Positions 1 through 64,000 of a stretch of 64,000 bases of DNA are shown in pieces. Source of the stretch: Streptomyces sp. NBC_00663 (GTDB lineage: Bacteria > Actinomycetota > Actinomycetes > Streptomycetales > Streptomycetaceae). Below the pieces are notes generated by a model that ran no database searches, was not told where the DNA came from, and saw nothing but the letters and a program-made list of their open reading frames with translations. Numbering within the stretch: position 1 is the first letter of the stretch; each line of letters begins with the position of its first letter. Location: the NCBI RefSeq assembly GCF_036226885.1, contig NZ_CP109027.1, positions 744,001 through 808,000 of the forward strand. The letters run 5' to 3'. A program made the position numbers and the translations under genes.

Positions 1-206
<206 letters not shown>

Positions 207-210
207 TCAG

Positions 211-245
211 TTGCTTTCTACGCAACGTGATTCAGGTTGCGCAAC
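211..245. promoter_or_regulatory. Putative IclR-type operator pair upstream of the FAD oxidoreductase
   Basis: On the minus strand the 17-mer GTTGCGTAGAAAGCAAC (227 to 211) is an imperfect inverted repeat, and 236-245 is the perfect palindrome GTTGCGCAAC. The same half-site, GTTGCG, recurs upstream of the other betaine-catabolism units in this window. Binding by the local IclR protein is inferred. Confidence 0.55.
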
Positions 246-317
246 TCAATGTGCCTGTCCCGCAGGTGGGTGTCAAGAGCCCGGTGACGTGCGGAAACGC
301 GGCACGGAAAACAGGAA

Positions 318-360
318 TGCCCGGTGGGCGGCGCACGTCCTGCGCGCCGCCCACCGGGCA
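318..360 (-). terminator. Strong stem-loop terminator of the betB-proVWX operon
   Basis: Positions 318-334 and 344-360 are perfectly complementary (17 bp, 9-nt loop). The stem lies 12 bp past the stop of the substrate-binding-protein gene. As often in actinomycetes there is no clear U-tract. Confidence 0.8.
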
Positions 361-372
361 TCCGTCAAGGAG

Positions 373-1332
373 TTACTTGATCCAGGCGTCCACCTTGGCG
401 CGGTTGGCCTCGACCCACTTCTTCGCCGCCGCCTCGGGCGTCATCTTGTCCACGGCGATGTACTTCGCGACGGTGTTCTGGTCGTCGTTGGTCCAGTTGA
501 AGTTCTTCACCAGGTCATAGGCGGGGCTGCCGGACTTGGCGAACTTGGCGCTCACTATCTTGTCCAGGTCGTACTCGGGATAGTCGCAGGCGACCTTCTC
601 CGCGTCGGCGTCACAGCCGTCCTTGTAGGCCGGCAGCGCGACCTTCTTCAGCGGCACCTCGGACAGGAACCACTGCGGCTCGTAGAAGTAGCCGATCACC
701 CATTCCTTGTTCTTCTCCGCCTTGCGGAAGGCCTGGATGAGCGCGGTCTCGCTGCCCGCGTACACCACCTTGAAGTCCAGCTTCAGGTTCTTCACCAGCG
801 CCTCGTCGTTGGTGACGTACGAGGGGTCGCCGTCGAGGAGCTGGCCCTTGCCCCCCGACTCGGAGGTCTTGAACTTCGCCGCGTACTTGTCGAGGTTCTT
901 GTAGTCGAGGATGTCGGGGTGGGCCTTCGCCAGCCACGGCGGCACGTACCAGCCGATGATGCCCTTGTTGCCGGTGGAACCGGCCTCCACGGCGGTCTTC
1001 TGGTCGGTGATGTACTTCTTCTTCAGGTCGGGATGGCCCCAGTTCTCCAGGACGGCGTCGACCTCGCCGGTCCCGAAGCCCTGCCAGGCGATCTCCTCCT
1101 TGAGGTCCTTGGAGTCGACCTTGCACTTGAGGTCGTTCTCCGCGACGTACGCGACGACGGCCGCGTCCGCCTCGTAACCCACCCACGGGTTGACCGCGAG
1201 GTTGAAGGTGCCGCACTTGCCGGACTCGCCCGAACCGGCGCTGTCGTCGCCGACCTTCGCGCCGCCGCAGGCGGTGAGGGCCAGGCCCAGGACCGCTGCG
1301 CCGGCCGCTCCGGCTCGCCAGTGTCTTGCCAT
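373..1332 (-). CDS. proX: Glycine betaine/choline ABC transporter substrate-binding lipoprotein
   Basis: This 319-residue protein is the extracytoplasmic receptor of a quaternary-amine importer (OpuAC/ProX family). It begins with a short Arg-rich n-region, a hydrophobic stretch and the lipobox LTAC (Cys about residue 19), so it should be lipid-anchored. The start chosen is ATG 1332 because AAGGAG lies at good distance upstream; a longer in-frame reading to 1398 has no ribosome site. The mature part is rich in Trp and Tyr, as expected for the aromatic cage that binds quaternary amines, but I cannot assign the cage residues. It is the last gene of betB-proV-proW-proX and is followed by a strong stem-loop. 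The ligand could be choline, betaine or both. Confidence 0.9.
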   Translation of the reverse strand: MARHWRAGAAGAAVLGLALTACGGAKVGDDSAGSGESGKCGTFNLAVNPWVGYEADAAVVAYVAENDLKCKVDSKDLKEEIAWQGFGTGEVDAVLENWGHPDLKKKYITDQKTAVEAGSTGNKGIIGWYVPPWLAKAHPDILDYKNLDKYAAKFKTSESGGKGQLLDGDPSYVTNDEALVKNLKLDFKVVYAGSETALIQAFRKAEKNKEWVIGYFYEPQWFLSEVPLKKVALPAYKDGCDADAEKVACDYPEYDLDKIVSAKFAKSGSPAYDLVKNFNWTNDDQNTVAKYIAVDKMTPEAAAKKWVEANRAKVDAWIK

Positions 1333-1345
1333 GGTGTGGTGCTCC

Positions 1346-3345
1346 TTATGCGCTGGTGCGGCGAGCCGCCGCCTGAGTGATCCGGTCGAACATGACACCG
1401 AGCAGCACGATGGCGAGCCCGGCCGCCAGGCCCTTGCCGTACAGCTGTCCCTGGGAGAAGCCGGCCACGACGTCGTAGCCGAGGGCGCCCGCGCCCACCA
1501 GGCCGCCCACCACGACCATCGACAGCACGTAGATCAGGCCCTGGTTGGTGGCGAGGGTCAGCGCGCTGCGGGCCATCGGCAGCTGGACCTTGGTGATGAT
1601 CTGCCAGGTGTTGCAGCCCGCGGCGGTGGCCGCCTCCACGGTGGTGGCGGGCACGTTCCGCACCCCGTCCGCGATGATCTTCATGGCGACGGGGGCGGCG
1701 TAGACGACGGCGGCGACGATCGCGGTGAAGCGGGTCGCGCCGAACAGCGCGAGGAACGGCACGAGATAGACGAACGGCGGCATGACCTGGGCCGCGTCCA
1801 GGGTCGGCCGCAGCACCCGGTCCACCAGGGCACTGCGGCCCATCCAGACGCCGAAGACGATGCCGAGCAGCATCACGAGCACCGTGGCGACGGCGGTGGA
1901 CGCCAGTGTCGTCATGCTGTCCGACCAGACGCCGGTGCCGACGAGCAGACCCACGCACACCGCGGTGGTGACTCCGGCCCGCCATCCGCCGAGGACGACG
2001 CCGATCCCGATCAGGGCCGCGCCGACGAGCCACCACGGGGAGTCGGTGAGCAGCGACTGGAACGGATTGAGCAGACCGTTGGTGAGGGCGTCCCGGAACG
2101 CGTTGGTGAGGCCCGACAGGTTGTCCTGCGCCCAGGTGGTCACGTCGTCCGCCGCGCTGCGGATGGCGGTGCCCGTGTCGCCCTCGCCGGGGAACTCGGC
2201 CGCCCACACATAGGTGTGCGAGAGGTAGCCGAGGACCACGGCGACCGCAGCTCCCGCGCCCAGCAGGGGGCGCCGCCAGGCCAGGATGCGGTTCTTCGAA
2301 CGCCGGGCCGCCTCCACGCGTCCGGCCGCCGCGGTCGTCACCCGGTCGAGCACGATGGCCATGACGACGATGGCCAGACCCGCGTTGAAGGCGGTGCCGA
2401 CATCGAGCGACTGGAGCGCCTGGAGGACGGTCTTGCCGAGCCCCGGCGCATCGATCAGGGCGGCGATGGTGACCATGGCGAGGGCGGCCATGATGGTCTG
2501 GTTGACGCCCATGACGACGGTCCGCTTGGACATCGGCAGCAGCACCTTGGTCAGGGACTGCCGTCGGGTGGCGCCGAGCGAGTCGGCCGCCTCCACCGTG
2601 GTGTGCGGTACGGAGCGGATGGCGTGCGCGGTGATGCGGATCGCGGGCGGGGCCGCGTAGATGAGGGTGGCGATGTTGGCGGACGCGGGACCGATGAGGA
2701 AGAACAGGGTCATCGGGGCCAGGTAGACGAAGGTCGGCATCGTCTGCATGAAGTCCAGGAACGGCGTCAGGATGCGGTTGAACCGGTCGGACAGCCCCGC
2801 CCAGACACCGAGCGGAATCGCGAACAGCAGGGCCACGAACACCGCGGAGACGGTGAGTGCCAGGGTGTCCATGCTCTCCTGCCACAGCCCCTGGAGGCCG
2901 AGGAAGGTGAAGCCGGCGACCGCGAGCAGGGCGACGCGCCAGTTGCCGACGGCCCAGGAGACGTAGCCGGTGATGCCGACGACGCCGAGCCAGCCGATCT
3001 GCGGGAGGGGCCGGTCGCCGGTGGGCTGCGAGATCAGCCCCTGCACGAAGGTCACCAGGCCGTCGATGACGAGGCGGATCTCGTTGAAGAAGTACAGGAA
3101 GAGCGGGTTGGAGTTGCGGTCCGCGCCGATGGAGTCGTTGACGTCGTTGAACCAGCGGTGCAGATCGGTCAGGTCGGCCGCGGCCAGCGTGAGGGTCTGC
3201 TTGCCGCGCAGCACCACGAAGAGCAGGAGCCAGACGACGAGGATCGCGGCGATCACCATGGACCGGCTGATCCGCCGCTCGGCCTTGACCGGCGGGGCTT
3301 TCTCGACCGTCCCGGTCCTCTCCGGTTTCTCCATGACGACGGTCA

Positions 3346-3346
<1 letters not shown>
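1346..3346 (-). CDS. proW: Glycine betaine/choline ABC transporter permease, two fused ProW-type domains
   Basis: This 666-residue inner-membrane permease is about twice the usual ProW length. It contains two homologous BPD_transp_1 units, each with an EAA-type loop: residues near 250 (TTVEAADSLGATRRQ) and near 565 (TTVEAATAAGCNTWQ). An internal duplication and fusion supplies both halves of the channel in one chain. Its ATG overlaps the stop of the ATPase gene as TGATG, and its stop is 13 bp before the binding-protein start, so the importer genes are translationally coupled. Fused OpuAB-like permeases are known in actinomycetes. Confidence 0.9.
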
Positions 3347-5921
<2,575 letters not shown>

Positions 5922-5946
5922 GCGCCGAGCCTTTCAAGGGAAGTTC

Positions 5947-5962
5947 GTTGCGCATCGTGCAC
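5947..5962. promoter_or_regulatory. Putative IclR-type operator before betB
   Basis: GTTGCGCATCGTGCAC resembles the sites seen before the other betaine genes. It sits between the predicted transcription start of the betB operon and the betB start codon, a position suited to repression. Confidence 0.45.
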
Positions 5963-5982
5963 CCGATTGCTTGTGGTGGAAC

Positions 5983-6011
5983 ACCCTGGCGAATGTGCAG
6001 ACATACGTCAA
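5983..6011 (-). promoter_or_regulatory. Candidate promoter of betB-proVWX
   Basis: On the minus strand TTGACG (6011-6006) is followed after 17 nt by CAGGGT (5988-5983). The -35 is a good vegetative match, the -10 only fair. Confidence 0.4.
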
Positions 6012-6090
6012 GGGGTTCGCCGATGACGATTCGGCACGGGGCCCCATGGGTCCCGATCTCTTGACCGAGGACCCCTCCGACGCCAACCAT

Positions 6091-6125
6091 GTTGCGTATC
6101 GCTCACCTTGTTGTGCCATACGCAC
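6091..6125. promoter_or_regulatory. Putative IclR-type operator pair before purU
   Basis: GTTGCGTATCGCTCAC (6091-6106) is followed by GTTGTGCCATACGCAC (6110-6125), whose reverse complement begins GTGCGTATGGC. The centres are about 19 bp apart. The sites end 15 bp before the purU start, overlapping the expected 5' end of its mRNA. Confidence 0.5.
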
Positions 6126-6139
6126 CGTCGGAGGCTGAT

Positions 6140-7021
6140 GTGCCCACCCCGTCCCCCAGGCCCCGGCCCGGTCGCGAGTACGTGCTCACCCTGTCCTGTC
6201 CCGACCACGCCGGTCTGGTCCACGCGGTGAGCGGCTTCCTCGTGCGGAACTCGGGCAACATCCTGGAGAGCCAGCAGTTCGACGACCGGCTCCAGGGCCG
6301 TTTCTTCATGAGGGTGCACTTCGACGTTTCGGACCCGGACGCGGATCTGGAAAACCTGCGTTACCGGTTCGGCCCCCTCGCCCAGGCCCACCACATCACC
6401 TGGACCCTGCGGGACGCGTCGACCCCGACCCGGACACTCATCATGGTGTCGAGGTACGGACACTGCCTGAACGACCTGCTCTTCCGCCGGCGCACCGGCG
6501 CGCTGAACATCGAGATCCCCGCGATCGTCTCCAACCACCGGGACTTCGAGCGGCTGGCCGACACCTACGGCATCCCCTTCCACCACGTCCCCGTCACCAG
6601 GGACACCAAGGCCGAGGCGGAGGCCCGACTGCTGGAACTGGTCCGCGAGTTGGACATCGACCTCGTCGTCCTGGCCCGCTACATGCAGATCCTCTCCGAC
6701 GACCTCTGCAAGCAGCTCGAAGGCCGCGCCATCAACATCCACCACTCCTTCCTCCCCAGTTTCAAGGGCGCACGACCCTACGAGCAGGCCTACGACCGCG
6801 GAGTGAAGCTCGTGGGCGCGACGGCGCACTATGTGACGCCCGACCTGGACGAGGGCCAGATCATCGAGCAGGACGTGGTCCGGGTGGACCACTCCCTCGA
6901 CCCGGCCCGGCTCGTCACGGTCGGGCGGGACGTGGAGGCGCAGGTACTCGCGCACGCGGTGAAGTGGCACAGCGAGAGCCGGGTCATGGCGGACGGCAAC
7001 CGCACGGTGGTCTTCCGCTGA
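6140..7021 (+). CDS. purU: Formyltetrahydrofolate deformylase
   Basis: This 293-residue enzyme hydrolyses 10-formyl-THF to formate and THF. An N-terminal ACT domain (about 12-90, LSCPDHAGLVHAVSGFL) precedes a formyltransferase-like domain with INIHHSFLPSFKGARPY and GATAHYVTPDLDEGQII, which contain the conserved His and Asp. The start chosen is GTG 6140 because GGAGG sits 5 nt upstream; an upstream ATG at 6089 lies inside the operator region. In this island it probably recycles THF loaded with carbon from betaine methyl groups, and is not a purine gene. It is divergent from betB and convergent with the MTHFR-like gene. Confidence 0.93.
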   Translation: MPTPSPRPRPGREYVLTLSCPDHAGLVHAVSGFLVRNSGNILESQQFDDRLQGRFFMRVHFDVSDPDADLENLRYRFGPLAQAHHITWTLRDASTPTRTLIMVSRYGHCLNDLLFRRRTGALNIEIPAIVSNHRDFERLADTYGIPFHHVPVTRDTKAEAEARLLELVRELDIDLVVLARYMQILSDDLCKQLEGRAINIHHSFLPSFKGARPYEQAYDRGVKLVGATAHYVTPDLDEGQIIEQDVVRVDHSLDPARLVTVGRDVEAQVLAHAVKWHSESRVMADGNRTVVFR

Positions 7022-7034
7022 GCGACGCCGGTGA

Positions 7035-7064
7035 GGGGACGGTCCGGAGCTCCGGCCCGTCCCC
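7035..7064. terminator. Bidirectional terminator between purU and the MTHFR-like gene
   Basis: GGGGACGG (7035-7042) pairs with CCGTCCCC (7057-7064), and CCGGAGCTCCGG lies between them as a nested palindrome. TTTG follows on the plus strand. It separates two convergent genes. Confidence 0.8.
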
Positions 7065-7090
7065 TTTGTATACGGCTTCCGGTACGGGCT

Positions 7091-7927
7091 TCAGCCGCCC
7101 AGCCGCTCCATCAGCGCCCGCCGCCACGCCTCCGTCTCGGCGATCTGGTTGAAGGTGAACAGGTGCAGCCCCGCCACCCCCGCGCAGGGCCGGGTGAGCG
7201 CCTCCTCGGCGCGGCCGAGCAGCTTCTCCGGTGAGTAGCCGCCGGGCGCCGCGAACCGCACGAACCAGGACGCGTGCCGGGTCAGGAACCGCGTCGACTC
7301 CCCCACCCCGATCTTCGTGGCCATCGCCAGCAGCTTCGCCCGCTGCACGGGACCTGCGACCCCCACGTGCACGGGCAGGGTCACGTCCCGGCCCCGTATG
7401 CGCGCGATCCACTCCCCCAACACCCGTGGGTCGAAGCAGAGGTTGCTGACGAGGTACGTGGCGTGCTCGCGCTTGTCCCACATGGCCTGGATGGTGAGGT
7501 CGTCGTGGATGAGGGGGTGGCTCTCGGGGTAGCCGGTGATGCCGACGTGGGTGAACGGGTCGCCGAGTTCGCTCAGCTTGCGCAGCACGGGCAGCGCCCC
7601 CTCGTAGGGGCCGACGGGCGGGTCCGCGTCGCCGGCCGGGACGAACACGTCGTCCACCGCGGCCTCGCGGAGCCGGGAGGCGACCTCCTTCAGGTGCACC
7701 TCGTCCCGCAGCAGGCGTGCGGGCACGTGCGGGACGACCCGGTAGCCGTGCCCGGCGAGCCGCTCGGCCAGGGCGAGCGTGGGCTCCAGTCCCTTGACCG
7801 GGGAGGCCGTCACGGTGACGACGACATCGCGCGGAACATGGGCGAGGACCTTGTCCTCGGTCGCCTTCGCGGGCAGCACCTCGTAGCGGACGCTGTCCAG
7901 CAGCGCCCGGAGTCCGACGGCGGCCAA
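7091..7927 (-). CDS. Methylenetetrahydrofolate reductase-family protein
   Basis: This 278-residue protein resembles the short MetF-like TIM-barrel proteins of actinomycetes, with blocks VVTVTASPVKGLEPTLALAERL, VGITGYPESHP, YLVSNLCFDP and GVAGLHLFTFN. MetF reduces 5,10-methylene-THF to 5-methyl-THF. The start appears to be TTG 7927, only 3 nt after the betA stop, so the two are probably translationally coupled; the ribosome site is weak. Coupling to choline dehydrogenase suggests it disposes of methylene-THF made during dimethylglycine/sarcosine oxidation. It may be a divergent family member with a different folate reaction. Confidence 0.75.
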   Translation of the reverse strand: MAAVGLRALLDSVRYEVLPAKATEDKVLAHVPRDVVVTVTASPVKGLEPTLALAERLAGHGYRVVPHVPARLLRDEVHLKEVASRLREAAVDDVFVPAGDADPPVGPYEGALPVLRKLSELGDPFTHVGITGYPESHPLIHDDLTIQAMWDKREHATYLVSNLCFDPRVLGEWIARIRGRDVTLPVHVGVAGPVQRAKLLAMATKIGVGESTRFLTRHASWFVRFAAPGGYSPEKLLGRAEEALTRPCAGVAGLHLFTFNQIAETEAWRRALMERLGG

Positions 7928-7930
7928 CGT

Positions 7931-9607
7931 CTACCCGACCTGCTTCTGGGCGTCACGGTGGCGGTAGTACGCGGCCTTGGACGGCGCGAGCGGTTCCTTG
8001 CCGAGGATCAGGTCGGCGGCCTTCTCGGCGACCATCATCACCGGGGCGTAGATGTTGCCGTTGGTGACGTACGGCATGACCGAGGCGTCGACCACGCGCA
8101 GGCCCTCCACGCCGTGCACCCGCATGCTGGTCGGGTCGACGACGGCCCTCTCGTCGGTGGCGGGCCCCATCTTGCAGGTGCAGGAGGGGTGCAGGGCGGT
8201 CTCGCCGTCCTTGGCGACCCACGCGAGGATCTCCTCGTCCGTCTCGACGGACGGCCCGGGGGAGACCTCCCCGTCGTTGTAGGGGGCGAGGGCCGGCTGG
8301 TTGAGCAGCTTGCGGGCGACCCGGATCGCCTCGACCCACTCGCGCCGGTCCTGTTCCGTGGAGAGGTAGTTGAAGCGCAGCGCGGGGTGTTCGCGCGGGT
8401 CCTTGCTCTTGATCTTCACCGAGCCGATCGCGTCGGAGTACATGGGCCCGACGTGCACCTGGTAGCCGTGGCCGCCGGCCGGTACAGAACCGTCGTAGCG
8501 GACCGCGATGGGCAGGAAGTGGAACATCAGGTTGGGGTAGTCCACGTCCTCGTTGCTGCGCGCGAAGCCGCCGGCCTCGAAGTGGTTGGTGGCGGCCGGG
8601 CCCTTGCGGAAGAGCCATTGCAGGCCGATGAAGGGGGCGCGCCACTTCGCCAGGTACGGCTGCATGGAGACGGGCTGCTTGCAGGCGTACTGGATGTAGA
8701 CCTCCAGGTGGTCCTGCATGTTCTCGCCGACGCCGGGGAGGTCGTGGACGACGTCGATGCCGAGGGCGCGCAGCTCGTCCGCGTTGCCGACGCCGGAGAG
8801 CTGGAGCAGCTGCGGGGAGTTGATGGCGCCGCCGCAGAGGACGACTTCCTTGGCGCGGACCTGCTGGAGGGCTCCCTTGCCGCGCTGGTACTCGACGCCG
8901 ACGGCCTTCTTGCCCTCGAAGAGCACGCGGGTGACCAGGGCCCGGGTCTTCACCGTGAGATTGGGCCGCTTCCGTACGGGCTTGAGGTACGCCTTCGAGG
9001 CCGACAGCCGGCGTCCGCGGTGGACGTTGCGGTCGAACTTGGCGAAGCCCTCCTGCCGGTAGCCGTTGACGTCGTCGGTGGGGGCGTAGCCGGCTTCCTC
9101 GGTGGCCTTCTGGAAGGCGGTGAAGAGGGGGTTGGTGGCGGGGCCGCGTTCCAGGACGAGGGGACCGTCGTGGCCACGGAACTCGTCGTCCGGGTCGGCG
9201 GCCAGACAGTTCTCCATGCGCTTGAAGTACGGCAGGCAGTGGGCGTAGTCCCAGGTCTCCATGCCGGGGTCGGCGGCCCAGCGCTCGTAGTCCATGGGGT
9301 TGCCGCGCTGGAAGATCATGCCGTTGATACTGCTGGAGCCGCCGAGCACCTTGCCGCGGGCGTGGTAGACGCGCCGGCCGCCCATGTGGGGCTCGGGCTC
9401 GGACTCGTACTTCCAGTCGTAGAAGCGACTGCCGATCGGGTAGGTCAGCGCCGCGGGCATGTGGATGAAGACGTCCCACGGGTAGTCCGAGCGGCCGGCC
9501 TCCAGGACCAGCACCCGGTTCGCCGGGTCCGCGGAGAGCCGGTTGGCCAGCGCACTGCCGGCCGAACCGCCACCGACGATGACGAAGTCGTATTGCAGGG
9601 GAGCCAT
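7931..9607 (-). CDS. betA: Choline dehydrogenase (GMC oxidoreductase)
   Basis: This 558-residue flavoprotein probably oxidises choline to betaine aldehyde. It shows the FAD motif [18 protein letters not shown], the GMC signatures [14 protein letters not shown] and [15 protein letters not shown], and the C-terminal catalytic region with HPSCTCKMG and [19 protein letters not shown]. The length matches BetA. The start is ATG 9607 with GAGG upstream; a longer frame to 9691 crosses the operator. It is divergent from the IclR gene across a 151-bp region with paired operators, and the MTHFR-like gene follows directly. Confidence 0.9.
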
Positions 9608-9656
9608 GGTGCCTCGTCTCGCTCGCGCCGTAGATACGCGAGGCATGCTAGTACCA

Positions 9657-9692
9657 GTATCGCTATACGCACTAGGTTGCGAACCACGCAAC
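9657..9692. promoter_or_regulatory. Putative IclR-type operator pair between betA and iclR
   Basis: The minus strand of 9657-9672 reads GTGCGTATAGCGATAC, and 9676-9692 is the inverted repeat GTTGCGAACCACGCAAC (GTTGCG-N5-CGCAAC). The centres are about 19.5 bp apart, on one DNA face. Location between betA and the regulator gene suggests joint control and autoregulation. Confidence 0.6.
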
Positions 9693-9721
9693 TTAATGGG
9701 TCTCGGTTTCGACGTCGTTAC

Positions 9722-9752
9722 TTGCAGCGCTGTTGTTTACTACGCGTATAGT
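9722..9752 (+). promoter_or_regulatory. Candidate promoter of iclR giving a leaderless mRNA
   Basis: TTGCAG (9722-9727) and TATAGT (9747-9752) are separated by 19 nt. The GTG start at 9759 lies 6 nt after the -10, where transcription should begin, and no ribosome site is present. A leaderless message is inferred. Confidence 0.45.
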
Positions 9753-9758
9753 TTTGTT

Positions 9759-10556
9759 GTGAGCAACTACAGCACTGACACGGAAACGTCGAATTCACAG
9801 GCCGGCGGAGTGCAGTCGGTGGACCGCGCCATCAGCGTCATGGAGATCCTCGCCCAGCGCGGCGAGGCGGGCGTCAGTGAGGTTGCGGCCGAGATCGACG
9901 TCCACAAGTCCACCGCCTTCCGCCTGCTGGGCGCCCTGGAGGCCCGCGGTCTGGTCGAGCAGGCCGGCGAGCGCGGCAAGTACCGGCTCGGCTTCGGCAT
10001 CGTCCGGCTGGCCGGCGCGGTCACCGGACGTATCGACATCACCCAGCAGGGCCGCCCGGTGTGCGAGCGCCTCGCCGAGGAGATCGGCGAGACGGTGAAC
10101 ATCGCCGTCATGCAGGAGCACTACGCGATCAACCTGTACCAGGTGCGTGGTCCGGGAGCCATCACCGCGCACAACTGGGTCGGACAGCTGACCCCGCTGC
10201 ACGCCACGTCGAGCGGCAAGATCCTGCTGGCGCACCTCCCCGCCCAGGACCGTGCGGACCTGCTCGCCGAGGCCGGCCTGAAGAAGGTCACCTCGCGCAC
10301 CATCACCGCGAAGACGAAGCTCGAGAAGAACCTCGCCGAGGCCCGCGAGCGGGGTTACGCCTGGACGCTGGAAGAGCTGGAGATCGGTCTGCACGCCATG
10401 GCCGCCCCGGTCCGCAACCGGGACGGTGACGTCATCGCCGCGCTCAGCGCCTCCGGACCCTCGTACCGCTTCACCGAGGAGCGGCTGCACGAGCTCTCCC
10501 CGGTGCTGCTGAAGGGCGCGGAGGAGATCAGCCACCGCATGGGCTACCTGGGCTGA
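9759..10556 (+). CDS. IclR-family transcriptional regulator
   Basis: This 265-residue regulator has an N-terminal winged HTH (about 20-80: VQSVDRAISVMEILAQRGEAGVSEVAAEIDV-type region with HKSTAFRLLGALEARGLV) and a C-terminal IclR effector domain (LHATSSGKILLAHLP, GYAWTLEELEIGLHAMAAPV). IclR proteins bind paired palindromes as dimers or tetramers. The gene is divergent from betA, surrounded by betaine catabolic genes, and flanked by the recurring GTTGCG sites, so it is the natural candidate for the island's regulator. The GTG 9759 start lacks a ribosome site and may be translated leaderless. Confidence 0.9.
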   Translation: MSNYSTDTETSNSQAGGVQSVDRAISVMEILAQRGEAGVSEVAAEIDVHKSTAFRLLGALEARGLVEQAGERGKYRLGFGIVRLAGAVTGRIDITQQGRPVCERLAEEIGETVNIAVMQEHYAINLYQVRGPGAITAHNWVGQLTPLHATSSGKILLAHLPAQDRADLLAEAGLKKVTSRTITAKTKLEKNLAEARERGYAWTLEELEIGLHAMAAPVRNRDGDVIAALSASGPSYRFTEERLHELSPVLLKGAEEISHRMGYLG

Positions 10557-10568
10557 GCCGGCCCGCGG

Positions 10569-11699
10569 TCATCGCTGGGGGTTGCCCAGACGCTCGTTGA
10601 CCCAGTCGTGGAAGGCCCCGATGTGGTGCTCGCTGGGCACCAGGACGCCGCCCTTGGCGTACATCCGGGAGCTCATCCCGGGCTGGGTGCGCTCGCACGC
10701 CTCGAAGTCCTGCCGGTTGACCCGGTCGAAGAGCTCGACGGACCGGCTGACGTCCTTGCCGCTCTCCACGACATGCGGCAGATAGAGCCAGTCGCACTCG
10801 ACGATCGTGCGGTCGACGGCCACCGGGTACATCCGGTGGAAGATCACATGGTCGGGCACGAGGTTGATGAACACCTGCGGCCTGACCGTGATCGCGTAAT
10901 AGCGGCGGTCCTGGTCGTCGGCGACGCCCGGAATCCGGTCCAGGCCCTCGGAGCCGTCGACGGTGAAGCCCCGCACCTCCGCGCCGAACTCGGCGCCGTG
11001 CCCCACGTAGTACTGGGCCGCGTACCCGTCCGCGAACTCCGGGAGCACCTCGGTGAGTTCGGGGTGGATGGTGGCGCAGTGGTAGCACTCCATGAAGTTC
11101 TCGATGATGAGCTTCCAGTTCGCCTTCACGTCGTAGACGATCCGTTTGCCCACGGAGAGATGGTCGATGTCGTAGTGCTCGATCGACTCCACGTCACCGA
11201 GCCGGCCGACGATCTCGCCGATGACCTCGTCCTCGAAGGAGGGCGGGTTCTCCGCGAGGCAGACCCACACATAGCCGAGCCATTCCCGGACGGCCACGCT
11301 GACCAGGCCGTACTCGGTGCGGCCCACATCGGGCATCTTGGTCAGGTTGGGCGCGGCGACGAGCTTGCCGTTCAGGTCGTAGGTCCAGGCGTGGTACGGG
11401 CATTGGAAGGCCCGTTTGACCTCGCCGGTCTCCTCCGTGCAGAGCTTGGCCCCGCGGTGCCGGCACACGTTGAAGTAGGCGCGGATCGACTGGTCGCGCG
11501 CGCGGGTGACGAGGATGCTCTCGCGGCCCACGTCGACGGTGCGGAAGGCGCCGGGCCTCGCCAGCTCCGAGGAGCGGGCGACACAGAACCACATGGTCTC
11601 GAATATGTGCTCCTGTTCCTGGGCGAAGATCCCGGGATCGGTGTAGGAGGAGCCGGGGAGGGTGGCGATCAGGCTGTCCGGCAGGCTGGTCGAGGTCAC
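10569..11699 (-). CDS. Rieske non-heme iron oxygenase alpha subunit, probable glycine betaine demethylase
   Basis: This 376-residue oxygenase has the Rieske [2Fe-2S] motif CRHRGA...CPYHAW (about residues 75-98) and the mononuclear iron region NWKLIIENFMECYHCATIHPEL. The family includes choline monooxygenase and GbcA. In a locus that already has BetA and BetB, the likely role is O2-dependent demethylation of glycine betaine to dimethylglycine, releasing formaldehyde. The start is GTG 11699 because GAGGAG lies 6 nt upstream; the frame could extend 13 codons further without a ribosome site. It is convergent with iclR, 12 bp apart. The electron-transfer genes follow upstream on the same strand. 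Confidence 0.85.
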   Translation of the reverse strand: MTSTSLPDSLIATLPGSSYTDPGIFAQEQEHIFETMWFCVARSSELARPGAFRTVDVGRESILVTRARDQSIRAYFNVCRHRGAKLCTEETGEVKRAFQCPYHAWTYDLNGKLVAAPNLTKMPDVGRTEYGLVSVAVREWLGYVWVCLAENPPSFEDEVIGEIVGRLGDVESIEHYDIDHLSVGKRIVYDVKANWKLIIENFMECYHCATIHPELTEVLPEFADGYAAQYYVGHGAEFGAEVRGFTVDGSEGLDRIPGVADDQDRRYYAITVRPQVFINLVPDHVIFHRMYPVAVDRTIVECDWLYLPHVVESGKDVSRSVELFDRVNRQDFEACERTQPGMSSRMYAKGGVLVPSEHHIGAFHDWVNERLGNPQR

Positions 11700-11790
11700 G
11701 GTGCACTCCTCGGAGAACGTCGTGGATCGGTCATTCACGCGCCGGCTACAGCGACTCCGGACGGCGTAGGTATGGGTACGAGAAGAGGCG

Positions 11791-12948
11791 TCAAGCTGTC
11801 GCGAGTTGCTTGCGCCAGCGGGTGAACAGCCGCGGCTGGTTCATCCCGAGGACGGCGACCGGCTGCCCGGCCCGCCGGTAGACGGCCAGGACGTCGCGGT
11901 CGTCCACGGCGCCCTGTTCGACCGTCACGCTGTCGGCGCCGGCCGCGTGACCGGCGAACTGGATCCGCACGCCGTACTGGTCCGACCAGAAGTACGGCGG
12001 CCTGGGCGTGCCCGGCTCGACCGCGCCGCCCGCGAGCAGAGTGGCCACGGCGGCGGCGGGGCGTTCCAGCGCGCCCGTCCAGTGCTCGACGCGGCGATGG
12101 GCGCCGGCGCGGGGGTCGTACCAGTTGGCGCAGTCGCCGACCGCGACCACACCGGCCAGGCTGGTGCGCCCGTCGGCACCGCACTTGACGCCGTTGTCGA
12201 GCGCGACGCCGGATCCCTCCAGCCACTCGACGCAGGGCCGTGCGCCCACCCCGACGACGACGATGTCTGCGGGGAGACTGCGGCCGTCCTCCAGCAGGAC
12301 GGCGTCCACCTTCCGCTCCCCGCCGAGCCCCTTGACCCCGACCCCGCACAACAGCCGTACGCCGTGGTCGGTGTGGAGGCCGGAGACGACGGCGCCCATG
12401 GTCTCGCCGAGAGGTCCGGCGAGCGGTGTGGAGGCCACCTCGACCACCGTCACGTCGAGGCCGAGGGCGTACGCGGTGGAGGCGACCTCGGCGCCGATGA
12501 AGCCACCGCCGATCACCACCAGCCGTCCGCCGGCCGCCAGTTCGTCGCGCAGGGCGCGGGCGTCGTCCAGGGTCCGCAGGGTGTGCACGCCCGCCAGGCC
12601 TTCGCTGCCGGGCAGGCCGCGCGCGGCGGCCCCGGTCGCGATGACGATGCCGTCGGCGCGCAGTGCGCGGCCGTCGGCGAGCCGGACCGCCCGCTCGGTG
12701 CGGTCGAGCCCGGTGGCGCGGGCGCCGAGCAGCCACTCGACGCCCAGTTCCTCGTCGTCCGTCTCCAGGGCCAGGTCCGCCTCGCCGAGGGTGCCGGCCA
12801 GGAACTCCTTGGACAACGGGGGTCGGTCGTACGGGCGGTGGAGCTCGTCGCCGACGACGACCAGCCGGCCGTCGTAGCCCTGCTTGCGCAGCGAGCGTGC
12901 CGCCGACAGTCCGGCCAGCGAGGCGCCGACCACGGCCACCGTCCTCAC
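11791..12948 (-). CDS. FAD-dependent ferredoxin reductase of the Rieske oxygenase
   Basis: This 385-residue pyridine-nucleotide/FAD oxidoreductase starts with the FAD motif VAVVGASLAGLSAARSLR and has a second dinucleotide fold near residue 145 (GGRLVVIGGGFIGAEVAS) and an FAD-contact block GVVAVGDCANWYD. It is the BphA4/rubredoxin-reductase type that passes NAD(P)H electrons to a Rieske ferredoxin. Its GTG overlaps the ferredoxin stop as GTGA. The system is therefore three-component, unlike the two-component GbcAB of pseudomonads. Confidence 0.88.
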   Translation of the reverse strand: MRTVAVVGASLAGLSAARSLRKQGYDGRLVVVGDELHRPYDRPPLSKEFLAGTLGEADLALETDDEELGVEWLLGARATGLDRTERAVRLADGRALRADGIVIATGAAARGLPGSEGLAGVHTLRTLDDARALRDELAAGGRLVVIGGGFIGAEVASTAYALGLDVTVVEVASTPLAGPLGETMGAVVSGLHTDHGVRLLCGVGVKGLGGERKVDAVLLEDGRSLPADIVVVGVGARPCVEWLEGSGVALDNGVKCGADGRTSLAGVVAVGDCANWYDPRAGAHRRVEHWTGALERPAAAVATLLAGGAVEPGTPRPPYFWSDQYGVRIQFAGHAAGADSVTVEQGAVDDRDVLAVYRRAGQPVAVLGMNQPRLFTRWRKQLATA

Positions 12949-13307
12949 GCGGGACCCCCGGCGAGCCGGGCGGCCACGCAGGGCGGCAGGTTGGGGGCGT
13001 CGGTAGAGAGCCGTACGTAGATCATGCCGTCCTCGACGGCGACCTCGTGGGTCCGCACCGGGAGCTTGGCCGGCGGGGCGTCGACCGCGCCGGTGCGCAG
13101 GTCGAACTTCGAGGCGTGCAGCGGGCATTCCACCTCACAGCCCTCCAGCCAGCCGTCGGCGAGCGAGGCGTCCTGGTGGGTGCAGGTGTCGTCGATCGCG
13201 AAAAGCTCGCCCTCATCGGTGTGGAAGACCGAGACCGGCGGATCGATGTCGAGCCTGGTGGCCTCACCTCGCGGCAGATCCGCGAGACGGCACGCGGGAA
13301 TCATCAT
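12945..13307 (-). CDS. Rieske [2Fe-2S] ferredoxin
   Basis: This 120-residue ferredoxin carries one Rieske centre, CTHQDA (about residue 42) and CPLHAS (about 61). It should shuttle electrons from the reductase encoded downstream to the Rieske oxygenase. It starts at ATG 13307 (a second ATG follows directly) with GAGGTG upstream. It is the first gene of the ferredoxin-reductase-oxygenase run and lies directly behind a strong operator pair. Confidence 0.92.
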   Translation of the reverse strand: MMIPACRLADLPRGEATRLDIDPPVSVFHTDEGELFAIDDTCTHQDASLADGWLEGCEVECPLHASKFDLRTGAVDAPPAKLPVRTHEVAVEDGMIYVRLSTDAPNLPPCVAARLAGGPA

Positions 13308-13316
13308 GACACCTCG

Positions 13317-13351
13317 GTGCGTATAGCGAAACGGATTGCGGTTAGCGCAAC
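13317..13351. promoter_or_regulatory. Putative IclR-type operator pair before the Rieske ferredoxin
   Basis: GTGCGTATAGCGAAAC (13317-13332) is followed by ATTGCGGTTAGCGCAAC (13335-13351), the clearest copy of both site types, with centres about 18.5 bp apart. Confidence 0.6.
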
Positions 13352-13371
13352 GTCAGTCTGCGGGCCGCTCC

Positions 13372-13414
13372 GAACCGTTGTCAAGGCGTCCAAAAGGCCT
13401 GGTTCCAACGGTTC
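13372..13414. repeat. Inverted repeat, 9 bp
   Basis: GAACCGTTG (13372-13380) is the reverse complement of CAACGGTTC (13406-13414), with 25 bp between. It sits upstream of the ferredoxin promoter region and could be an extra operator or part of a terminator; I cannot tell which. Confidence 0.35.
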
Positions 13415-13441
13415 TCACGGCCTGCCTCCAGGCAGCCCGAA

Positions 13442-13479
13442 GCGCCCGAACCACCTGCGGAAACAGGCGGAACGGGCGC
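13442..13479 (-). terminator. Terminator of the mscR-hydrolase operon
   Basis: GCGCCCG (13442-13448) pairs with CGGGCGC (13473-13479), and the interior CCACCTG/CAGGCGG extends the stem with one mismatch. It lies 27 bp after the hydrolase stop. Confidence 0.6.
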
Positions 13480-13505
13480 CGTACGACAGCGTGCGGACGG
13501 GCGGT

Positions 13506-14138
13506 TCAGAAGCCGCGGTCGATCCACTCCTCAAGGTGCGGCGCCTCGGCGCCGACCGTGGTGGTGTCCCCGTGTCCGGTGTGCACGACCGTGTCGCCCG
13601 GCAGCGCGAGCAGCCGGTCCCGGATCGACTCGATGATCGTCGGGAAGTGGCTGTACGACCGTCCGGTGGCCCCCGGTCCGCCGGCGAACAGTGTGTCGCC
13701 GCTGAAGAGGGCCCCCAGAGCGGGGGCGTGGAGGCAGACCGCTCCGGGAGCGTGTCCTGGCGTGTGCAGCACGGTCAGCTCGACGCCGGCCACCGTGAGC
13801 CCCTGGCCGTCGGTCAGTTCGGCGTCCGGCGCCCGGTCGGGGTGGGTCTGTTTCCACAGCGGCAGGTCGTCCGGATGCAGGAGGACCGGGGCGCCCGTGC
13901 GCTCGGCGAGTTCGGGGGCGGCGTCGATGTGGTCGTTGTGCGCGTGGGTGCACACGACGGCCGTGAGCCTGCGACCGGCGAGGGCCTCGACGATCGCGTC
14001 GGCGTCATGGGCGGCGTCGATGACGATCGCCTCGGTGTCGTCGCCGACGATCCACACGTTGTTGTCGACGTCCCAGGTGCCGCCGTCCAGCGAGAACGTC
14101 CCCGAGGTGACGAGGCGTTCGATGCGGGCACCGGGCAT
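13506..14138 (-). CDS. MBL-fold metallo-hydrolase, mycothiol formaldehyde-pathway partner
   Basis: This 210-residue protein has the metallo-beta-lactamase motif THAHNDHID (HxHxDH), a second His in HTPGHAPGAVC, the Asp in FSGDTLF, and a last His in HTGHGDTT. Its ATG overlaps the dehydrogenase stop as TGATG. In mycobacteria and other actinomycetes the same hydrolase follows the S-(hydroxymethyl)mycothiol dehydrogenase gene, so a role in hydrolysing the thioester S-formylmycothiol is likely, by analogy with S-formylglutathione hydrolase. This role is inferred from context. Confidence 0.82.
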   Translation of the reverse strand: MPGARIERLVTSGTFSLDGGTWDVDNNVWIVGDDTEAIVIDAAHDADAIVEALAGRRLTAVVCTHAHNDHIDAAPELAERTGAPVLLHPDDLPLWKQTHPDRAPDAELTDGQGLTVAGVELTVLHTPGHAPGAVCLHAPALGALFSGDTLFAGGPGATGRSYSHFPTIIESIRDRLLALPGDTVVHTGHGDTTTVGAEAPHLEEWIDRGF

Positions 14139-15223
14139 CAGAGGACCACCACCGAGCGCAGGACGTCGCCGTCGTGCATCCGCTCGAAGGCCTTCTCCAC
14201 CTCGTCGAGCGCGATGGTCTCCGTGACGAAGGCGTCCAGGTCGAGCCGGCCCTGGAGATAGAGGTCGACGAGCATCGGGAAGTCGCGGCTGGGCAGGCAG
14301 TCGCCGTACCACGAGGACTTCAGCGAGCCACCGCGGCCGAAGACGTCGAGCAGCGGCAGTTCCAGCTTCATCTCCGGGGTCGGCACGCCGACGAGGACGA
14401 CCGTGCCCGCGAGGTCACGGGCGTAGAAGGCCTGCTTGTAGGTCTCCGGACGCCCCACCGCCTCGATGACGACATCGGCGCCGAAGCCGCCGGTCAGCTC
14501 ACGGACCGCTTCGACCGCGTCGGTCTCGCGCGAGTTGACCGTGTGGGTCGCGCCCAGCTTCCTCGCCGTCTCCAGCTTGCGGTCGTCGATGTCCACCGCG
14601 ATGATCCGCGCGGCGCCCGCGAGGTTCGCCCCGGTGACGGCCGCGTCGCCGACGCCGCCGCAGCCGATGACGGCGACCGTGTCGCCGCGACCGACATTGC
14701 CGGTGTTGATCGCGGCGCCGATGCCCGCCATCACCCCGCAGCCGAGCAGCCCGACGGCGGCGGCCGACGCGGCCGGGTCGACCTTGGTGCACTGGCCCGC
14801 CGCGACCAGCGTCTTCTCGGCGAACGCGCCGATGCCGAGCGCGGGCGACAGCTCGGTGCCGTCGGTCAACGTCATCTTCTGCTCGGCGTTGTGCGTGTTG
14901 AAGCAGTACTGAGGACGCCCACGCAGACACGCCCGGCACTGCCCGCACACCGCACGCCAGTTGAGGATCACGAAGTCACCGGGCGCGACATCGGTGACGC
15001 CCTCCCCCACCGACTCGACGACACCCGCCGCCTCGTGCCCCAGCAGGAAGGGGAAGTCGTCGCTGATGCCGCCCTCGCGGTAGTGAAGGTCGGTGTGGCA
15101 CACCCCGCAGGCCTCGATCTTCACCAGCGCCTCGCCGGGACCCGGGTCGGGCACGATGATCGTTTCCAGGCTGACGGGGGCACCCTTCCCCCGCGCGACG
15201 ACAGCACGGACCTGGTGCGACAT
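14138..15223 (-). CDS. mscR: S-(hydroxymethyl)mycothiol dehydrogenase (formaldehyde detoxification)
   Basis: This 361-residue zinc alcohol dehydrogenase matches the mycothiol-dependent formaldehyde dehydrogenase. Catalytic zinc ligands lie in CGVCHTD and LLGHEAAG, the structural zinc Cys in [15 protein letters not shown], and the NAD fold in [14 protein letters not shown]. The start is ATG 15223, preceded by GAGGAG; an in-frame GTG at 15229 lies too close to that site. It should oxidise formaldehyde bound to mycothiol, which fits the formaldehyde released by Rieske demethylation. GTTGC (15261-15265) and GCAAC (15292-15296) upstream recall the half-sites of the other island promoters. Confidence 0.9.
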
Positions 15224-15361
15224 GGCCACTCCTCGGCTGGTACGAGACTCGAGTCAGACTGTTGCTCATTACGGCACTCATCTCATGTGCCGCAACACAG
15301 CATCGTGGAGCGTCGACCCGGGGTCAAGGACTCGGATCCGCCGAATACGCCCCCCTCCGTC

Positions 15362-15961
15362 CTACCGGCGTCCCCCGAACTCCCAGTCATGGATCTCGAC
15401 GCTCTCGTACAGCCCCGCCCGGGCGTACGGCTCGTCCGCCATCAGCGCCTCTGCGGCGGCCCGGTCGGCGAGCTCCACCAGCAAGGCGCTGCCCAGCCAG
15501 GTGACACCGTCCTCGCCCAGCAGCGGCCCGTAGGCGATCAGGCGGTCGCGATAGCCGTCTTCGAGATACCGGCGCTGTGCCGCGTCCAGTAGCCCCAGAT
15601 CCGCGGTCGCGTCCGCCCCGCCCTGCGCGAGGATCAGGAACCGGCTGAATCCGGCCGTCGTCCCCGTGTACTCCCACATGGTCCGGCCCAGCGTGTTCCG
15701 CCACCGGCGGATCAGCACGTCCCGATAGACGCCCGCCTTGTAGTTGGGCTCCTCGAACGCGAACGTCCGCGCAGCAGCCGCGTCAGGCAGGTCGACGATG
15801 TGCATGCTGCCGCTCACACCCTCGCCCTCGGCCGGGAACGTGGGTCCCCGCGCGATCAGCTCCTCGGCATAGCCGTCCATGAAAGTCCAGTGGTCCTCGG
15901 TCAGTTGCATGCGCAGATCGAGGGAATCGGCCCGGTCACGGCAGTAGACGAAGTACTCCAT
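15362..15961 (-). CDS. Tandem YciI-like domain protein
   Basis: This 199-residue protein consists of two dimeric alpha/beta-barrel-like YciI units (about 1-95 and 105-199). Each has an H/Y-D region and a late GSxxxVxLxDxAAAxxxxxxEPYxxAG pattern (GSMHIVDLPDAAAARTFAFEEPNYKAG, split here as two short motifs GSMHIVDLPD and FEEPNYKAG). The start is ATG 15961 with GAGGAG upstream. No reaction is established for most YciI proteins. It is divergent from the MFS gene and is not obviously part of the betaine island. Confidence 0.7.
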   Translation of the reverse strand: MEYFVYCRDRADSLDLRMQLTEDHWTFMDGYAEELIARGPTFPAEGEGVSGSMHIVDLPDAAAARTFAFEEPNYKAGVYRDVLIRRWRNTLGRTMWEYTGTTAGFSRFLILAQGGADATADLGLLDAAQRRYLEDGYRDRLIAYGPLLGEDGVTWLGSALLVELADRAAAEALMADEPYARAGLYESVEIHDWEFGGRR

Positions 15962-16041
15962 GTCACTCCTCAAGAAGGTCGTCCGTACGAGATGGCCGGT
16001 TCGGATCGCCACCCCGTGTCGATCTTCTAGTGTCCGTGGCC

Positions 16042-17298
16042 ATGACACGCCCTACGCCCCCTTCGCCGTTGTGGCGTGACCAACGCTTCCTCCTGCTGCT
16101 GTCCGCCCTGGTCGTCTCCGTCCTGGGCAACGGTTTTGCCCGGGTGGCACTGGCCTTCGCGGTGCTCGCGCTGCCCGGGGCGAGTGCGGGACGCCTCTCG
16201 CTGGTGCTGGCCTGTCAGGCGTTGCCGCAGCTGGTGTTCGTCCTGCTGGGCGGGGTGATCGCGGACCGGATGTCGCGGTCGCGGCTGATGGTCCTGGCGG
16301 ACGTCCTGGGCACCTTCGCCTACGCGGGCCTGGCCGCGATGGTGCTGAGCGGTCACGCCCCGACGGCGGGCATGTGCCTGCTGGCGGTCGCCGCCGGAAC
16401 GGCCACCGCGCTGTTCGCCCCCGCGATGGACGGCCTGGTGCCGCTGCTGGTCCCGGCAGAGCGCCTGCAACGGGCCAACGGTCTGCTGCGGATGGGCACC
16501 AATGCCTCCCTGCTGCTGGGGCTGGCGTTGTCCGGGGTGACGGTGGCCCTCGTCGGCGCCGGGTGGGCGCTCGCGCTCAACGCCGCGTCCTTCGCGGTCA
16601 GCGCCGCGCTCACCGCCCGCCTCCCGGTGGCCTCGCGACCGCGCGGCAAGACCTCCGGCTGGGCCGAACTCCGCGAAGGATGGCAGGAGTTCGCCTCCCG
16701 GCAGTGGCTGTGGGTCGTCGTCGCCCAGAGCGCGGTCGTCGTCGCCGCGCTCAACGCCAACGTCGGGGTGCTTGGGCCGCTCACGGCCGACCGGCACCTC
16801 GGCGGGGCACGCGCCTGGTCGGTCGTGGTCGCCGCCCAGGCCGTCGGGACGATCGGCGGGGCGGGGCTGGCCGCCCGGGTGCGGGTGCGCCGCCCGCTGC
16901 TGGTCGCCGTGCTGTGCATGTTCCCGGCCGCCGTGCCGATCTCGCTGCTCAGCGCGCGGGCCCCGGTGTGGGTGATCGCCACGGCCATGTTCACCGCCGG
17001 GGTCGCCAGTGACGTGTTCGGCGTGCTGTGGGCCACCACCGTGCAACGCGAGATCCCCGAGCACCTGTTGTCGCGCGTCAGCTCCTACGACTGGTTCGGC
17101 TCCCTCACTCTCGCCCCGCTCGGCCTGCTCGTCGCCGGGCCTGTGGCAGCCGCCGTGGGCATCGGCCCCGCCCTGGCCGGCTGCTCGGCCCTGGTGGTGC
17201 TGGCCACCGCCGGGGCGCTGCTCTCACCGCAGGTCCGGACCCTGCGTTCCCCGGCGGGCAGGGTGTCGGCGGACTCCCTGGAAGGCGCCGGTTCCTAG
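16042..17298 (+). CDS. MFS transporter
   Basis: This integral membrane protein of about 418 residues has some twelve hydrophobic segments and the cytoplasmic loop motif GGVIADRMSRSRLM between helices 2 and 3 (the MFS GxxxDRxxRR signature). It resembles DHA-type drug exporters of actinomycetes; the substrate is unknown. Starts are possible at GTG 16030, GTG 16036 or ATG 16042; none has a ribosome site, so I list the ATG. TAGTGT at 16028-16033 could be a -10 for a leaderless or nearly leaderless mRNA. Confidence 0.85.
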   Translation: MTRPTPPSPLWRDQRFLLLLSALVVSVLGNGFARVALAFAVLALPGASAGRLSLVLACQALPQLVFVLLGGVIADRMSRSRLMVLADVLGTFAYAGLAAMVLSGHAPTAGMCLLAVAAGTATALFAPAMDGLVPLLVPAERLQRANGLLRMGTNASLLLGLALSGVTVALVGAGWALALNAASFAVSAALTARLPVASRPRGKTSGWAELREGWQEFASRQWLWVVVAQSAVVVAALNANVGVLGPLTADRHLGGARAWSVVVAAQAVGTIGGAGLAARVRVRRPLLVAVLCMFPAAVPISLLSARAPVWVIATAMFTAGVASDVFGVLWATTVQREIPEHLLSRVSSYDWFGSLTLAPLGLLVAGPVAAAVGIGPALAGCSALVVLATAGALLSPQVRTLRSPAGRVSADSLEGAGS

Positions 17299-17328
17299 AC
17301 TCGTGGGCCGGATGCGAGGGAGGTCGGC

Positions 17329-17358
17329 ATGGTGCTGGACGCGGAGTCCGACGTATGA
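17329..17358 (+). CDS. Nine-codon mini-ORF coupled to the kinase gene
   Basis: ATG 17329 follows the very strong ribosome site GAGGGAGG at ideal distance and encodes MVLDAESDV, ending in TGA that overlaps the kinase ATG (ATGA). The kinase itself has only a modest site. A translated mini-cistron that delivers ribosomes to the kinase start is plausible, but nothing else supports its expression. Confidence 0.35.
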   Translation: MVLDAESDV

Positions 17359-18212
17359 GCGGTGAACGGCCCGAAGCCGTGGCGGCCCGTCTCACCGGGC
17401 GGGACGCGGTGTCGTGGCGGCGGCTCACCGGGGCGGTCACCGAAGTCGTCCTCGACGACGGGCCGGTGGTCGTCAAGGACGCCGGAAGCGCGGGGGCGGC
17501 ACGTGCCGAGGCCGCGGGGCTGGAGTGGCTCGCCGCCGCCGATGCGGTGAGCGTGCCGCTGGTGCATGGGCGGGAGCGGCAGTGGCTGGTCACCGGATCC
17601 GTCCCGCAGGGGCGGCCGGAGGCCGCGGCGGCGCTGCGGTTCGGCCGTGCGCTGGCCGCGCTGCACGCCACCGGTGCCGATGCCTTCGGCGCCCCACCGC
17701 CGGGCGGACCGAAGGACGCGTACATCGGCGCCGCCCCGATGGGCAACGTGCCGGGCGACGACTGGCCCGACTGGTACGCCCGGTACCGGGTGCTCCCCTA
17801 TCTGCGCCGGGCGGTCGACGACGGGACCCTGCGGGCCGCCGAGGCCGCCTTGATCGAGCGGGTGTGTGAGCGCGTCGGGCAGCTGGCCGGCCCCGCCGAG
17901 CGGCCCGCGCGGCTGCACGGCGACCTGTGGAACGGCAATGTGCTGTGGGGCGCCGACGGACAGGTCTGGCTCATCGATCCCGCGGCACACGGCGGGCACC
18001 GCGAGACCGACCTGGCCATGCTCCAGCTCTTCGGCTGCCCGTGCCTCGCCGAGGTGCTGGAGGGTTACGAGGACGCCGCGCCGTTGGCCGCCGGGTGGCG
18101 GGAGCGGGTGGGTCTGCACCAGCTCTTCCCGCTGCTGGTGCACACCGTCCTGTTCGGCCGCTCCTACGCCGAACAGGTCCTCGCCGTGGCCCGCCGGTAC
18201 GCCGCCGGCTGA
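17355..18212 (+). CDS. Fructosamine kinase / aminoglycoside phosphotransferase-family kinase
   Basis: This 285-residue kinase has the conserved catalytic block LHGDLWNGNVLW (Brenner-type HxDxxxxN, about residue 195) and a metal-binding Asp in WLIDPAAHGGHRETDLAM. The YIGAAPMGN-like segment and overall order match the fructosamine-3-kinase family, which phosphorylates glycated amines; sequence alone does not fix the substrate. The ATG at 17355 overlaps the preceding mini-ORF stop. It is convergent, 5 bp apart, with the CNNM gene. Confidence 0.82.
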   Translation: MSGERPEAVAARLTGRDAVSWRRLTGAVTEVVLDDGPVVVKDAGSAGAARAEAAGLEWLAAADAVSVPLVHGRERQWLVTGSVPQGRPEAAAALRFGRALAALHATGADAFGAPPPGGPKDAYIGAAPMGNVPGDDWPDWYARYRVLPYLRRAVDDGTLRAAEAALIERVCERVGQLAGPAERPARLHGDLWNGNVLWGADGQVWLIDPAAHGGHRETDLAMLQLFGCPCLAEVLEGYEDAAPLAAGWRERVGLHQLFPLLVHTVLFGRSYAEQVLAVARRYAAG

Positions 18213-18217
18213 CCTCG

Positions 18218-19237
18218 CTACGGCTGCGGCTGAAGATAGCGGGCGAGCAGGTCGTCCAACGTCACCATCCCCGTGAGCAGACCCGCCTCGTCGCGCACCA
18301 CCGCGAGGGAGGCGCGGTGGCGGCGGAGCAGTTCGATCGCGGCGGCGACGGTGGTGGCCCGGGTCAGCTCCGGTACCGGACGGGCCAGGGTGCGGGCCGT
18401 CGCGGTGCGTGAGCGGGCGCGGGCCACGAGCGCGTCGCGGGCGTGCACGGAACCGAGCACCTCGCCGCCCGCCTCGCGCACGAGCAGACGGGTGCGGTCG
18501 TGGTCGGTGGCGAGACGGAGGATGTCGTCGATGCCCGCGTCCCCGGCGACGGAGGTGATCCGGGCGGCCGGGATCTGGAGGTCGACGACAGGGGTCTCCG
18601 GCTCGACGAGCGAGCGGGTGAGCAGGTCCGAGTCGGTCTCGCTGATCAGGCCGAGACGCTCCGACTCCTCGACGAGATGGGTGAGCTGCTCGCGGTTGTG
18701 GACCGAGGCCAGTTCGTCGCGCGGGGTGACCCGGCACAGTCGTACGAGCGCGTTGCTGATCCGGTTGAGGACGCCGATCAGCGGCCGTACGACCTTGACG
18801 ACGGCCCGGAACGGCGGGGAGAGCAGCATGGCCGAGCGTTCGGGGTGGGCGATGGCCCAGGACTTGGGGGCCATCTCGCCGACCACCATGTGCAGGAACA
18901 CGACCACGATCATGGCCACGGCGAAGGCGATGCCGTAGCTGACGGCGCTCGGCAGGCCCACCTTGTGCAGCAGCGGGTCGAGTTCATGGGAGATGGCCGG
19001 CTTGGACACCGAGCCCAGGCCCAGGGTGCAGACGGTGATGCCGAGTTGGGCGCCGGCCAGCATCAGCGACAGCTCCCGCATCCCGGCGAGCGCGGCCTTG
19101 GCACCACGCTGGCCCTGGGCCGCCGCCTTCTCCATGCGGTGCCGTTTGGCGGCGACCAGGGCGAACTCGGCGGCGACGAAGAATCCGCTGCCGATCAGCA
19201 GCAGGACGGTGACGAAGGCCGCCATCGGGAAACTCAT
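18218..19237 (-). CDS. CNNM/CBS-domain membrane protein (HlyC/CorC family), short form
   Basis: This 339-residue protein has an N-terminal CNNM (DUF21) membrane domain with about four helices (FVTVLLLIGSGFFVAAEFALV at the start, written here only as its first part, then LGITVCTLGLGSV and MVVGEMAPKSWAIAHPE) and two CBS motifs (about 205-335). Members are linked to Mg2+/Co2+ transport. It lacks the C-terminal CorC domain present in its neighbour. Its ATG overlaps the neighbour's stop as ATGA, so the two paralogues form an operon and may make a heteromer. Confidence 0.85.
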   Translation of the reverse strand: MSFPMAAFVTVLLLIGSGFFVAAEFALVAAKRHRMEKAAAQGQRGAKAALAGMRELSLMLAGAQLGITVCTLGLGSVSKPAISHELDPLLHKVGLPSAVSYGIAFAVAMIVVVFLHMVVGEMAPKSWAIAHPERSAMLLSPPFRAVVKVVRPLIGVLNRISNALVRLCRVTPRDELASVHNREQLTHLVEESERLGLISETDSDLLTRSLVEPETPVVDLQIPAARITSVAGDAGIDDILRLATDHDRTRLLVREAGGEVLGSVHARDALVARARSRTATARTLARPVPELTRATTVAAAIELLRRHRASLAVVRDEAGLLTGMVTLDDLLARYLQPQP

Positions 19238-20562
19238 GCCGGTTCCTCCGCCGTCTGCTGGATGCGGACCCGCTCCGGTACATGCCGGTCCAGGGTGCGT
19301 ACGTCGATCAGGGCCCGTCCCCCGACGGCGAGGTCGACGGTGAGCCGGTCGCCGACGGCCGGGAAGCGGCCGAGCCGGTCCACGATCAGGCCGGCCACGG
19401 TGTCGTAGTCCTCTTCCTCGGGCAACTCGATGCCGGTGACCTCGGCGATCTCGTCGAGCCGCCTCCCGGCGTCCACCAGCCAGCCGTCTCCGTCGGGGAC
19501 GGCGACCTCGATGACCGTGTCGGTCTCGTCGGCGATGTCACCGACCAGTTCCTCGGCGATGTCCTCGTAGGTGACGATGCCGGCGACGCCGCCGTGTTCG
19601 TCGAGGACGACCGCGAACTCCTCGTCCCGCTCGCGCAGTTGCTCGACCGCGTCCGGCAGCGGCAGCGTGTCGGGGAGCAGCAGGGGGCGGCGGGCCAGCG
19701 CGCCCGCGGTGGTGGCGGCCAGGGCGGTCGCGGGCAGGCGCATGAGCTCGCGTACGCCGATGACGCCCGGGACGTCGTCCGGGTGGTCGCCGAGCACCGG
19801 GTAGGTGGAGTGGCCGTGCTTGGCGATCAGGTCGACGGCCTCGGCGGCGGTGGCGTCCTTGCGGACGAAGACGGCGTCGACGCGGGGGACCATGACCTCG
19901 TCGAGGGTGCGCTCGGAGAACTCCAGGGCGTGGTCGATGAGGGCGGCGGTCTCCTTGGGCAGCTCGCCCTGCTCATGGGACTCGCCGATGAGATGGCCGA
20001 GTTCCTCCAGGGTGGCGCCGTGGTGCAGTTCCTCGACGGGCTCGATGCCCGCCTTGCGCAGCAGACGGTTGGCGGCGCCGTCGAAGACGTGCACGAGCGG
20101 CCCGACGACCTTGAGATAGGCGAGGGTCGAGCCCGCGAGCGACTTCGCCAGGCGTTCCGGCACGGCGATGGCGAGGTTCTTCGGGGCCAGTTCACCGAGG
20201 ACCATCTGGACGACGGTGGCGAGGACGAAGGCGAGCACCACCGAGATGCCGCCGACCGCTCCCTCGGGCACTCCTGCGCCGGTCAGGGCGGGCTTCAGCA
20301 GCGCGGAGACGGAGGGCTCGGCGATGAAGCCGACGACCAGGCCGGTGACGGTGATGCCGAGTTGGGCGCCGGACAGCATGAACGACAGCCGCTCAAGGAC
20401 CGTCAGCGCCCGGGCTGCCTTCCGGTCGCCCGCCTCGGCCTCCCGGGCGAGGGCAAGTCGGTCCGCGGAGACGTACGCGAACTCCTGGGCGACGAAGTAG
20501 CCGGTGCCGGCGGTGAGGACGAAGACGGCCAGCAGGCCGAGCAGGGCGTTGGCGGTACTCAT
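19234..20562 (-). CDS. CNNM/CBS/CorC_HlyC-domain membrane protein
   Basis: This 442-residue paralogue has the CNNM membrane domain (LGITVTGLVVGFIAEPSVS, VLGELAPKNLAIAVPE), a CBS pair (about 200-330, with DEHGGVAGIVTYEDI), and a C-terminal transporter-associated CorC_HlyC domain (about 345-430, LDEIAEVTGIELPEEEDYDT region). The start is ATG 20562. It is the first gene of a two-gene operon and is divergent from terB-like 20750. Confidence 0.88.
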   Translation of the reverse strand: MSTANALLGLLAVFVLTAGTGYFVAQEFAYVSADRLALAREAEAGDRKAARALTVLERLSFMLSGAQLGITVTGLVVGFIAEPSVSALLKPALTGAGVPEGAVGGISVVLAFVLATVVQMVLGELAPKNLAIAVPERLAKSLAGSTLAYLKVVGPLVHVFDGAANRLLRKAGIEPVEELHHGATLEELGHLIGESHEQGELPKETAALIDHALEFSERTLDEVMVPRVDAVFVRKDATAAEAVDLIAKHGHSTYPVLGDHPDDVPGVIGVRELMRLPATALAATTAGALARRPLLLPDTLPLPDAVEQLRERDEEFAVVLDEHGGVAGIVTYEDIAEELVGDIADETDTVIEVAVPDGDGWLVDAGRRLDEIAEVTGIELPEEEDYDTVAGLIVDRLGRFPAVGDRLTVDLAVGGRALIDVRTLDRHVPERVRIQQTAEEPA

Positions 20563-20749
20563 CCCTGCCCCCGGGGGTCCGTCGGTCGGGCGGACAAAGC
20601 GCGCTCCTTCAATGGTCGTTCCATGGCCGTTTCCAGGATCGCCGGAACTAATCGACCCAGCCGCTAGTTTCTACGTTGCTGTAGATATTACGGGGGTGCC
20701 GGTCCGTCAGCGGGACGGGCCGGGCCCCGACACACCTTTGGGAGTTGCG

Positions 20750-21205
20750 ATGGCCCTGTGGGACCGCGTCAAGGAGTCCGCGTCGACGATGCAGACCCAG
20801 CTCATGGCGAAGAAGAACGACCTCAAGAGCGGCGCCTTCCGCGATGCCAGCATGGCCATGTGCGCGCTGGTGGCCGCCGCCGACGGCACGGTGGATCCGT
20901 CCGAGCGGCAGCGCGTCGCCCAGTTGATCGCCGGCAACGAGGTGCTCCAGAACTTCGACGCCATGGACCTTCAGCGGCGCTTCGACGAGAACCTGAACAA
21001 GCTCACCGCCGACTTCGCGTTCGGCAAGGTGAGCGTGCTCCAGGAGATCGGCAAGGCGAAGAAGAAGCCCGCCGAGGCGCGTGCCGTCATCCAGATCGGC
21101 ATCGTCATCGGCGGCGCCGACGGCGACTTCGACAAGACCGAGCAGGCCGTCGTCCGTGAGGCGTGTTTCGCCCTGGACCTGCCGCCGCACGAGTTCGACC
21201 TCTGA
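20750..21205 (+). CDS. TerB-family tellurite-resistance-like protein
   Basis: This 151-residue cytosolic protein is an all-helical TerB domain with the acidic metal-binding signatures ALVAAADGTVDPSE (about 45) and VIGGADGDFDKTE (about 125). GGGAG lies before ATG 20750. TerB proteins occur in calcium-dependent stress systems, usually with terD genes; here no other ter gene is adjacent. Function is unknown beyond the fold. Confidence 0.85.
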   Translation: MALWDRVKESASTMQTQLMAKKNDLKSGAFRDASMAMCALVAAADGTVDPSERQRVAQLIAGNEVLQNFDAMDLQRRFDENLNKLTADFAFGKVSVLQEIGKAKKKPAEARAVIQIGIVIGGADGDFDKTEQAVVREACFALDLPPHEFDL

Positions 21206-21228
21206 GTCCGGTGCCCGGCGACGCCTCG

Positions 21229-22161
21229 CTACAGGGGCGTCGCCGCGCGCAGGATGAGGACCATCGTCACCGCGGAGTTGGCGGACGACATCGCCGACGC
21301 CGCGGTCCCGGCGGCGGCCGCCCAGGCCGCCAGGCCCACCGCCGTGAACATCGACGGCCAGCTGCGCGGCGCGGGTGCCGGCCGCAGCAGGGCGGCCACC
21401 CGGCGCGGTACAGGGCCGGGCAGCGCGAACCCCGCGAGCGTGGGCACCGGTGTCCCGCGTGAGGCCAGGGCCGCCTTGCCGATCGCGCGCGCCACGGTGC
21501 GCCGGTCGCCGACGGCCCGCGCCGCCTCCTCGTCCGCCCAGCGCTCGGTCGTGTAGGCCACGGCCGTGCGCAGCGGCGCCAGGAACGGATTGGCGCGCGC
21601 CGCGAGTCGCGCGACGAGCAGGAACCGATGGTGACGGGCGGCCAGATGGGCCCGCTCGTGCGCGAACAGGGCCCGCCGCTCGGCGGGCCGCAACCCGGCC
21701 AGCAGCGCCGTCGTCACGACGATCCGGCCCCTGGCCCCACCGGGCAGGGCGTAGGCGTACGGCTCCTGCTCCGGCAGTACGACGACCTGCGCGCCCGGCA
21801 GCCCGCCCAGCGCCCGGTGGGCGCGCCGCCGTGTCCGGCCGTGCCGCCACAGGGTGCGCCCGCACACCATGGCGACAGCCAGCAGGACGGGGATGGCGGC
21901 CCGCCCGGCCACCTCGTCGTAGGGCACGGCCGCGCGGACCTCGGGGTCCGACCAGCCGTCCGGCAGCGGGTTGCCCGGCAGTTGTGCGGTGCCGACCACC
22001 ATCAGCAGCGCCAGGCAGACCGTGCTGCACACCGCCATCACCCCGGCCACGGCCGTCAGCAGCCGGGTGGCGAGGCGTGGATGCAGATGCTGCTCGGCCA
22101 GCCGCGCGATCGGCCAGGCCGTCAAGGGCAGGACCAGCGGCAGAAAGACAAACATCCCCAT
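21229..22161 (-). CDS. M56-family membrane metallopeptidase (BlaR1-like, no sensor domain)
   Basis: This 310-residue protein has N-terminal membrane helices, a zinc peptidase motif HERAH (about residue 165) with a downstream ERWADEEAARAVGD block, and a C-terminal helix. It lacks the penicillin-binding sensor of true BlaR1. It follows the BlaI-like gene by 6 bp. The pair probably works as a proteolytic switch: the peptidase triggers loss of the repressor. The inducer is unknown and no beta-lactamase gene is nearby. Confidence 0.88.
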   Translation of the reverse strand: MGMFVFLPLVLPLTAWPIARLAEQHLHPRLATRLLTAVAGVMAVCSTVCLALLMVVGTAQLPGNPLPDGWSDPEVRAAVPYDEVAGRAAIPVLLAVAMVCGRTLWRHGRTRRRAHRALGGLPGAQVVVLPEQEPYAYALPGGARGRIVVTTALLAGLRPAERRALFAHERAHLAARHHRFLLVARLAARANPFLAPLRTAVAYTTERWADEEAARAVGDRRTVARAIGKAALASRGTPVPTLAGFALPGPVPRRVAALLRPAPAPRSWPSMFTAVGLAAWAAAAGTAASAMSSANSAVTMVLILRAATPL

Positions 22162-22167
22162 GTGGTC

Positions 22168-22554
22168 TCAGTCTTCCCCTTCGCTCTCCGCCTGCCTCAG
22201 CAGTTCCCTCAGCAGTCGCTCGTCGTCGGGTTCGAGGGAGGTGACGAAGCTGGCGAGGACCGCCTCCCGGTCGCTCTCGCCGTCCAGCAGCTTGCGCATC
22301 CGGTGCGCGGCGAGTCCCGCCTCGTCCGACACCGGCGTCCAGGCGAAGGAGCGGCCCGCGCGCTCGCGGGTCACCGCTCCCTTGGCCAGCAGCCGGGTCA
22401 GGATCGTGATCACCGTCGTATAGGCCAGATCCCCGCCGAGACGCTCCTGCACCCAGCCCGCGGTCGCCGGTCCGTCCGCCGCCCGCAGAGCCGACAGGAC
22501 CTGTACCTCCAGCTCGCCCTGCCCCCGTCGCCGGGGACGCCGGTGATCCGTCAC
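22168..22554 (-). CDS. BlaI/MecI/CopY-family transcriptional repressor
   Basis: This 128-residue winged-helix repressor (GELEVQVLSALRAADGP, TTVITILTRLLAKGAV) is typical of BlaI. The start GTG 22554 has GGGAG 7 nt upstream. It is co-transcribed with the M56 peptidase, the standard BlaI/BlaR order in actinomycetes. The targets probably include its own operon. Confidence 0.9.
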   Translation of the reverse strand: MTDHRRPRRRGQGELEVQVLSALRAADGPATAGWVQERLGGDLAYTTVITILTRLLAKGAVTRERAGRSFAWTPVSDEAGLAAHRMRKLLDGESDREAVLASFVTSLEPDDERLLRELLRQAESEGED

Positions 22555-22583
22555 TCCCTGTCTCCCTTCCGCTGCCGCGCACG

Positions 22584-23168
22584 TCACGGGCGGTCCATCG
22601 TAAGGACACCCGGCGTCGGATCCGCGGGTCCGGGTGTCGAAAGGACGGAACGCACCGCGGCGATCCGGTCCGCGAGGTCGGCGGCGGGGATGTCCAGGAG
22701 TTCGTAGCCGAAGGCGCGGTAACTCTCCTCGTGAACCTTCTCGAACTCCAGCGACTCCTCGAAGCTGATGCGGCGTGCGCGGGTGGGTGCGCAGAAGCCG
22801 AGGTTGCGGACGAAGAACACCTGGCGTCGGTAGACGCGCTCGGTGGTGATCCGCTCGATCTCCGCGGTCAGCGACGGGGGAATCGGGCGGCCCAGGTACC
22901 GGGCGAGGGCGTGGGTGCAGATCGGTGACCGGTCGTACACCTGCGCCGGGCCGGTGGCGGGAGCCGCCAGCTGCCGTGCCTTCTGCATCGCCACGATGTC
23001 GTCCAGGAACGACGCCCGGGTCCACGGCTCGTCCTCGCCCCGGGCCTGGGCCAGGGCGATGACGGCGGTGGCCGCCTCCTCCACGACCGGATGGCCGAGG
23101 TCGGCCAGACCGCGCAGGATCGAGGTCTTTCCGGCACCGGGGGTGCCGGTGAGGATGTATCGGCGCAT
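22584..23168 (-). CDS. P-loop AAA ATPase/kinase-like protein
   Basis: This 194-residue protein has Walker A GTPGAGKT (about residue 9) and the AAA_28-type blocks VVEEAATAVIALAQARGEDEPW, abbreviated here to its start VVEEAATAVI, and YDRSPICTHALARYLGRP. The family includes predicted small-molecule or nucleotide kinases; the substrate is unknown. ATG 23168 is preferred over an in-frame TTG at 23180; neither has a strong ribosome site. Confidence 0.75.
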   Translation of the reverse strand: MRRYILTGTPGAGKTSILRGLADLGHPVVEEAATAVIALAQARGEDEPWTRASFLDDIVAMQKARQLAAPATGPAQVYDRSPICTHALARYLGRPIPPSLTAEIERITTERVYRRQVFFVRNLGFCAPTRARRISFEESLEFEKVHEESYRAFGYELLDIPAADLADRIAAVRSVLSTPGPADPTPGVLTMDRP

Positions 23169-23346
23169 GGTCGCTCGCAAGGGTGAGGGGCCGTCAGCTG
23201 CTCGGACGCGTGGCGGGTCGGCGTCGCCGTGTGGCCCGGAGACGGGCGAAGTCGGCGGAGGATTCCCGCGGTTCCTGGACGAGAAGGTCGAGGCTCGCGT
23301 CGTCAGGGTAGCCGGTGCGGGCGTGGTGGGCGTCGGCGACGGCCGC

Positions 23347-23381
23347 GGCTGACCGGCGGGCGCATGCCGCGCCGGTCAGCC
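23347..23381 (-). terminator. Terminator of the mannanase gene
   Basis: GGCTGACCGGCG (23347-23358) and CGCCGGTCAGCC (23370-23381) form a perfect 12-bp stem with an 11-nt loop, 32 bp past the mannanase stop. Confidence 0.75.
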
Positions 23382-23412
23382 CGGAGTACCGGTGGTCAGC
23401 CGGAACGAGGGA

Positions 23413-25083
23413 TCAACTGGTCGCGCAGGTACTGCCGTTGAGCGTGAAGGCGGTCGGTGCCGCGTTGGTCGTGCCCTTGGCGCCGATGAAGCCGACGGTG
23501 ACCGAACCGGCGGCGGCGATGCTGGACGTGTACGAGGCGGGGGTGACGGTGACGTTGGCACCGCTCTGGGTCGGGGTGCCGCCCCACATGTTGGAGACCG
23601 TCTGGCCGTTGGCGAAGGAGAAGCCGAGGGTCCAGCCGTTGATGGCGGTGGTGCCGGTGTTGCGGACCGTGATCTCACCCTGGAAGCCGCCCGGCCACTC
23701 CCCCACGATCCGGTAGCCGACCGCGCAGTTGAGCACCGGGGCCTTGCCGGTCGTGACGTTCACGGTCGCCGATCGGGTTGAGCGGTTGCCCGCCGCGTCC
23801 CGGGCGTAGACGGCGAAGGTGTACGCCGTCTCCGCCGAAAGCCCCGTCACCGTCACCGAGTTGGTGGTGGAGGCGGCGACCTTGGTCTCGGTGCCGGCGC
23901 CGACCCGGACGACGTCGTAGCCGGCGACGCCGACGTTGTCGGTGGAGGCGGTCCAGGTGAGGGCCGCGGAGGTGGCCGTCACCGCGGAGGCGCTCGGGGT
24001 GCCGGGGGTGGTGGGGGCCTGGGCGTCGCCGGAGCCGCCGCCATAGACGGTGGCTTCCTTCGCGGTCTGGGCGATGCCGTTGGTGCCGTTGAAGATGCGC
24101 TGGCCCCAGGAACTCAGCTGGTTCGGGTCGAAGTCGATCGCGAGGTCGAGGATCGGGTCGGTGTTGCCGCTCCACGACCAGGCCAGATACCCGAGGTCGA
24201 GCTGCTCGGCGGTGGCCATCATGGTGTCCTCGTCCGGGTCGCCCCACTGGTCGGCCGGACCGCCGAACTCACCGATGAGAATGGGGAGTTTGGCATTGAC
24301 GAAGGCGTTGAGGTAGTCGGTGATCTCCGCGGCGGTGTCGAAGACGCTGTACATGTGGATCGAGAAGATCAGGTTGCCGGTGGTGTCGGCGTTGTAGACG
24401 GTCTGGGCGTTGGTGCGCATGACCTGCTGCCAGTCCTGGCCCCAGTTGGGGGCGTCCACCATGATCGTGTGCTCGAACCCGGCGTTGCGCAGTTTCTTGA
24501 TCGCGGCGACGGTGGGGTCGGTCCAGCCCTCGGGGCTGGTGTTGCCCCAGGGCTCGTTGCCGATGTTGATGATGATGTAGTTCTCCTGGCCGGCGAGCAC
24601 GTTCTTCAGGCCGATCCAGTAGTCGGCGGCCTGGTCGAGCGTGCCGGCCGCGCTGTCCTCGCCGTAGCCGGTGGTGTCGTGCACCTCCAGGACACAGATG
24701 AGCCGGTTGGCCTTGCACTGGGTGACAACGTTGGCAACGTCCGTCGCGGTGTTGGCGGTCCAGCGGTGGCCGTCGGCCAGGACGACCCGGACGGCGTTGG
24801 CGCCGAGCGCCTTGATGTCGGACAGCGACTGTGTCTCGTTCGGGTACCAGGTGTGGGCGTGGTTGACGCCGCGCATCACGAAGTCGTTGCCGTTGCCTTC
24901 GAGCAGCCGGCCGTTGCTGATGTGGAGGCCGGTGGCCTGGGTGCCCGGCGGCTCGGCCTGGGCGTGGGCGGCGGCCGGCCAGAGAGCGCCGAGCAGGACG
25001 AGCCCGAGGAGGGCTGCCGCCAGTCGGGCGAGGAGGCTCGAATGCGTCGTGCTGTTTCTTGTCGTGCTTCTTGTTCTTCTCAC
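23413..25083 (-). CDS. Secreted beta-mannanase, GH5 (subfamily 8-like) with FN3 and CBM2
   Basis: This 556-residue secreted enzyme has a twin-Arg-poor Sec signal (1 to about 42, ending AHAQA), a GH5 barrel (about 45-345), a fibronectin-III linker (about 358-440) and a C-terminal cellulose-binding CBM2 (about 450-556, Cys at both ends). Catalytic residues appear as E177 (acid/base, NIGNEP) and E272 (nucleophile, IGEFGG). The stretches MRGVNHAHTWYP and LICVLEVHDTTGYGE are hallmarks of Streptomyces endo-1,4-beta-mannanases. It is monocistronic with a perfect CebR box 54 bp upstream, so cello-oligosaccharide induction is expected. Confidence 0.92.
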   Translation of the reverse strand: MRRTRSTTRNSTTHSSLLARLAAALLGLVLLGALWPAAAHAQAEPPGTQATGLHISNGRLLEGNGNDFVMRGVNHAHTWYPNETQSLSDIKALGANAVRVVLADGHRWTANTATDVANVVTQCKANRLICVLEVHDTTGYGEDSAAGTLDQAADYWIGLKNVLAGQENYIIINIGNEPWGNTSPEGWTDPTVAAIKKLRNAGFEHTIMVDAPNWGQDWQQVMRTNAQTVYNADTTGNLIFSIHMYSVFDTAAEITDYLNAFVNAKLPILIGEFGGPADQWGDPDEDTMMATAEQLDLGYLAWSWSGNTDPILDLAIDFDPNQLSSWGQRIFNGTNGIAQTAKEATVYGGGSGDAQAPTTPGTPSASAVTATSAALTWTASTDNVGVAGYDVVRVGAGTETKVAASTTNSVTVTGLSAETAYTFAVYARDAAGNRSTRSATVNVTTGKAPVLNCAVGYRIVGEWPGGFQGEITVRNTGTTAINGWTLGFSFANGQTVSNMWGGTPTQSGANVTVTPASYTSSIAAAGSVTVGFIGAKGTTNAAPTAFTLNGSTCATS

Positions 25084-25136
25084 TGCGACTCCTGGGAGTG
25101 AGCGCCAAGAAACTCAGGCATGGGAGGAGAGCGATA

Positions 25137-25150
25137 TGGGAGCGCTCCCA
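25137..25150. promoter_or_regulatory. CebR operator
   Basis: TGGGAGCGCTCCCA is a perfect 14-bp palindrome and matches the canonical CebR-binding box of Streptomyces cellulose-utilisation genes. It lies just upstream of the mannanase gene. Confidence 0.88.
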
Positions 25151-25232
25151 TACAACCGATCGCGCCAGGTACACGTCAAGGGAATGCGCAAAGACCACTG
25201 GATGACCCATAGATGGTCGACACTGCGCCGGC

Positions 25233-26915
25233 TCAGCCGCAGCACCCGTCTCCGCCGCCGTTCCCCGTCACCGCGTCGAGCCGGCAGAAGCAGGACGCCT
25301 CGATCGGCACGTCCGCCAGCGCGACCGCGAACTTCAGCTGCTGGGCGACGATCCGCGCCTCCTCCGTCTTCCCGAGCCGGACCAGGCACTCGTGGAAGCC
25401 GTGCAGCGCCCAGACGTTGCCGGGGTGCTGGACAGCTCGGGGCAGCGTGTCGTCGAGGCCCAGGTCGGCGCGGTAGACCACCTCGGCCTCCGCGACCCGC
25501 CCCTGTTCCAGGAGCAGGGCTCCGTAGGCGTGCCGGGCGGGCTGCATCCAGCCCCACGGCTCGTCGTAGGGCAGGGCGTCGGCGAGTGCGATCGACCGTT
25601 CCAGTGCGGTGAAGGCGGTGTCGAAGTCGCCCTTGCGGTAGGCGAGTTCACCGTCGAGCATCGCGGAGGCGATGGCGAGGATGTCGGCGCAGGTGTTGTT
25701 GAACAGCATGCGCGTCCCGGGGACGCGGGCCACCGCCGCACGGAACGAGGTCCGTTCGGCCTCGGCCTCGGGGAGGCGGCCGAGGGCGGACAGGGCGACC
25801 CCGCGGGCGTAGTGGAGCATCGCGGTCGTCACGCAGTACAGCTCCGGGTCGGCGGGCAGCGGCAGTTGGAGGATGTCGGCCCAGCGGCCGAAGCGGATCA
25901 GCACATGGACCCGCATGGCGAGGAAGCCCTCCAGCCAGTCGGCCATGGGCGGGCTCTGCACACGCAGCAGGCCCTCCGGGATCGACGCCTCCAGTTCGGC
26001 GGCGGTCTCCAGGGCGACCCGGGACTGGCCGAGGAACATCGCGCCGTAGATCTTGAAGTGGTAGTTGTGCGACCGGTACAGGGTGTAGAAGTTCATCGCC
26101 CCCGCCCGTTCCCGGTACTTCTCGTCGGCGGCGATGGCCGCGCTGTTGTCCGACACGACCCTGCGGTAGTCACCGCACAGCACGTCCAGGTGGGACGGCA
26201 TGTGCTGGAGGTGCCCCGCGTCGGGCACCAGGCCGCGCAGCCGGTCGGCGACGGGCAGGGCCGCCTCCGGGGTCGGGGACATCTCCATCAGATGGACGTA
26301 CAGGTGCAGCACGCCCGGGTGCCGTGCGCCGGCGTCCGCGGCGAGCGCACGGTCGAGCACCGCCTTGGCCGCCAAGGCGCGCGAGCCGTCCGCCGGTTCG
26401 CCGGTCCTCAGGTCCCACAGCTGCCAAGGGGTCAGGTTCATCAGGGCGTCGGCGTACAGCGCGGCGATGTCGGTGTCGTCGGGGGCGAGTTCATGGACGG
26501 CCCGCATGCTGTCGGCGTAGGGCTCGTTCCACACCGCGCAGTCCGCCACCGGCTTCGCCTGCGGATAGCGGGCGCGCAGCGCCTCGATCAGGGCCCGCTC
26601 CACGGGGGTGGCGCCGGTCCGCGCCTTCTCGTGCGCCCGCTCGACCGCGGCGTGGGTGCGCTCGACGGTCCGGGCGAGGTCGTCGCCGTCGAAGAACTCC
26701 CACGGCTTGTTGTAGTTGGGGCCCAGCGCATACGCGATGCCCCAGTGGGCCATGGCGCAGTCGGGATCGGCCTCGGCGGCGGCCTCGAAGCACCTGACGG
26801 CCTCCTCGTGATGGAAGGCGTACGTCCACACCAGCCCCCGGTCGAACCAGAGTTGGGCCTCCGGCGAGCTGGTGGTCACGGTGCGGGTGTGGGTGCCGAG
26901 GTCGTAGTAGTCCAT
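25233..26915 (-). CDS. Tetratricopeptide-repeat protein
   Basis: This 560-residue soluble protein contains scattered TPR-like helices (EEAVRCFEAAAEADPDCAMAHWGIAYALG near the N-terminus, shown in full only as its core AAAEADPDCAMAHWGIAYAL, and others at about 430-530). The C-terminus is Cys-rich (CFCRL and a final GDGCCG), which could bind metal. The start is ATG 26915 with GGGGGAA upstream; a longer open frame overlaps the methyltransferase gene and is not real. No enzymatic domain is recognisable; homologues are common, uncharacterised actinobacterial proteins. Confidence 0.75.
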   Translation of the reverse strand: MDYYDLGTHTRTVTTSSPEAQLWFDRGLVWTYAFHHEEAVRCFEAAAEADPDCAMAHWGIAYALGPNYNKPWEFFDGDDLARTVERTHAAVERAHEKARTGATPVERALIEALRARYPQAKPVADCAVWNEPYADSMRAVHELAPDDTDIAALYADALMNLTPWQLWDLRTGEPADGSRALAAKAVLDRALAADAGARHPGVLHLYVHLMEMSPTPEAALPVADRLRGLVPDAGHLQHMPSHLDVLCGDYRRVVSDNSAAIAADEKYRERAGAMNFYTLYRSHNYHFKIYGAMFLGQSRVALETAAELEASIPEGLLRVQSPPMADWLEGFLAMRVHVLIRFGRWADILQLPLPADPELYCVTTAMLHYARGVALSALGRLPEAEAERTSFRAAVARVPGTRMLFNNTCADILAIASAMLDGELAYRKGDFDTAFTALERSIALADALPYDEPWGWMQPARHAYGALLLEQGRVAEAEVVYRADLGLDDTLPRAVQHPGNVWALHGFHECLVRLGKTEEARIVAQQLKFAVALADVPIEASCFCRLDAVTGNGGGDGCCG

Positions 26916-26955
26916 GGGGTTCCCCCGAGCGCGAGCCAGGTCTGGATGCGTGACG

Positions 26956-28113
26956 TTACAGGGCATTTCGCCCCCGACACGCCGACATGGAGGGGTGGAC
27001 GGCCAGGCGCCACAGGGAGGTGACTTCAGCGGCTCGCGCGGCGTGCAGCGGGTCGTTGGTGTCCCTCGACCGGGGGTGCCGCGGCCGGGTGTCGATGCGG
27101 TCCACGACGCGAAGACCGGCTGCCTCGACGGCGGTGAGCAGTTCGCCGCGGGTCCTGAGGCCGAGGTGCTCCGCGAGGTCGGAGAGGACGAGCCATCCCT
27201 CGCCGCCCGGGGCGAGGTGGTCCGCCAGGCCGTCCAGGAAGCCGTGCAGCATCGCGCCGTCGGGGTCGTACACGCCCTGCTCGACGGCGGACGTGGGCCG
27301 GGCCGGCAACCAGGGCGGGTTGCACACGACGAGGTCGGCGCGGCCTTCCGGGAACAGGGCGGGGCCCACGACCTCGACCCGCCCGGTGAGTCCCAGCCGC
27401 CGCACGTTGTCGCGGGCGCAGGACAGGGCGCGCGGCGCGATGTCCGTGGCCACGACGCGTTCGACACCGCGCCCGGCCAGGACGGCGGCGAGCACCCCGG
27501 TCCCCGTGCCGAGGTCGAAGGCGGTCCGGCAGGGCACGGCCGCGGGCAGCGGCGCCCGTGCGACGAGGTCGACGTACTCGCCCCTGACCGGGGAGAAGAC
27601 ACCGTAGTGCGGGTGGACGCGGGCGCCGAGGGCCGGTACTTCGACCCCCTTCGCCCGCCACTCCCGCGCGCCGATGACACCGAGCAGCTCCGTCAGAGCG
27701 ACCGCCATGGACCCGTCCGGCGGGCCGTACGCCTCGGTGCACGCCCGCCGCACGTCGGGTGCCCGGCGCAGGGCCAGGCTGTGGTCGTCCTCCAGCAGCA
27801 CGATCAGCCTGCCCAGGACACGGGCGCGATGGCCGCGCGCCCGGCGGTGCAGATGAAAGGACTCCTCCGGGGTGGTGCCGGGACGGGCCGGTCGACCGTC
27901 GACGCGGCGGCGCATCGCGTTCAGCAGGTGACGTGCGTGGGGGAAGTCGCCCCGCCACAGCAACGCCGTGCCCTCGCAGGCGAGTCGGTAGGCGGTGGCG
28001 GCTTTCGTCCGGTCGTCGGCGACGACGATCCGGCGGGGCGGTGGGGCGGCGCTCTCGGAGTGCCAGTGGGCGGATCGGGCGGCGTGGTCTTCGGTCCAGT
28101 GGATCGTGGACAC
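26956..28113 (-). CDS. Class I SAM-dependent methyltransferase with NPPW motif
   Basis: This 385-residue protein has the SAM-binding motif TAFDLGTGTGVLAAVLA (about 195) and NPPW (about 265), the signature of N-methylation of amide or exocyclic amino groups (HemK/RsmC class). The first 170 residues are an extra helical region. The start is GTG 28113 with GGAG upstream. It lies 40 bp upstream of the TPR gene on the same strand. The target (protein, rRNA or small molecule) is unknown. Confidence 0.82.
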   Translation of the reverse strand: MSTIHWTEDHAARSAHWHSESAAPPPRRIVVADDRTKAATAYRLACEGTALLWRGDFPHARHLLNAMRRRVDGRPARPGTTPEESFHLHRRARGHRARVLGRLIVLLEDDHSLALRRAPDVRRACTEAYGPPDGSMAVALTELLGVIGAREWRAKGVEVPALGARVHPHYGVFSPVRGEYVDLVARAPLPAAVPCRTAFDLGTGTGVLAAVLAGRGVERVVATDIAPRALSCARDNVRRLGLTGRVEVVGPALFPEGRADLVVCNPPWLPARPTSAVEQGVYDPDGAMLHGFLDGLADHLAPGGEGWLVLSDLAEHLGLRTRGELLTAVEAAGLRVVDRIDTRPRHPRSRDTNDPLHAARAAEVTSLWRLAVHPSMSACRGRNAL

Positions 28114-28408
28114 GGAGGTACTCCTCGTGTTCGAACGTGCGGGGGCACGAAGAGCACTTCGACGAGGAGCAGCACCGACGGCCCGTGCTACGGCACGGGC
28201 TCGGGGATCGGGGCAGGTGAAACTACGGCTCCCGCGTCGAAGCGCGCGAGGAGACGTCGCCCAGAACCATGCCGAGTGTCACGAGGGGTCCTTCCGGAGA
28301 GATGACGTACGAGGCTCGCACGGCGTCCCGCGTCCGGGCAAACCGTGTCGGTCTCCGGGCGCCGAAAACCCGTTGCGGCGGCCCGCGGCCCCCAGGACCC
28401 TGGCCCTC
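28114..28408. other. Intergenic region without a convincing gene
   Basis: This 295-bp divergent spacer separates the methyltransferase and the acetyltransferase. Short open frames exist on both strands but none has a start codon with a ribosome site, and none resembles a known family. Promoters for both genes must lie here. Confidence 0.5.
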
Positions 28409-29335
28409 ATGCCTTACCTTCAGCGCCCCGCCGGGCTCGCCGACGCGCCCGCGATCACCGAGCTGCTCAATGTCGTGGACGAGATCGAGATCGGCCGGCG
28501 TGAGACCGACCTCGCCACGGTGGAGGCCGATCTGCGGCATCCCGAGGTCGATCTGGAGCGCGACTCCTGGCTGACCTTCGACGGGGAGAGGCTGGTGGCG
28601 TACGGGCTGCTGTGGGACGACTCCGGGAACGAGCGGATCGACGTCGACCACTACGTCCTGCCCGACCACCAGCGGGCCGGGGCACAGATCCTCGACGCCC
28701 TCCAGATCAGGGCCCTTGCCCGGGCCCGGGCGAACGGTGCCGCCAAGGCCGTCGTCCATCTGCACCTCAACACCCGGCCGACGCTGGACACTTCGCTCCT
28801 CGATGAGCGCGGCTGGTACGTCGTACGGCGCTACCACGTGCTGCGACGGCCCCTCGACCGGGCCGAGGACCGTGCGCCGCAGCTGCCCCAAGGCGTGCAC
28901 ATCCGCCCCTGCACCGCCGAGGCGGACCGGCGGCGCGCCCATCGGCTCTACCAGTCCACCTTCGCCGAGCACTTCGACTTCCAGCCGCGTACGTACGACC
29001 AGTGGCTGCACGACATCGACGCCGAGCGCCTCGACTGGTCACTGGTGTGGCTCGTCGACACCGAGGAGCTGGGGGACACCGGGTTCCTGATCGCGCGGGA
29101 CGATCGCGAGGCGATGGGGTGGATCCGCAGTGTCGGGGTGTCGCGGGAGGCGCGCGGAAGGGGACTGGGCGGGCTGCTGCTCCGGCAGGCCTTCGCCGCG
29201 TTCGCCGCGCGGGGCCGGGACACCGTGGGGCTGGGCGTGGACACGGCCAACGCGACCGGCGCGCCCGAACTGTACGGGCGCAACGGGCTGAGCCTCCACT
29301 ACGCGGTCGATACTTGGGAAACGGTTCTGACCTGA
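28409..29335 (+). CDS. GNAT-family acetyltransferase, tandem domains
   Basis: This 308-residue protein has two GNAT-like halves; the second contains the acetyl-CoA loop GVSREARGRGLGGLLLRQAF (about residues 240-260, Q/RxxGxG/A type) and a C-terminal GAPELYGRNGLS block. Mycothiol synthase has a similar two-domain layout, but the sequence does not identify it as MshD. The start is ATG 28409. The next gene starts 23 bp later. Confidence 0.8.
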   Translation: MPYLQRPAGLADAPAITELLNVVDEIEIGRRETDLATVEADLRHPEVDLERDSWLTFDGERLVAYGLLWDDSGNERIDVDHYVLPDHQRAGAQILDALQIRALARARANGAAKAVVHLHLNTRPTLDTSLLDERGWYVVRRYHVLRRPLDRAEDRAPQLPQGVHIRPCTAEADRRRAHRLYQSTFAEHFDFQPRTYDQWLHDIDAERLDWSLVWLVDTEELGDTGFLIARDDREAMGWIRSVGVSREARGRGLGGLLLRQAFAAFAARGRDTVGLGVDTANATGAPELYGRNGLSLHYAVDTWETVLT

Positions 29336-29358
29336 TCGTCGCGGCGAAAGGTGCGTGC

Positions 29359-30135
29359 ATGTCCTCGGCCCGGGATTTCTACGACGACCTTGCCGCCGAC
29401 TACCACCTGATGTTCGCGGACTGGGAGGCGAGCACGGCCCGTCAGGCCGCCGTCCTGGACACCCTGGTCCAGCGGCGCCTGGGCGCGGGGCCGCATCGCG
29501 TCCTGGACTGCTCCTGCGGGATCGGCACCCAGGCGATCGGGCTGGCCGGGGCCGGGTACGACGTCGTCGGCAGCGACCTGAGCCCCCGTGCCGCGGCGCG
29601 CGCCACGGCCGAGGCCGCCGCACGGGGCGTCCGGCTCCCGACGGCCGCCGCGGACATGCGCCGACTGCCGTTCGGGGCGTCGGTCTTCGACGTCGTCGTC
29701 TGCGCCGACAACGCGCTGCCCCATCTGCTCTCCGCGCAGGACGTCTCGACGGCGCTGAGCGGGATCCGGCGCGTGCTGCGGGACGGCGGGCTGCTGGTGC
29801 TCACACTCCGGGACTACGACGAGCTCCGCCGGACCCGGCCGGCCTCCACGCCGCCCCAGGTCAGGGAGACACCGGACGGCCGAGTGATCACCTTTCAGCT
29901 GTGGCACTGGCACGAGGACGGCGAGCGCTACGACCTGGAGCACTTCCAGGTGATCCCCTCGGGCGAGGGCTGGACGGTCCGGCGGCGCACCACCACCTAC
30001 TGGGCGCTGACACGGCCCCTGCTCACGCGGCTGCTCGCCGAGGCGGGCTTCGCCGACGTCATGTGGCACGCGCCGGAGGCGACGGGGTTCTACCAGCCGG
30101 TCGTGACGTGTCAGGAGCGGCGGGCCAGCACATAG
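29359..30135 (+). CDS. Class I SAM-dependent methyltransferase (glycine/sarcosine-methyltransferase-like)
   Basis: This 258-residue enzyme has SAM motif I VLDCSCGIGTQAIGLA (about 49), an acidic loop GSDLSPRA, and the later block FDVVVCADNALPHLL. The order FYDDLAADYHLMFADWE at the N-terminus and VCADNALPHL resemble glycine/sarcosine N-methyltransferases, but substrate assignment is tentative. GAAAGG precedes ATG 29359. The last 25 bp overlap tail-to-tail with the next gene on the other strand. Confidence 0.8.
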   Translation: MSSARDFYDDLAADYHLMFADWEASTARQAAVLDTLVQRRLGAGPHRVLDCSCGIGTQAIGLAGAGYDVVGSDLSPRAAARATAEAAARGVRLPTAAADMRRLPFGASVFDVVVCADNALPHLLSAQDVSTALSGIRRVLRDGGLLVLTLRDYDELRRTRPASTPPQVRETPDGRVITFQLWHWHEDGERYDLEHFQVIPSGEGWTVRRRTTTYWALTRPLLTRLLAEAGFADVMWHAPEATGFYQPVVTCQERRAST

Positions 30136-30752
30136 GCCCGGTGGGTCTCCGCCTCGTGGGCGTAGTGCGCGCGCTCCAGTTTCATCTCGACCGTGAGGCC
30201 CGCCGCTTCGAGCAGGTCGGCGATGTGGACGGGGTCGAGGAAGCGGAAGTCGACGTCCACGGAGTGGCCCCACCACTCGTCCAGGTGCCGGACCTCCTCG
30301 CCGATGTGGAAGGAGAGAAGGAGCAGGCCGCCGGGGCGCAGCACACGCGTCATCTCCTCGAAGGCGCGCGGCAGTTCGCCCGGTTCGAGATGGATGACGG
30401 TGTAGAGGGCGACCAGGGAGCCGAACTCGGCGTCCTTGGCGGGCAGTTCCAGCAGGTCGCCCTGACGGAACTCCACCCGCGGGAACCGGCTGCGCCCCGC
30501 CTCGACCATCCCCGCCGACAGATCGATGCCGACCGTCCGTGCTCCCTTCTGCGCCAGCCAGGCCGCCACATGCCCGGGCCCGCAGCCCAAGTCACCGACC
30601 GGCGCCCCCGGTTCGGTCTGCTCGAGGAGCGCGGTGAGCAACGCCCGGTCCAGGGGCTTGCCTTCGAGCTCGGCGTGCAGCCGGGTCGTGTACTCCTCGG
30701 CCACGGTGTCGTAGCTGTGCCGTACGGAGTCGTGCCGCGCGTGATCACTCAT
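30111..30752 (-). CDS. Class I SAM-dependent methyltransferase
   Basis: This 213-residue methyltransferase has the start block SYDTVAEEYTTRLHAEL, motif I VGDLGCGPGHVAAWLA (about 54), and post-I TVGIDLSAGMV. It belongs to the UbiE/generic small-molecule group; the substrate is unknown. Its 3' end overlaps the convergent methyltransferase gene by 25 bp. Confidence 0.85.
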   Translation of the reverse strand: MSDHARHDSVRHSYDTVAEEYTTRLHAELEGKPLDRALLTALLEQTEPGAPVGDLGCGPGHVAAWLAQKGARTVGIDLSAGMVEAGRSRFPRVEFRQGDLLELPAKDAEFGSLVALYTVIHLEPGELPRAFEEMTRVLRPGGLLLLSFHIGEEVRHLDEWWGHSVDVDFRFLDPVHIADLLEAAGLTVEMKLERAHYAHEAETHRAYVLARRS

Positions 30753-30836
30753 ACGGCCAGCATGGCATCCCCGCCTCCGCGCAAGGGTTTCCGGACGGGA
30801 ACTGGACAGGGTGGGTGCAGTCGGGCGGCACGATCC

Positions 30837-31317
30837 TCAGCGGGGCCCGGACCGGGGCCGGACCAGCCCGGTCCGGTAGGCGATCACGACCGGTTGGGCG
30901 CGGTCGCGGGCGCCGGGCTTGGTCATGGCGCGCTGGACGTGGGTGCGCACCGTCAGCACGCTCAGGACGAGGTGCTCGGCGATCTGCTCGTTTGACCGCC
31001 CCTCGGCGGCCAGAACAGTGACCTCCCGTTCCCGCGGGGTGAGGTCGGCCAACCGCTCCGGCGGGGTCAGGAAGCTGCCGGACGCCGGTGCGCTGAGGAA
31101 GCGGGTGATGAGGGCGCGGGCGACGTACTCCTCGGTCGGCCTTCTGGGACTCGATGCCCGGCATCGAGAACTCCTCGTCGGAGGTTCCCGGGGCCTGGAG
31201 GGCGCCGAGTCCGACGGCGGCCAGGACGGCCATCCACGCCAGGGCGACGTATCCACGCCGCCCGAAGGCCAGTCGGCCCAGTCGATAGAGAAAAGCAGCC
31301 ACGTCAGGGGACCCCAC
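30837..31317 (-). pseudogene. Deletion fusion of an MMPL-transporter N-terminus and a LuxR-type regulator C-terminus
   Basis: Reading from GTG 31317 or GTG 31302, one frame gives AAFLYRLGRLAFGRRGYVAL...GTSDEEFSMPGIESQKA, the typical N-terminus of an MMPL-family exporter. Near 31130-31145 this identity stops, and another frame continues with a LuxR HTH (LADLTPREREVTVLAAEGRS, LTVRTHVQRAM) to the stop at 30837. Two positions that are normally Leu in this HTH end are Pro (TKPGARDRAQPVV), which suggests decay. The middle of both genes (more than 2 kb in normal relatives) is missing. Confidence 0.75.
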
Positions 31318-31487
31318 ATCCGTGCTCGATCAGGTCACCCAGCCTGTCCCGGCGGGGGTCCCCGAGTCGTCGTCCGGCCGCTGGCAGTGCCGGCTGCTGC
31401 ACTCGCAGGACCGTCTACTGAAACCGCAGTACACGCCGGGCCCGCGCTCTCCTGCCCCGGGACTACGACCGGCGCATCCCGCCACGG

Positions 31488-32085
31488 TCACCCGGTCGCG
31501 CGCACCGCTCGCAGCACGGCCTGGGCCATTCAGCGGTTCGACCCAGCGCACGTCGGCCCTCGCGCAGGCGCCGCGTCCGTCGGAGGGGCCGCAGGTGTCG
31601 ACGCAACCGGCTCCGGCGTCGTTCGCGGCCTCCCGCAGCATGGTGTTGAGCTGCTGTTCCTTCTGCCGCAGGTAGGTGACGTCGCCGGGGGCCAGCCCCA
31701 TCTCCCGTCCGCAGTCGGCGCCTTGGGCGGGCAGGATCGCCGGCTAGCCCACCAGAGGTCCGCCGCTCACGGCACGGGGCCCGTCGGGTGCCAAGTCCCC
31801 GATGCGGCTCTCCAGTTGGTGGCGGACACCGGCCTTGACGCAACCGGTCACCAGCGAGCCGAAGCCGATGTCGTTGCCGCCGACAGGTCGCCCGTCGTGG
31901 CCCCGTCGCAGCTCATGTCGCGGAACTGGGCCGGTTGCAGGCCGAGTTCGGCGGCGACGAGCGCCGGGTAGTTCCGGTCGGAGCGGTCGCCGACCGCGGT
32001 GACGAGCGCGGCGCACGACTGGGCCGCCCCCAGCCCGAGGCTGGTACGAGTTCTCGTCCGAGGTCACGCCTTCCGGTACGGCGCC
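31488..32085 (-). pseudogene. Broken SGNH/GDSL lipase-esterase gene
   Basis: Three pieces of one SGNH hydrolase occur in order but in different frames: RNYPALVAAELGLQ...MSCDGATTGDL, then GGNDIGFGSLVTGCV, then CGREMGLAPGDVTYLRQKEQ...CARADVRWVEPLN and MAQAVLRAVRATG. A stop interrupts at 31744. The segment between ATTGDL and GGNDIGF, and the part after WVEPL, are shorter than in intact relatives, so deletions as well as frameshifts occurred. The rest of the gap 31318-32285 shows no gene. Confidence 0.7.
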
Positions 32086-32285
32086 GACGCGGCGCGGGCG
32101 GTGCTGCACACCGCCTCACGCTCGCCTCACGAGGCCGGTCGCGTCGTCGTCCCGCTGCGGGCTGTACCGGCTACTGAGCCCGCAGTAGCCGCCACCCGGC
32201 CCGTCCTCCGGAGGGACGCGCCGGCTCCACGACGCCGCATGGACCGCCCGCCGTCACCCCCACGGTCGCGCGAGGGAGGCCGCCG

Positions 32286-32738
32286 TCACTCCATCAGCCC
32301 GGCCGCGACCGTCGCGCCCAGCTCCCAGCAGGCCTCCACATCGGACTTGCCCGGCGCGCCCGTCACCGTCACGGCGTCTGCCGCACGGCGCCAGCCGAGG
32401 CCCGTGGTGATGGACTCGATGCCGCGGACCGCGCCGGTGACATCGCTGCCGCCGTGGACGTAGTAGCCGAAGGGCCGCCCCCGTGTCTCGTCCAGACACG
32501 GGTAGTAGACCTGGTCGAAGAAGTGCTTGAGGGCCCCGGACATGTAGCCGAGGTTCGCCGGTGTGCCCAGCAGGAAGCCGTCGGCGGCGAGCACGTCGGA
32601 GGCGGTGGCCGCGAGGGCGGCCCGCCGCACGACCTGGACGTTCTCGATCTCCGGGTCGGTGGCCCCGGAGACGACGGCTTCCAGCAGCTCCTGGCAGTTG
32701 GGCGAGGGGGTGTGATGCACGATCAGCAAGGTAGGCAC
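32286..32738 (-). CDS. Flavodoxin-like NAD(P)H-dependent oxidoreductase
   Basis: This 150-residue protein begins LLIVHHTPSPNCQELLEAV, a flavodoxin-fold FMN loop, and contains FLLGTPANLGYMSGALKHFFD (shown in part: GTPANLGYMSGALKHFFD), the conserved FMN-contact region of the NADPH-quinone reductase/WrbA superfamily. It starts at GTG 32738 with a weak ribosome site. The physiological acceptor is unknown. Confidence 0.8.
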   Translation of the reverse strand: MPTLLIVHHTPSPNCQELLEAVVSGATDPEIENVQVVRRAALAATASDVLAADGFLLGTPANLGYMSGALKHFFDQVYYPCLDETRGRPFGYYVHGGSDVTGAVRGIESITTGLGWRRAADAVTVTGAPGKSDVEACWELGATVAAGLME

Positions 32739-32796
32739 ACCCCGAACCCTGCCGTCGTCCCGGCGCCCGGCGCAAACGCGGCGGCCGCCCGGACGG

Positions 32797-33501
32797 CTAC
32801 TTCACCTTGCCGGTGAAGATCGCGGTCTCCGACTCGTAGTCGGGCGCCACCTCGACCTGGAGGAAGGTCTCGCCCTTCGGCAGCTCGCAGCCCCAGGGCA
32901 CGGAGAGCGAACGGCCGGCCAGGATGCTGGTGTCGGGCAGACCGTCGAGTCCGTCGTCGTAGATGGACTCGCCCTCCTTGCCCTCGTCGCCGTAGGCGCA
33001 GTTGACCGTCATCATCGAGGCGTCGATCTTCTTGTCCGACTTGTTCACGATCTTGATGGTGAACTTGGCGTACGGAGTCTTCTCCGGCGACGCGTACTCG
33101 CTGGAGACCGCCCGGGTGATCTTGGTCAGGCTGATCTCGACGTCGTTGTCGTACGCGATGGTGTCGTCGAAGCCGTAGGAGTCGTCGCCGGACTCCTCGG
33201 CCGGCGCGTCGGAGTCCGCCGCGTCCGTGGCGGAGTCGTCGGCAGCGGTGTCGCCGCCCTCGGCCGGCGCCGTCTTGGTGACGGTGACGGTCGGCGCCGC
33301 CTCCGCCTTGCCGTCGCCGCTGACGCTCGCGGTGACGACCGCGGCGAGGACGGCCGCGACCACCGCCGCGCCGGCCGCGATGAGGACCGTGGTGGTCTTC
33401 TTCGGGCCCTGCGGCGCCTGAGGCGGCTGCGGCGGATAGTAGCCGGGCGCGGGCGGCGGCGTGTAGCCGGGCATGGGCGGCTGCGTGTTGTCGTAACTCA
33501 T
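32797..33501 (-). CDS. Membrane-anchored DUF4352-like protein
   Basis: This 234-residue protein has a Pro-rich cytoplasmic tail (about 1-33, repeats of PPxPGY), one transmembrane helix (VLIAAGAAVVAAVLAAVV, about 40-58), an acidic Ser/Asp/Ala linker (about 70-108) and an extracellular beta domain (about 110-234, ISLTKITRAV, YAKFTIKIVNKSDKKID) of the DUF4352/immunoglobulin-like kind. The start is ATG 33501. It is likely cell-envelope associated; no enzymatic motif is seen. Confidence 0.75.
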   Translation of the reverse strand: MSYDNTQPPMPGYTPPPAPGYYPPQPPQAPQGPKKTTTVLIAAGAAVVAAVLAAVVTASVSGDGKAEAAPTVTVTKTAPAEGGDTAADDSATDAADSDAPAEESGDDSYGFDDTIAYDNDVEISLTKITRAVSSEYASPEKTPYAKFTIKIVNKSDKKIDASMMTVNCAYGDEGKEGESIYDDGLDGLPDTSILAGRSLSVPWGCELPKGETFLQVEVAPDYESETAIFTGKVK

Positions 33502-33602
33502 GGTCCCCCCAGGGATGGTTCTGTTGCGCGGTCAATCATCACCCGGGGGACCGCCATTGTGGAGGTGTCGTAATGAAAATGTGCTGATGAGGGCTCTGTT
33601 CG

Positions 33603-35939
33603 CTACTCCGTGCGCAGGGCCGTCGCGGTGCGGGCCCGCGCCGCCCAGCTCGCCGGGAGCAGTGCGCCGAGTGCGGCGATGAGGAGGCCGGCGCAGCCGA
33701 GCAGGAGCAGTTCCGGGGTGTCGTACACGTCCAGGACGGCCTTCGGCAGTCCGGTGTCGGCGGTCTCCGCCATCTTCGGCAGGACATAGCCGTGCAGCGC
33801 GTACCCGAGCGGCACCCCGATGACTCCGCCGACCACGCCGATCCCGGCCACCGAGGCGAGCACGAGGCTCACGGTCTGCCGGGGTGACATGCCGAGCGCC
33901 TTGCACACGCCCAGGTCGTGGACGCGTTCGCGGGTGTCGAGGACGACGGAGTTGAGCACGCCGAGTCCGGCCACGGAGACCAGCATCAGGGTGAGCAGCG
34001 CCGCCATCGCGTCCAGGACGAGGATGAGGTTGTCCTGCCGCGACGAGGAGTTGGCCATGGCCTCGCCGCCGAGCGCGCGCACCGTCTCGCCGAGGGTGGT
34101 GGCGTACTGGGTGGCCTGGACGCCCGACTTGAGCTCGACGAGGAACATCTGTGTCTCGACGGCCGGGAAGTCGGCGAGGCTCGCGTGGAAGCGGAGTCCG
34201 TCGTCGGAGGTGTCGAAGGCCTCGCCGACGATCGTCAGGGTCCGTGTCCGCTTGCCGACCGTCACCCGTACCGTGTCGCCGACCTCGGTCTCGGTGGTGT
34301 TCAGGAAGTGGGTGGAGACCACGACCTGGCCGGGTCCGGTGATCCAGTGCCCGGAGATCATCTCGTAGGAGGCGGAGCGCAGGTCGCCGTCGTAGAGCAC
34401 CGCCTGCACGGCACCCGAGACGCCGGCGGCGGTGGCGTCCGTCTGGGTCCTGCCGTAGTAGGTTTCGGTGCCCGACTGCTGCTCGATGGCGGCGGCCACC
34501 CGCACCGGATCGGCCGTGGCGGTCTCGCCCCCGCCGGGTCCGGAACGGGGTGGGCCGGTGAAGACGGTGACCGGGGTGCGGTCCTCCGGGTCCTGGGCCG
34601 ATCCGACCGCGTTGAGGGACGCGGTCAGCCCGAGTGCGAAGGTGGCCGCGACGGTGCCGAAGGCCACCGCGAGCAGCATCGCGAGGGTGCGCACCGGATG
34701 CGCGAAGGGACCGGCGAGGCCGTAGGTCACCGCGCGCGGCAACGGCAGCCGCCCCGCCGCCCGGTGGGCCCACTGCCCCCGCCCGGTGCGCGGCGCCCGG
34801 CCCACCGCGATGGCCTCCACGGTCGGCAGCCGTCCGGCCCGCAGCGCGGGCACCAGCGCGGCGACCGCGACGACGAACAGCGCGGCACCGGCCACCAGGA
34901 CGTCCACCCACCAGGCCACCGACAGGGACGCGCTCCCGTAGACCGTCTCGGTGTCCTCCAGGAGCGGCATGGCCATCAGATTTCCCAGTACGACGCCGAG
35001 CGCGATCCCGGCTCCGGCGGGGACCAGTGCCTGCGCGACGTAGGCGCGTACGACCTCGCGCGGGGTGAAGCCGAGGGCCTTGAGGATGCCGATCCTGCGC
35101 AGGCTGGTGCCGACGGCGCCGCTGATGACGCTGCCGACGATGATGACCGACATGACGATGCCGAGGACGCCGAACGCCATCAGGAAGGGGATGGTCGGCG
35201 CCGCGTTCTGGTCGGCGGCACGCTTGGTGTCCAGCCAGGACTCGGTACCCATGAGCGCGCCGGAGGGCAGGGCGGCGGTGAGCTTGAGGCGGTCGGCGGC
35301 GATCTGGGCCTTGGTGGCCGCGGAGTCGAAGCGGTAGAGCATCTGGCTGCTGACCCGGGTGACGTCGGAGGCGAGTGCGGTGACCTGTGCGGGGGTCGCC
35401 CAGGCGTCGGCGGTCTCGCCGACCGAGTGGGCGAAGCCGACGACCGTCAGGGCGGTGCCGTCCGCGGCGTCCGAGGTGTTGAGCGTGGCGCCGAGCCGGA
35501 GGGCGGGGCCCTCGAACTCGCTGGAGAGGACGACCTCGCCCGCCTTCGTCGGCCACCGTCCGGACTTCAGGTTCAGCCGGTCGACGTCGGTGTCCGGTGC
35601 GGACCGCCCCACCAGCGTCACCGACGGCAGATGGCCACCGCCCTCGTCCACCGGACGGATCGTTGTGACGGGATACGGCCCCGCGGTCCCCGTCACCCCG
35701 TCGAGCCGTGCGGTGGCCTTCAGTTGGGCGGTGCTCGCCCTGGCCAGGTCGAACTGCGCGACGAGGTGCGCCCCGTTCTGCGCGGCGAAGGCGTGGTCGA
35801 AGGGCGCGTTGGAGGCGACCATCAGCGATCCGGCGACCACGGCCGAGGCCACGGCCATCATGGTGGCGAGGGCGATGACGACCGTCTGCACCCGGCGCCG
35901 GCCCACCCCGGACCGTACGACGCGGCTGAGCGCGCTCAT
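33603..35939 (-). CDS. FtsX-like ABC transporter permease, large form
   Basis: This 778-residue permease has an N-terminal helix, a long extracytoplasmic domain, and two FtsX domains (about 225-345 and 650-775) each with three helices, giving the MacB/LolC-like two-unit layout common in actinomycetes. The start is ATG 35939, overlapping the ATPase stop (ATGA). Such systems move lipoproteins, lipids or peptides or act as mechanotransducers; the substrate is unknown. Confidence 0.9.
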   Translation of the reverse strand: MSALSRVVRSGVGRRRVQTVVIALATMMAVASAVVAGSLMVASNAPFDHAFAAQNGAHLVAQFDLARASTAQLKATARLDGVTGTAGPYPVTTIRPVDEGGGHLPSVTLVGRSAPDTDVDRLNLKSGRWPTKAGEVVLSSEFEGPALRLGATLNTSDAADGTALTVVGFAHSVGETADAWATPAQVTALASDVTRVSSQMLYRFDSAATKAQIAADRLKLTAALPSGALMGTESWLDTKRAADQNAAPTIPFLMAFGVLGIVMSVIIVGSVISGAVGTSLRRIGILKALGFTPREVVRAYVAQALVPAGAGIALGVVLGNLMAMPLLEDTETVYGSASLSVAWWVDVLVAGAALFVVAVAALVPALRAGRLPTVEAIAVGRAPRTGRGQWAHRAAGRLPLPRAVTYGLAGPFAHPVRTLAMLLAVAFGTVAATFALGLTASLNAVGSAQDPEDRTPVTVFTGPPRSGPGGGETATADPVRVAAAIEQQSGTETYYGRTQTDATAAGVSGAVQAVLYDGDLRSASYEMISGHWITGPGQVVVSTHFLNTTETEVGDTVRVTVGKRTRTLTIVGEAFDTSDDGLRFHASLADFPAVETQMFLVELKSGVQATQYATTLGETVRALGGEAMANSSSRQDNLILVLDAMAALLTLMLVSVAGLGVLNSVVLDTRERVHDLGVCKALGMSPRQTVSLVLASVAGIGVVGGVIGVPLGYALHGYVLPKMAETADTGLPKAVLDVYDTPELLLLGCAGLLIAALGALLPASWAARARTATALRTE

Positions 35940-36628
35940 CGGACCGCCTCCGCCTGGGTGTCGAGGGCGAGATGGCCGTCGACCAGATGGATCGTGCGGC
36001 TCGCGACCGCCTCGGCGAGGGCCGGGTCATGGGTGACCAGCACGATGGTCTGGCCGCCCCGGTGCAGGTCCACCAGCAGTTCCCGTACGTCGTGGCCGGA
36101 GGCGCTGTCGAGGGCGCCGGTCGGTTCGTCGGCGAGGAGCAGCGCGGGCCGGTTCACCAACGCCCGTGCCACCGCGACCCGTTGCCGCTCGCCGCCGGAC
36201 AGCCGGCCCGGGTAGGCGCGGGCGTGCTTCTGGATGCCCAGCAGCTCCATGAGCTCACCGGCCCGGGCGGCGGCCTTGCGCCGTGCGGTGCCGGTGAGTT
36301 GGGCGGGGAGCTGGATGTTGTCGGCGACGGTGAGGTCGTCGAGCAGGTTGAAGAACTGGAAGACCATGCCGATCCGTTCGCGGCGGAACCGTGCCGACGC
36401 GTGCTCGCTCAGCCGGTCGACGCGCTCACCGGCGACGGTCACGGTGCCGGTGGTCGGCTTGTCGAGGCCCGCGACGAGGTTCAGCAGCGTGGACTTGCCG
36501 CTGCCGGAGGGGCCGGTGACGGCGAGGGCCTCGCCCTGGGCGACACCTAGGTCGATCGGTCCGAGCGCGGGTGCGCCGGAACTGTCGTAGCGCTTGGCCA
36601 CGCCCGCCAGTTCGATCACTTGAGTCAT
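35936..36628 (-). CDS. LolD/MacB-type ABC transporter ATP-binding protein
   Basis: This 230-residue ATPase has Walker A GPSGSGKST (about residue 42), the signature LSGGERQRVAVARAL, and Walker B ALLLADEPTGALD. It pairs with the FtsX-like permease downstream. The start is ATG 36628. A two-component system lies divergently, a common arrangement in which the kinase senses the same signal and controls the exporter. Confidence 0.93.
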   Translation of the reverse strand: MTQVIELAGVAKRYDSSGAPALGPIDLGVAQGEALAVTGPSGSGKSTLLNLVAGLDKPTTGTVTVAGERVDRLSEHASARFRRERIGMVFQFFNLLDDLTVADNIQLPAQLTGTARRKAAARAGELMELLGIQKHARAYPGRLSGGERQRVAVARALVNRPALLLADEPTGALDSASGHDVRELLVDLHRGGQTIVLVTHDPALAEAVASRTIHLVDGHLALDTQAEAVR

Positions 36629-36838
36629 GGGAGTCGTCCGTCCTTGTGAGTGGAGTGGGCCCGCGCTGTGCACCGGCCCAGTGAACGTAGGGGCGGGCCC
36701 GGGTGCGGCGCGTCGGCCGGGGCACCGACTTGCCGCCCTTCGCGCGGACGATCCGGGCGTGGGGTCATCCCTGCGGAGTACGCCCCGGGGACGGCCCGCT
36801 GGTCGTCGAGACGGACGCGGGTCCGGGCGGGCGGACCG

Positions 36839-36844
36839 CACAAT
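36839..36844 (+). promoter_or_regulatory. -10 element of a leaderless histidine kinase mRNA
   Basis: CACAAT fits the actinomycete -10 consensus TANNNT loosely and lies 6 nt before ATG 36851; there is no ribosome site. A transcript starting at the A of ATG is inferred. Confidence 0.4.
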
Positions 36845-36850
36845 GTGCGG

Positions 36851-38161
36851 ATGGAGACGGAGGACCTGCGCCTGCGGCGTACGGAGGACCGGCGCGGGTG
36901 GCGGCGGCAGGTGCGGGACGCGCTGCGGCCGGAGCCGAGGCGTGAGCCGTTGTCTCGGCGGGCCGTGTGGGCCGACGTGGTGCTGGCGGTGCTGCTGACC
37001 GCCGTCGCGCTGTTCGTCGCCGCGCGCTATCCGGGCGACGGGCCGATGAACGTGGCCCCGGTCGATCCCGGCGCACCGGTCCCGCCCCGGCCGCCCGCGC
37101 CGGACAGGTGGATGATGGCGGAGGAGCCGACCGCCCCGCCCTTCGTCCTGGTCGTGCTCTCCGCGCTGCCGCTGGCCGTGCGGCGGCGGTGTCCGTTCCT
37201 CGTGTTCGCCGTGGTGATGGGCGCGGTCCTGGCCATCGGTGACGACGCCTCCTGGATCAACGTACTGACCTGTGTCGTCGGCGCGTACAGCGCCGTCATG
37301 TACAGCAGGCACCGGGCGGGGTCGCTGGCCGGGCTGTTCGTCGCGGCCGTGCTCGCCGGGCTGGCGTTCCGGGACACCGAGCCCGTCCTGCCGGGCTGGT
37401 CGAGCCCGGCGGTGGTGCTGCTGATCGCCGGGGTGCTGGCGGGGCTGGCCCGGGTGTGGCAACGGCAGGTGGCGGCCGGGCGGGAGCGGTTGGCACACCT
37501 GGAGCGCGATCAGGAGGAGGCGACGCGGCGGGCGGTGGAGGAGGAACGTGCCCGCATAGCCGCCGAGTTGCACGACGTCGTGACCCACAATGTGAGCGTG
37601 ATGGTGATTCAGGCGGGGGCGGCGCGCAAGGTGATGGACGCGGCGCCGGAGCGGTCGAAGGAGGCGCTGCTGGCCGTGGAGGCGGGCGGCCGGGCCGCGA
37701 TGGCCGAACTACGGCATGTCATGGGGCTGTTGGCGGCACCGGACCCGGACCAGCCCGAGGCGCTGGAACCGCAGCCCGGGCTCGCCCAGCTCGACGCGCT
37801 GATCGTCCGGGTCCGGGCCGCCGGCACGCCGGTCGGCATCGCGGTGTCGCTGCCGCCCGAACCCCTGCCGCCCGGCGTCGACCTGACGGCGTACCGCGTG
37901 GTGCAGGAGGCGCTGACCAACACGATCAAGCACGCGCCGGGCGCGGAGGCCTCCGTCACGATCGGCTACACCGGCGACCGGCTGGAGATCGAGGTGGCCG
38001 ACACCGGCGCCGTCCGCGACGCCCCGCCGGCGGAGGGCAACGGCCGCGGCCTGATCGGGCTGCGCGAGCGGCTCGCCGTCTACGGCGGTGAGGTGACGGC
38101 CGGTCCGACGCCCGCCGGCGGCTACCGCGTCAGAGCCGGCGTCCCGTGGCGGACGGCGTGA
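36851..38161 (+). CDS. Two-component sensor histidine kinase (NarL/LuxR-partner type)
   Basis: This 436-residue kinase has about five membrane helices between residues 40 and 200, a HisKA_3 dimerisation block with the phospho-accepting His in AAELHDVVTHNVSVMVIQAG (about 238), and an HATPase domain ending NGRGLIGLRERLAVYGG. It should sense a membrane or envelope signal. The GTG of the response-regulator gene overlaps its stop. It is divergent from the FtsX/LolD exporter. Confidence 0.92.
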   Translation: METEDLRLRRTEDRRGWRRQVRDALRPEPRREPLSRRAVWADVVLAVLLTAVALFVAARYPGDGPMNVAPVDPGAPVPPRPPAPDRWMMAEEPTAPPFVLVVLSALPLAVRRRCPFLVFAVVMGAVLAIGDDASWINVLTCVVGAYSAVMYSRHRAGSLAGLFVAAVLAGLAFRDTEPVLPGWSSPAVVLLIAGVLAGLARVWQRQVAAGRERLAHLERDQEEATRRAVEEERARIAAELHDVVTHNVSVMVIQAGAARKVMDAAPERSKEALLAVEAGGRAAMAELRHVMGLLAAPDPDQPEALEPQPGLAQLDALIVRVRAAGTPVGIAVSLPPEPLPPGVDLTAYRVVQEALTNTIKHAPGAEASVTIGYTGDRLEIEVADTGAVRDAPPAEGNGRGLIGLRERLAVYGGEVTAGPTPAGGYRVRAGVPWRTA

Positions 38162-38868
38162 GCGGGCCGGCGCTGCGCGCCGTCATCGCCGACGACCAGG
38201 CCCTCGTACGCACCGGCTTCGGCATGATCCTCGCCGCCGACGGCATCGAGGTGACCGCCGAGGCCGCCGACGGCGCCGAGGCGGTCACCGCGGTCCGGCG
38301 CACCCGCCCCGACGTGGTGCTGATGGACATCCGGATGCCCGGCATGGACGGCATCGAGGCCACCCGGCGCATCCTCGCCGACGACACGGCCGAGGGCACC
38401 CGCGTCATCATCCTCACCACGTACGACCTCGACCACTATGTGTACGCGGCGCTCGCCGCGGGCGCCTCCGGTTTCCTGCTCAAGGACGTCACCCCCGAGC
38501 ACCTGGTCGCCTCCGTCCGTCTGGTGCAGTCCGGCGACGCCCTGCTCGCACCGGCGATCACCCGCCGGCTGATCGAGCGGTTCGCCCAGCGCGAGGAGCC
38601 CCGGCCCGCCCCTCCCCTGCACCGCGATCTCTCCGGTCTGACCCCGCGCGAGCTGGAGGTGCTGCGCCTGCTGGCGACCGGCCTGAGCAACGCGGAGCTC
38701 GCGGAGCGCCTCTTCCTCAGCCCCACCACGGTGAAGACGCACATCGGCCGCATCCTGTCGAAGCTGGAACTGCGCGACCGCGTCCAGGCGGTCGTCCTCG
38801 CCTACGAGTCGGGGCTGATCACCCCGGGAAATCCAGAAGACGTCCCGGACGTCGATCGTTACCGTTGA
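38158..38868 (+). CDS. Two-component response regulator, NarL/FixJ type
   Basis: This 236-residue regulator has a receiver domain with the phospho-accepting Asp in VVLMDIRMPGMDG (about residue 55), the Thr in ILTTYD and Lys in LLKDVTPE, and a LuxR HTH (LTPRELEVLRLLATGLSN, TTVKTHIGRILSKLEL). GTG 38158 overlaps the kinase stop (GTGA); an in-frame GTG at 38146 is an alternative. The likely target is the divergent ABC exporter, an inference from layout. Confidence 0.92.
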   Translation: MSGPALRAVIADDQALVRTGFGMILAADGIEVTAEAADGAEAVTAVRRTRPDVVLMDIRMPGMDGIEATRRILADDTAEGTRVIILTTYDLDHYVYAALAAGASGFLLKDVTPEHLVASVRLVQSGDALLAPAITRRLIERFAQREEPRPAPPLHRDLSGLTPRELEVLRLLATGLSNAELAERLFLSPTTVKTHIGRILSKLELRDRVQAVVLAYESGLITPGNPEDVPDVDRYR

Positions 38869-38871
38869 CCC

Positions 38872-38940
38872 ATGGAGGTCACCCAGCACACCCACACCGC
38901 AGCCGCGCGAGCGACCAGCTCCCCGGCTGCCACCGTCTGA
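38872..38940 (+). CDS. Ala-rich leader peptide of the AlaRS-like gene
   Basis: This 22-codon ORF starts at ATG 38872, 6 nt after a -10-like TACCGT (38860-38865), with no ribosome site, so it may be translated leaderless. Six codons are Ala (GCA GCC GCG at 38899-38907, GCG at 38911, GCT GCC at 38926-38931) and five are Thr. It ends at TGA 38940, 15 nt before a strong hairpin. Position, size and cognate codon content match a transcription-attenuation leader for the alanyl-tRNA-synthetase-like gene downstream. Thr control cannot be excluded by codons alone. Confidence 0.55.
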   Translation: MEVTQHTHTAAARATSSPAATV

Positions 38941-38979
38941 CCTCACCTCTCCCCCCGGCGGCCGGAAACGGACCGCCGG
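38899..38979 (+). promoter_or_regulatory. Candidate transcription attenuator before the AlaRS-like gene
   Basis: Segment 1 GCAGCCG (38899-38905) pairs with segment 2 CGGCTGC (38924-38930). Segment 3 CCGGCGG (38955-38961) pairs with segment 4 CCGCCGG (38973-38979), extended by CCG/CGG around a GAAA tetraloop. Segment 2 (38923-38931) can instead pair with segment 3 (38957-38965) over 9 positions with one G-U. Segment 1 consists of Ala codons and segment 2 lies just before the leader stop, the layout of a classical attenuator. Confidence 0.5.
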
Positions 38980-39049
38980 TGCAGGGTGCTCCGCCTTCCT
39001 GCGCGTCGTCGCGGTCCTTTCCGGTCCCCCGACCCGAAGGAACACCGTC

Positions 39050-40228
39050 ATGAACACGGACCGGACCCTGCGCACCTTCACCGACTTCTACGTCGAGCGC
39101 GGCCACCACCTGATCACCGGCAGCACCCTGCTCCCGCCCCCCTCGGACCCGGTGCTGTTCACCACGTCCGGCATGCACCCCCTCACCCCGTACCTGGAAG
39201 GCCGCCCGCACCCGCGGGGCCGCCGCCTGGTCAACGTCCAGCGCTGTCTGCGCACCACCGACCTCGACGAGGTCGGGGACTCCACGCATCTCACGGTCTT
39301 CGAGATGCTCGGCTCGTGGTCGCTGGGCGACTACGGCCATTCACAGAGCCTGCGCTGGGGGTACGAGCTGCTGCGCGACGGCTTCGGCATCCCCGAGGGG
39401 CGGTTGTACGTCACCGTCTTCGGCGGCGACGACCAGGTCGGCCCGGACACCGAATCGCTGCGCACCTGGGAGGAGTCGGGGGTGCCCGTGGAGTCGACCG
39501 TGGAGGACAACTGGTGGTCCAACGGGCCCGTCGGCCCGTGCGGTCCCGACTCGGAGATCTTCGTCTGGACGGGCGGCGACGGCACCCCGCCGGAGGGCAC
39601 CCCGACCACCGATCCGCGCTGGGTCGAGGTCTGGAACCACGTCAGCATGCGCTACCGCCGCCACGAGGACGGCAGCCTCTCCCCGCTGTCCCAGCCGAAC
39701 ATCGACACGGGCATGGGTCTGGAGCGTCTGCTGACCGTGCTCCAGGGCCGTGACTCGGTCTACGAGACGGATCTGTTCGAACCCTGGACGCGACTGCTCC
39801 CGCGTCTGTGGGACCTGGACGAGCTGTCGTTCCGCCTGGTCAGCGATCATCTGCGCTCCGGCGTCGTCGTCATCGGGGAGGGCGTACGCCCCTCCAACAC
39901 CGGACGCGGCTATGTCCTGCGCCGTCTGATCCGACGCCTCCTGACCACCCTCTGGCAGCAGGACCCCACGCGCACCCTGTCCGACCTGCCGCGGGAACTC
40001 GTCGACCACACCCTGGACCACTTCCGGCCGTCCGACGGCACCGACCCGGTCCTCGGCGTCCTCCTGGAAGAGGAGGACCGCTTCGGCAAGCTCCTCGACC
40101 GGGGCCACCGTGTCCTCTCCCACCCGCGGTACCAGGGGCCGCTGACCGAGGAGGACTACCACTACCTCCACGACACCCACGGACTGCCCCGCGATCTCGT
40201 CCTCGGAATGCGGAGCCTGCGCCGATGA
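39050..40228 (+). CDS. AlaRS-like synthetase lacking editing and C-Ala domains
   Basis: This 392-residue protein corresponds to the catalytic and tRNA-recognition domains of class IIc alanyl-tRNA synthetase: FVERGH-type start (TDFYVERGHHLITGSTLLPP), FTTSGMHPLTPYL, FEMLGSWSLGDYG, EVWNHVSMRYRR and NIDTGMGLERL. It ends right after the segment equivalent to YDTYGFPxDLTxEM (HDTHGLPRDLVLGM), so editing and C-Ala domains are absent. The usual RAGGKHNDLENVG block is shortened to RTTDLDEVG. GAAGGA precedes ATG 39050. It could charge tRNA, serve as a resistance copy, or activate Ala for another purpose. Confidence 0.8.
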   Translation: MNTDRTLRTFTDFYVERGHHLITGSTLLPPPSDPVLFTTSGMHPLTPYLEGRPHPRGRRLVNVQRCLRTTDLDEVGDSTHLTVFEMLGSWSLGDYGHSQSLRWGYELLRDGFGIPEGRLYVTVFGGDDQVGPDTESLRTWEESGVPVESTVEDNWWSNGPVGPCGPDSEIFVWTGGDGTPPEGTPTTDPRWVEVWNHVSMRYRRHEDGSLSPLSQPNIDTGMGLERLLTVLQGRDSVYETDLFEPWTRLLPRLWDLDELSFRLVSDHLRSGVVVIGEGVRPSNTGRGYVLRRLIRRLLTTLWQQDPTRTLSDLPRELVDHTLDHFRPSDGTDPVLGVLLEEEDRFGKLLDRGHRVLSHPRYQGPLTEEDYHYLHDTHGLPRDLVLGMRSLRR

Positions 40229-40255
40229 GCCGCCGTACATGATCGTGACCAGGTC

Positions 40256-40287
40256 CCCCGGCCGCGTTAACCCTCGTGCGGCCGGGG
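40256..40287 (+). terminator. Terminator of the AlaRS-like gene
   Basis: CCCCGGCCGC (40256-40265) and GCGGCCGGGG (40278-40287) form a perfect 10-bp stem with a 12-nt loop, 27 bp after the stop codon. Confidence 0.75.
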
Positions 40288-40348
40288 CACTCGGGGGCCG
40301 CGGCGGCTTCCCTCCCGGAGTCGCCCGGTCCAACCGGAGGTGGAGAGC

Positions 40349-40912
40349 ATGGGGCACGGTGGAAACGTCATCGACGAACTGGTCGCCGATCACCGCGAGG
40401 TCGAGGAGTTCTTCGGTCGCATCGAGGCGCTGCCCTCCGGCGACAAGGACCGCAAGGTCCATGCCGACCAGGCCACCATCGAGCTGGTCCGGCACTCGGT
40501 CGCCGAGGAGGCCTATCTGTACCCCGCCGTGCGGGAGCATCTGGCGAACGGGAACACCCTCGCCGACCGGGAGATCGAGGACCACTCCAAGGCGGAGCAG
40601 CTCATGAAGGACCTGGAGTCCTGCGACGCGGGCGACCCGGAGTTCGACCGGATCGTCGGCGAGCTGATGACCGAGGTGCGCGCGCACATCGCCGACGAGG
40701 AGGAGAACCTGTTCCCCCAGCTCCGCGCCGTGTGTCCGCCGGAGCGCCTGGACGAGCTGGGCGAGAAGATCCGCATGGCCAAGAAGGTGGCGCCGACCCG
40801 GCCGCACCCGTCCACCCCGAGCGAGCCCCCGGCGAACAAGCTGCTCGCGCCGGGCCTGGGTCTCGTCGACCGGATGCGCGACGCGCTGACGGGCCGAGGC
40901 AAGGAGAGCTGA
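40349..40912 (+). CDS. Hemerythrin HHE-domain protein
   Basis: This 187-residue helical protein shows the diiron ligands of the HHE family: His in ADHREVEEFF, His-Glu in RHSVAEEAYLYPAV, His in EDHSKAEQLM, and His-Glu in HIADEEENLFPQL. Such proteins bind O2, NO or act in oxidative stress. ATG 40349 has GGAGG 8 nt upstream, better than GTG 40340. The C-terminal 45 residues are Pro/Lys-rich. It lies between the two synthetase units but is separated from the first by a terminator. Confidence 0.88.
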   Translation: MGHGGNVIDELVADHREVEEFFGRIEALPSGDKDRKVHADQATIELVRHSVAEEAYLYPAVREHLANGNTLADREIEDHSKAEQLMKDLESCDAGDPEFDRIVGELMTEVRAHIADEEENLFPQLRAVCPPERLDELGEKIRMAKKVAPTRPHPSTPSEPPANKLLAPGLGLVDRMRDALTGRGKES

Positions 40913-40923
40913 CCGGGACCGTC

Positions 40924-41448
40924 TCAGGCGACGAGCCGCTCCAGCGGCTCGCGCGGCTCGAGAACGTCCAGGAGCCGCGCACGATGCAGCTCCGCCACGG
41001 GCGCGACCAGGTCGGGATGGCGCAGCAGAGCCGCCGCCCCCTGGTCGCGCTCGTCCGGCGCGACCAGCCGCCGGAACTCCACCGGCGTCCCGGACAGGTG
41101 CTCGCCCTCCCCCACCGCGGCCGTGGCCAGGCGGGCCAGCTCCGGGTCGGTGAGCAGACAGGCGGCCCAGCTCGCGACGACCTCGTCCACCCAGGTACGC
41201 CAGGCGTCCTCCTCCCGGAGCGGGCCCGCGCCCGTGACCCCGTCGAGCCGCGCCGAACCGCCCGGTCCCGCCAGCTCGACCAGCCCGGCGTCCATCGTCG
41301 TCGGGTAGCACAGCCATGCCGCGACCGTGACGGCCTGCCGCGCCTGCGCCTCGCACAGGGCGGCGGCCAGGGCGCCGCCCGGCGCGGGATAGGCGCGGGT
41401 CAGCCACTGAGCGGTCGCCGCGATGACCGGGGAGAGATCTGCCTGCAC
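40924..41448 (-). CDS. Hypothetical protein, actinomycete-type
   Basis: This 174-residue, mostly helical, Ala-rich protein starts at GTG 41448 with no clear ribosome site. I see no signal peptide, membrane helix or known motif. Its codon usage is normal for the window, and it lies 88 bp downstream of metG on the same strand, so it may be the last gene of that unit. Function unknown. Confidence 0.6.
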   Translation of the reverse strand: MQADLSPVIAATAQWLTRAYPAPGGALAAALCEAQARQAVTVAAWLCYPTTMDAGLVELAGPGGSARLDGVTGAGPLREEDAWRTWVDEVVASWAACLLTDPELARLATAAVGEGEHLSGTPVEFRRLVAPDERDQGAAALLRHPDLVAPVAELHRARLLDVLEPREPLERLVA

Positions 41449-41536
41449 TGCGGGACCGTCCGAACTGCCGTGTAAAGGGGTGCGGAAAAGGTAGCCCGCG
41501 CGGCGGCACCACGGCGAAAACTCGGGAAAAAAGAGG

Positions 41537-43060
41537 TCAGCGCCACTCCCGGAGCCGGGCGAACAGCGGTTCCGCCTCCGGGAGCGTGCCGTCCACGGGG
41601 GTGATGTGCCGGACGATCCGTGCCGCCGCTCCCGGCACGAAGGGCCGCAGTTCGTCGCCCAGGACCCGGCATGCCCCGACCAGCGCGGCGAGGACCGCGT
41701 CGAGGCGTTCGGCCGCGTCGGTGTTGCCCTGCCGTTCCGCCCGGGCCAGTTCCCAGGGCCGGGTGGTGTCGATGCAGCGGTTGGCCTCTTCCACGATGTC
41801 CCAGGCGGCGTCGACGGCCCGCCGGAAGTCGAAGTCGGCCAGCGCGGTGTCGATCCGCCCGGGTGCCGCCCGGCACACGTCGAGCAGCGGCGTCACCGCG
41901 AACCGGTCGGCGCCGAGCTCCGGTACGGCCCCGCCGCGATAACGGTGGACCATGGTCACGATCCGGTGGACCAGGTTGCCCAGTCCCCCGGCGAAGTCTG
42001 CGTCGGCACGGGCGATCAGCCGCTCGACGGTGAAGTCGGCGTCCCCGACCCGGGGTACGTCGCGCAGCAGCCACCACCGCACGGCGTCCGTGCCGTACGC
42101 GGTGGTCAGGGCGACCGGGTCGACGGCGGTCCCGTTCCCGGACTTGCTGATCTTTTGCCCGGCGACGGTGAGGTAGTCGTGGACGAGGATGTCGGTCGGC
42201 AGCGGCAGGCCCGCCGACAGCAGCATGGCCGGCCAGTACACGGCGTGGAACCGTACGACGCCCTTGCCGGCCAGGTGGACGCGGCGGTCCCCGGCGGCCC
42301 ACCACCGCTCGTACGCGGGGTCGTCGGTGCCGTAGCCGAGGCTGGTGACGTAGTTGCCGAGGGCGTCCCACCAGACGTAGACGACCTGCTGGGGATCGTC
42401 GGGGACGGGGATGCCCCAGCCGTGGGCGCGGGTGTGGGAGCGGGAGACGGAGAAGTCGTGCAGCCCGCTGTCGATGAGCGCGAGGACCTCGTTGCGGCGG
42501 GCGGCGGGCTCGATGCGCAGCGCGCCGCTGGTGATCAGTTCGCGGAGCCGGTCGGCGTGGCGGGAGAGTCTGAAGAACCAGTTCTCCTCGGCGATGGGCT
42601 GCGGCTCGGTGCCGTGTTCGACGCACCTGCCGTCGACCAGTTCGTCCGGCGTCCAGAACTGCTCGCAGCCCACGCAGTACAGCCCCTCGTACTCCTTGCG
42701 GTACAGGTCGCCGGCCTCCGCGCAGCGGCGCCACAGCCGTTCCACCCCCGCACGGTGCCGGGGGTCGCTGCTGGTGCGGATGAAGTCGTCGAAGGAGAGC
42801 GCCAGCGGGTCGCGCAGGGCGGCGAACGCGTCGGCGTTGCGGTCGACGAACTCCCACACGGGGACGCCCTCGGCCTCCGCGGCCAGCACGTTCTTGAGCG
42901 AGTTGTCGTCGGTGCCGCTCAGCAGACGGACGTCGTCGCCCCGCCCGCGGCGGTGCCGGGCAAGGGTGTCGGCCTGCACCAGCTCCAGGGCGAAGCCCAG
43001 GTGCGGGCGGGCGTTGACGTACGGAATGGTCGTGGTGATGTAGTGGCGTGATGCGGTCAT
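41537..43060 (-). CDS. metG: Methionyl-tRNA synthetase, second type
   Basis: This 507-residue class I synthetase has the HIGH-like PHLGF (about residue 20), the TDDNSLKN block, a zinc knuckle starting CVGCEQFW, and KISKS (about 300). It stops without the C-terminal dimerisation domain. The N-terminal SGTDDNSLKNVLAAEAEGVPV region differs from the main Streptomyces MetRS (which has ATDEHGTPAELAA), so this is probably an extra paralogue. GGGAGG precedes ATG 43060. A 17-codon leader with tandem Met codons and an attenuator-like hairpin lie upstream. Confidence 0.85.
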   Translation of the reverse strand: MTASRHYITTTIPYVNARPHLGFALELVQADTLARHRRGRGDDVRLLSGTDDNSLKNVLAAEAEGVPVWEFVDRNADAFAALRDPLALSFDDFIRTSSDPRHRAGVERLWRRCAEAGDLYRKEYEGLYCVGCEQFWTPDELVDGRCVEHGTEPQPIAEENWFFRLSRHADRLRELITSGALRIEPAARRNEVLALIDSGLHDFSVSRSHTRAHGWGIPVPDDPQQVVYVWWDALGNYVTSLGYGTDDPAYERWWAAGDRRVHLAGKGVVRFHAVYWPAMLLSAGLPLPTDILVHDYLTVAGQKISKSGNGTAVDPVALTTAYGTDAVRWWLLRDVPRVGDADFTVERLIARADADFAGGLGNLVHRIVTMVHRYRGGAVPELGADRFAVTPLLDVCRAAPGRIDTALADFDFRRAVDAAWDIVEEANRCIDTTRPWELARAERQGNTDAAERLDAVLAALVGACRVLGDELRPFVPGAAARIVRHITPVDGTLPEAEPLFARLREWR

Positions 43061-43102
43061 CGGTCCTCCCGCCGGTACCGGGACCTGGTCCGCACACGCG
43101 TC

Positions 43103-43166
43103 GAGGCCCCGTCCCGGGGCCTCGGATTCGGTACGCGTCCGTGCTCAGCAGCCCCAGTGCGGGGGC
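43103..43166 (-). promoter_or_regulatory. Candidate transcription attenuator before metG
   Basis: On the minus strand, segment 1 GCCCC (43166-43162), directly after two Met codons, pairs with segment 2 GGGGC (43155-43151). Segment 3 GAGGCCCCG (43123-43115) pairs perfectly with segment 4 CGGGGCCTC (43111-43103), a 9-bp stem with a 3-nt loop. Segment 2 can instead pair with GCCCC in segment 3 (43120-43116). Segment 2 lies 3 nt before the leader stop. This is the standard four-segment attenuator order. Confidence 0.55.
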
Positions 43167-43198
43167 ATCATCCGGTGCTGAGTCGAAGGCGTGATCAT
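43145..43198 (-). CDS. Leader peptide with tandem Met codons upstream of metG
   Basis: ATG 43198 encodes the 17-residue MITPSTQHRMMPPHWGC and stops at 43145. Two adjacent ATG codons (43171-43166) precede the first stem of the attenuator. No ribosome site is present, but TAGCCT lies 7 nt upstream of the ATG as a possible -10, so leaderless translation is likely. Cognate tandem codons before a methionyl-tRNA synthetase gene strongly suggest attenuation control. Confidence 0.6.
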   Translation of the reverse strand: MITPSTQHRMMPPHWGC

Positions 43199-43287
43199 GG
43201 GGTCGAGGCTAGCAAGGGGGCCCGGCCGCGGACATCTCCTTTTCGGCGTCCGCCGCAGCCGATGCCGTTGCTCTAGGGTCGGGCACC

Positions 43288-43575
43288 ATGACGGTGCAAC
43301 TGTGCGTACTCCTCTGGGCCCGGCCGGGCGCCTCGGCCGCGCTCACCGCGTACGAGGACAAGGTGCTGGCGCTGCTCGGTGACCATGGCGGGCGGCTGGT
43401 GCAGCGGGCGCGGGCGGACGGGGCCGAGGGCAGGCCGGACGAGGTGCAGCTGATCGAGTTCGCGGCGCGGGCCGGGTACGAGGGGTTCCTGGACGACCCG
43501 CGCCGGACGGTGCTTGCGGACGAGCGTGACGCGGCTGTGGCCCGCACCGATCTCTATCCGGTCGAGCTCGTCTGA
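43288..43575 (+). CDS. Small conserved protein, DUF1330-like fold
   Basis: This 95-residue cytosolic protein (LCVLLWARPGASAALTAYED, VQLIEFAARAGYEGFLDDPR in the second half) looks like a small ferredoxin-like alpha/beta-barrel protein of the DUF1330 kind. No catalytic residue can be named. TAGGGT at 43272 may be a -10; there is no strong ribosome site. It is convergent with the glycoside hydrolase gene, 10 bp apart. Confidence 0.65.
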   Translation: MTVQLCVLLWARPGASAALTAYEDKVLALLGDHGGRLVQRARADGAEGRPDEVQLIEFAARAGYEGFLDDPRRTVLADERDAAVARTDLYPVELV

Positions 43576-43585
43576 CCGCTTCCCG

Positions 43586-45427
43586 TCAGCTCTTGCCGAG
43601 GAGCCGCCAGATCTGGTTCCTCTTGGTGCTGAGCACGCTCGCCGCGTCGCACGTCCACTGGTGGACCGGCGCCCCGGCCGTGGTGGAGACGTTGCTGACG
43701 TCCACGCACTTGCCGCTGTGCACGGCGACGAGCTGGTAGTCCTTGCCGTTGCCGAGTGCGGTGACGGGGTGGAGCGTGAACTGCTGGTTGGTACCGCCGT
43801 TGCAGGTGTACTGGGTGACGGCGGCACCGTCCGCGGTGGACGCCTGCCGGACGTCGAGGCACTTGCCGCTCAGCTCGTTCACCACGGTGTAGGTGTTGGT
43901 CTTCCCCGCCACCGGCTTGAGGTCGAGCATCTGCTGGTAGCCGCCCTCGCAGTACCACTGCTGGTACTGGGTGCCGTCGGCGGTGCTCAGGTCGGTGTCG
44001 TCCAGGCACTGCCCGCTGTTCTGGCTGACCGCTACGGTGGAGACGGTGGTGTTGGACGGCGGGAGCAGGGTGACGGTGTAACCGTCCTTGGCGTTGGTCC
44101 AGGGAAGGCTCACCGAGGCCGCGTTGCCGCTGACGGTGAGGGTGGTGTCGGCGATCGTCTCGGGACCGGCCACCGCGGCACCGTTGTTGTGGGGGACGCG
44201 CTGGACGACGGCACGGACCCTGCCGCTCTCCACCACGGACGTGGTGTTGAGGCCCGTGAGGTTGACGATGACCGTGCCGGTGTTGCCGTTGCTGCCGAGC
44301 AGGATCTTGGCGTTCTTGGCGGTGTTGTCCTTGGTGGCGAGGCCGTCGGTGCCCGTGCCCGGGACGAGGTTGACGATGTTGCCGCTCTGGGAGCCGTAGT
44401 ACCGGTACATGAACCACTCGCCCAGCGGCAGATACTGCCCCGCGCTGTTCTTGGTCAGGAGGTTGGCCTCGTTGTCGTGCAGCCCGTTGCCGGAGGCCCA
44501 GTTGCCGCGCAGCCCGTCGGCACCGGCCCGCTCCAGCCGCCCGATGAACCAGGCGCCGCCGCCCGGGGACTGCATGGAGAGGGTGGCGTACTCGTTGATC
44601 TGGTACGGACGGGTGTGGGTCAACCCGGCTGCGGCGAGCGTGGAGTTGGCGCGGCCGACGTCGGTGGCCGGGTCGCCGGGTTCGTCGTGCCAGCTGTAAA
44701 TGTCCGGGGCGGCGTTGTTGGCCTTGACGTAGTTCAGATACGTCGTCCACCAGGTGTTGGAGGCGTTGGGCTGGCTCGCCGAACTCGGCCCGACGATCAG
44801 CTGATCGGGGAACGCGGCCCGCACGCGGGCGTGGAAACGCGACCACATCTGGAGGTACTGGCTCTGCGAGGCGCCCCAGAAGATGTTCAGGTCGGGCTCG
44901 TTCCACAGGTCCCACTGGACCGTCATGTTGTTGGCGCGGACGTCGTTGACGAGTTGGGTGACGAAATTGTCGAACTGCGTCCAGTCGCCGTTGTCACCGG
45001 GCCAGCCCTGGCTGGTGGTGCCGTCGGCGCCCCACAGGTCGTGCGGGAGCAGCACGAACGTGCCGCCGAGGGCGACGGTGCGCTTGTACTGGGCGAGTGT
45101 GGAGTTCCAGCGGGTCCGGTAGTCGGCGAGGCTGGTGGCGTAGCCGCCGCTGTTGAGCTGGGCGCCGCCGGCCCGCATGGAGTGCCACTTGATGTCCTTG
45201 AAGAAGTGGTCCTGCGGGAGTGAGCCGTTGGGCGTCATGCCGTAGATCATTCCGGAGGCGTGGTAGGTGGGGGCGCCTCCGGCGGTGGCGAAGTCGACGG
45301 TGACGCTGGTGTCCGCGGCCTGTGAGGGGGCTGCGGGCAGCAGGGTCGTGGCCAGGGCGGTCAGGAGGACGGCGACGGAGGCAGTGACTCGGCGGCCGGA
45401 TCTGCCGGGCGTCCAGGGCGATTTCAC
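43586..45427 (-). CDS. Secreted clan-A glycoside hydrolase with C-terminal ricin-type lectin (CBM13)
   Basis: This 613-residue secreted enzyme has a signal peptide (1 to about 38, AAPSQAADT), a TIM-barrel hydrolase domain (about 45-385) with likely acid/base E177 (DLWNEPDLN) and nucleophile E279 (QINEYATL), a beta-sandwich (about 390-480), and a ricin B-type trefoil (about 485-613) with repeated GKCLDV/Q-x-W motifs. The family resembles GH39-like beta-glycosidases; the exact family and substrate are unresolved. GTG 45427 has CAGGAG upstream. A terminator separates it from the preceding hydrolase gene. Confidence 0.85.
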   Translation of the reverse strand: MKSPWTPGRSGRRVTASVAVLLTALATTLLPAAPSQAADTSVTVDFATAGGAPTYHASGMIYGMTPNGSLPQDHFFKDIKWHSMRAGGAQLNSGGYATSLADYRTRWNSTLAQYKRTVALGGTFVLLPHDLWGADGTTSQGWPGDNGDWTQFDNFVTQLVNDVRANNMTVQWDLWNEPDLNIFWGASQSQYLQMWSRFHARVRAAFPDQLIVGPSSASQPNASNTWWTTYLNYVKANNAAPDIYSWHDEPGDPATDVGRANSTLAAAGLTHTRPYQINEYATLSMQSPGGGAWFIGRLERAGADGLRGNWASGNGLHDNEANLLTKNSAGQYLPLGEWFMYRYYGSQSGNIVNLVPGTGTDGLATKDNTAKNAKILLGSNGNTGTVIVNLTGLNTTSVVESGRVRAVVQRVPHNNGAAVAGPETIADTTLTVSGNAASVSLPWTNAKDGYTVTLLPPSNTTVSTVAVSQNSGQCLDDTDLSTADGTQYQQWYCEGGYQQMLDLKPVAGKTNTYTVVNELSGKCLDVRQASTADGAAVTQYTCNGGTNQQFTLHPVTALGNGKDYQLVAVHSGKCVDVSNVSTTAGAPVHQWTCDAASVLSTKRNQIWRLLGKS

Positions 45428-45455
45428 AGTGCGGCTCCTGCAAGGGTGGGGTGGT

Positions 45456-45479
45456 CCCCGGGCCCGGTCAGGCCCGGGG
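45456..45479 (-). terminator. Terminator after the GH63-like gene
   Basis: CCCCGGGCC (45456-45464) and GGCCCGGGG (45471-45479) form a perfect 9-bp stem with a 6-nt loop, 20 bp after the stop at 45499. Confidence 0.7.
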
Positions 45480-45498
45480 TGGTGCAGGAGGCGGCCGG

Positions 45499-47229
45499 TC
45501 AGTGGCCGTCTCTGTGGGCGTGCGCCTCGGCCAGCAGCAGATAACTGGCGGCGGTCCAGGTGTAGGCGCGGTCGCGGAGGCCCGTTCCGGTGACGGCGTC
45601 GAAGTTCTCGGCGAAGCCGTGCGTCTCGCACAGGGTCCGGAAGCGGGCGCTGATGTCGTCGGCGAGCCGGTGATGGCCGGCGCGGCGCAGACCGTCCTCG
45701 ATGAGGACGGTGGCGGGGGCCCAGATGGGGCCGCGCCAGTAGCCGTCGGCGAGGTAGTGCGGGGAGGTGGTGAGTTCGGTGGCCAGGCCGTACGGCGTGA
45801 GGTGGGCCTTGATGTGGTCGGCGAGCGCGCTGCCGACGTCGGCGGGCAGCTGCTCGCCCAGCACGATGGGCATCAGGTCGAGGAGACTGGCGGTGCTCCA
45901 CGTGTCCCCCGTGGCGGCGCCCCGGGCGACGAACCGGTCGCCGGTCCAGAGCTGGTCCAGGAGCGCGGCCTGCATCTCCTCGGCCGCCCCGGTCCACCGG
46001 AGTACGTCCTCCTGTTGGCCGAACTCCTCGGCGAGCGCGGCGAGTTCCCGCATCTGAAGGATCAGGAAGGCGGCCAGGTCGGCGGTGACGACCACCCGCT
46101 CGGGGTCGAAGGTGGTGGCGTTGTCCCAGCCGCTGTCGTTGCCGTGCTGGTAGTACGGCAACGCGGCGCCGGGAGCGCGGCGGGCGGTCAGCCAGAAGTC
46201 GGTCCAGCGCTCCAACCGCTCGTACACCTCGGCGAGTTCGGCCCGGCTCGGCGGCGTCGGCAAACGGCGGCGCAGCCGGCCGAAGGCCCAGCCGTGGATG
46301 GGCGGTTTGACGAAGTTGTGGAGCACCTCGGAGTGGGTGACCGAGTCGGGCAGGGCTCCGCCGGCATCCTGGTGGTCGAAGGGCAGATGGAACTGGTCGA
46401 GGCCGAGTTCAGGGCAACCCGGCGCCAGGGCAAGGGCGTTGAAGCAGTGGTCCCAGCTCCACACCTTGTCCATCCAGTGCTTGGACATCAGCACGCCCGG
46501 CCGGGTGACCAGACCGGCCGGGCGGACGGTCGCCGACCAGATGACGTATGCGGCGAGTTCGGCGGCCGGGGTGTCGGCCGATCGCCAGGGGGCCACCGCG
46601 TCGACGAAGTCGGCGAAGGCACCTCGCGCGGACTCCACGACGTCGTCGAAGGCCGTCGAGGCCGCGTACGGCGGGCGGGCGGTGTCGAGTTCCTCGACCG
46701 CGATCTCCCAGCCGCCCGCCCCCGCGCCGCCCACGGTGAGACCGCGGTCGCCGCTGCCCAGGGCCTGGTCCCCGGCCGTCTCCGCGATCGTGCCGGACAG
46801 CACGGTGACGCGGTAACGGCGTCCGGTCTCGTACGACGTGAACACATACGCGTCCGCCGCCGGGTCGTGGAAGAAGTACGTGCCGCTGAACGGGGTCAGG
46901 GCCCGCGCCGCGGCGAACACCCCGAGGTCCAGGCCGCTCCCCCGCAGCCGTACGGTGTCCGGCGATGCGTAGGCGAGCTCGACGCGCCCCTGTTCGCCCT
47001 CCCAGGTGAGCAGTCCCGGGGTCGCCCGCCAGGTGGTCCGGGCCCGCTCGCCCCGGGTGAGTGGGACCAGGCGCAGGACGGCGTGCATGCCGTTCTGGTG
47101 CGAGACGAGGTGGAGATCGTCGGCGTACGTCTTCTCGGCCACGACGGGAGAGATGTCGAACCAGGATCCGTACGTGCTGAAAGGGATGTCGGAGAGGGAG
47201 AAGGCCGGGCCGGTCCGGGCGACGGTCAT
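45499..47229 (-). CDS. Cytoplasmic (alpha/alpha)6-barrel glycoside hydrolase, GH63-like
   Basis: This 576-residue enzyme has no signal peptide. It shows GH63/amylo-alpha-1,6-glucosidase-type blocks: WMDKVWSWDHCFNALAL with the Trp-Asp pair, HGNDSGWDNATTF (likely acid residue Asp) and GYWRGPIWAPATVLI near the C-terminus. Such enzymes cleave imported oligosaccharides or glycosylglycerates. ATG 47229 is preferred; a far longer frame upstream covers the permease gene. It follows the permease by 44 bp, so it likely acts on what the ABC importer brings in. Confidence 0.82.
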   Translation of the reverse strand: MTVARTGPAFSLSDIPFSTYGSWFDISPVVAEKTYADDLHLVSHQNGMHAVLRLVPLTRGERARTTWRATPGLLTWEGEQGRVELAYASPDTVRLRGSGLDLGVFAAARALTPFSGTYFFHDPAADAYVFTSYETGRRYRVTVLSGTIAETAGDQALGSGDRGLTVGGAGAGGWEIAVEELDTARPPYAASTAFDDVVESARGAFADFVDAVAPWRSADTPAAELAAYVIWSATVRPAGLVTRPGVLMSKHWMDKVWSWDHCFNALALAPGCPELGLDQFHLPFDHQDAGGALPDSVTHSEVLHNFVKPPIHGWAFGRLRRRLPTPPSRAELAEVYERLERWTDFWLTARRAPGAALPYYQHGNDSGWDNATTFDPERVVVTADLAAFLILQMRELAALAEEFGQQEDVLRWTGAAEEMQAALLDQLWTGDRFVARGAATGDTWSTASLLDLMPIVLGEQLPADVGSALADHIKAHLTPYGLATELTTSPHYLADGYWRGPIWAPATVLIEDGLRRAGHHRLADDISARFRTLCETHGFAENFDAVTGTGLRDRAYTWTAASYLLLAEAHAHRDGH

Positions 47230-47273
47230 GAAGGGGCTACTCGTTTCTTCGGCGAGGGCGTGCGGAGGGTGGC

Positions 47274-48083
47274 TCAGTCCTTGACGGCACCGGCGGTCAC
47301 ACCGGCGGCGACATAGCGCTGGGCGAGGACGAGGATGACCGCGGCGGGCAGGGAGGCCACGACGGCGGTGGCCATGATGGCGTTCCACTCCTGGTTGTTG
47401 TTGCCGATGTAGTGGTAGATGCCGAGCGTGATCGGCTCGTGGGCGCCGCCGTTGACGAGGGTGCTGGCCAGGACGAAGTCGGACCAGGACCACAGGAACG
47501 CGAACAGCGACACCGTGACGACGGCGTTGCGGCTCATCGGCAGCACGACGGACCAGAAGGTGCGCAGCGGCCCGGCGCCGTCGGTCCGGGCGGCCTGGAG
47601 GAGTTCGCCGGGGATGCCGGACATGAACGCGGTGAAGATGAGCACCGCGAAGGGCACGGCCAGGGTGGAGTCGGCGACGATCAGGCCGGGGACGGACTGG
47701 AGCAGGTCGAGCTGGAGGTAGATGGCGTAGAAGCCCATCGCCATGATGATGCCGGGGATCATCTGGGCGGCCAGCAGGACGAAGCTGAGGACGCCGCCCC
47801 CGCGGGGGCGCAGCTTGGCCAGCGCGTAGCCGGCGGGCGCGGCCAGGGCCACGGTCAGGGCGACGGTGCCGAGTCCGACGACGAGGCTGGTGCCGAGGTA
47901 GGGCAACTGGTCGTCGAGGACGGCCCGGTAGCCGGCCAGGGTGCCGTGCACCGGGAACAGGTCGGGTGGGCTCTTGCGCATGTCCTGGTCGCGGGTGAAG
48001 GACACGTTGACCATCCAGTAGACCGGGAAGAGCATGATTCCCGTCAGCAGCACACCGAGGGCCGTCTTCCATCCTGTCCTCAT
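47274..48083 (-). CDS. Sugar ABC transporter permease (MalG-type)
   Basis: This 269-residue permease has six predicted helices and the EAA-type loop ELLQAARTDGAGPLRTFWSVVLPMS (core DGAGPLRTFWSVVLP). Its ATG overlaps the stop of the first permease gene (ATGA). It is the second channel subunit of a carbohydrate uptake (CUT1) importer. No ATPase gene is present; the shared MsiK-type ATPase used in Streptomyces is the likely partner. Confidence 0.92.
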   Translation of the reverse strand: MRTGWKTALGVLLTGIMLFPVYWMVNVSFTRDQDMRKSPPDLFPVHGTLAGYRAVLDDQLPYLGTSLVVGLGTVALTVALAAPAGYALAKLRPRGGGVLSFVLLAAQMIPGIIMAMGFYAIYLQLDLLQSVPGLIVADSTLAVPFAVLIFTAFMSGIPGELLQAARTDGAGPLRTFWSVVLPMSRNAVVTVSLFAFLWSWSDFVLASTLVNGGAHEPITLGIYHYIGNNNQEWNAIMATAVVASLPAAVILVLAQRYVAAGVTAGAVKD

Positions 48084-49039
48084 GACAGCGCCTGCTTTCT
48101 CTGCACCCGGACGTAGACCAGGCCGAAGACCAGCGCGGCGACCACGAGGAGGTTGCCGACGGCCGCGCCCGGGCCGAAGGCGGGCACCAGGTTGCCGAAG
48201 CCGAGCTGGTAGGACCAGGTGGCGAAGGTGGTGGACGAGTCCGCGGGACCGCCCTTGGTCATGATCCAGATGATGTCGAAGACCTTGAGCGTGTAGACGA
48301 GGCCCAGCAGCAGGGTGATCGCGGAGACCGGGCGCAGCAGCGGGAAGGTGATGCGCCAGAACCGCTGCCAGGCGCCCGCGCCGTCGAGGGCGGCGGCCTC
48401 GTACAGCGAGGTCGGGATGGACTGGAGGCCGCTGTAGAGCACGACCAGGTTGAAGGGGACGCCGATCCAGACGTTGGCGATGATCACCGAGGTCAGTGAC
48501 CAGTCCGGCGAGGTCAGCCAGTTGACCGGGTCGATGCCGACGGCGCTCAACAGGGCGTTCACCACCCCCGATTCACTGCTGAGCATCCAGGACCAGGTCG
48601 AGGCCGACACGATCAGCGGCAGCAGCCACGGCACCAGGAACAGGGCCCGCAGGGTGGCCGAGAGCCGGAAGTGCTGGTTGAAGAAGACCGCGAGGGCCAG
48701 ACCGAGGGCGTACTGCAACACCAGGCACACGGCGGTGAACACCACGGTGTGCAGCAGGGCGGGCGCGAAGGTCGGATCGTCCAGAATCGTGCGGTAGTTG
48801 GCGAGACCGGTGAAGGGCGCGTCGCCCTGGACGAAGGAGCGGACGGTGTAGTCGCGCAGGCTCAGATCGAGGTTGCGGTAAAGCGGATAGGCGTAGAAGA
48901 GGACGAGGTAGAGGGTCACCGGGGTGAGGAACGCCCAGGCGGCCCACTGCTGGGAGGTGGGGCGGCGGCGCGGTGCGGTGGTGGGGGCCGGACCGCCGAG
49001 CGTGGCCCGGCGGTCCGGCTGCTGGAGCGTGGCACTCAT
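48080..49039 (-). CDS. Sugar ABC transporter permease (MalF-type)
   Basis: This 319-residue permease has six helices after a Pro/Arg-rich cytoplasmic tail and the EAA loop SLYEAAALDGAGAWQRFWRI. ATG 49039 has AGGG upstream; a longer frame to 49141 reads into the binding-protein gene remnant. It is 20 bp after the binding-protein pseudogene and overlaps the second permease. It remains intact although its receptor gene is broken. Confidence 0.92.
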   Translation of the reverse strand: MSATLQQPDRRATLGGPAPTTAPRRRPTSQQWAAWAFLTPVTLYLVLFYAYPLYRNLDLSLRDYTVRSFVQGDAPFTGLANYRTILDDPTFAPALLHTVVFTAVCLVLQYALGLALAVFFNQHFRLSATLRALFLVPWLLPLIVSASTWSWMLSSESGVVNALLSAVGIDPVNWLTSPDWSLTSVIIANVWIGVPFNLVVLYSGLQSIPTSLYEAAALDGAGAWQRFWRITFPLLRPVSAITLLLGLVYTLKVFDIIWIMTKGGPADSSTTFATWSYQLGFGNLVPAFGPGAAVGNLLVVAALVFGLVYVRVQRKQALS

Positions 49040-49059
49040 CAAAGGGCCCTGACGTGAGG

Positions 49060-50029
49060 TCACTTGACGGCGGACTGGGCGGCGGACAGCGCGTCCTTCG
49101 GGGACTTCGAGCCACTGAGGGCGAATTGCACGGCCTTCCACAACTGCTCGGAGATCTTCGGGTACTTGGTGCCCAGGTCGTCACGCGAAGCCGGCCTTCT
49201 TGGCGTTGGCGAGCTGCCAGGTGCCGTTCTCGGCGAAGGCGTAGTCGCCGCTCGCGAACTCCTGCCAGCTGGTGGTCTGGGTGTTGTTGATGACCGAGTT
49301 GGGCGCGTACCCCTTCTTCATCCAGTCGCTCCACAGGGCCAGGGCGGAGACGCCCTCGGTGGAGTCGAGTTCGGTGAGCTGGGCGCCCGATCCCCAGAAC
49401 CACGGCAGGAACTGGAAGCTGCCCTCCTCGGTGCCGATCGCGGAGAAGGTGATGCCCTTCTTGCCGGCCTTGTCGACCTTGGCCAGGGCCGCGGTCAGCG
49501 AGGCCCAGTCCTTGACCGAGGCGATGTCGACGCCGGCCTTCTTCAGGACGTCCTTGTTGTAGTAGAGGGCGAGGGTGTTGGCGCCGATCGGGGTGCCGTA
49601 CGTCTTGCCGCCGGTCTGGCCGGCCGCCAGCAGGTTGGGGTCGACCTTGGAGGTGTCCAGCTTGTTGTCGTCGGTCGTGGTGAGCACCCCCGCCTCAGCC
49701 AGCGTCGAGACGACCGGGTTGTCGACGATGAGGAGGTCCGCGGAGTTGTCCTGCTGGGCCGCGAGCAGCGCCTTGTTCGACAGGTCGCTGGTGTCGAAGG
49801 CGGTCCGCTTGACCTTCACCCCGGCCTCGGTGCCACAGGAGTCCAGCAGCTTCGCCCAGGCCGAGCTCTTGTCGAACTGCGGGTACGGGTCCCAGATCGT
49901 GTACGTCCCGCTGTCCGCCGTGTTCGATCCATCGTCCGAGCCGGAGCCACAGGCGGTGGCGGTGCCGGCGACGGCCAGGGCGGCGAGGGCGGCGGCGGTC
50001 AGGCGACGGCGCCTTGAGGTGCTGTTCAT
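49060..50029 (-). pseudogene. Sugar-binding lipoprotein gene with internal deletion and frameshift
   Basis: The first part (ATG 50029) encodes a signal with lipobox TATAC, then a CUT1 solute-binding protein up to NGTWQLANAKKAGF, where a stop appears at 49181. Directly after it, in another frame, the true C-terminus resumes (DDLGTKYPKISEQLWKAV, SKSPKDALSAAQSAVK) and stops at 49060. Relatives have many tens of residues between these parts, so an internal deletion of roughly 200-300 bp plus frameshift is inferred. The 282-residue product probably cannot bind sugar well. Confidence 0.8.
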
Positions 50030-50057
50030 CGCGGATTCCTTCGGTTCTGGGCATGCG

Positions 50058-50128
50058 GGTGCCGAGGCACGGGCTTTCGGGCAGGGAGGTGCCGAGGTGC
50101 GTGGCGTGGAGACATGACGGTGCCGAGG
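50058..50128. repeat. Three direct repeats of GGTGCCGAGG, 30-31 bp apart
   Basis: Copies lie at 50058-50067, 50088-50097 and 50119-50128; a partial fourth (GGTGCC) is at 50135. They sit upstream of the binding-protein gene, spaced about three helical turns. They could be activator sites or simple repeats; no known motif is matched. Confidence 0.45.
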
Positions 50129-50210
50129 CAGTGGGGTGCCGGGCGGAAACGGGCACGGCGAACGGCGCCGTGGTGCGATGGCGCTGAGAAGGGGTTCCGG
50201 GGAGCCGGGG

Positions 50211-51230
50211 TCAGGCGGTGGCGACCCCCGCGGGCCCGGTACTGGCCCGCAAGGAGATCGGCGGCGTGAGCAGATGGTGCCGGGGCGGCGCGTCAGGATC
50301 GTCGAGCCGCTCCACCAACAGCTCGACGGCGAGACGGCCCAACTCGGCCGCCGGTACGTCCGCCGCCGTGAGCTGCGGGGTCACCGTCTCCGCCCAGCGG
50401 CCGGCCACGACACCGGTGATGGAGAAGTCGCGCGGGACATGGCGGCCCGCCTCGGCGAGCCCCCGGTAGATGCCGCCGAGGGCGGCCTCGTTCAGGGTGA
50501 CCAGGGCGGTGGTGTCCGGGTCGTCGTGCAGGATGCGTTCCACGCAGGTCTGCCCCGAGGCCGCGTCGTCCCCGCAGCAGTACGTCCGGACCGTCAGCCC
50601 ACGCTCGGCGGCGGCCTTGGTGAAGCCGTCCAGGCCGCGGTGGGCGGACTCGTATCCGGCCCGCAGCAGCTGCTCGGGCCGGTTGACGAAGGCGACCCGG
50701 CGGTGGCCGAGGTCCGCCAGGTGGTGCACGCACGCCGCCGCCAGGGCGGTGTGGTCGAGCGCCACCCACCAGTCGCCCTCGGGGCGGGCGGTGCGGCCGA
50801 TGGCGACGAAGGGGAAGTCCAGCTCGGCCAGGTGATCGACCCGGTCGTCCGCCAGCCTGATCTCCATCAGGATCGCGCCGTCCACCCGCCGCTCCGCCAG
50901 CAGCCGCTGGAAGGAACGGTCGCTGTCGACGCCGCTGGGTGACAGCAGCACGTCGTAGTCGTAGGCCGCGGCGGCCTCCACCACGCTGCCGATGAAGTCG
51001 AGCTGCATGCCCGTGTAGTGGTTCCCGGCCGGTGGGAAGACCAGCCCGATCGTGCTGGTCCGCCCGTTGGCCAGGGCGCGGGCGCTGGCGCTGGGCCGGT
51101 AGCCCAGTTCGTCGACGACCTGCTGGATCTTGCGTCGGGTGTCCTCCGAGACCGGGCGCTTGCCGCTCAGGGCATAGGAGACGGTGCTGCGGGAGACACC
51201 GGCCCGCCGGGCGATCTCACCGATGTTCAC
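50211..51230 (-). CDS. LacI-family transcriptional regulator
   Basis: This 339-residue regulator has the N-terminal LacI HTH (IGEIARRAGVSRSTVSYALS, hinge RPSASARALANGR) and a periplasmic-binding-protein-like effector domain. GTG 51230 has GAAGGAG upstream. It is divergent from the large multidomain hydrolase, and the space between holds three perfect palindromes with the central CG typical of LacI operators, so it most likely represses that gene and itself. The inducer is probably an oligosaccharide imported by the adjacent ABC system. Confidence 0.92.
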   Translation of the reverse strand: MNIGEIARRAGVSRSTVSYALSGKRPVSEDTRRKIQQVVDELGYRPSASARALANGRTSTIGLVFPPAGNHYTGMQLDFIGSVVEAAAAYDYDVLLSPSGVDSDRSFQRLLAERRVDGAILMEIRLADDRVDHLAELDFPFVAIGRTARPEGDWWVALDHTALAAACVHHLADLGHRRVAFVNRPEQLLRAGYESAHRGLDGFTKAAAERGLTVRTYCCGDDAASGQTCVERILHDDPDTTALVTLNEAALGGIYRGLAEAGRHVPRDFSITGVVAGRWAETVTPQLTAADVPAAELGRLAVELLVERLDDPDAPPRHHLLTPPISLRASTGPAGVATA

Positions 51231-51270
51231 GGGACTCCTTCATCGAACCGGTGCCGGCGCGAACCGTTGT

Positions 51271-51282
51271 CGAACCGGTTCG
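51271..51282. promoter_or_regulatory. LacI-type operator 1
   Basis: CGAACCGGTTCG is a perfect palindrome 41 bp upstream of the lacI-type start. Degenerate half-copies lie beside it at 51243 and 51260. Confidence 0.75.
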
Positions 51283-51390
51283 CGTGAAGTGACGGTAGGA
51301 AGGGTCCGAGCGGCTGTCAACACCTTCGACGGCGTCAGGAGTTCCTTGTGTCCGGGGGATTGCCCGCCCCATGCCCCGGTGCTAGCTTGC

Positions 51391-51402
51391 CGAACCGGTT
51401 CG
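51391..51402. promoter_or_regulatory. LacI-type operator 2
   Basis: A second perfect CGAACCGGTTCG, between the regulator and the hydrolase gene. Confidence 0.75.
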
Positions 51403-51447
51403 ACGGGAAGATCCGCAGTGGCAGCTGACCGCCTCCCCCGACGGAGT

Positions 51448-51459
51448 CGAACCGGTTCG
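51448..51459. promoter_or_regulatory. LacI-type operator 3
   Basis: A third perfect CGAACCGGTTCG, 57 bp from operator 2 and 33 bp before the hydrolase start. Three sites would allow repression by looping. Confidence 0.75.
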
Positions 51460-51492
51460 ATGTGCCGAACTCAAGGATTGAGGACGCGATCC

Positions 51493-54400
51493 ATGCCATT
51501 CCCTGACAGAGCCGCCCGGCGCCGCGCCCCCGCCGCCGTGGCCCTGACCCTCGGCGCGGGCCTGCTGGCCGCACCCGCCGTGCCCGCGCAGGCGGCCGGG
51601 ACCCCGCAGCCCACCGCCCGCTACACCTTCGACCAGGACGACCTCGCCTCCGGCCGGATCACCGACAGCTCCGGCAACGGCCTCACCGCGACGCTGGTGA
51701 ACGGCTCCACCGCCCGGTCCGTCGACGGCACGGGCGGCGGCAAGGCCCTCGCCCTGCCCGGCGGGGCACCCACCTCCGACGGCGCCTATGTCCGTCTCCC
51801 CCGCGACGTGGTCGGCGACGCCGGCGACCTGACGGTCTCCGCCCGCGTGAAGTGGAGCGGCGAGAAGTCGTCCTGGCAGCGCATCTTCGACCTGGGCACC
51901 GACACCACCAAGTACCTGTTCAGCACCCCGTACAACGGCGATGGGCTGTTCCAGACCTCCGTGACCACCGGCGGAGGCGGCGCGGAGACCCAGGTCCGCG
52001 GCTATGCGATGCTCCCGGCGGACGCGTGGCGCACGGTGACCGTCACCCTCGACACCGCGGCCGGCCGGCTGACCACCTACCTCGACGGTGTGGCGGTCTC
52101 CTCCTCGGCGACCGGCATCAAGGCCAAGGAGCTGCTGGACGGTTCGGCCACGGCGGCCGGGTACATCGGCAAGTCCTTCTGGCCGGACCCGCTCCTCAAG
52201 GGCGCGATCGACGACTTCACGGTGTGGCACTCGGCGTTGAACGCCGACCAGGTGGCCGGCCTGGTCGACGCGGTCCCGACCGTCGGCGAGCTCACGCAGA
52301 CCTCCTTCGACGTCCGTACGACCACCGGAACCGCCCCGTCCCTGCCCACCGCCGTCCGCTCCGCCTTCTCCGACGGCTACGACCGTGACACCCCGATCGC
52401 CTGGGACGCCGTACCGGCCGAGAAGTACGCCCGGCCCGGCACCTTCACCGTGGCGGGCAGGGCGGCCGGACGGACCGTCGAGGCGACCGTCACCGTGGTC
52501 CGCGAGGGAGCCCTCACCGTCGACCTCGGCTCGGACACCGGCGCCTTCCACGGCGGCGCCTCCGGCACCCTCTACGGCGTGTACGGACCGGACGTCCCCA
52601 CGAACAACCTGATGGAGGGTATGGGCCTGCGCACGGTCTCCACCAAGGCACAGGACGGCCCGCAGCACCCCGGCGCCGATGCCCTGGAGGTGGTGAAGCC
52701 GCTGGCCGACTCCACCGACGGCGACGTGTACATCTACATGACGGACATCCACCGCGGATTCCCGTACGAGTGGCCCGGCGACACCCCGGCCGAGAAGCTC
52801 AAGCTCTACGAGGAGAAGCTTGCCAAGCAGGTCGACCAGGTGCTCCAACTGCCCAAGGAATACCAGGACAACATCGTCTTCGTGCCGTTCAACGAGCCCG
52901 AGGGCAACATGTTCGGTACCGGGCAGTGGAGTTACGACAAGGTCAGCTGGCTCAACAACCCTGACGCCTACTTCGCCGCCTGGGACTCGGCGTACAAGCT
53001 CATCAAGGACAGGACGCCGGGCGCCCGGATAGCCGGCCCCAACACCAGTGTCCTGTACGACCAGGTGAAGGGCTTCCTCACGCACACCCTGGCCGCCGGC
53101 ACCCTCCCCGACGTCATCACCTGGCACGAGCTGAGCCACCCGGAGGCGGTGCGCGCGAGCGTCGCCAAGTACCGGTCCTGGGAGAAGGACCTGTTCAAGG
53201 GCACGACCCGAGAAGGCACCCAACTCCCCGTCAACATCAACGAGTACGCCTTCAATTACCACACCTCGGTGCCGGGCCAGATGGTCCAGTGGGTGTCCGC
53301 GATCGAGGAGTCCAAGGTGGACGCCGACATCGCGTACTGGAACATCGACGGCAACCTCTCCGACTCCGCGGTGCAGTCCAACCGTGGCAACGGCCAGTGG
53401 TGGCTGCTGAATTCGTACGCCTCGATGACCGGGCACACGGTGGCGGTGACCCCGCCGTTCCCCGGCGAGAACTACACCATGCAGGGCGTCGCCACGCTCG
53501 ACTCGAAGAAGAAGCAGGCCAGGCTGATCTTCGGCGGGTCCACCGGCAAGGGCCACATCACCTTCGACGACGTCCCGAAGAAGGTCTTCGGCTCTCAAGT
53601 ACACGCCTGGGTACGGGAGATCGAGTGGAGCGGCCAGGTCGGCGACAACTCCGGCCCGAAGCTCCTCACGGAGACGAACCTCAAGGTCGGTGACGACGGC
53701 AAGGTGGTCGTCGACTTCGGCGACGGCACACTGCCGACGCTGAAGGAGTCGTCGGCGTACGAGATCGTCCTCAGCCCGGCCGGGAAGGCGAAGGCCACGC
53801 AGACCGCACCTGTCCGCTGGCAGGGTTCGTACGAGGCGGAGGACGCCGCCCACACCGGGTCCGGCTATTCGAAGAACGGCCCCGAGGGCTCGCCTCGTGA
53901 CGTGTCGAAGTTCTACACCTCCGGCGGCTACGACGTCGGCGGTCTGCGCACCGGCTCGGACGTCACGCTCGACTTCACCGTGGACGTGCCCGAGGACGGC
54001 ACCTACGACCTGGGCGTCTTCGCCAACTCCCTGAACACCTACGACAAGGTGAAGGAACAGGGCCCGACGAACGTGTTCCTGCGCGTGGACGGCAAGGCGG
54101 ACGGCGAGCAGGAGCTCCAACTGCCCCTCGGCTACAAGTGGGTGGTCTGGGACCACACCGACACGCAGGTCCACCTCACCAAGGGCAAGCACACCCTGAC
54201 GCTCGCCGCGAAGAGCCTCGACGGCAAGCGCGTCACTCAGGGCGACGCCATCGTCGACCGCCTCACCCTGACGCTGCCGGAGTCCTCGGCGGACACCCAG
54301 GTGTACGAGGGTGAGCTGGCCTGGCTGAGCGGTGGGGCGCGGCCCGTCTACGACCTGCCGAAGCGCGCGGCCACGGGATCGGGCGCGGCCCGGCTCGGGA

Positions 54401-55146
54401 AGGGCCAGACGGCCACCTTCTGGGTCTACTCCCCCGCCGACCGCGAGGCCACCCTCGATGTCGACACCCTTGGCGGCACCGGCGCCCGGCTCGCCGTGAA
54501 CGGCCATGACGTCCTGCACCTGGCCAAGGGCCGGAGCAGCGTCGCGGTCTCCCTCGCGGGCGGCCTCAACAAGGTGACCCTGACCGGGAGTTCGAGCCCC
54601 GTGCTGGTCGACCGTCTCTCGGTCACGCCCACCGAGGGCGCCCTGCCGGTGCGGACGTACGAGGCGCAGGACGCCGTACTCACGGGCTCGGCCACACTCA
54701 CCCCGCTGTCCCTGGCGACCGACGGAACGGCGATCACCGGCATCGGCGGCGCCCCGGGCAACGCCAACACCGCCCAGTTCACTGTCACCGCGGACCGGGC
54801 CGGTCTCTACGCCCTGCGCGTCCGCTACTCCAACCCCGAGCAGTCGGAGGCCACCCACTACAACCCGGACCCGCTCGCCCGCCACGCCGACATCACCGTC
54901 AACGGCGGTGAGACCCGACGGGTCGGCTTCCCGCACAGCTTCCACCAGAACAACTTCTGGGAGCTGACCGTGCCGGTCCAGCTGAAGAAGGGAGAGAACA
55001 CCGTCACCTTCCGGTCCGAGGAGCTGCCGAACTTCGACGGCACCACCTACGCCTCGGACACCTTCCCCGGCGTCCTGCTCCGCTCCCGGTACGCGCCGCT
55101 GATCGACCGGATCACGGTCGCGCCGTACGCGAGGGAGGTCCGGTGA
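51493..55146 (+). CDS. Secreted multidomain glycoside hydrolase (LamG - Ig-like - TIM barrel - carbohydrate-binding modules)
   Basis: This 1217-residue secreted protein has a signal peptide (1 to about 35), a LamG/concanavalin-like domain (about 41-260), a Big_4-like Ig domain (about 275-340), a clan-A hydrolase barrel (about 345-690) with likely acid/base E468 (FNEPEGN) and nucleophile E584 (NINEYAF), a beta-sandwich, and at least two CBM6/35-like modules (about 775-940 and 1050-1217) with a further sandwich between. ATG 51493 has GAGG upstream. Exact family and substrate are unknown; control by the adjacent LacI protein is likely. Confidence 0.85.
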   Translation: MPFPDRAARRRAPAAVALTLGAGLLAAPAVPAQAAGTPQPTARYTFDQDDLASGRITDSSGNGLTATLVNGSTARSVDGTGGGKALALPGGAPTSDGAYVRLPRDVVGDAGDLTVSARVKWSGEKSSWQRIFDLGTDTTKYLFSTPYNGDGLFQTSVTTGGGGAETQVRGYAMLPADAWRTVTVTLDTAAGRLTTYLDGVAVSSSATGIKAKELLDGSATAAGYIGKSFWPDPLLKGAIDDFTVWHSALNADQVAGLVDAVPTVGELTQTSFDVRTTTGTAPSLPTAVRSAFSDGYDRDTPIAWDAVPAEKYARPGTFTVAGRAAGRTVEATVTVVREGALTVDLGSDTGAFHGGASGTLYGVYGPDVPTNNLMEGMGLRTVSTKAQDGPQHPGADALEVVKPLADSTDGDVYIYMTDIHRGFPYEWPGDTPAEKLKLYEEKLAKQVDQVLQLPKEYQDNIVFVPFNEPEGNMFGTGQWSYDKVSWLNNPDAYFAAWDSAYKLIKDRTPGARIAGPNTSVLYDQVKGFLTHTLAAGTLPDVITWHELSHPEAVRASVAKYRSWEKDLFKGTTREGTQLPVNINEYAFNYHTSVPGQMVQWVSAIEESKVDADIAYWNIDGNLSDSAVQSNRGNGQWWLLNSYASMTGHTVAVTPPFPGENYTMQGVATLDSKKKQARLIFGGSTGKGHITFDDVPKKVFGSQVHAWVREIEWSGQVGDNSGPKLLTETNLKVGDDGKVVVDFGDGTLPTLKESSAYEIVLSPAGKAKATQTAPVRWQGSYEAEDAAHTGSGYSKNGPEGSPRDVSKFYTSGGYDVGGLRTGSDVTLDFTVDVPEDGTYDLGVFANSLNTYDKVKEQGPTNVFLRVDGKADGEQELQLPLGYKWVVWDHTDTQVHLTKGKHTLTLAAKSLDGKRVTQGDAIVDRLTLTLPESSADTQVYEGELAWLSGGARPVYDLPKRAATGSGAARLGKGQTATFWVYSPADREATLDVDTLGGTGARLAVNGHDVLHLAKGRSSVAVSLAGGLNKVTLTGSSSPVLVDRLSVTPTEGALPVRTYEAQDAVLTGSATLTPLSLATDGTAITGIGGAPGNANTAQFTVTADRAGLYALRVRYSNPEQSEATHYNPDPLARHADITVNGGETRRVGFPHSFHQNNFWELTVPVQLKKGENTVTFRSEELPNFDGTTYASDTFPGVLLRSRYAPLIDRITVAPYAREVR

Positions 55147-55151
55147 GCTGA

Positions 55152-55280
55152 TCAGCGCGGGCGCACTTCACCGGGCGTACGGCCGTAGCGGTCGAGGTGG
55201 ACCCGGGTGAAGTGCGCCTGGTCGCCCACCTGCTCGTGGGCCCGGGCCAGACGCCGTTCGGGCTTGAACTGTTGCGGACA
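55152..55280 (-). pseudogene. AraC-family regulator remnant (C-terminal HTH only)
   Basis: Before the TGA at 55152 one frame reads ERRLARAHEQVGDQAHFTRVHLDRYGRTPGEV-R, here given as the cores DQAHFTRVHLDRYGRTPG; this is the second-helix end of an AraC DNA-binding domain. No start or upstream HTH part exists, so only about 40 codons remain. Confidence 0.5.
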
Positions 55281-55371
55281 CTGCCCGCCGACCGTGATTC
55301 CGTGGTCAAGGTCGAGGCCGGCTCCGGGGAGTCAGGACACCCGGAGCCGGCCGTTCACGTCCCCGCCGCGC

Positions 55372-55872
55372 TCAGCTGTCGTGGCGCGCCCGGGAGGCGG
55401 CCTCGGCGAGGACGGGGGCGACTTCGTCGGTGTGCGAGAGGTGCGTTGAGTGCCCGGAGGCGACGCGGACGGTGCGCGTGGCGCGTGCGGCCCACTGTTC
55501 CTGCACCGCGGGCGGCAGCGAGGGGTCCTGAGTGGCCACGATGTACGTCTTCGGCAGCCCGTCCGGTGCGGCGCCCAGATCCTCGGTGAAGGCGCGCAGT
55601 CCCTGCCAGTTGAGGCGTTTGACGGCCTCGGCGGTGACGTCCGGGTCGACTCCGCTGAAGATGGACTCCTCGGCGTCCCCGGCCTTGACGGCGAGCCCGT
55701 CGGGCGAGTGGATCCAGGCGGGCGGGAAGTCGCCCCCCATCCATTCCATCATCGAGGTGCCCTGCTGTAGGGCGAACGCGCCGATGTAGACCAGCTCGAC
55801 GACCTGGTCCGCCTCAGCGGCGACCCAGGTGGCGGGGACACCGCCGTAGGAGTGGGCGGCGGCGCTGCCCAC
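55372..55872 (-). pseudogene. N-terminally truncated alpha/beta hydrolase
   Basis: The frame reads HSYGGVPATWVAAEADQVV from almost the first residue. HSYGG is the nucleophile elbow that normally lies 65-80 residues in, so the first third of the fold is missing, and the frame is closed by a stop at 55903. The rest (to about residue 166, with the late His in ASGHSTHLSH) is intact. A GTG at 55872 could start translation, but the product would lack its core strands. Confidence 0.7.
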
Positions 55873-55894
55873 TGTGGGATTGATGAGAGGTACC

Positions 55895-56125
55895 TCACGG
55901 GGTCATGGCGTCGCGGACGAGGGCGGTGTCCACGAACCGCTCGAAGCGGACGATGAGTCCGCCGCGGACCACGAAGTGATGCCAGGCGGTGGCCGTCGGC
56001 GCGCGTGAACGAACGAGGACCCCAACCTGCTCGTCGCTCACCTCGACCGCTGACACCTGGAAGTTCGCAAACGAAGGACGGATCGACGCCCAGATCGCCG
56101 ACGGCACCTGGGCCGCGATCAACAT
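55895..56125 (-). pseudogene. Truncated SnoaL-like (NTF2-fold) protein
   Basis: This 76-residue frame (SFANFQVSAVEVSDEQVGVL, HHFVVRGGLIVRFERFVDT) matches the second half of a SnoaL-like polyketide-cyclase-fold protein. The N-terminal helices are absent. It could be expressed from ATG 56125, but a full fold is unlikely. It abuts the truncated hydrolase. Confidence 0.55.
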
Positions 56126-56248
56126 CTACAACGTTCCCCGCCTTCATGGCGGACCGCGAGCAGCCCCGGGGGTCTTGAGCGTGGCCCTCTCGTCCGCGCT
56201 TCGGGATGCTTGCGATGAATCAGGCACGTTCCTGGCATTATGTCCGTT

Positions 56249-56656
56249 ATGCAGCTGCCCGTGCCCTGCCCTGGCCCTCTGATCCCGGACGCCACTGACC
56301 GGTTCGATGCTGTGTATCGGGCGGCCAAGGCGCAGCGTGTCGTGTTCGTGGGCATTGAACGTGAGGGTGAGCGGTGGACGGTGAAGGCGGATGCACTGAC
56401 CGCCGGCCCGGGCCACGTCGTCGACGACTCCGTGAACGTCGCCCTGCGGGCCGCCGTCGTCCGCCTGGTCCGCGAGCGGGAGGCCGGCTCGGATGCCTTT
56501 GCGGGGCCGGTGTACTTCATGCTGCACGGCGTGCCGAGCGAGGGGCGGGCCCGCGAGCTCGCTGCGGCTTTCCATGCCGCCCTGTATGGGGATCTGGGGC
56601 CGCTGCGCCGTGCGGCGCCCGGTAGGGACGTTGATCAAGACGGTGCCGCTGGTTGA
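56249..56656 (+). CDS. Hypothetical protein
   Basis: This 135-residue soluble protein (RFDAVYRAAKAQRVVFVGIE, VYFMLHGVPSEGRARELAAA) matches no family I recognise. ATG 56249 lies 7 nt after CATTAT, a possible -10, so the message may be leaderless; ATG 56240 is the alternative. Codon usage is typical for the chromosome. The 148 bp that follow hold no gene. Confidence 0.55.
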   Translation: MQLPVPCPGPLIPDATDRFDAVYRAAKAQRVVFVGIEREGERWTVKADALTAGPGHVVDDSVNVALRAAVVRLVREREAGSDAFAGPVYFMLHGVPSEGRARELAAAFHAALYGDLGPLRRAAPGRDVDQDGAAG

Positions 56657-56804
56657 GGTCGCCGGGTGATCTGCCCCGTCCTGAGGGTTGAGCCGGACAG
56701 GACGCGTGCACCGTCGTCCGGGGCCTCGGCTTGCTTCCCGCTGTCGGGGCTGGGGCCATGGCAGGCGTCCCTTGGCCGCGAGGTGGGCCGCGCCACGCTC
56801 TCCG

Positions 56805-57479
56805 CTACACCCCGGCCGCCGCGTAGAAGTGCCCGCGCACACGGCGCAGCCACGCCTCCACGGCCGTCTCGTCGGGCTGCTCCGGCAGTGCCGGGCGGGT
56901 CTCGGCGAAGGCGGCCTCGTAGTGCGCGAGGAGCGGGCGCGCGGCCGCCGGGTCGGCGGCGACACGGTTGCCGAACTCGACGTACTCCTGCGGGTTTTCG
57001 AGGCGGATGGTGAGGTTGCCGGTGGTGTACAGCTCCAGGCCCTGGTGGCACAGCCGTTTGAGGTGACGGGCGTGCTTGGCCGTGCGGGCGTCGGGCTCGC
57101 GGTTCTCCAGGCGGCGGAACTGCTGGGTGGCGTACCCGAGATAGGCGTCCCGGACCCGCTGGGCGCTCAGGAACGCGGTGCGCAGGCCGATGAGTTCGTC
57201 GCCGAGCGGAGTGCGGACCTCGTACAACTCCGGGGGCAGCCAGGCGAGTTCCATCGCGGTGGGGTTGCCGCCCAGGGCGAGCCTGCACCACTTGGCGGCC
57301 TCGTGAAAGGTGCTGTCGGGGTGCGTGGTGACGTGGGACTCCTTCGGCCGGTGCAGGCCGTGCAGGGCTTCGGTCGGTGCGGCGAAGACGCCGAGGCGGT
57401 CCACGTCGGAGTCCGCGTGGGCGAGGCCGTAGGCGGTGGAGCCGACGATGCCGGACAGCAGTACGTTCGGGACGGTCAT
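56805..57479 (-). CDS. Nucleotidyltransferase-superfamily protein (DUF4111/YcgL-like)
   Basis: This 224-residue protein has the nucleotidyltransferase signature GSTAYGLAHADSDVD near its N-terminus (GS-x-DxD) and the helical block FLSAQRVRDAYLGYATQQF. Such proteins are predicted DNA-polymerase-beta-like nucleotidyltransferases; some are toxin-related or act on nucleotides, but the substrate here is unknown. ATG 57479 has GAGGTG upstream. It is divergent from the lipoprotein gene. Confidence 0.85.
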   Translation of the reverse strand: MTVPNVLLSGIVGSTAYGLAHADSDVDRLGVFAAPTEALHGLHRPKESHVTTHPDSTFHEAAKWCRLALGGNPTAMELAWLPPELYEVRTPLGDELIGLRTAFLSAQRVRDAYLGYATQQFRRLENREPDARTAKHARHLKRLCHQGLELYTTGNLTIRLENPQEYVEFGNRVAADPAAARPLLAHYEAAFAETRPALPEQPDETAVEAWLRRVRGHFYAAAGV

Positions 57480-57586
57480 GGTCGGTCACCTCTCCTCGGG
57501 GCGGGGTCGTCCGGCCCATTGTGGTGACCTGCGAGGATGCGGTCATCAGATTTATTGGGGCAGGGCATCCGAGGGGAGTCGGCGCG

Positions 57587-58264
57587 GTGCTGGTCGGGGT
57601 GGGGAAGGCTTGGCGGCGGACGGCTCATGCGGCCGTGCTGGTGAGCGTGTTGGCAGGTTGCTCCGGGGCCGCGGAGAAGGACGCGGGGCCGTCCGCGAGC
57701 CCGTCGGTGAGCGCCGCCGGGGAAGCCGAGAGCGGTGGCAGGGTCGGCGCGGCCGGCTCCGCCTGTCTCCTGCCGGTCGGTTTCGATCTCGCCGCCGAGT
57801 GGAAGGCGGACGCCATCGACGGCTCGGCCGCGGACGCCGAGGCGGACGGCAGCGGTGCGGCCGATGCCGACGAGGACATGGCGTCCCTGCTGCGCCAGGG
57901 GCCGGTATCACTGGTGTGCGAGGTCGACGCGAAGCCTGCCGGGCACCTCGGCTTCCTCCGGGTCTTCACCGGCGAGTCCGGCAAGGGCGGCGACGCCCAG
58001 GCCGTGCTCAAGGCGTTCGTCACGGCACAGGACGGGGCGAAGAAGGCGAGGTACAGCACGTTCGAGGCGGGCGGCCTCTCCGGTGTCTCGGTCGACTACC
58101 TCGCCACCAGCGAACTCCTGGACGAGACGAAGCAGGAGAGCGCCTTCGCCGTCATCACCCCCGACGGCCCCGTCGTCGTCCACCTCGGCGGCGCGGACAC
58201 CGAGGAGCACCAGGACATGCTCCCGGCGTTCGAGCTGGCGAAGAAGACACTGAGCATCGTCTGA
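57587..58264 (+). CDS. Secreted lipoprotein of unknown function
   Basis: This 225-residue protein starts at GTG 57587 behind GAGGGGAG and has a lipoprotein signal ending LAGC (Cys about 23). A Ser/Gly/Ala-rich linker follows, then a compact domain (about 55-225: SACLLPVGFDLAAEWKAD, GPVSLVCEVDAKPAGHLGFL) with two Cys that could form a disulfide. No family is recognised. Confidence 0.75.
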   Translation: MLVGVGKAWRRTAHAAVLVSVLAGCSGAAEKDAGPSASPSVSAAGEAESGGRVGAAGSACLLPVGFDLAAEWKADAIDGSAADAEADGSGAADADEDMASLLRQGPVSLVCEVDAKPAGHLGFLRVFTGESGKGGDAQAVLKAFVTAQDGAKKARYSTFEAGGLSGVSVDYLATSELLDETKQESAFAVITPDGPVVVHLGGADTEEHQDMLPAFELAKKTLSIV

Positions 58265-58328
58265 ACCGACCGCCCGGCGCGGTGAACTCGCGTACCGAGC
58301 CGGGCCGTCGGGGTGAGCGGCGCGTCCG

Positions 58329-59681
<1,353 letters not shown>

Positions 59682-59900
59682 TCATTTTCCGGAATTTCGC
59701 CGAGACGGTAGGGGCCTGCCGTCACAGCGTCAACAGGGTGCGCACGCACCTCTCGGAATTGGCCGAAGACCGCCTCTTGGCGCTCAAGCATGCGATCGGG
59801 AGCCCGAATCTTTCGGAAAGAAATATCGGGACAAGGTGCAACCTTTCCCTGAACCGGGTTGTCTCATCAGATAACAGACACATGAATCCCGGGGGACATC

Positions 59901-60461
59901 ATGCGACGCAGCAGAACGACATGGGCCACCGTCGCCCTCATGAGTGCGACGCTCGCGGTGGCCGCAGTACCCGTACAGGCCACCACCAGCTGCCCCACCG
60001 GCTGGGGCAGCCTCGACAAGAGCCGCGCGGTCGGCTCCACGGACTCGGTGACGAACGCCAGGACCGGCCACCACACCTGCTATGACCGGCTCGTCGTCGA
60101 CATACCCGGCGCCGAGAAGGCCGGCCTCGGCTATTCCGTCCGATACGTCGACCAGGTCCACCAGGACGGCTCGGGCCGCCTCGTCCCGGTCGCGGGCGGA
60201 GCGGTCCTGGAGGTGCGGGTGGCGGCACCCGCGTACGACATCGAGACCGGCGCCCCCACCTATCCCGGCCGGGTGGGCCGCCCGCTTCCCGGCGTGGACC
60301 TGGACGGGTACCGCACCTTCCGGGACGCCCGGTTCGTGGGCAGCTTCGAGGGCGACACCCAGTTCGGCCTCGGCGTCCGCGCCCGGCTGCCGTTCCGGGT
60401 CCTGCGCGTCGACGACCGGGTCGTGGTGGACGTCGCCCACACCTGGGGGGTGAAACCCTGA
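59901..60461 (+). CDS. Small secreted protein, AMIN-like domain
   Basis: This 186-residue protein has a Sec signal (1 to about 28, VPVQATT) and a beta-rich domain (YDRLVVDIPGAEKAGLGYSV, GYRTFRDARFVGSFEGDTQF, GLGVRARLPFRVLRVDDRVV) like the AMIN-like domain proteins of Streptomyces, which may act at the cell wall. GGGGGA lies before ATG 59901. No catalytic motif is seen. Confidence 0.75.
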   Translation: MRRSRTTWATVALMSATLAVAAVPVQATTSCPTGWGSLDKSRAVGSTDSVTNARTGHHTCYDRLVVDIPGAEKAGLGYSVRYVDQVHQDGSGRLVPVAGGAVLEVRVAAPAYDIETGAPTYPGRVGRPLPGVDLDGYRTFRDARFVGSFEGDTQFGLGVRARLPFRVLRVDDRVVVDVAHTWGVKP

Positions 60462-60464
60462 GCC

Positions 60465-61097
60465 CTACGCTCCCGTGTAGAAGGCGATCGTCGCCGCGGT
60501 CGTGGACTCGACCGTCCCGGTGTCCGCGCCCGACGCGCTGTACGCCGCTCCCCAGGCCTCGCCGGAGACGGTCGCGCACTCCTTGCCCTCGTCGGAGAGC
60601 TGCCAGGCCACCGACTCCTCCTGGGTCATGGTGCCACCGGCGAGGTGCAGGCCGAGGCCGAGGGACATCAGGTCCCAGCCGACGCCGGTGGCGCCCGGGC
60701 CGTACTGGCCCCAGAACGCGTCCGGTACGACGGCCACGTGCTCCAGCACGAACTCGGTCCGCCCCTCGCCCTCGGAGGTCAGCCGTACCTCGACCTCGCT
60801 GAAACCCGGGTCGGGGCCGAACAGCCAGCTCACCCTGAGCCGCTCCGGCTCCACGCATTCCAGGATCTCGCCGCCCGCCTGGCCCTCCAGCTGATAGCGG
60901 CCGCCGACCTTGAAATCGCCGCTGACCGGCAGGAACCAGCGGCTGATGCGCTCGGGGGACGTCACCGCGTCCCACACGTCGGCGATGTCGGCCTCGTAGG
61001 TGCGCCGCAGCAGCACGGTGCGGGCGTCGCCCGCGTCGACCTCGCGCGTGCCGACCTCCCGGTGCAGCCGCTTGATCTCCTCGACGAAGTCAGTCAT
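60465..61097 (-). CDS. SRPBCC-family protein (AHSA1-like)
   Basis: This 210-residue helix-grip protein (YEADIADVWDAVTSPERISR, RYQLEGQAGGEILECVEPER, LRVSWLFGPDPGFSEVEVRL) belongs to the AHSA1/SRPBCC group. Its start lies inside the 3' end of the ArsR gene (8-bp overlap), the standard pairing of an ArsR repressor with an SRPBCC protein. The ligand is unknown. Confidence 0.88.
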   Translation of the reverse strand: MTDFVEEIKRLHREVGTREVDAGDARTVLLRRTYEADIADVWDAVTSPERISRWFLPVSGDFKVGGRYQLEGQAGGEILECVEPERLRVSWLFGPDPGFSEVEVRLTSEGEGRTEFVLEHVAVVPDAFWGQYGPGATGVGWDLMSLGLGLHLAGGTMTQEESVAWQLSDEGKECATVSGEAWGAAYSASGADTGTVESTTAATIAFYTGA

Positions 61098-61443
61098 CTC
61101 CGCTCGTTTCCTCTCTCAGTCTGCGCTCGCGCCTGCCTCGCGCGAGCTCCGTCCCCAGCGCGTCGAGGCGCTGCTCCCAGAACCCCCGGAACCGGTCCAG
61201 CCAGGCGTCCACCTCCCGGAGGGGCTCGGCCTGGACGGCGTACAGCCGTCGCGTTCCCTCGGCCCGCACGGACGCGAATCCGCTCTCCCGCAGCACCCGC
61301 AGATGCTGTGAGACGGCCGGTTGGGAGATCCCGAACTCACTCCGGATCACCGCGCTGACCTCACCCGACGTCTGCTCACCCGAGGCGAGCAGCTCCAATA
61401 TCCGGCGCCTGACCGGATCTCCCAGTACGTCGAAGGCGTGCAC
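61090..61443 (-). CDS. ArsR-family transcriptional regulator
   Basis: This 117-residue winged-helix repressor (LGDPVRRRILELLASGEQTS, ISQPAVSQHLRVLRESGF) lacks obvious metal-binding Cys, so it probably senses something other than arsenite. I choose GTG 61443; the alternative GTG 61467 lies within the operator-like repeat and too close to the -10. It is coupled to the SRPBCC gene. Confidence 0.88.
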   Translation of the reverse strand: MHAFDVLGDPVRRRILELLASGEQTSGEVSAVIRSEFGISQPAVSQHLRVLRESGFASVRAEGTRRLYAVQAEPLREVDAWLDRFRGFWEQRLDALGTELARGRRERRLREETSGDD

Positions 61444-61464
61444 GCTCCCGACTCTGCCACGAGC

Positions 61465-61491
61465 CACTTATATAAGGCAACACTTAAATAA
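61465..61491. promoter_or_regulatory. AT-rich direct repeat at the ArsR promoter
   Basis: CACTTATATAA (61465-61475) and CACTTAAATAA (61481-61491) differ at one position and are 16 bp apart, in very GC-rich surroundings. On the minus strand they give a TATATAAG-type -10. Autoregulation by the ArsR protein is likely. The remaining 250 bp to 61741 hold no clear gene. Confidence 0.5.
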
Positions 61492-61741
61492 ACGGACTCA
61501 GCATGCCCCCGGCCCAACCGGCGCCATACGGCCCGTCGGCGGCGGTGGATCTCCTGGTGCGTCAGCCCCCGCGCACGGCGCCGCGCGGCGTGCTCGCGCG
61601 AGCGGCGGGCGGCCCGCACCCGGGCCCGGCGCATCCGGATCTCGCGCCGTCCGTGCCGCTCGGCGGCGCCGCTCCAAGGCCCGGGCATCGGCAGACTCCC
61701 CCGTCGTCCCCTGGGGAGGAGCCTTCGGAGCGGTCGGTGGT

Positions 61742-62521
61742 TCAGGCGGGGACGCGTACGAACCGGTCCAGGGCCCGGGTCAGTTCCTCCGGCTTCTCGA
61801 CCGGGAGTTCATGGCCGGCGTCGATGATGCGGACCTCGGCGTCCGGGTACGCCTTCGCCATGCGCAGCATCTGCCGTACCGGCAGCTGGATGTCGTGGTA
61901 GCCGTGGATCATCAGGGTGGGGACGCTGATCTCGCCGACCCGGTCCAGGACGTCGAAGGCGCGCATGGCGCCGTACAGGGTCATGACGACCTCGCGCGGG
62001 GTGTCCGCCGAGGCCTTGATGTAGGCGCGGATCTCTTCGCGGGGATAGCCGGGGGCGAAGGCGCGCTGGATGTTGGTGGCGACGAACAGCTTGAAGGGGA
62101 CGAGCGTCGAGACGCCCATCAGCAGTCCCCTGCCCCGGCTGTAGGTCATCCGGCCGATCGAGTTGACCAGCACCAGGCGCTCGACCCGTTCGGGGTGGGC
62201 CAGCGTGATGGTCTGCGCGATCATGCCGCCCATCGAGTGGCCGACGAGGACACAGCGCTCGATGCCCAGATGGTCCAGGAGGGCGAGGACGTCGTTCGCC
62301 AGCTCCGCGATCGTGCGCACCCCGGCGCCGCCGCTCTCGCCGTGGCCGCGCAGGTCGAGCCGTATCACCCGGCGCTTCTCGGCGAAGTGCGCGAGCTGGT
62401 GGTTCCAGCGGTGCCGGTTGGCGGTCCAGCCGTGGACGAACACCAGCGGCACCCCCTCACCGTCGCGGGGGCCCTCGTCGTCGTACGTCAGCGCTGCGCC
62501 GTCGACTTCGAGCTGCGGCAT
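61742..62521 (-). CDS. Alpha/beta hydrolase
   Basis: This 259-residue enzyme has the oxyanion block FVHGWTANRHRWNHQL, nucleophile elbow GHSMGGMIAQ (Ser about 99), the acid residue near IHGYHDIQLPV and the catalytic His in IDAGHELPVEKPEEL. It belongs to the large esterase/epoxide hydrolase-like group; the substrate is unknown. ATG 62521 has GGGAGG upstream. Confidence 0.9.
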   Translation of the reverse strand: MPQLEVDGAALTYDDEGPRDGEGVPLVFVHGWTANRHRWNHQLAHFAEKRRVIRLDLRGHGESGGAGVRTIAELANDVLALLDHLGIERCVLVGHSMGGMIAQTITLAHPERVERLVLVNSIGRMTYSRGRGLLMGVSTLVPFKLFVATNIQRAFAPGYPREEIRAYIKASADTPREVVMTLYGAMRAFDVLDRVGEISVPTLMIHGYHDIQLPVRQMLRMAKAYPDAEVRIIDAGHELPVEKPEELTRALDRFVRVPA

Positions 62522-62678
62522 GGCGGCCTCCCTGCGGTCCCGTGGGTTACTGACCGGTACGGTAGCCGCCCACGAGGCCCACGTCACCGTGCGGTGGGCC
62601 ACTGCGTCGCACCCCCGGGTACGCCCATGACGAGGCACCCGGCCGGGAGATCCGTGCCGGGCGCCGCCATGGGCCGGG

Positions 62679-62915
62679 TCAGCCGCCGTTCAGTCGCGCG
62701 CGCAGGAGGCCCTTGCCGATCTCGGCACCCTTACGGCTGTCCGCCTGGGCCTTGCGGAAGAGGTCCGCGACCTCGGTGTCCTTGCCGCGTTCGGCGTCCT
62801 GGATGTACGACTCCAGACGCAGCGCGTTGGCGAGGCACGCCTCGACGTACCAGATGAGGTTGTAGTCCTTGTCCGGCGTACCGGTCACGCCGCCGGTCTC
62901 CGTGCTGCTGGTCAT
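62679..62915 (-). CDS. Small conserved helical protein
   Basis: This 78-residue protein (DYNLIWYVEACLANALRLES, YIQDAERGKDTEVADLFRKA) is predicted helical and charged. ATG 62915 has a strong GGAGGGAG site. Similar small proteins are common in Streptomyces; no function is known. Confidence 0.7.
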   Translation of the reverse strand: MTSSTETGGVTGTPDKDYNLIWYVEACLANALRLESYIQDAERGKDTEVADLFRKAQADSRKGAEIGKGLLRARLNGG

Positions 62916-63025
62916 GGGGCTCCCTCCAGCGGTTGTCGTTCCGGGACCGGCCGGGTACCCGCTGCGCGCGGCTCAATCGTTTCCGCGCAGGGCTTCAGCC
63001 GACGTGCCACCAGGAAGCAGGTCGG

Positions 63026-63466
63026 TCAGCCGACGTCCCACAGGAAGCGGTGCGTGTGGATGCCGAAGTAGGGGAACGAGCGGACCTCGCGCACCCCTTC
63101 GACGGCCCGTACGACGTCGTTGACGAAGTCCAGCAGGTCGCGCGGCCCCGGGGCGACGACCTCGACGAACAGGTCGAAGCCGCCGGAGGTCAGCACCGAG
63201 TAGATCACCTCGGTGCGCCCGGCGAGTTCGTCGGCGACGGCACGCGGGTCGCCGTCCACGCCGATGCCGAGCAGGGCCATGGCCTGGCCACCCATCGCCA
63301 TCGGGTCGGTGACCCCGACGACCTGAACGGCCTTGGCGTCCAGGAGGCGTTGCAGGCGCTGCCGGGCGGCGGAGGCCGAGAGGCCGACCTTGGGGCCGAG
63401 GTCGGCGTAGGCGATACGGCCGTCGGCCTGTAGTTCGCGCAGGATGGCCCGGTCGATCTCGTCCAT
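63026..63466 (-). CDS. Lrp/AsnC-family transcriptional regulator
   Basis: This 146-residue regulator has an N-terminal AsnC HTH (MDEIDRAILRELQADGRIAY, KVGLSASAARQRLQRLLD) and a C-terminal RAM ligand domain (MGGQAMALLGIGVDGDPRAV, SGGFDLFVEVVAPGPRDLLD). ATG 63466 is chosen over an upstream in-frame start because of the family's usual length. It lies 4 bp after the aminotransferase stop and probably controls that gene. Confidence 0.9.
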   Translation of the reverse strand: MDEIDRAILRELQADGRIAYADLGPKVGLSASAARQRLQRLLDAKAVQVVGVTDPMAMGGQAMALLGIGVDGDPRAVADELAGRTEVIYSVLTSGGFDLFVEVVAPGPRDLLDFVNDVVRAVEGVREVRSFPYFGIHTHRFLWDVG

Positions 63467-63470
63467 GCGC

Positions 63471-64000
63471 TCAGCCCGCCAGTTCGGTGAGGGCGGCGGC
63501 GAAGACCTCGGTGTGGGTGTCGACGTCACCTTCGGTGGTGTCCGGGCACATGAGCGCCATGTTGTGGAAGGGGGTCAGCAGGATGCCCCGGTTGGCGAGG
63601 TAGAGGTGGAGGAGGTCCTCCAGCTCCTCGTCCGCGGCCGCCGCGGACTCGGTGCCGGTGCGGGGCGCGGGCGAGGCGAAGCGGTACTCGGTGCGGGCGC
63701 CGAGCCTGCTCACCGACCAGGGCAGCGCGTGGGCGTCGATGCCCTGGCGGACGCCCGCCTCGAAGCGTTCGGACAGCTTGGCCATGCGGGCGAACGCGTC
63801 ATCGGTGAGGACGTGTTCGAGAGTGGCGCGCATCGCGGCGACCGAGAGCGCGTTTCCGGCCAGGGTGCCGCCGACGCCGCCCATGTCGACGAGGTCGAGG
63901 TCGGCACGGCCGAGCAGCCGGTCGGCGAGTTCGGCGGACAGTCCGTACGCCCCGGCCGGGATGCCGCCGCCGATCGCCTTGCCGACGGTGAGGAGGTCGG
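63471..64000 (-). CDS. Class III aminotransferase (partial, C-terminal part)
   Basis: The visible 176 residues contain the PLP-lysine block LLTVGKAIGGGIPAGAYG and the downstream GGVGGTLAGNALSVAAMRAT and ILLTPFHNMALMCPDTT segments of class III (omega-type, glutamate-1-semialdehyde-like) aminotransferases. The N-terminal part lies beyond the window. Pairing with an Lrp regulator suggests amino-acid or polyamine metabolism. Confidence 0.85.
   Translation of the reverse strand, partial: DLLTVGKAIGGGIPAGAYGLSAELADRLLGRADLDLVDMGGVGGTLAGNALSVAAMRATLEHVLTDDAFARMAKLSERFEAGVRQGIDAHALPWSVSRLGARTEYRFASPAPRTGTESAAAADEELEDLLHLYLANRGILLTPFHNMALMCPDTTEGDVDTHTEVFAAALTELAG

Follow-up and report, generated by a model that had tools for sequence, protein, structure and literature searches.

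Upstream of metG2, an additional methionyl-tRNA synthetase (MetRS) gene of Streptomyces sp. NBC_00663, lies what is very probably a leader-peptide attenuator that senses charged elongator tRNA-Met and controls this gene. Attenuation of synthetase genes is already known (trpS, leuS, pheST), and the metG2 leader would be a Met-codon case of it. The leader is conserved in relatives, its hairpins 1:2 and 3:4 covary, the potential of segment 2 to pair with segment 3 is conserved, the Met codons are placed so that a ribosome stalled there would mask one arm of the first hairpin and free the other, and the element is linked to metG. Conservation, covariation, Met-codon geometry and metG linkage support the ribosome-mediated attenuation that had been proposed in an initial annotation of the window, which is the whole stretch of 64,000 nucleotides analyzed here.

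All components are encoded on the minus strand (Table 1). The 17-codon open reading frame (ORF) with tandem ATG codons before metG is exactly as first described, base for base, and so is the 1:2 stem that begins right after the Met codons. Segment 2 can indeed pair with segment 3 (GGGGC 43155-43151 with GCCCC 43120-43116), and the 9-bp stem reported downstream (GAGGCCCCG 43123-43115 with CGGGGCCTC 43111-43103, loop GGA) is adjoined by a tenth pair, C43124-G43102. The distance between the -10 box and the leader ATG is that of leaderless mRNAs, so the leader is probably leaderless; in the relatives, too, the box stands 6-7 nt before the start codon. The 3:4 hairpin itself is strong, and the U-tract behind it is poor. 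The fold of the leader alone gives a z-score of -3.07 against dinucleotide shuffles, of which 1 in 200 is as good. Conservation, and not the fold score, is taken here as the real evidence against chance pairing.

Table 1. Components of the metG2 leader region in the window.
Feature	Position	Strand	Remark
-10 box TAGCCT, TANNNT-type	43206..43211	-	7 nt before the leader ATG
Leader ORF of 17 codons and a stop, peptide MITPSTQHRMMPPHWGC	43145..43198	-	related leaders in relatives
Leader start, ATG	43198-43196	-	
Leader stop, TGA	43147-43145	-	
Tandem Met codons ATG ATG, proposed sensor	43166..43171	-	tandem in 64 of the 73 leaders examined
Segment 1, GCCCC	43162..43166	-	pairs with segment 2
Segment 2, GGGGC	43151..43155	-	able to pair with segment 1 or with segment 3
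Segment 3, CGAGGCCCCG, 5' arm of the 3:4 hairpin	43115..43124	-	
Segment 4, CGGGGCCTCG, 3' arm of the 3:4 hairpin	43102..43111	-	
Possible hairpin over the metG Shine-Dalgarno, GGTCC 43085-43081 with GGACC 43066-43062	43062..43085	-	5:6 covariation
metG2, methionyl-tRNA synthetase, 507 aa, start ATG 43060	41537..43060	-	

From this arrangement we infer a transcription start at or next to the leader ATG, where a 70S ribosome would begin the leader at once. With ample Met-tRNA, the ribosome would pass the two Met codons, stop at UGA and cover segment 2; the 3:4 hairpin would then form and RNA polymerase would stop before metG. With scarce Met-tRNA, the ribosome would halt with a Met codon in the A site and cover segment 1, leaving segment 2 free to pair with segment 3 before segment 4 is made, and transcription of metG would be induced. 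Should no ribosome occupy the leader, 1:2 and 3:4 would both form and metG would stay off. A point against such an attenuator is that a drop in Met-tRNA also lowers the initiator tRNA required to start the leader. Since leader initiation itself needs charged tRNA-Met, elongator tRNA-Met would have to become limiting first for the device to work. The poor U-tract of the window and the lack of 2:3 covariation in the main group of leaders also count against it.

The initial annotation proposed searching relatives for conserved Met codons and covarying stems, and both are found, in favor of the attenuator reading. The relatives are the best 80 of a contig scan, and all counts refer to this set. 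An automatic rule (a TANNNT box 4-9 nt before an ATG or GTG, then 8-40 codons with one or more inner Met) detects a leader with inner Met codons before metG in 60 of these 80 best relatives; it is also satisfied by the window, L086 and L087, and the addition of L088 and L089 after reorientation brings the set to 65 leaders. Of these, 41 have a box-to-start spacing of 6 nt and 24 one of 7 nt (4-9 nt being allowed for 63 leaders, with ties favoring 7, and the pattern of L088 and L089 being fixed at 6), and the start codon is ATG in 55 and GTG in 10. The main group comprises 57 leaders, usually with the core ATGATGCCCCGCnnnCGGGGC, then GAGGCCCC...GGGGCCTC. The residues behind Met vary across leaders (PR, RP, AP, TP, SP, AR), which favors Met codons and RNA over one fixed peptide. 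Twenty of the 80 best relatives lack a leader by the automatic rule; four of them have Met-rich leaders by eye (L043, L071, L073, L080) and one (L061) has a T-box. Neither a Met leader nor a T-box is seen in the remaining 15, which include Kutzneria and Asanoa, L077 and L083 being judged on about 200 nt upstream. Two more Streptomyces genes of 52-53% identity (L090 and L091) show no leader by eye.

Covariation was assessed in two ways. A 57-row alignment, which leaves out the eight group-B leaders, was reduced to 42 rows by dropping eight divergent leaders (L021, L022, L029, L037, L040, L042, L057, L065) and seven near-copies, and the omission of the divergent rows favors the 42-row pair counts. 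In these 42 leaders 93.9% of the 1:2 and 3:4 cells are paired vs. 88.4% after shuffling, and 29 cells show a double change vs. 10.1; on four of five measures none of the 500 shuffles reaches the real value, whereas 96 of 500 do so for further pair types, the fifth measure. Pairing falls to 37-65% when the partners are slid by 1-3 columns. A double change occurs in seven of the 15 pairs, and four never vary and are thus uninformative. Because related sequences may beat shuffles without any structure, and because 15 rows were left out, a test in which arms are swapped between leaders matters too. It uses 21 nonredundant leaders, 36 of the 57 having been removed as redundant and six of the eight divergent rows being kept. 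For 3:4 none of 2000 permutations equals the leaders' own pairing; for 1:2, 76 of 2000 do. The figures are 6 of 2000 for 5:6 in the Shine-Dalgarno region and 27 of 2000 for 4:5; 2:5, 4:6 and 2:6 pair worse than swapped arms (1969, 1991, and 1966 of 2000).

The alternative pair 2:3 is neutral in the swap test (477 of 2000), and within the main group it is 90.5% paired with no double change. Between four leader designs, however, it is rebuilt with other letters, and with one row for each design the own pairing is the best of 24 orders; with nine rows, which are related and were chosen by hand, none of 5000 permutations equals it. On sequence comparison, 1:2 and 3:4 on the one hand and 2:3 on the other would be mutually exclusive pairings. 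RNAalifold recovered only part of 3:4, because the full alignment on which it was run is not structural.

The placement of the Met codons fits as well. A script picked the best hairpin of each leader blind to Met and placed a ribosome with assumed borders (P site -14/+15 nt). In this computed geometry each of the 73 leaders has at least one inner Met codon that, when held in the A site of a stalled ribosome, would lead to a masked 5' arm and a free 3' arm, against a mean rate of 0.22 per codon; segment 1 would thus be masked and segment 2 free. The leaders are homologous within groups, so the 73 are not independent trials, and the hairpin picked was the 2:3 pair in L045 and L059 and an outer hairpin in L050 and L052, which leaves 69 leaders with a hairpin of the intended kind. 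A ribosome at the leader stop would cover segment 2, as the initial annotation held for the window; the 3' arm is masked there and in 61 of the 73 leaders, and the 12 misses are all eight group-B leaders together with L022, L050, L052, and L157.

The element is also specific to its gene. At E 1e-4 the covariance model R1 has one match each in 18 genomes of Streptomyces (392 searched) and in 14 genomes of the class (394 searched); two genomes are common to both lists, which gives 30 loci. In 26 of these, the window included, metG2 lies downstream. The four exceptions are L130 (8.6e-14), L131 (5.4e-6), and L132 and L144 (about 2e-5). L131 is a Trp leader with three Trp codons, and L132 and L144 are probably chance hairpins. 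The only strong exception, L130, is a decayed leader in the Streptomyces genome G181, in which the -10 box (now TGCGCT) and the Met codons are lost; this genome is 100% complete and without metG2, its best match to this MetRS (28% identical) being the E. coli-like gene. The region is GC-rich and four of 15 pairs are invariant, as chance pairing in GC-rich DNA would allow, but the conserved order, the covariation above shuffled, slid and swapped controls, and the gene-specific model matches make this explanation practically negligible.

A rival that shares the stalled ribosome is translational attenuation, in which the stall would alter access to the metG Shine-Dalgarno and 3:4 would be a relay hairpin and not a terminator. 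The covariation of 5:6 and 4:5 and the lack of a good U-tract in the window speak for it. Folding with a masked ribosome points the same way in the window, where Shine-Dalgarno access is 0.81 when stalled vs. 0.37 at the stop, and in the means of 64 leaders (0.394 vs. 0.332; L019 is out, its Shine-Dalgarno motif not being detected), but stalled exceeds stop in just 40 of the 64. Freeing segment 4, moreover, barely shifts mean access (0.271 to 0.258 in 21 nonredundant leaders, 0.272 to 0.286 in 57), and shuffled segment 4 does as well as the real one (0.264 and 0.291, respectively), even though a rise is seen in 15 of the 21 and 39 of the 57 leaders. A six-segment relay to the Shine-Dalgarno, suggested by 5:6 and 4:5, is thus unsupported by folding on average, and 2:5 pairs worse than swapped arms. 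The T fraction in the 9 nt past the 3:4 stem is 0.14-0.62 by position in 21 leaders, with a background of 0.16, and this enrichment, together with U-tracts in four of six Rhizobiaceae leaders, points to termination. Control by translation is accordingly considered unlikely.

Even less probable is an arrest caused by the leader peptide's own sequence or by a drug, in place of a lack of Met-tRNA. Pro-Arg often follows Met-Met, which speaks for such an arrest, but the residues after Met shift with the register in which the C-run is read while the Met beside the hairpin stays constant, and the downstream gene is the cognate synthetase. Transcription attenuation through Met-tRNA is the preferred reading. 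As the window's own U-tract is poor, termination in the window is proposed on the strength of its relatives. Masking segment 1 does not prevent 3:4 in most of 13 folds, which means that the switch would need to operate while the RNA is being made; when leaders were folded at equilibrium with a ribosome mask, the states did not separate cleanly.

The metG2 product matches NCBIfam TIGR00398 above the cut-off, PRK12267 below the cut-off, and Pfam tRNA-synt_1g, and its closest solved chains are 2x1l and 4dlp. The gene called a "second-type" MetRS gene therefore does encode a MetRS. The "second-type" label calls for caution, given the resemblance to PRK12267 and 2x1l/4dlp, a kind that we take to be type 1, and the E. 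coli-like character of the other full MetRS. Definitions of MetRS1 and MetRS2 are found in sections of PMC9071491. At 4.66 Mb the same genome encodes the E. coli-like MetRS in an open frame of 624 residues, and about 10 kb from it lies a MetRS-like paralogue with an open frame of 623 residues (L003, L005, G000 near 4.67 Mb). Judged by open-frame lengths, in genomes that may be incomplete, all 14 main-group genomes examined have another gene of MetRS size, two leader-less genomes (L038, L068) have a second MetRS gene too, and the regulated gene is the only MetRS-sized match in four of four group-B genomes (L045, L046, L049, L058). On these counts the enzyme under the attenuator would be a spare one in Streptomyces and the only one in Frankia-like genomes. 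Other Streptomyces MetRS genes (L092-L114) show no Met leader by eye in 170 nt upstream, the MetRS start being seen in 22 of these 23 loci and another frame in L094. A MetRS tree of 100 rows, built by a quick method, needs two changes for the main group and one for group B (support 76), so leader type tracks gene lineage.

Outside the main group the letters change and the logic is kept. Leaders of Frankia, Crossiella, Actinorugispora, and a Pseudonocardiales MAG have a different hairpin, with the Met codons inside or next to it, and form 2:3 from GGCC-type segments; four Frankia-like genomes have such a same-logic leader before the one MetRS gene found in them. The leader stop of Nonomuraea usually falls inside hairpin 1:2. 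Of 26 plasmid records matching at 1e-80, eight were examined (two actinobacterial and six from Rhizobiaceae). The two actinobacterial records (L154, L155) are large linear plasmids, one from Streptomyces sp. NBC_01558 and one from Embleya sp. NBC_00896, and carry metG2 with a main-group leader. The six Rhizobiaceae plasmids (L156-L161) encode a 47-50% identical MetRS behind a Met-Met-Met leader, a hairpin and a second hairpin; four of them (L158-L161), unlike L156 and L157, show a clear U-tract thereafter. By eye, Met-rich leaders with U-tract terminators are also seen ahead of the gene in MAGs of Alphaproteobacteria (two) and Anaerolineae (one). At E 1e-120 this MetRS is found in 1 of 115 sampled alphaproteobacterial genomes, the query genome itself; in Anaerolineae it is found in 5 of 60 genomes, the query genome included. 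In the Anaerolineae locus L150 the gene stands directly behind another reading frame and no Met leader is seen by eye.

The T-box binds tRNA directly and has no leader ORF, in which it differs from the metG2 leader. Both are tRNA-charging sensors before synthetase genes, and a T-box (RF00230) precedes the same MetRS type in a Thermomicrobiales MAG (L061 2700-2957, E 2.4e-17), with a score of 77.4 bits, below the gathering score of 93. The T-box model has no match in the window, nor has Rfam at gathering score, and a permissive Rfam search of 42950-43300 returns one chance match (E 0.89).

Among the known systems closest to metG2 is the auxiliary, antibiotic-resistant TrpRS gene of Streptomyces coelicolor, for which a ribosome-mediated transcription attenuator was reportedly described by Vecchione and Sello in 2010. 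Both cases would involve an auxiliary synthetase gene in Streptomyces and an attenuator of this kind, but the amino acid there is Trp and the enzyme is resistant to an antibiotic, whereas for metG2 the amino acid is Met and no inhibitor is known. Duplicated synthetases, TrpRS1 and indolmycin are documented in parts of PMC9437257 and PMC4787780, and mycobacterial ilvB1 attenuation in part of PMC13236596. Streptomyces trpS and leuS attenuators, classical attenuators before synthetase genes like the one proposed for metG2, were predicted in PMC1262725, which in the sections concerned finds no conserved upstream RNA structure for methionine operons in the genomes studied. In S. lividans TK24, portions of PMC8079986 list leader peptides, mostly described as leaderless, before leuS, trpS, thrS, and alaS, and others before leuA, trpE, ilvBHC, and metNIQ; metG is absent from that list. 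These leaders share with metG2 the leaderless start (a probable one in metG2), the cognate codons, the hairpins and, often, the lack of a typical U-tract, but metL precedes the metNIQ transporter and has a different peptide (same portions of PMC8079986). Neither 'metG' nor 'metS' occurs in the main-text portions of PMC2965389 and PMC4833913. The initial annotation knew of no Met-codon example in Streptomyces; none before metG is found in the open-licence PMC literature searched either, supplements and the survey of Lopatovskaya et al. (2010) lying outside that scope.

The window contains a second synthetase-related locus. An AlaRS catalytic domain alone (392 aa) is encoded at 39050-40228 (+), and before it, at 38860-38979 (+), lies a probable leaderless leader rich in Ala codons (MEVTQHTHTAAARATSSPAATV) in a region with a CCGGCGG/CCGCCGG hairpin. 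The leader peptide is similar to the AlaL that part of PMC8079986 gives for S. lividans, and a similar Ala leader is present in 13 of 13 anchorable loci, the window's own included; 11 of 24 loci are not anchorable.

It is conceivable, although rather doubtful, that metG2 and its leader are a mobile module, a spare MetRS joined to a Met-charging sensor, which has spread between phyla on chromosomes and plasmids owing to natural MetRS inhibitors in soil, with elongator tRNA-Met running short before the initiator. Met is alone among the amino acids in that a single synthetase serves both sensing, by elongation at AUG, and the initiation that enables sensing. With a conserved Met-codon attenuator on metG it would become testable whether elongator Met-tRNA runs short before initiator, and a search for natural MetRS inhibitors is suggested by finding a spare MetRS together with a charging sensor.
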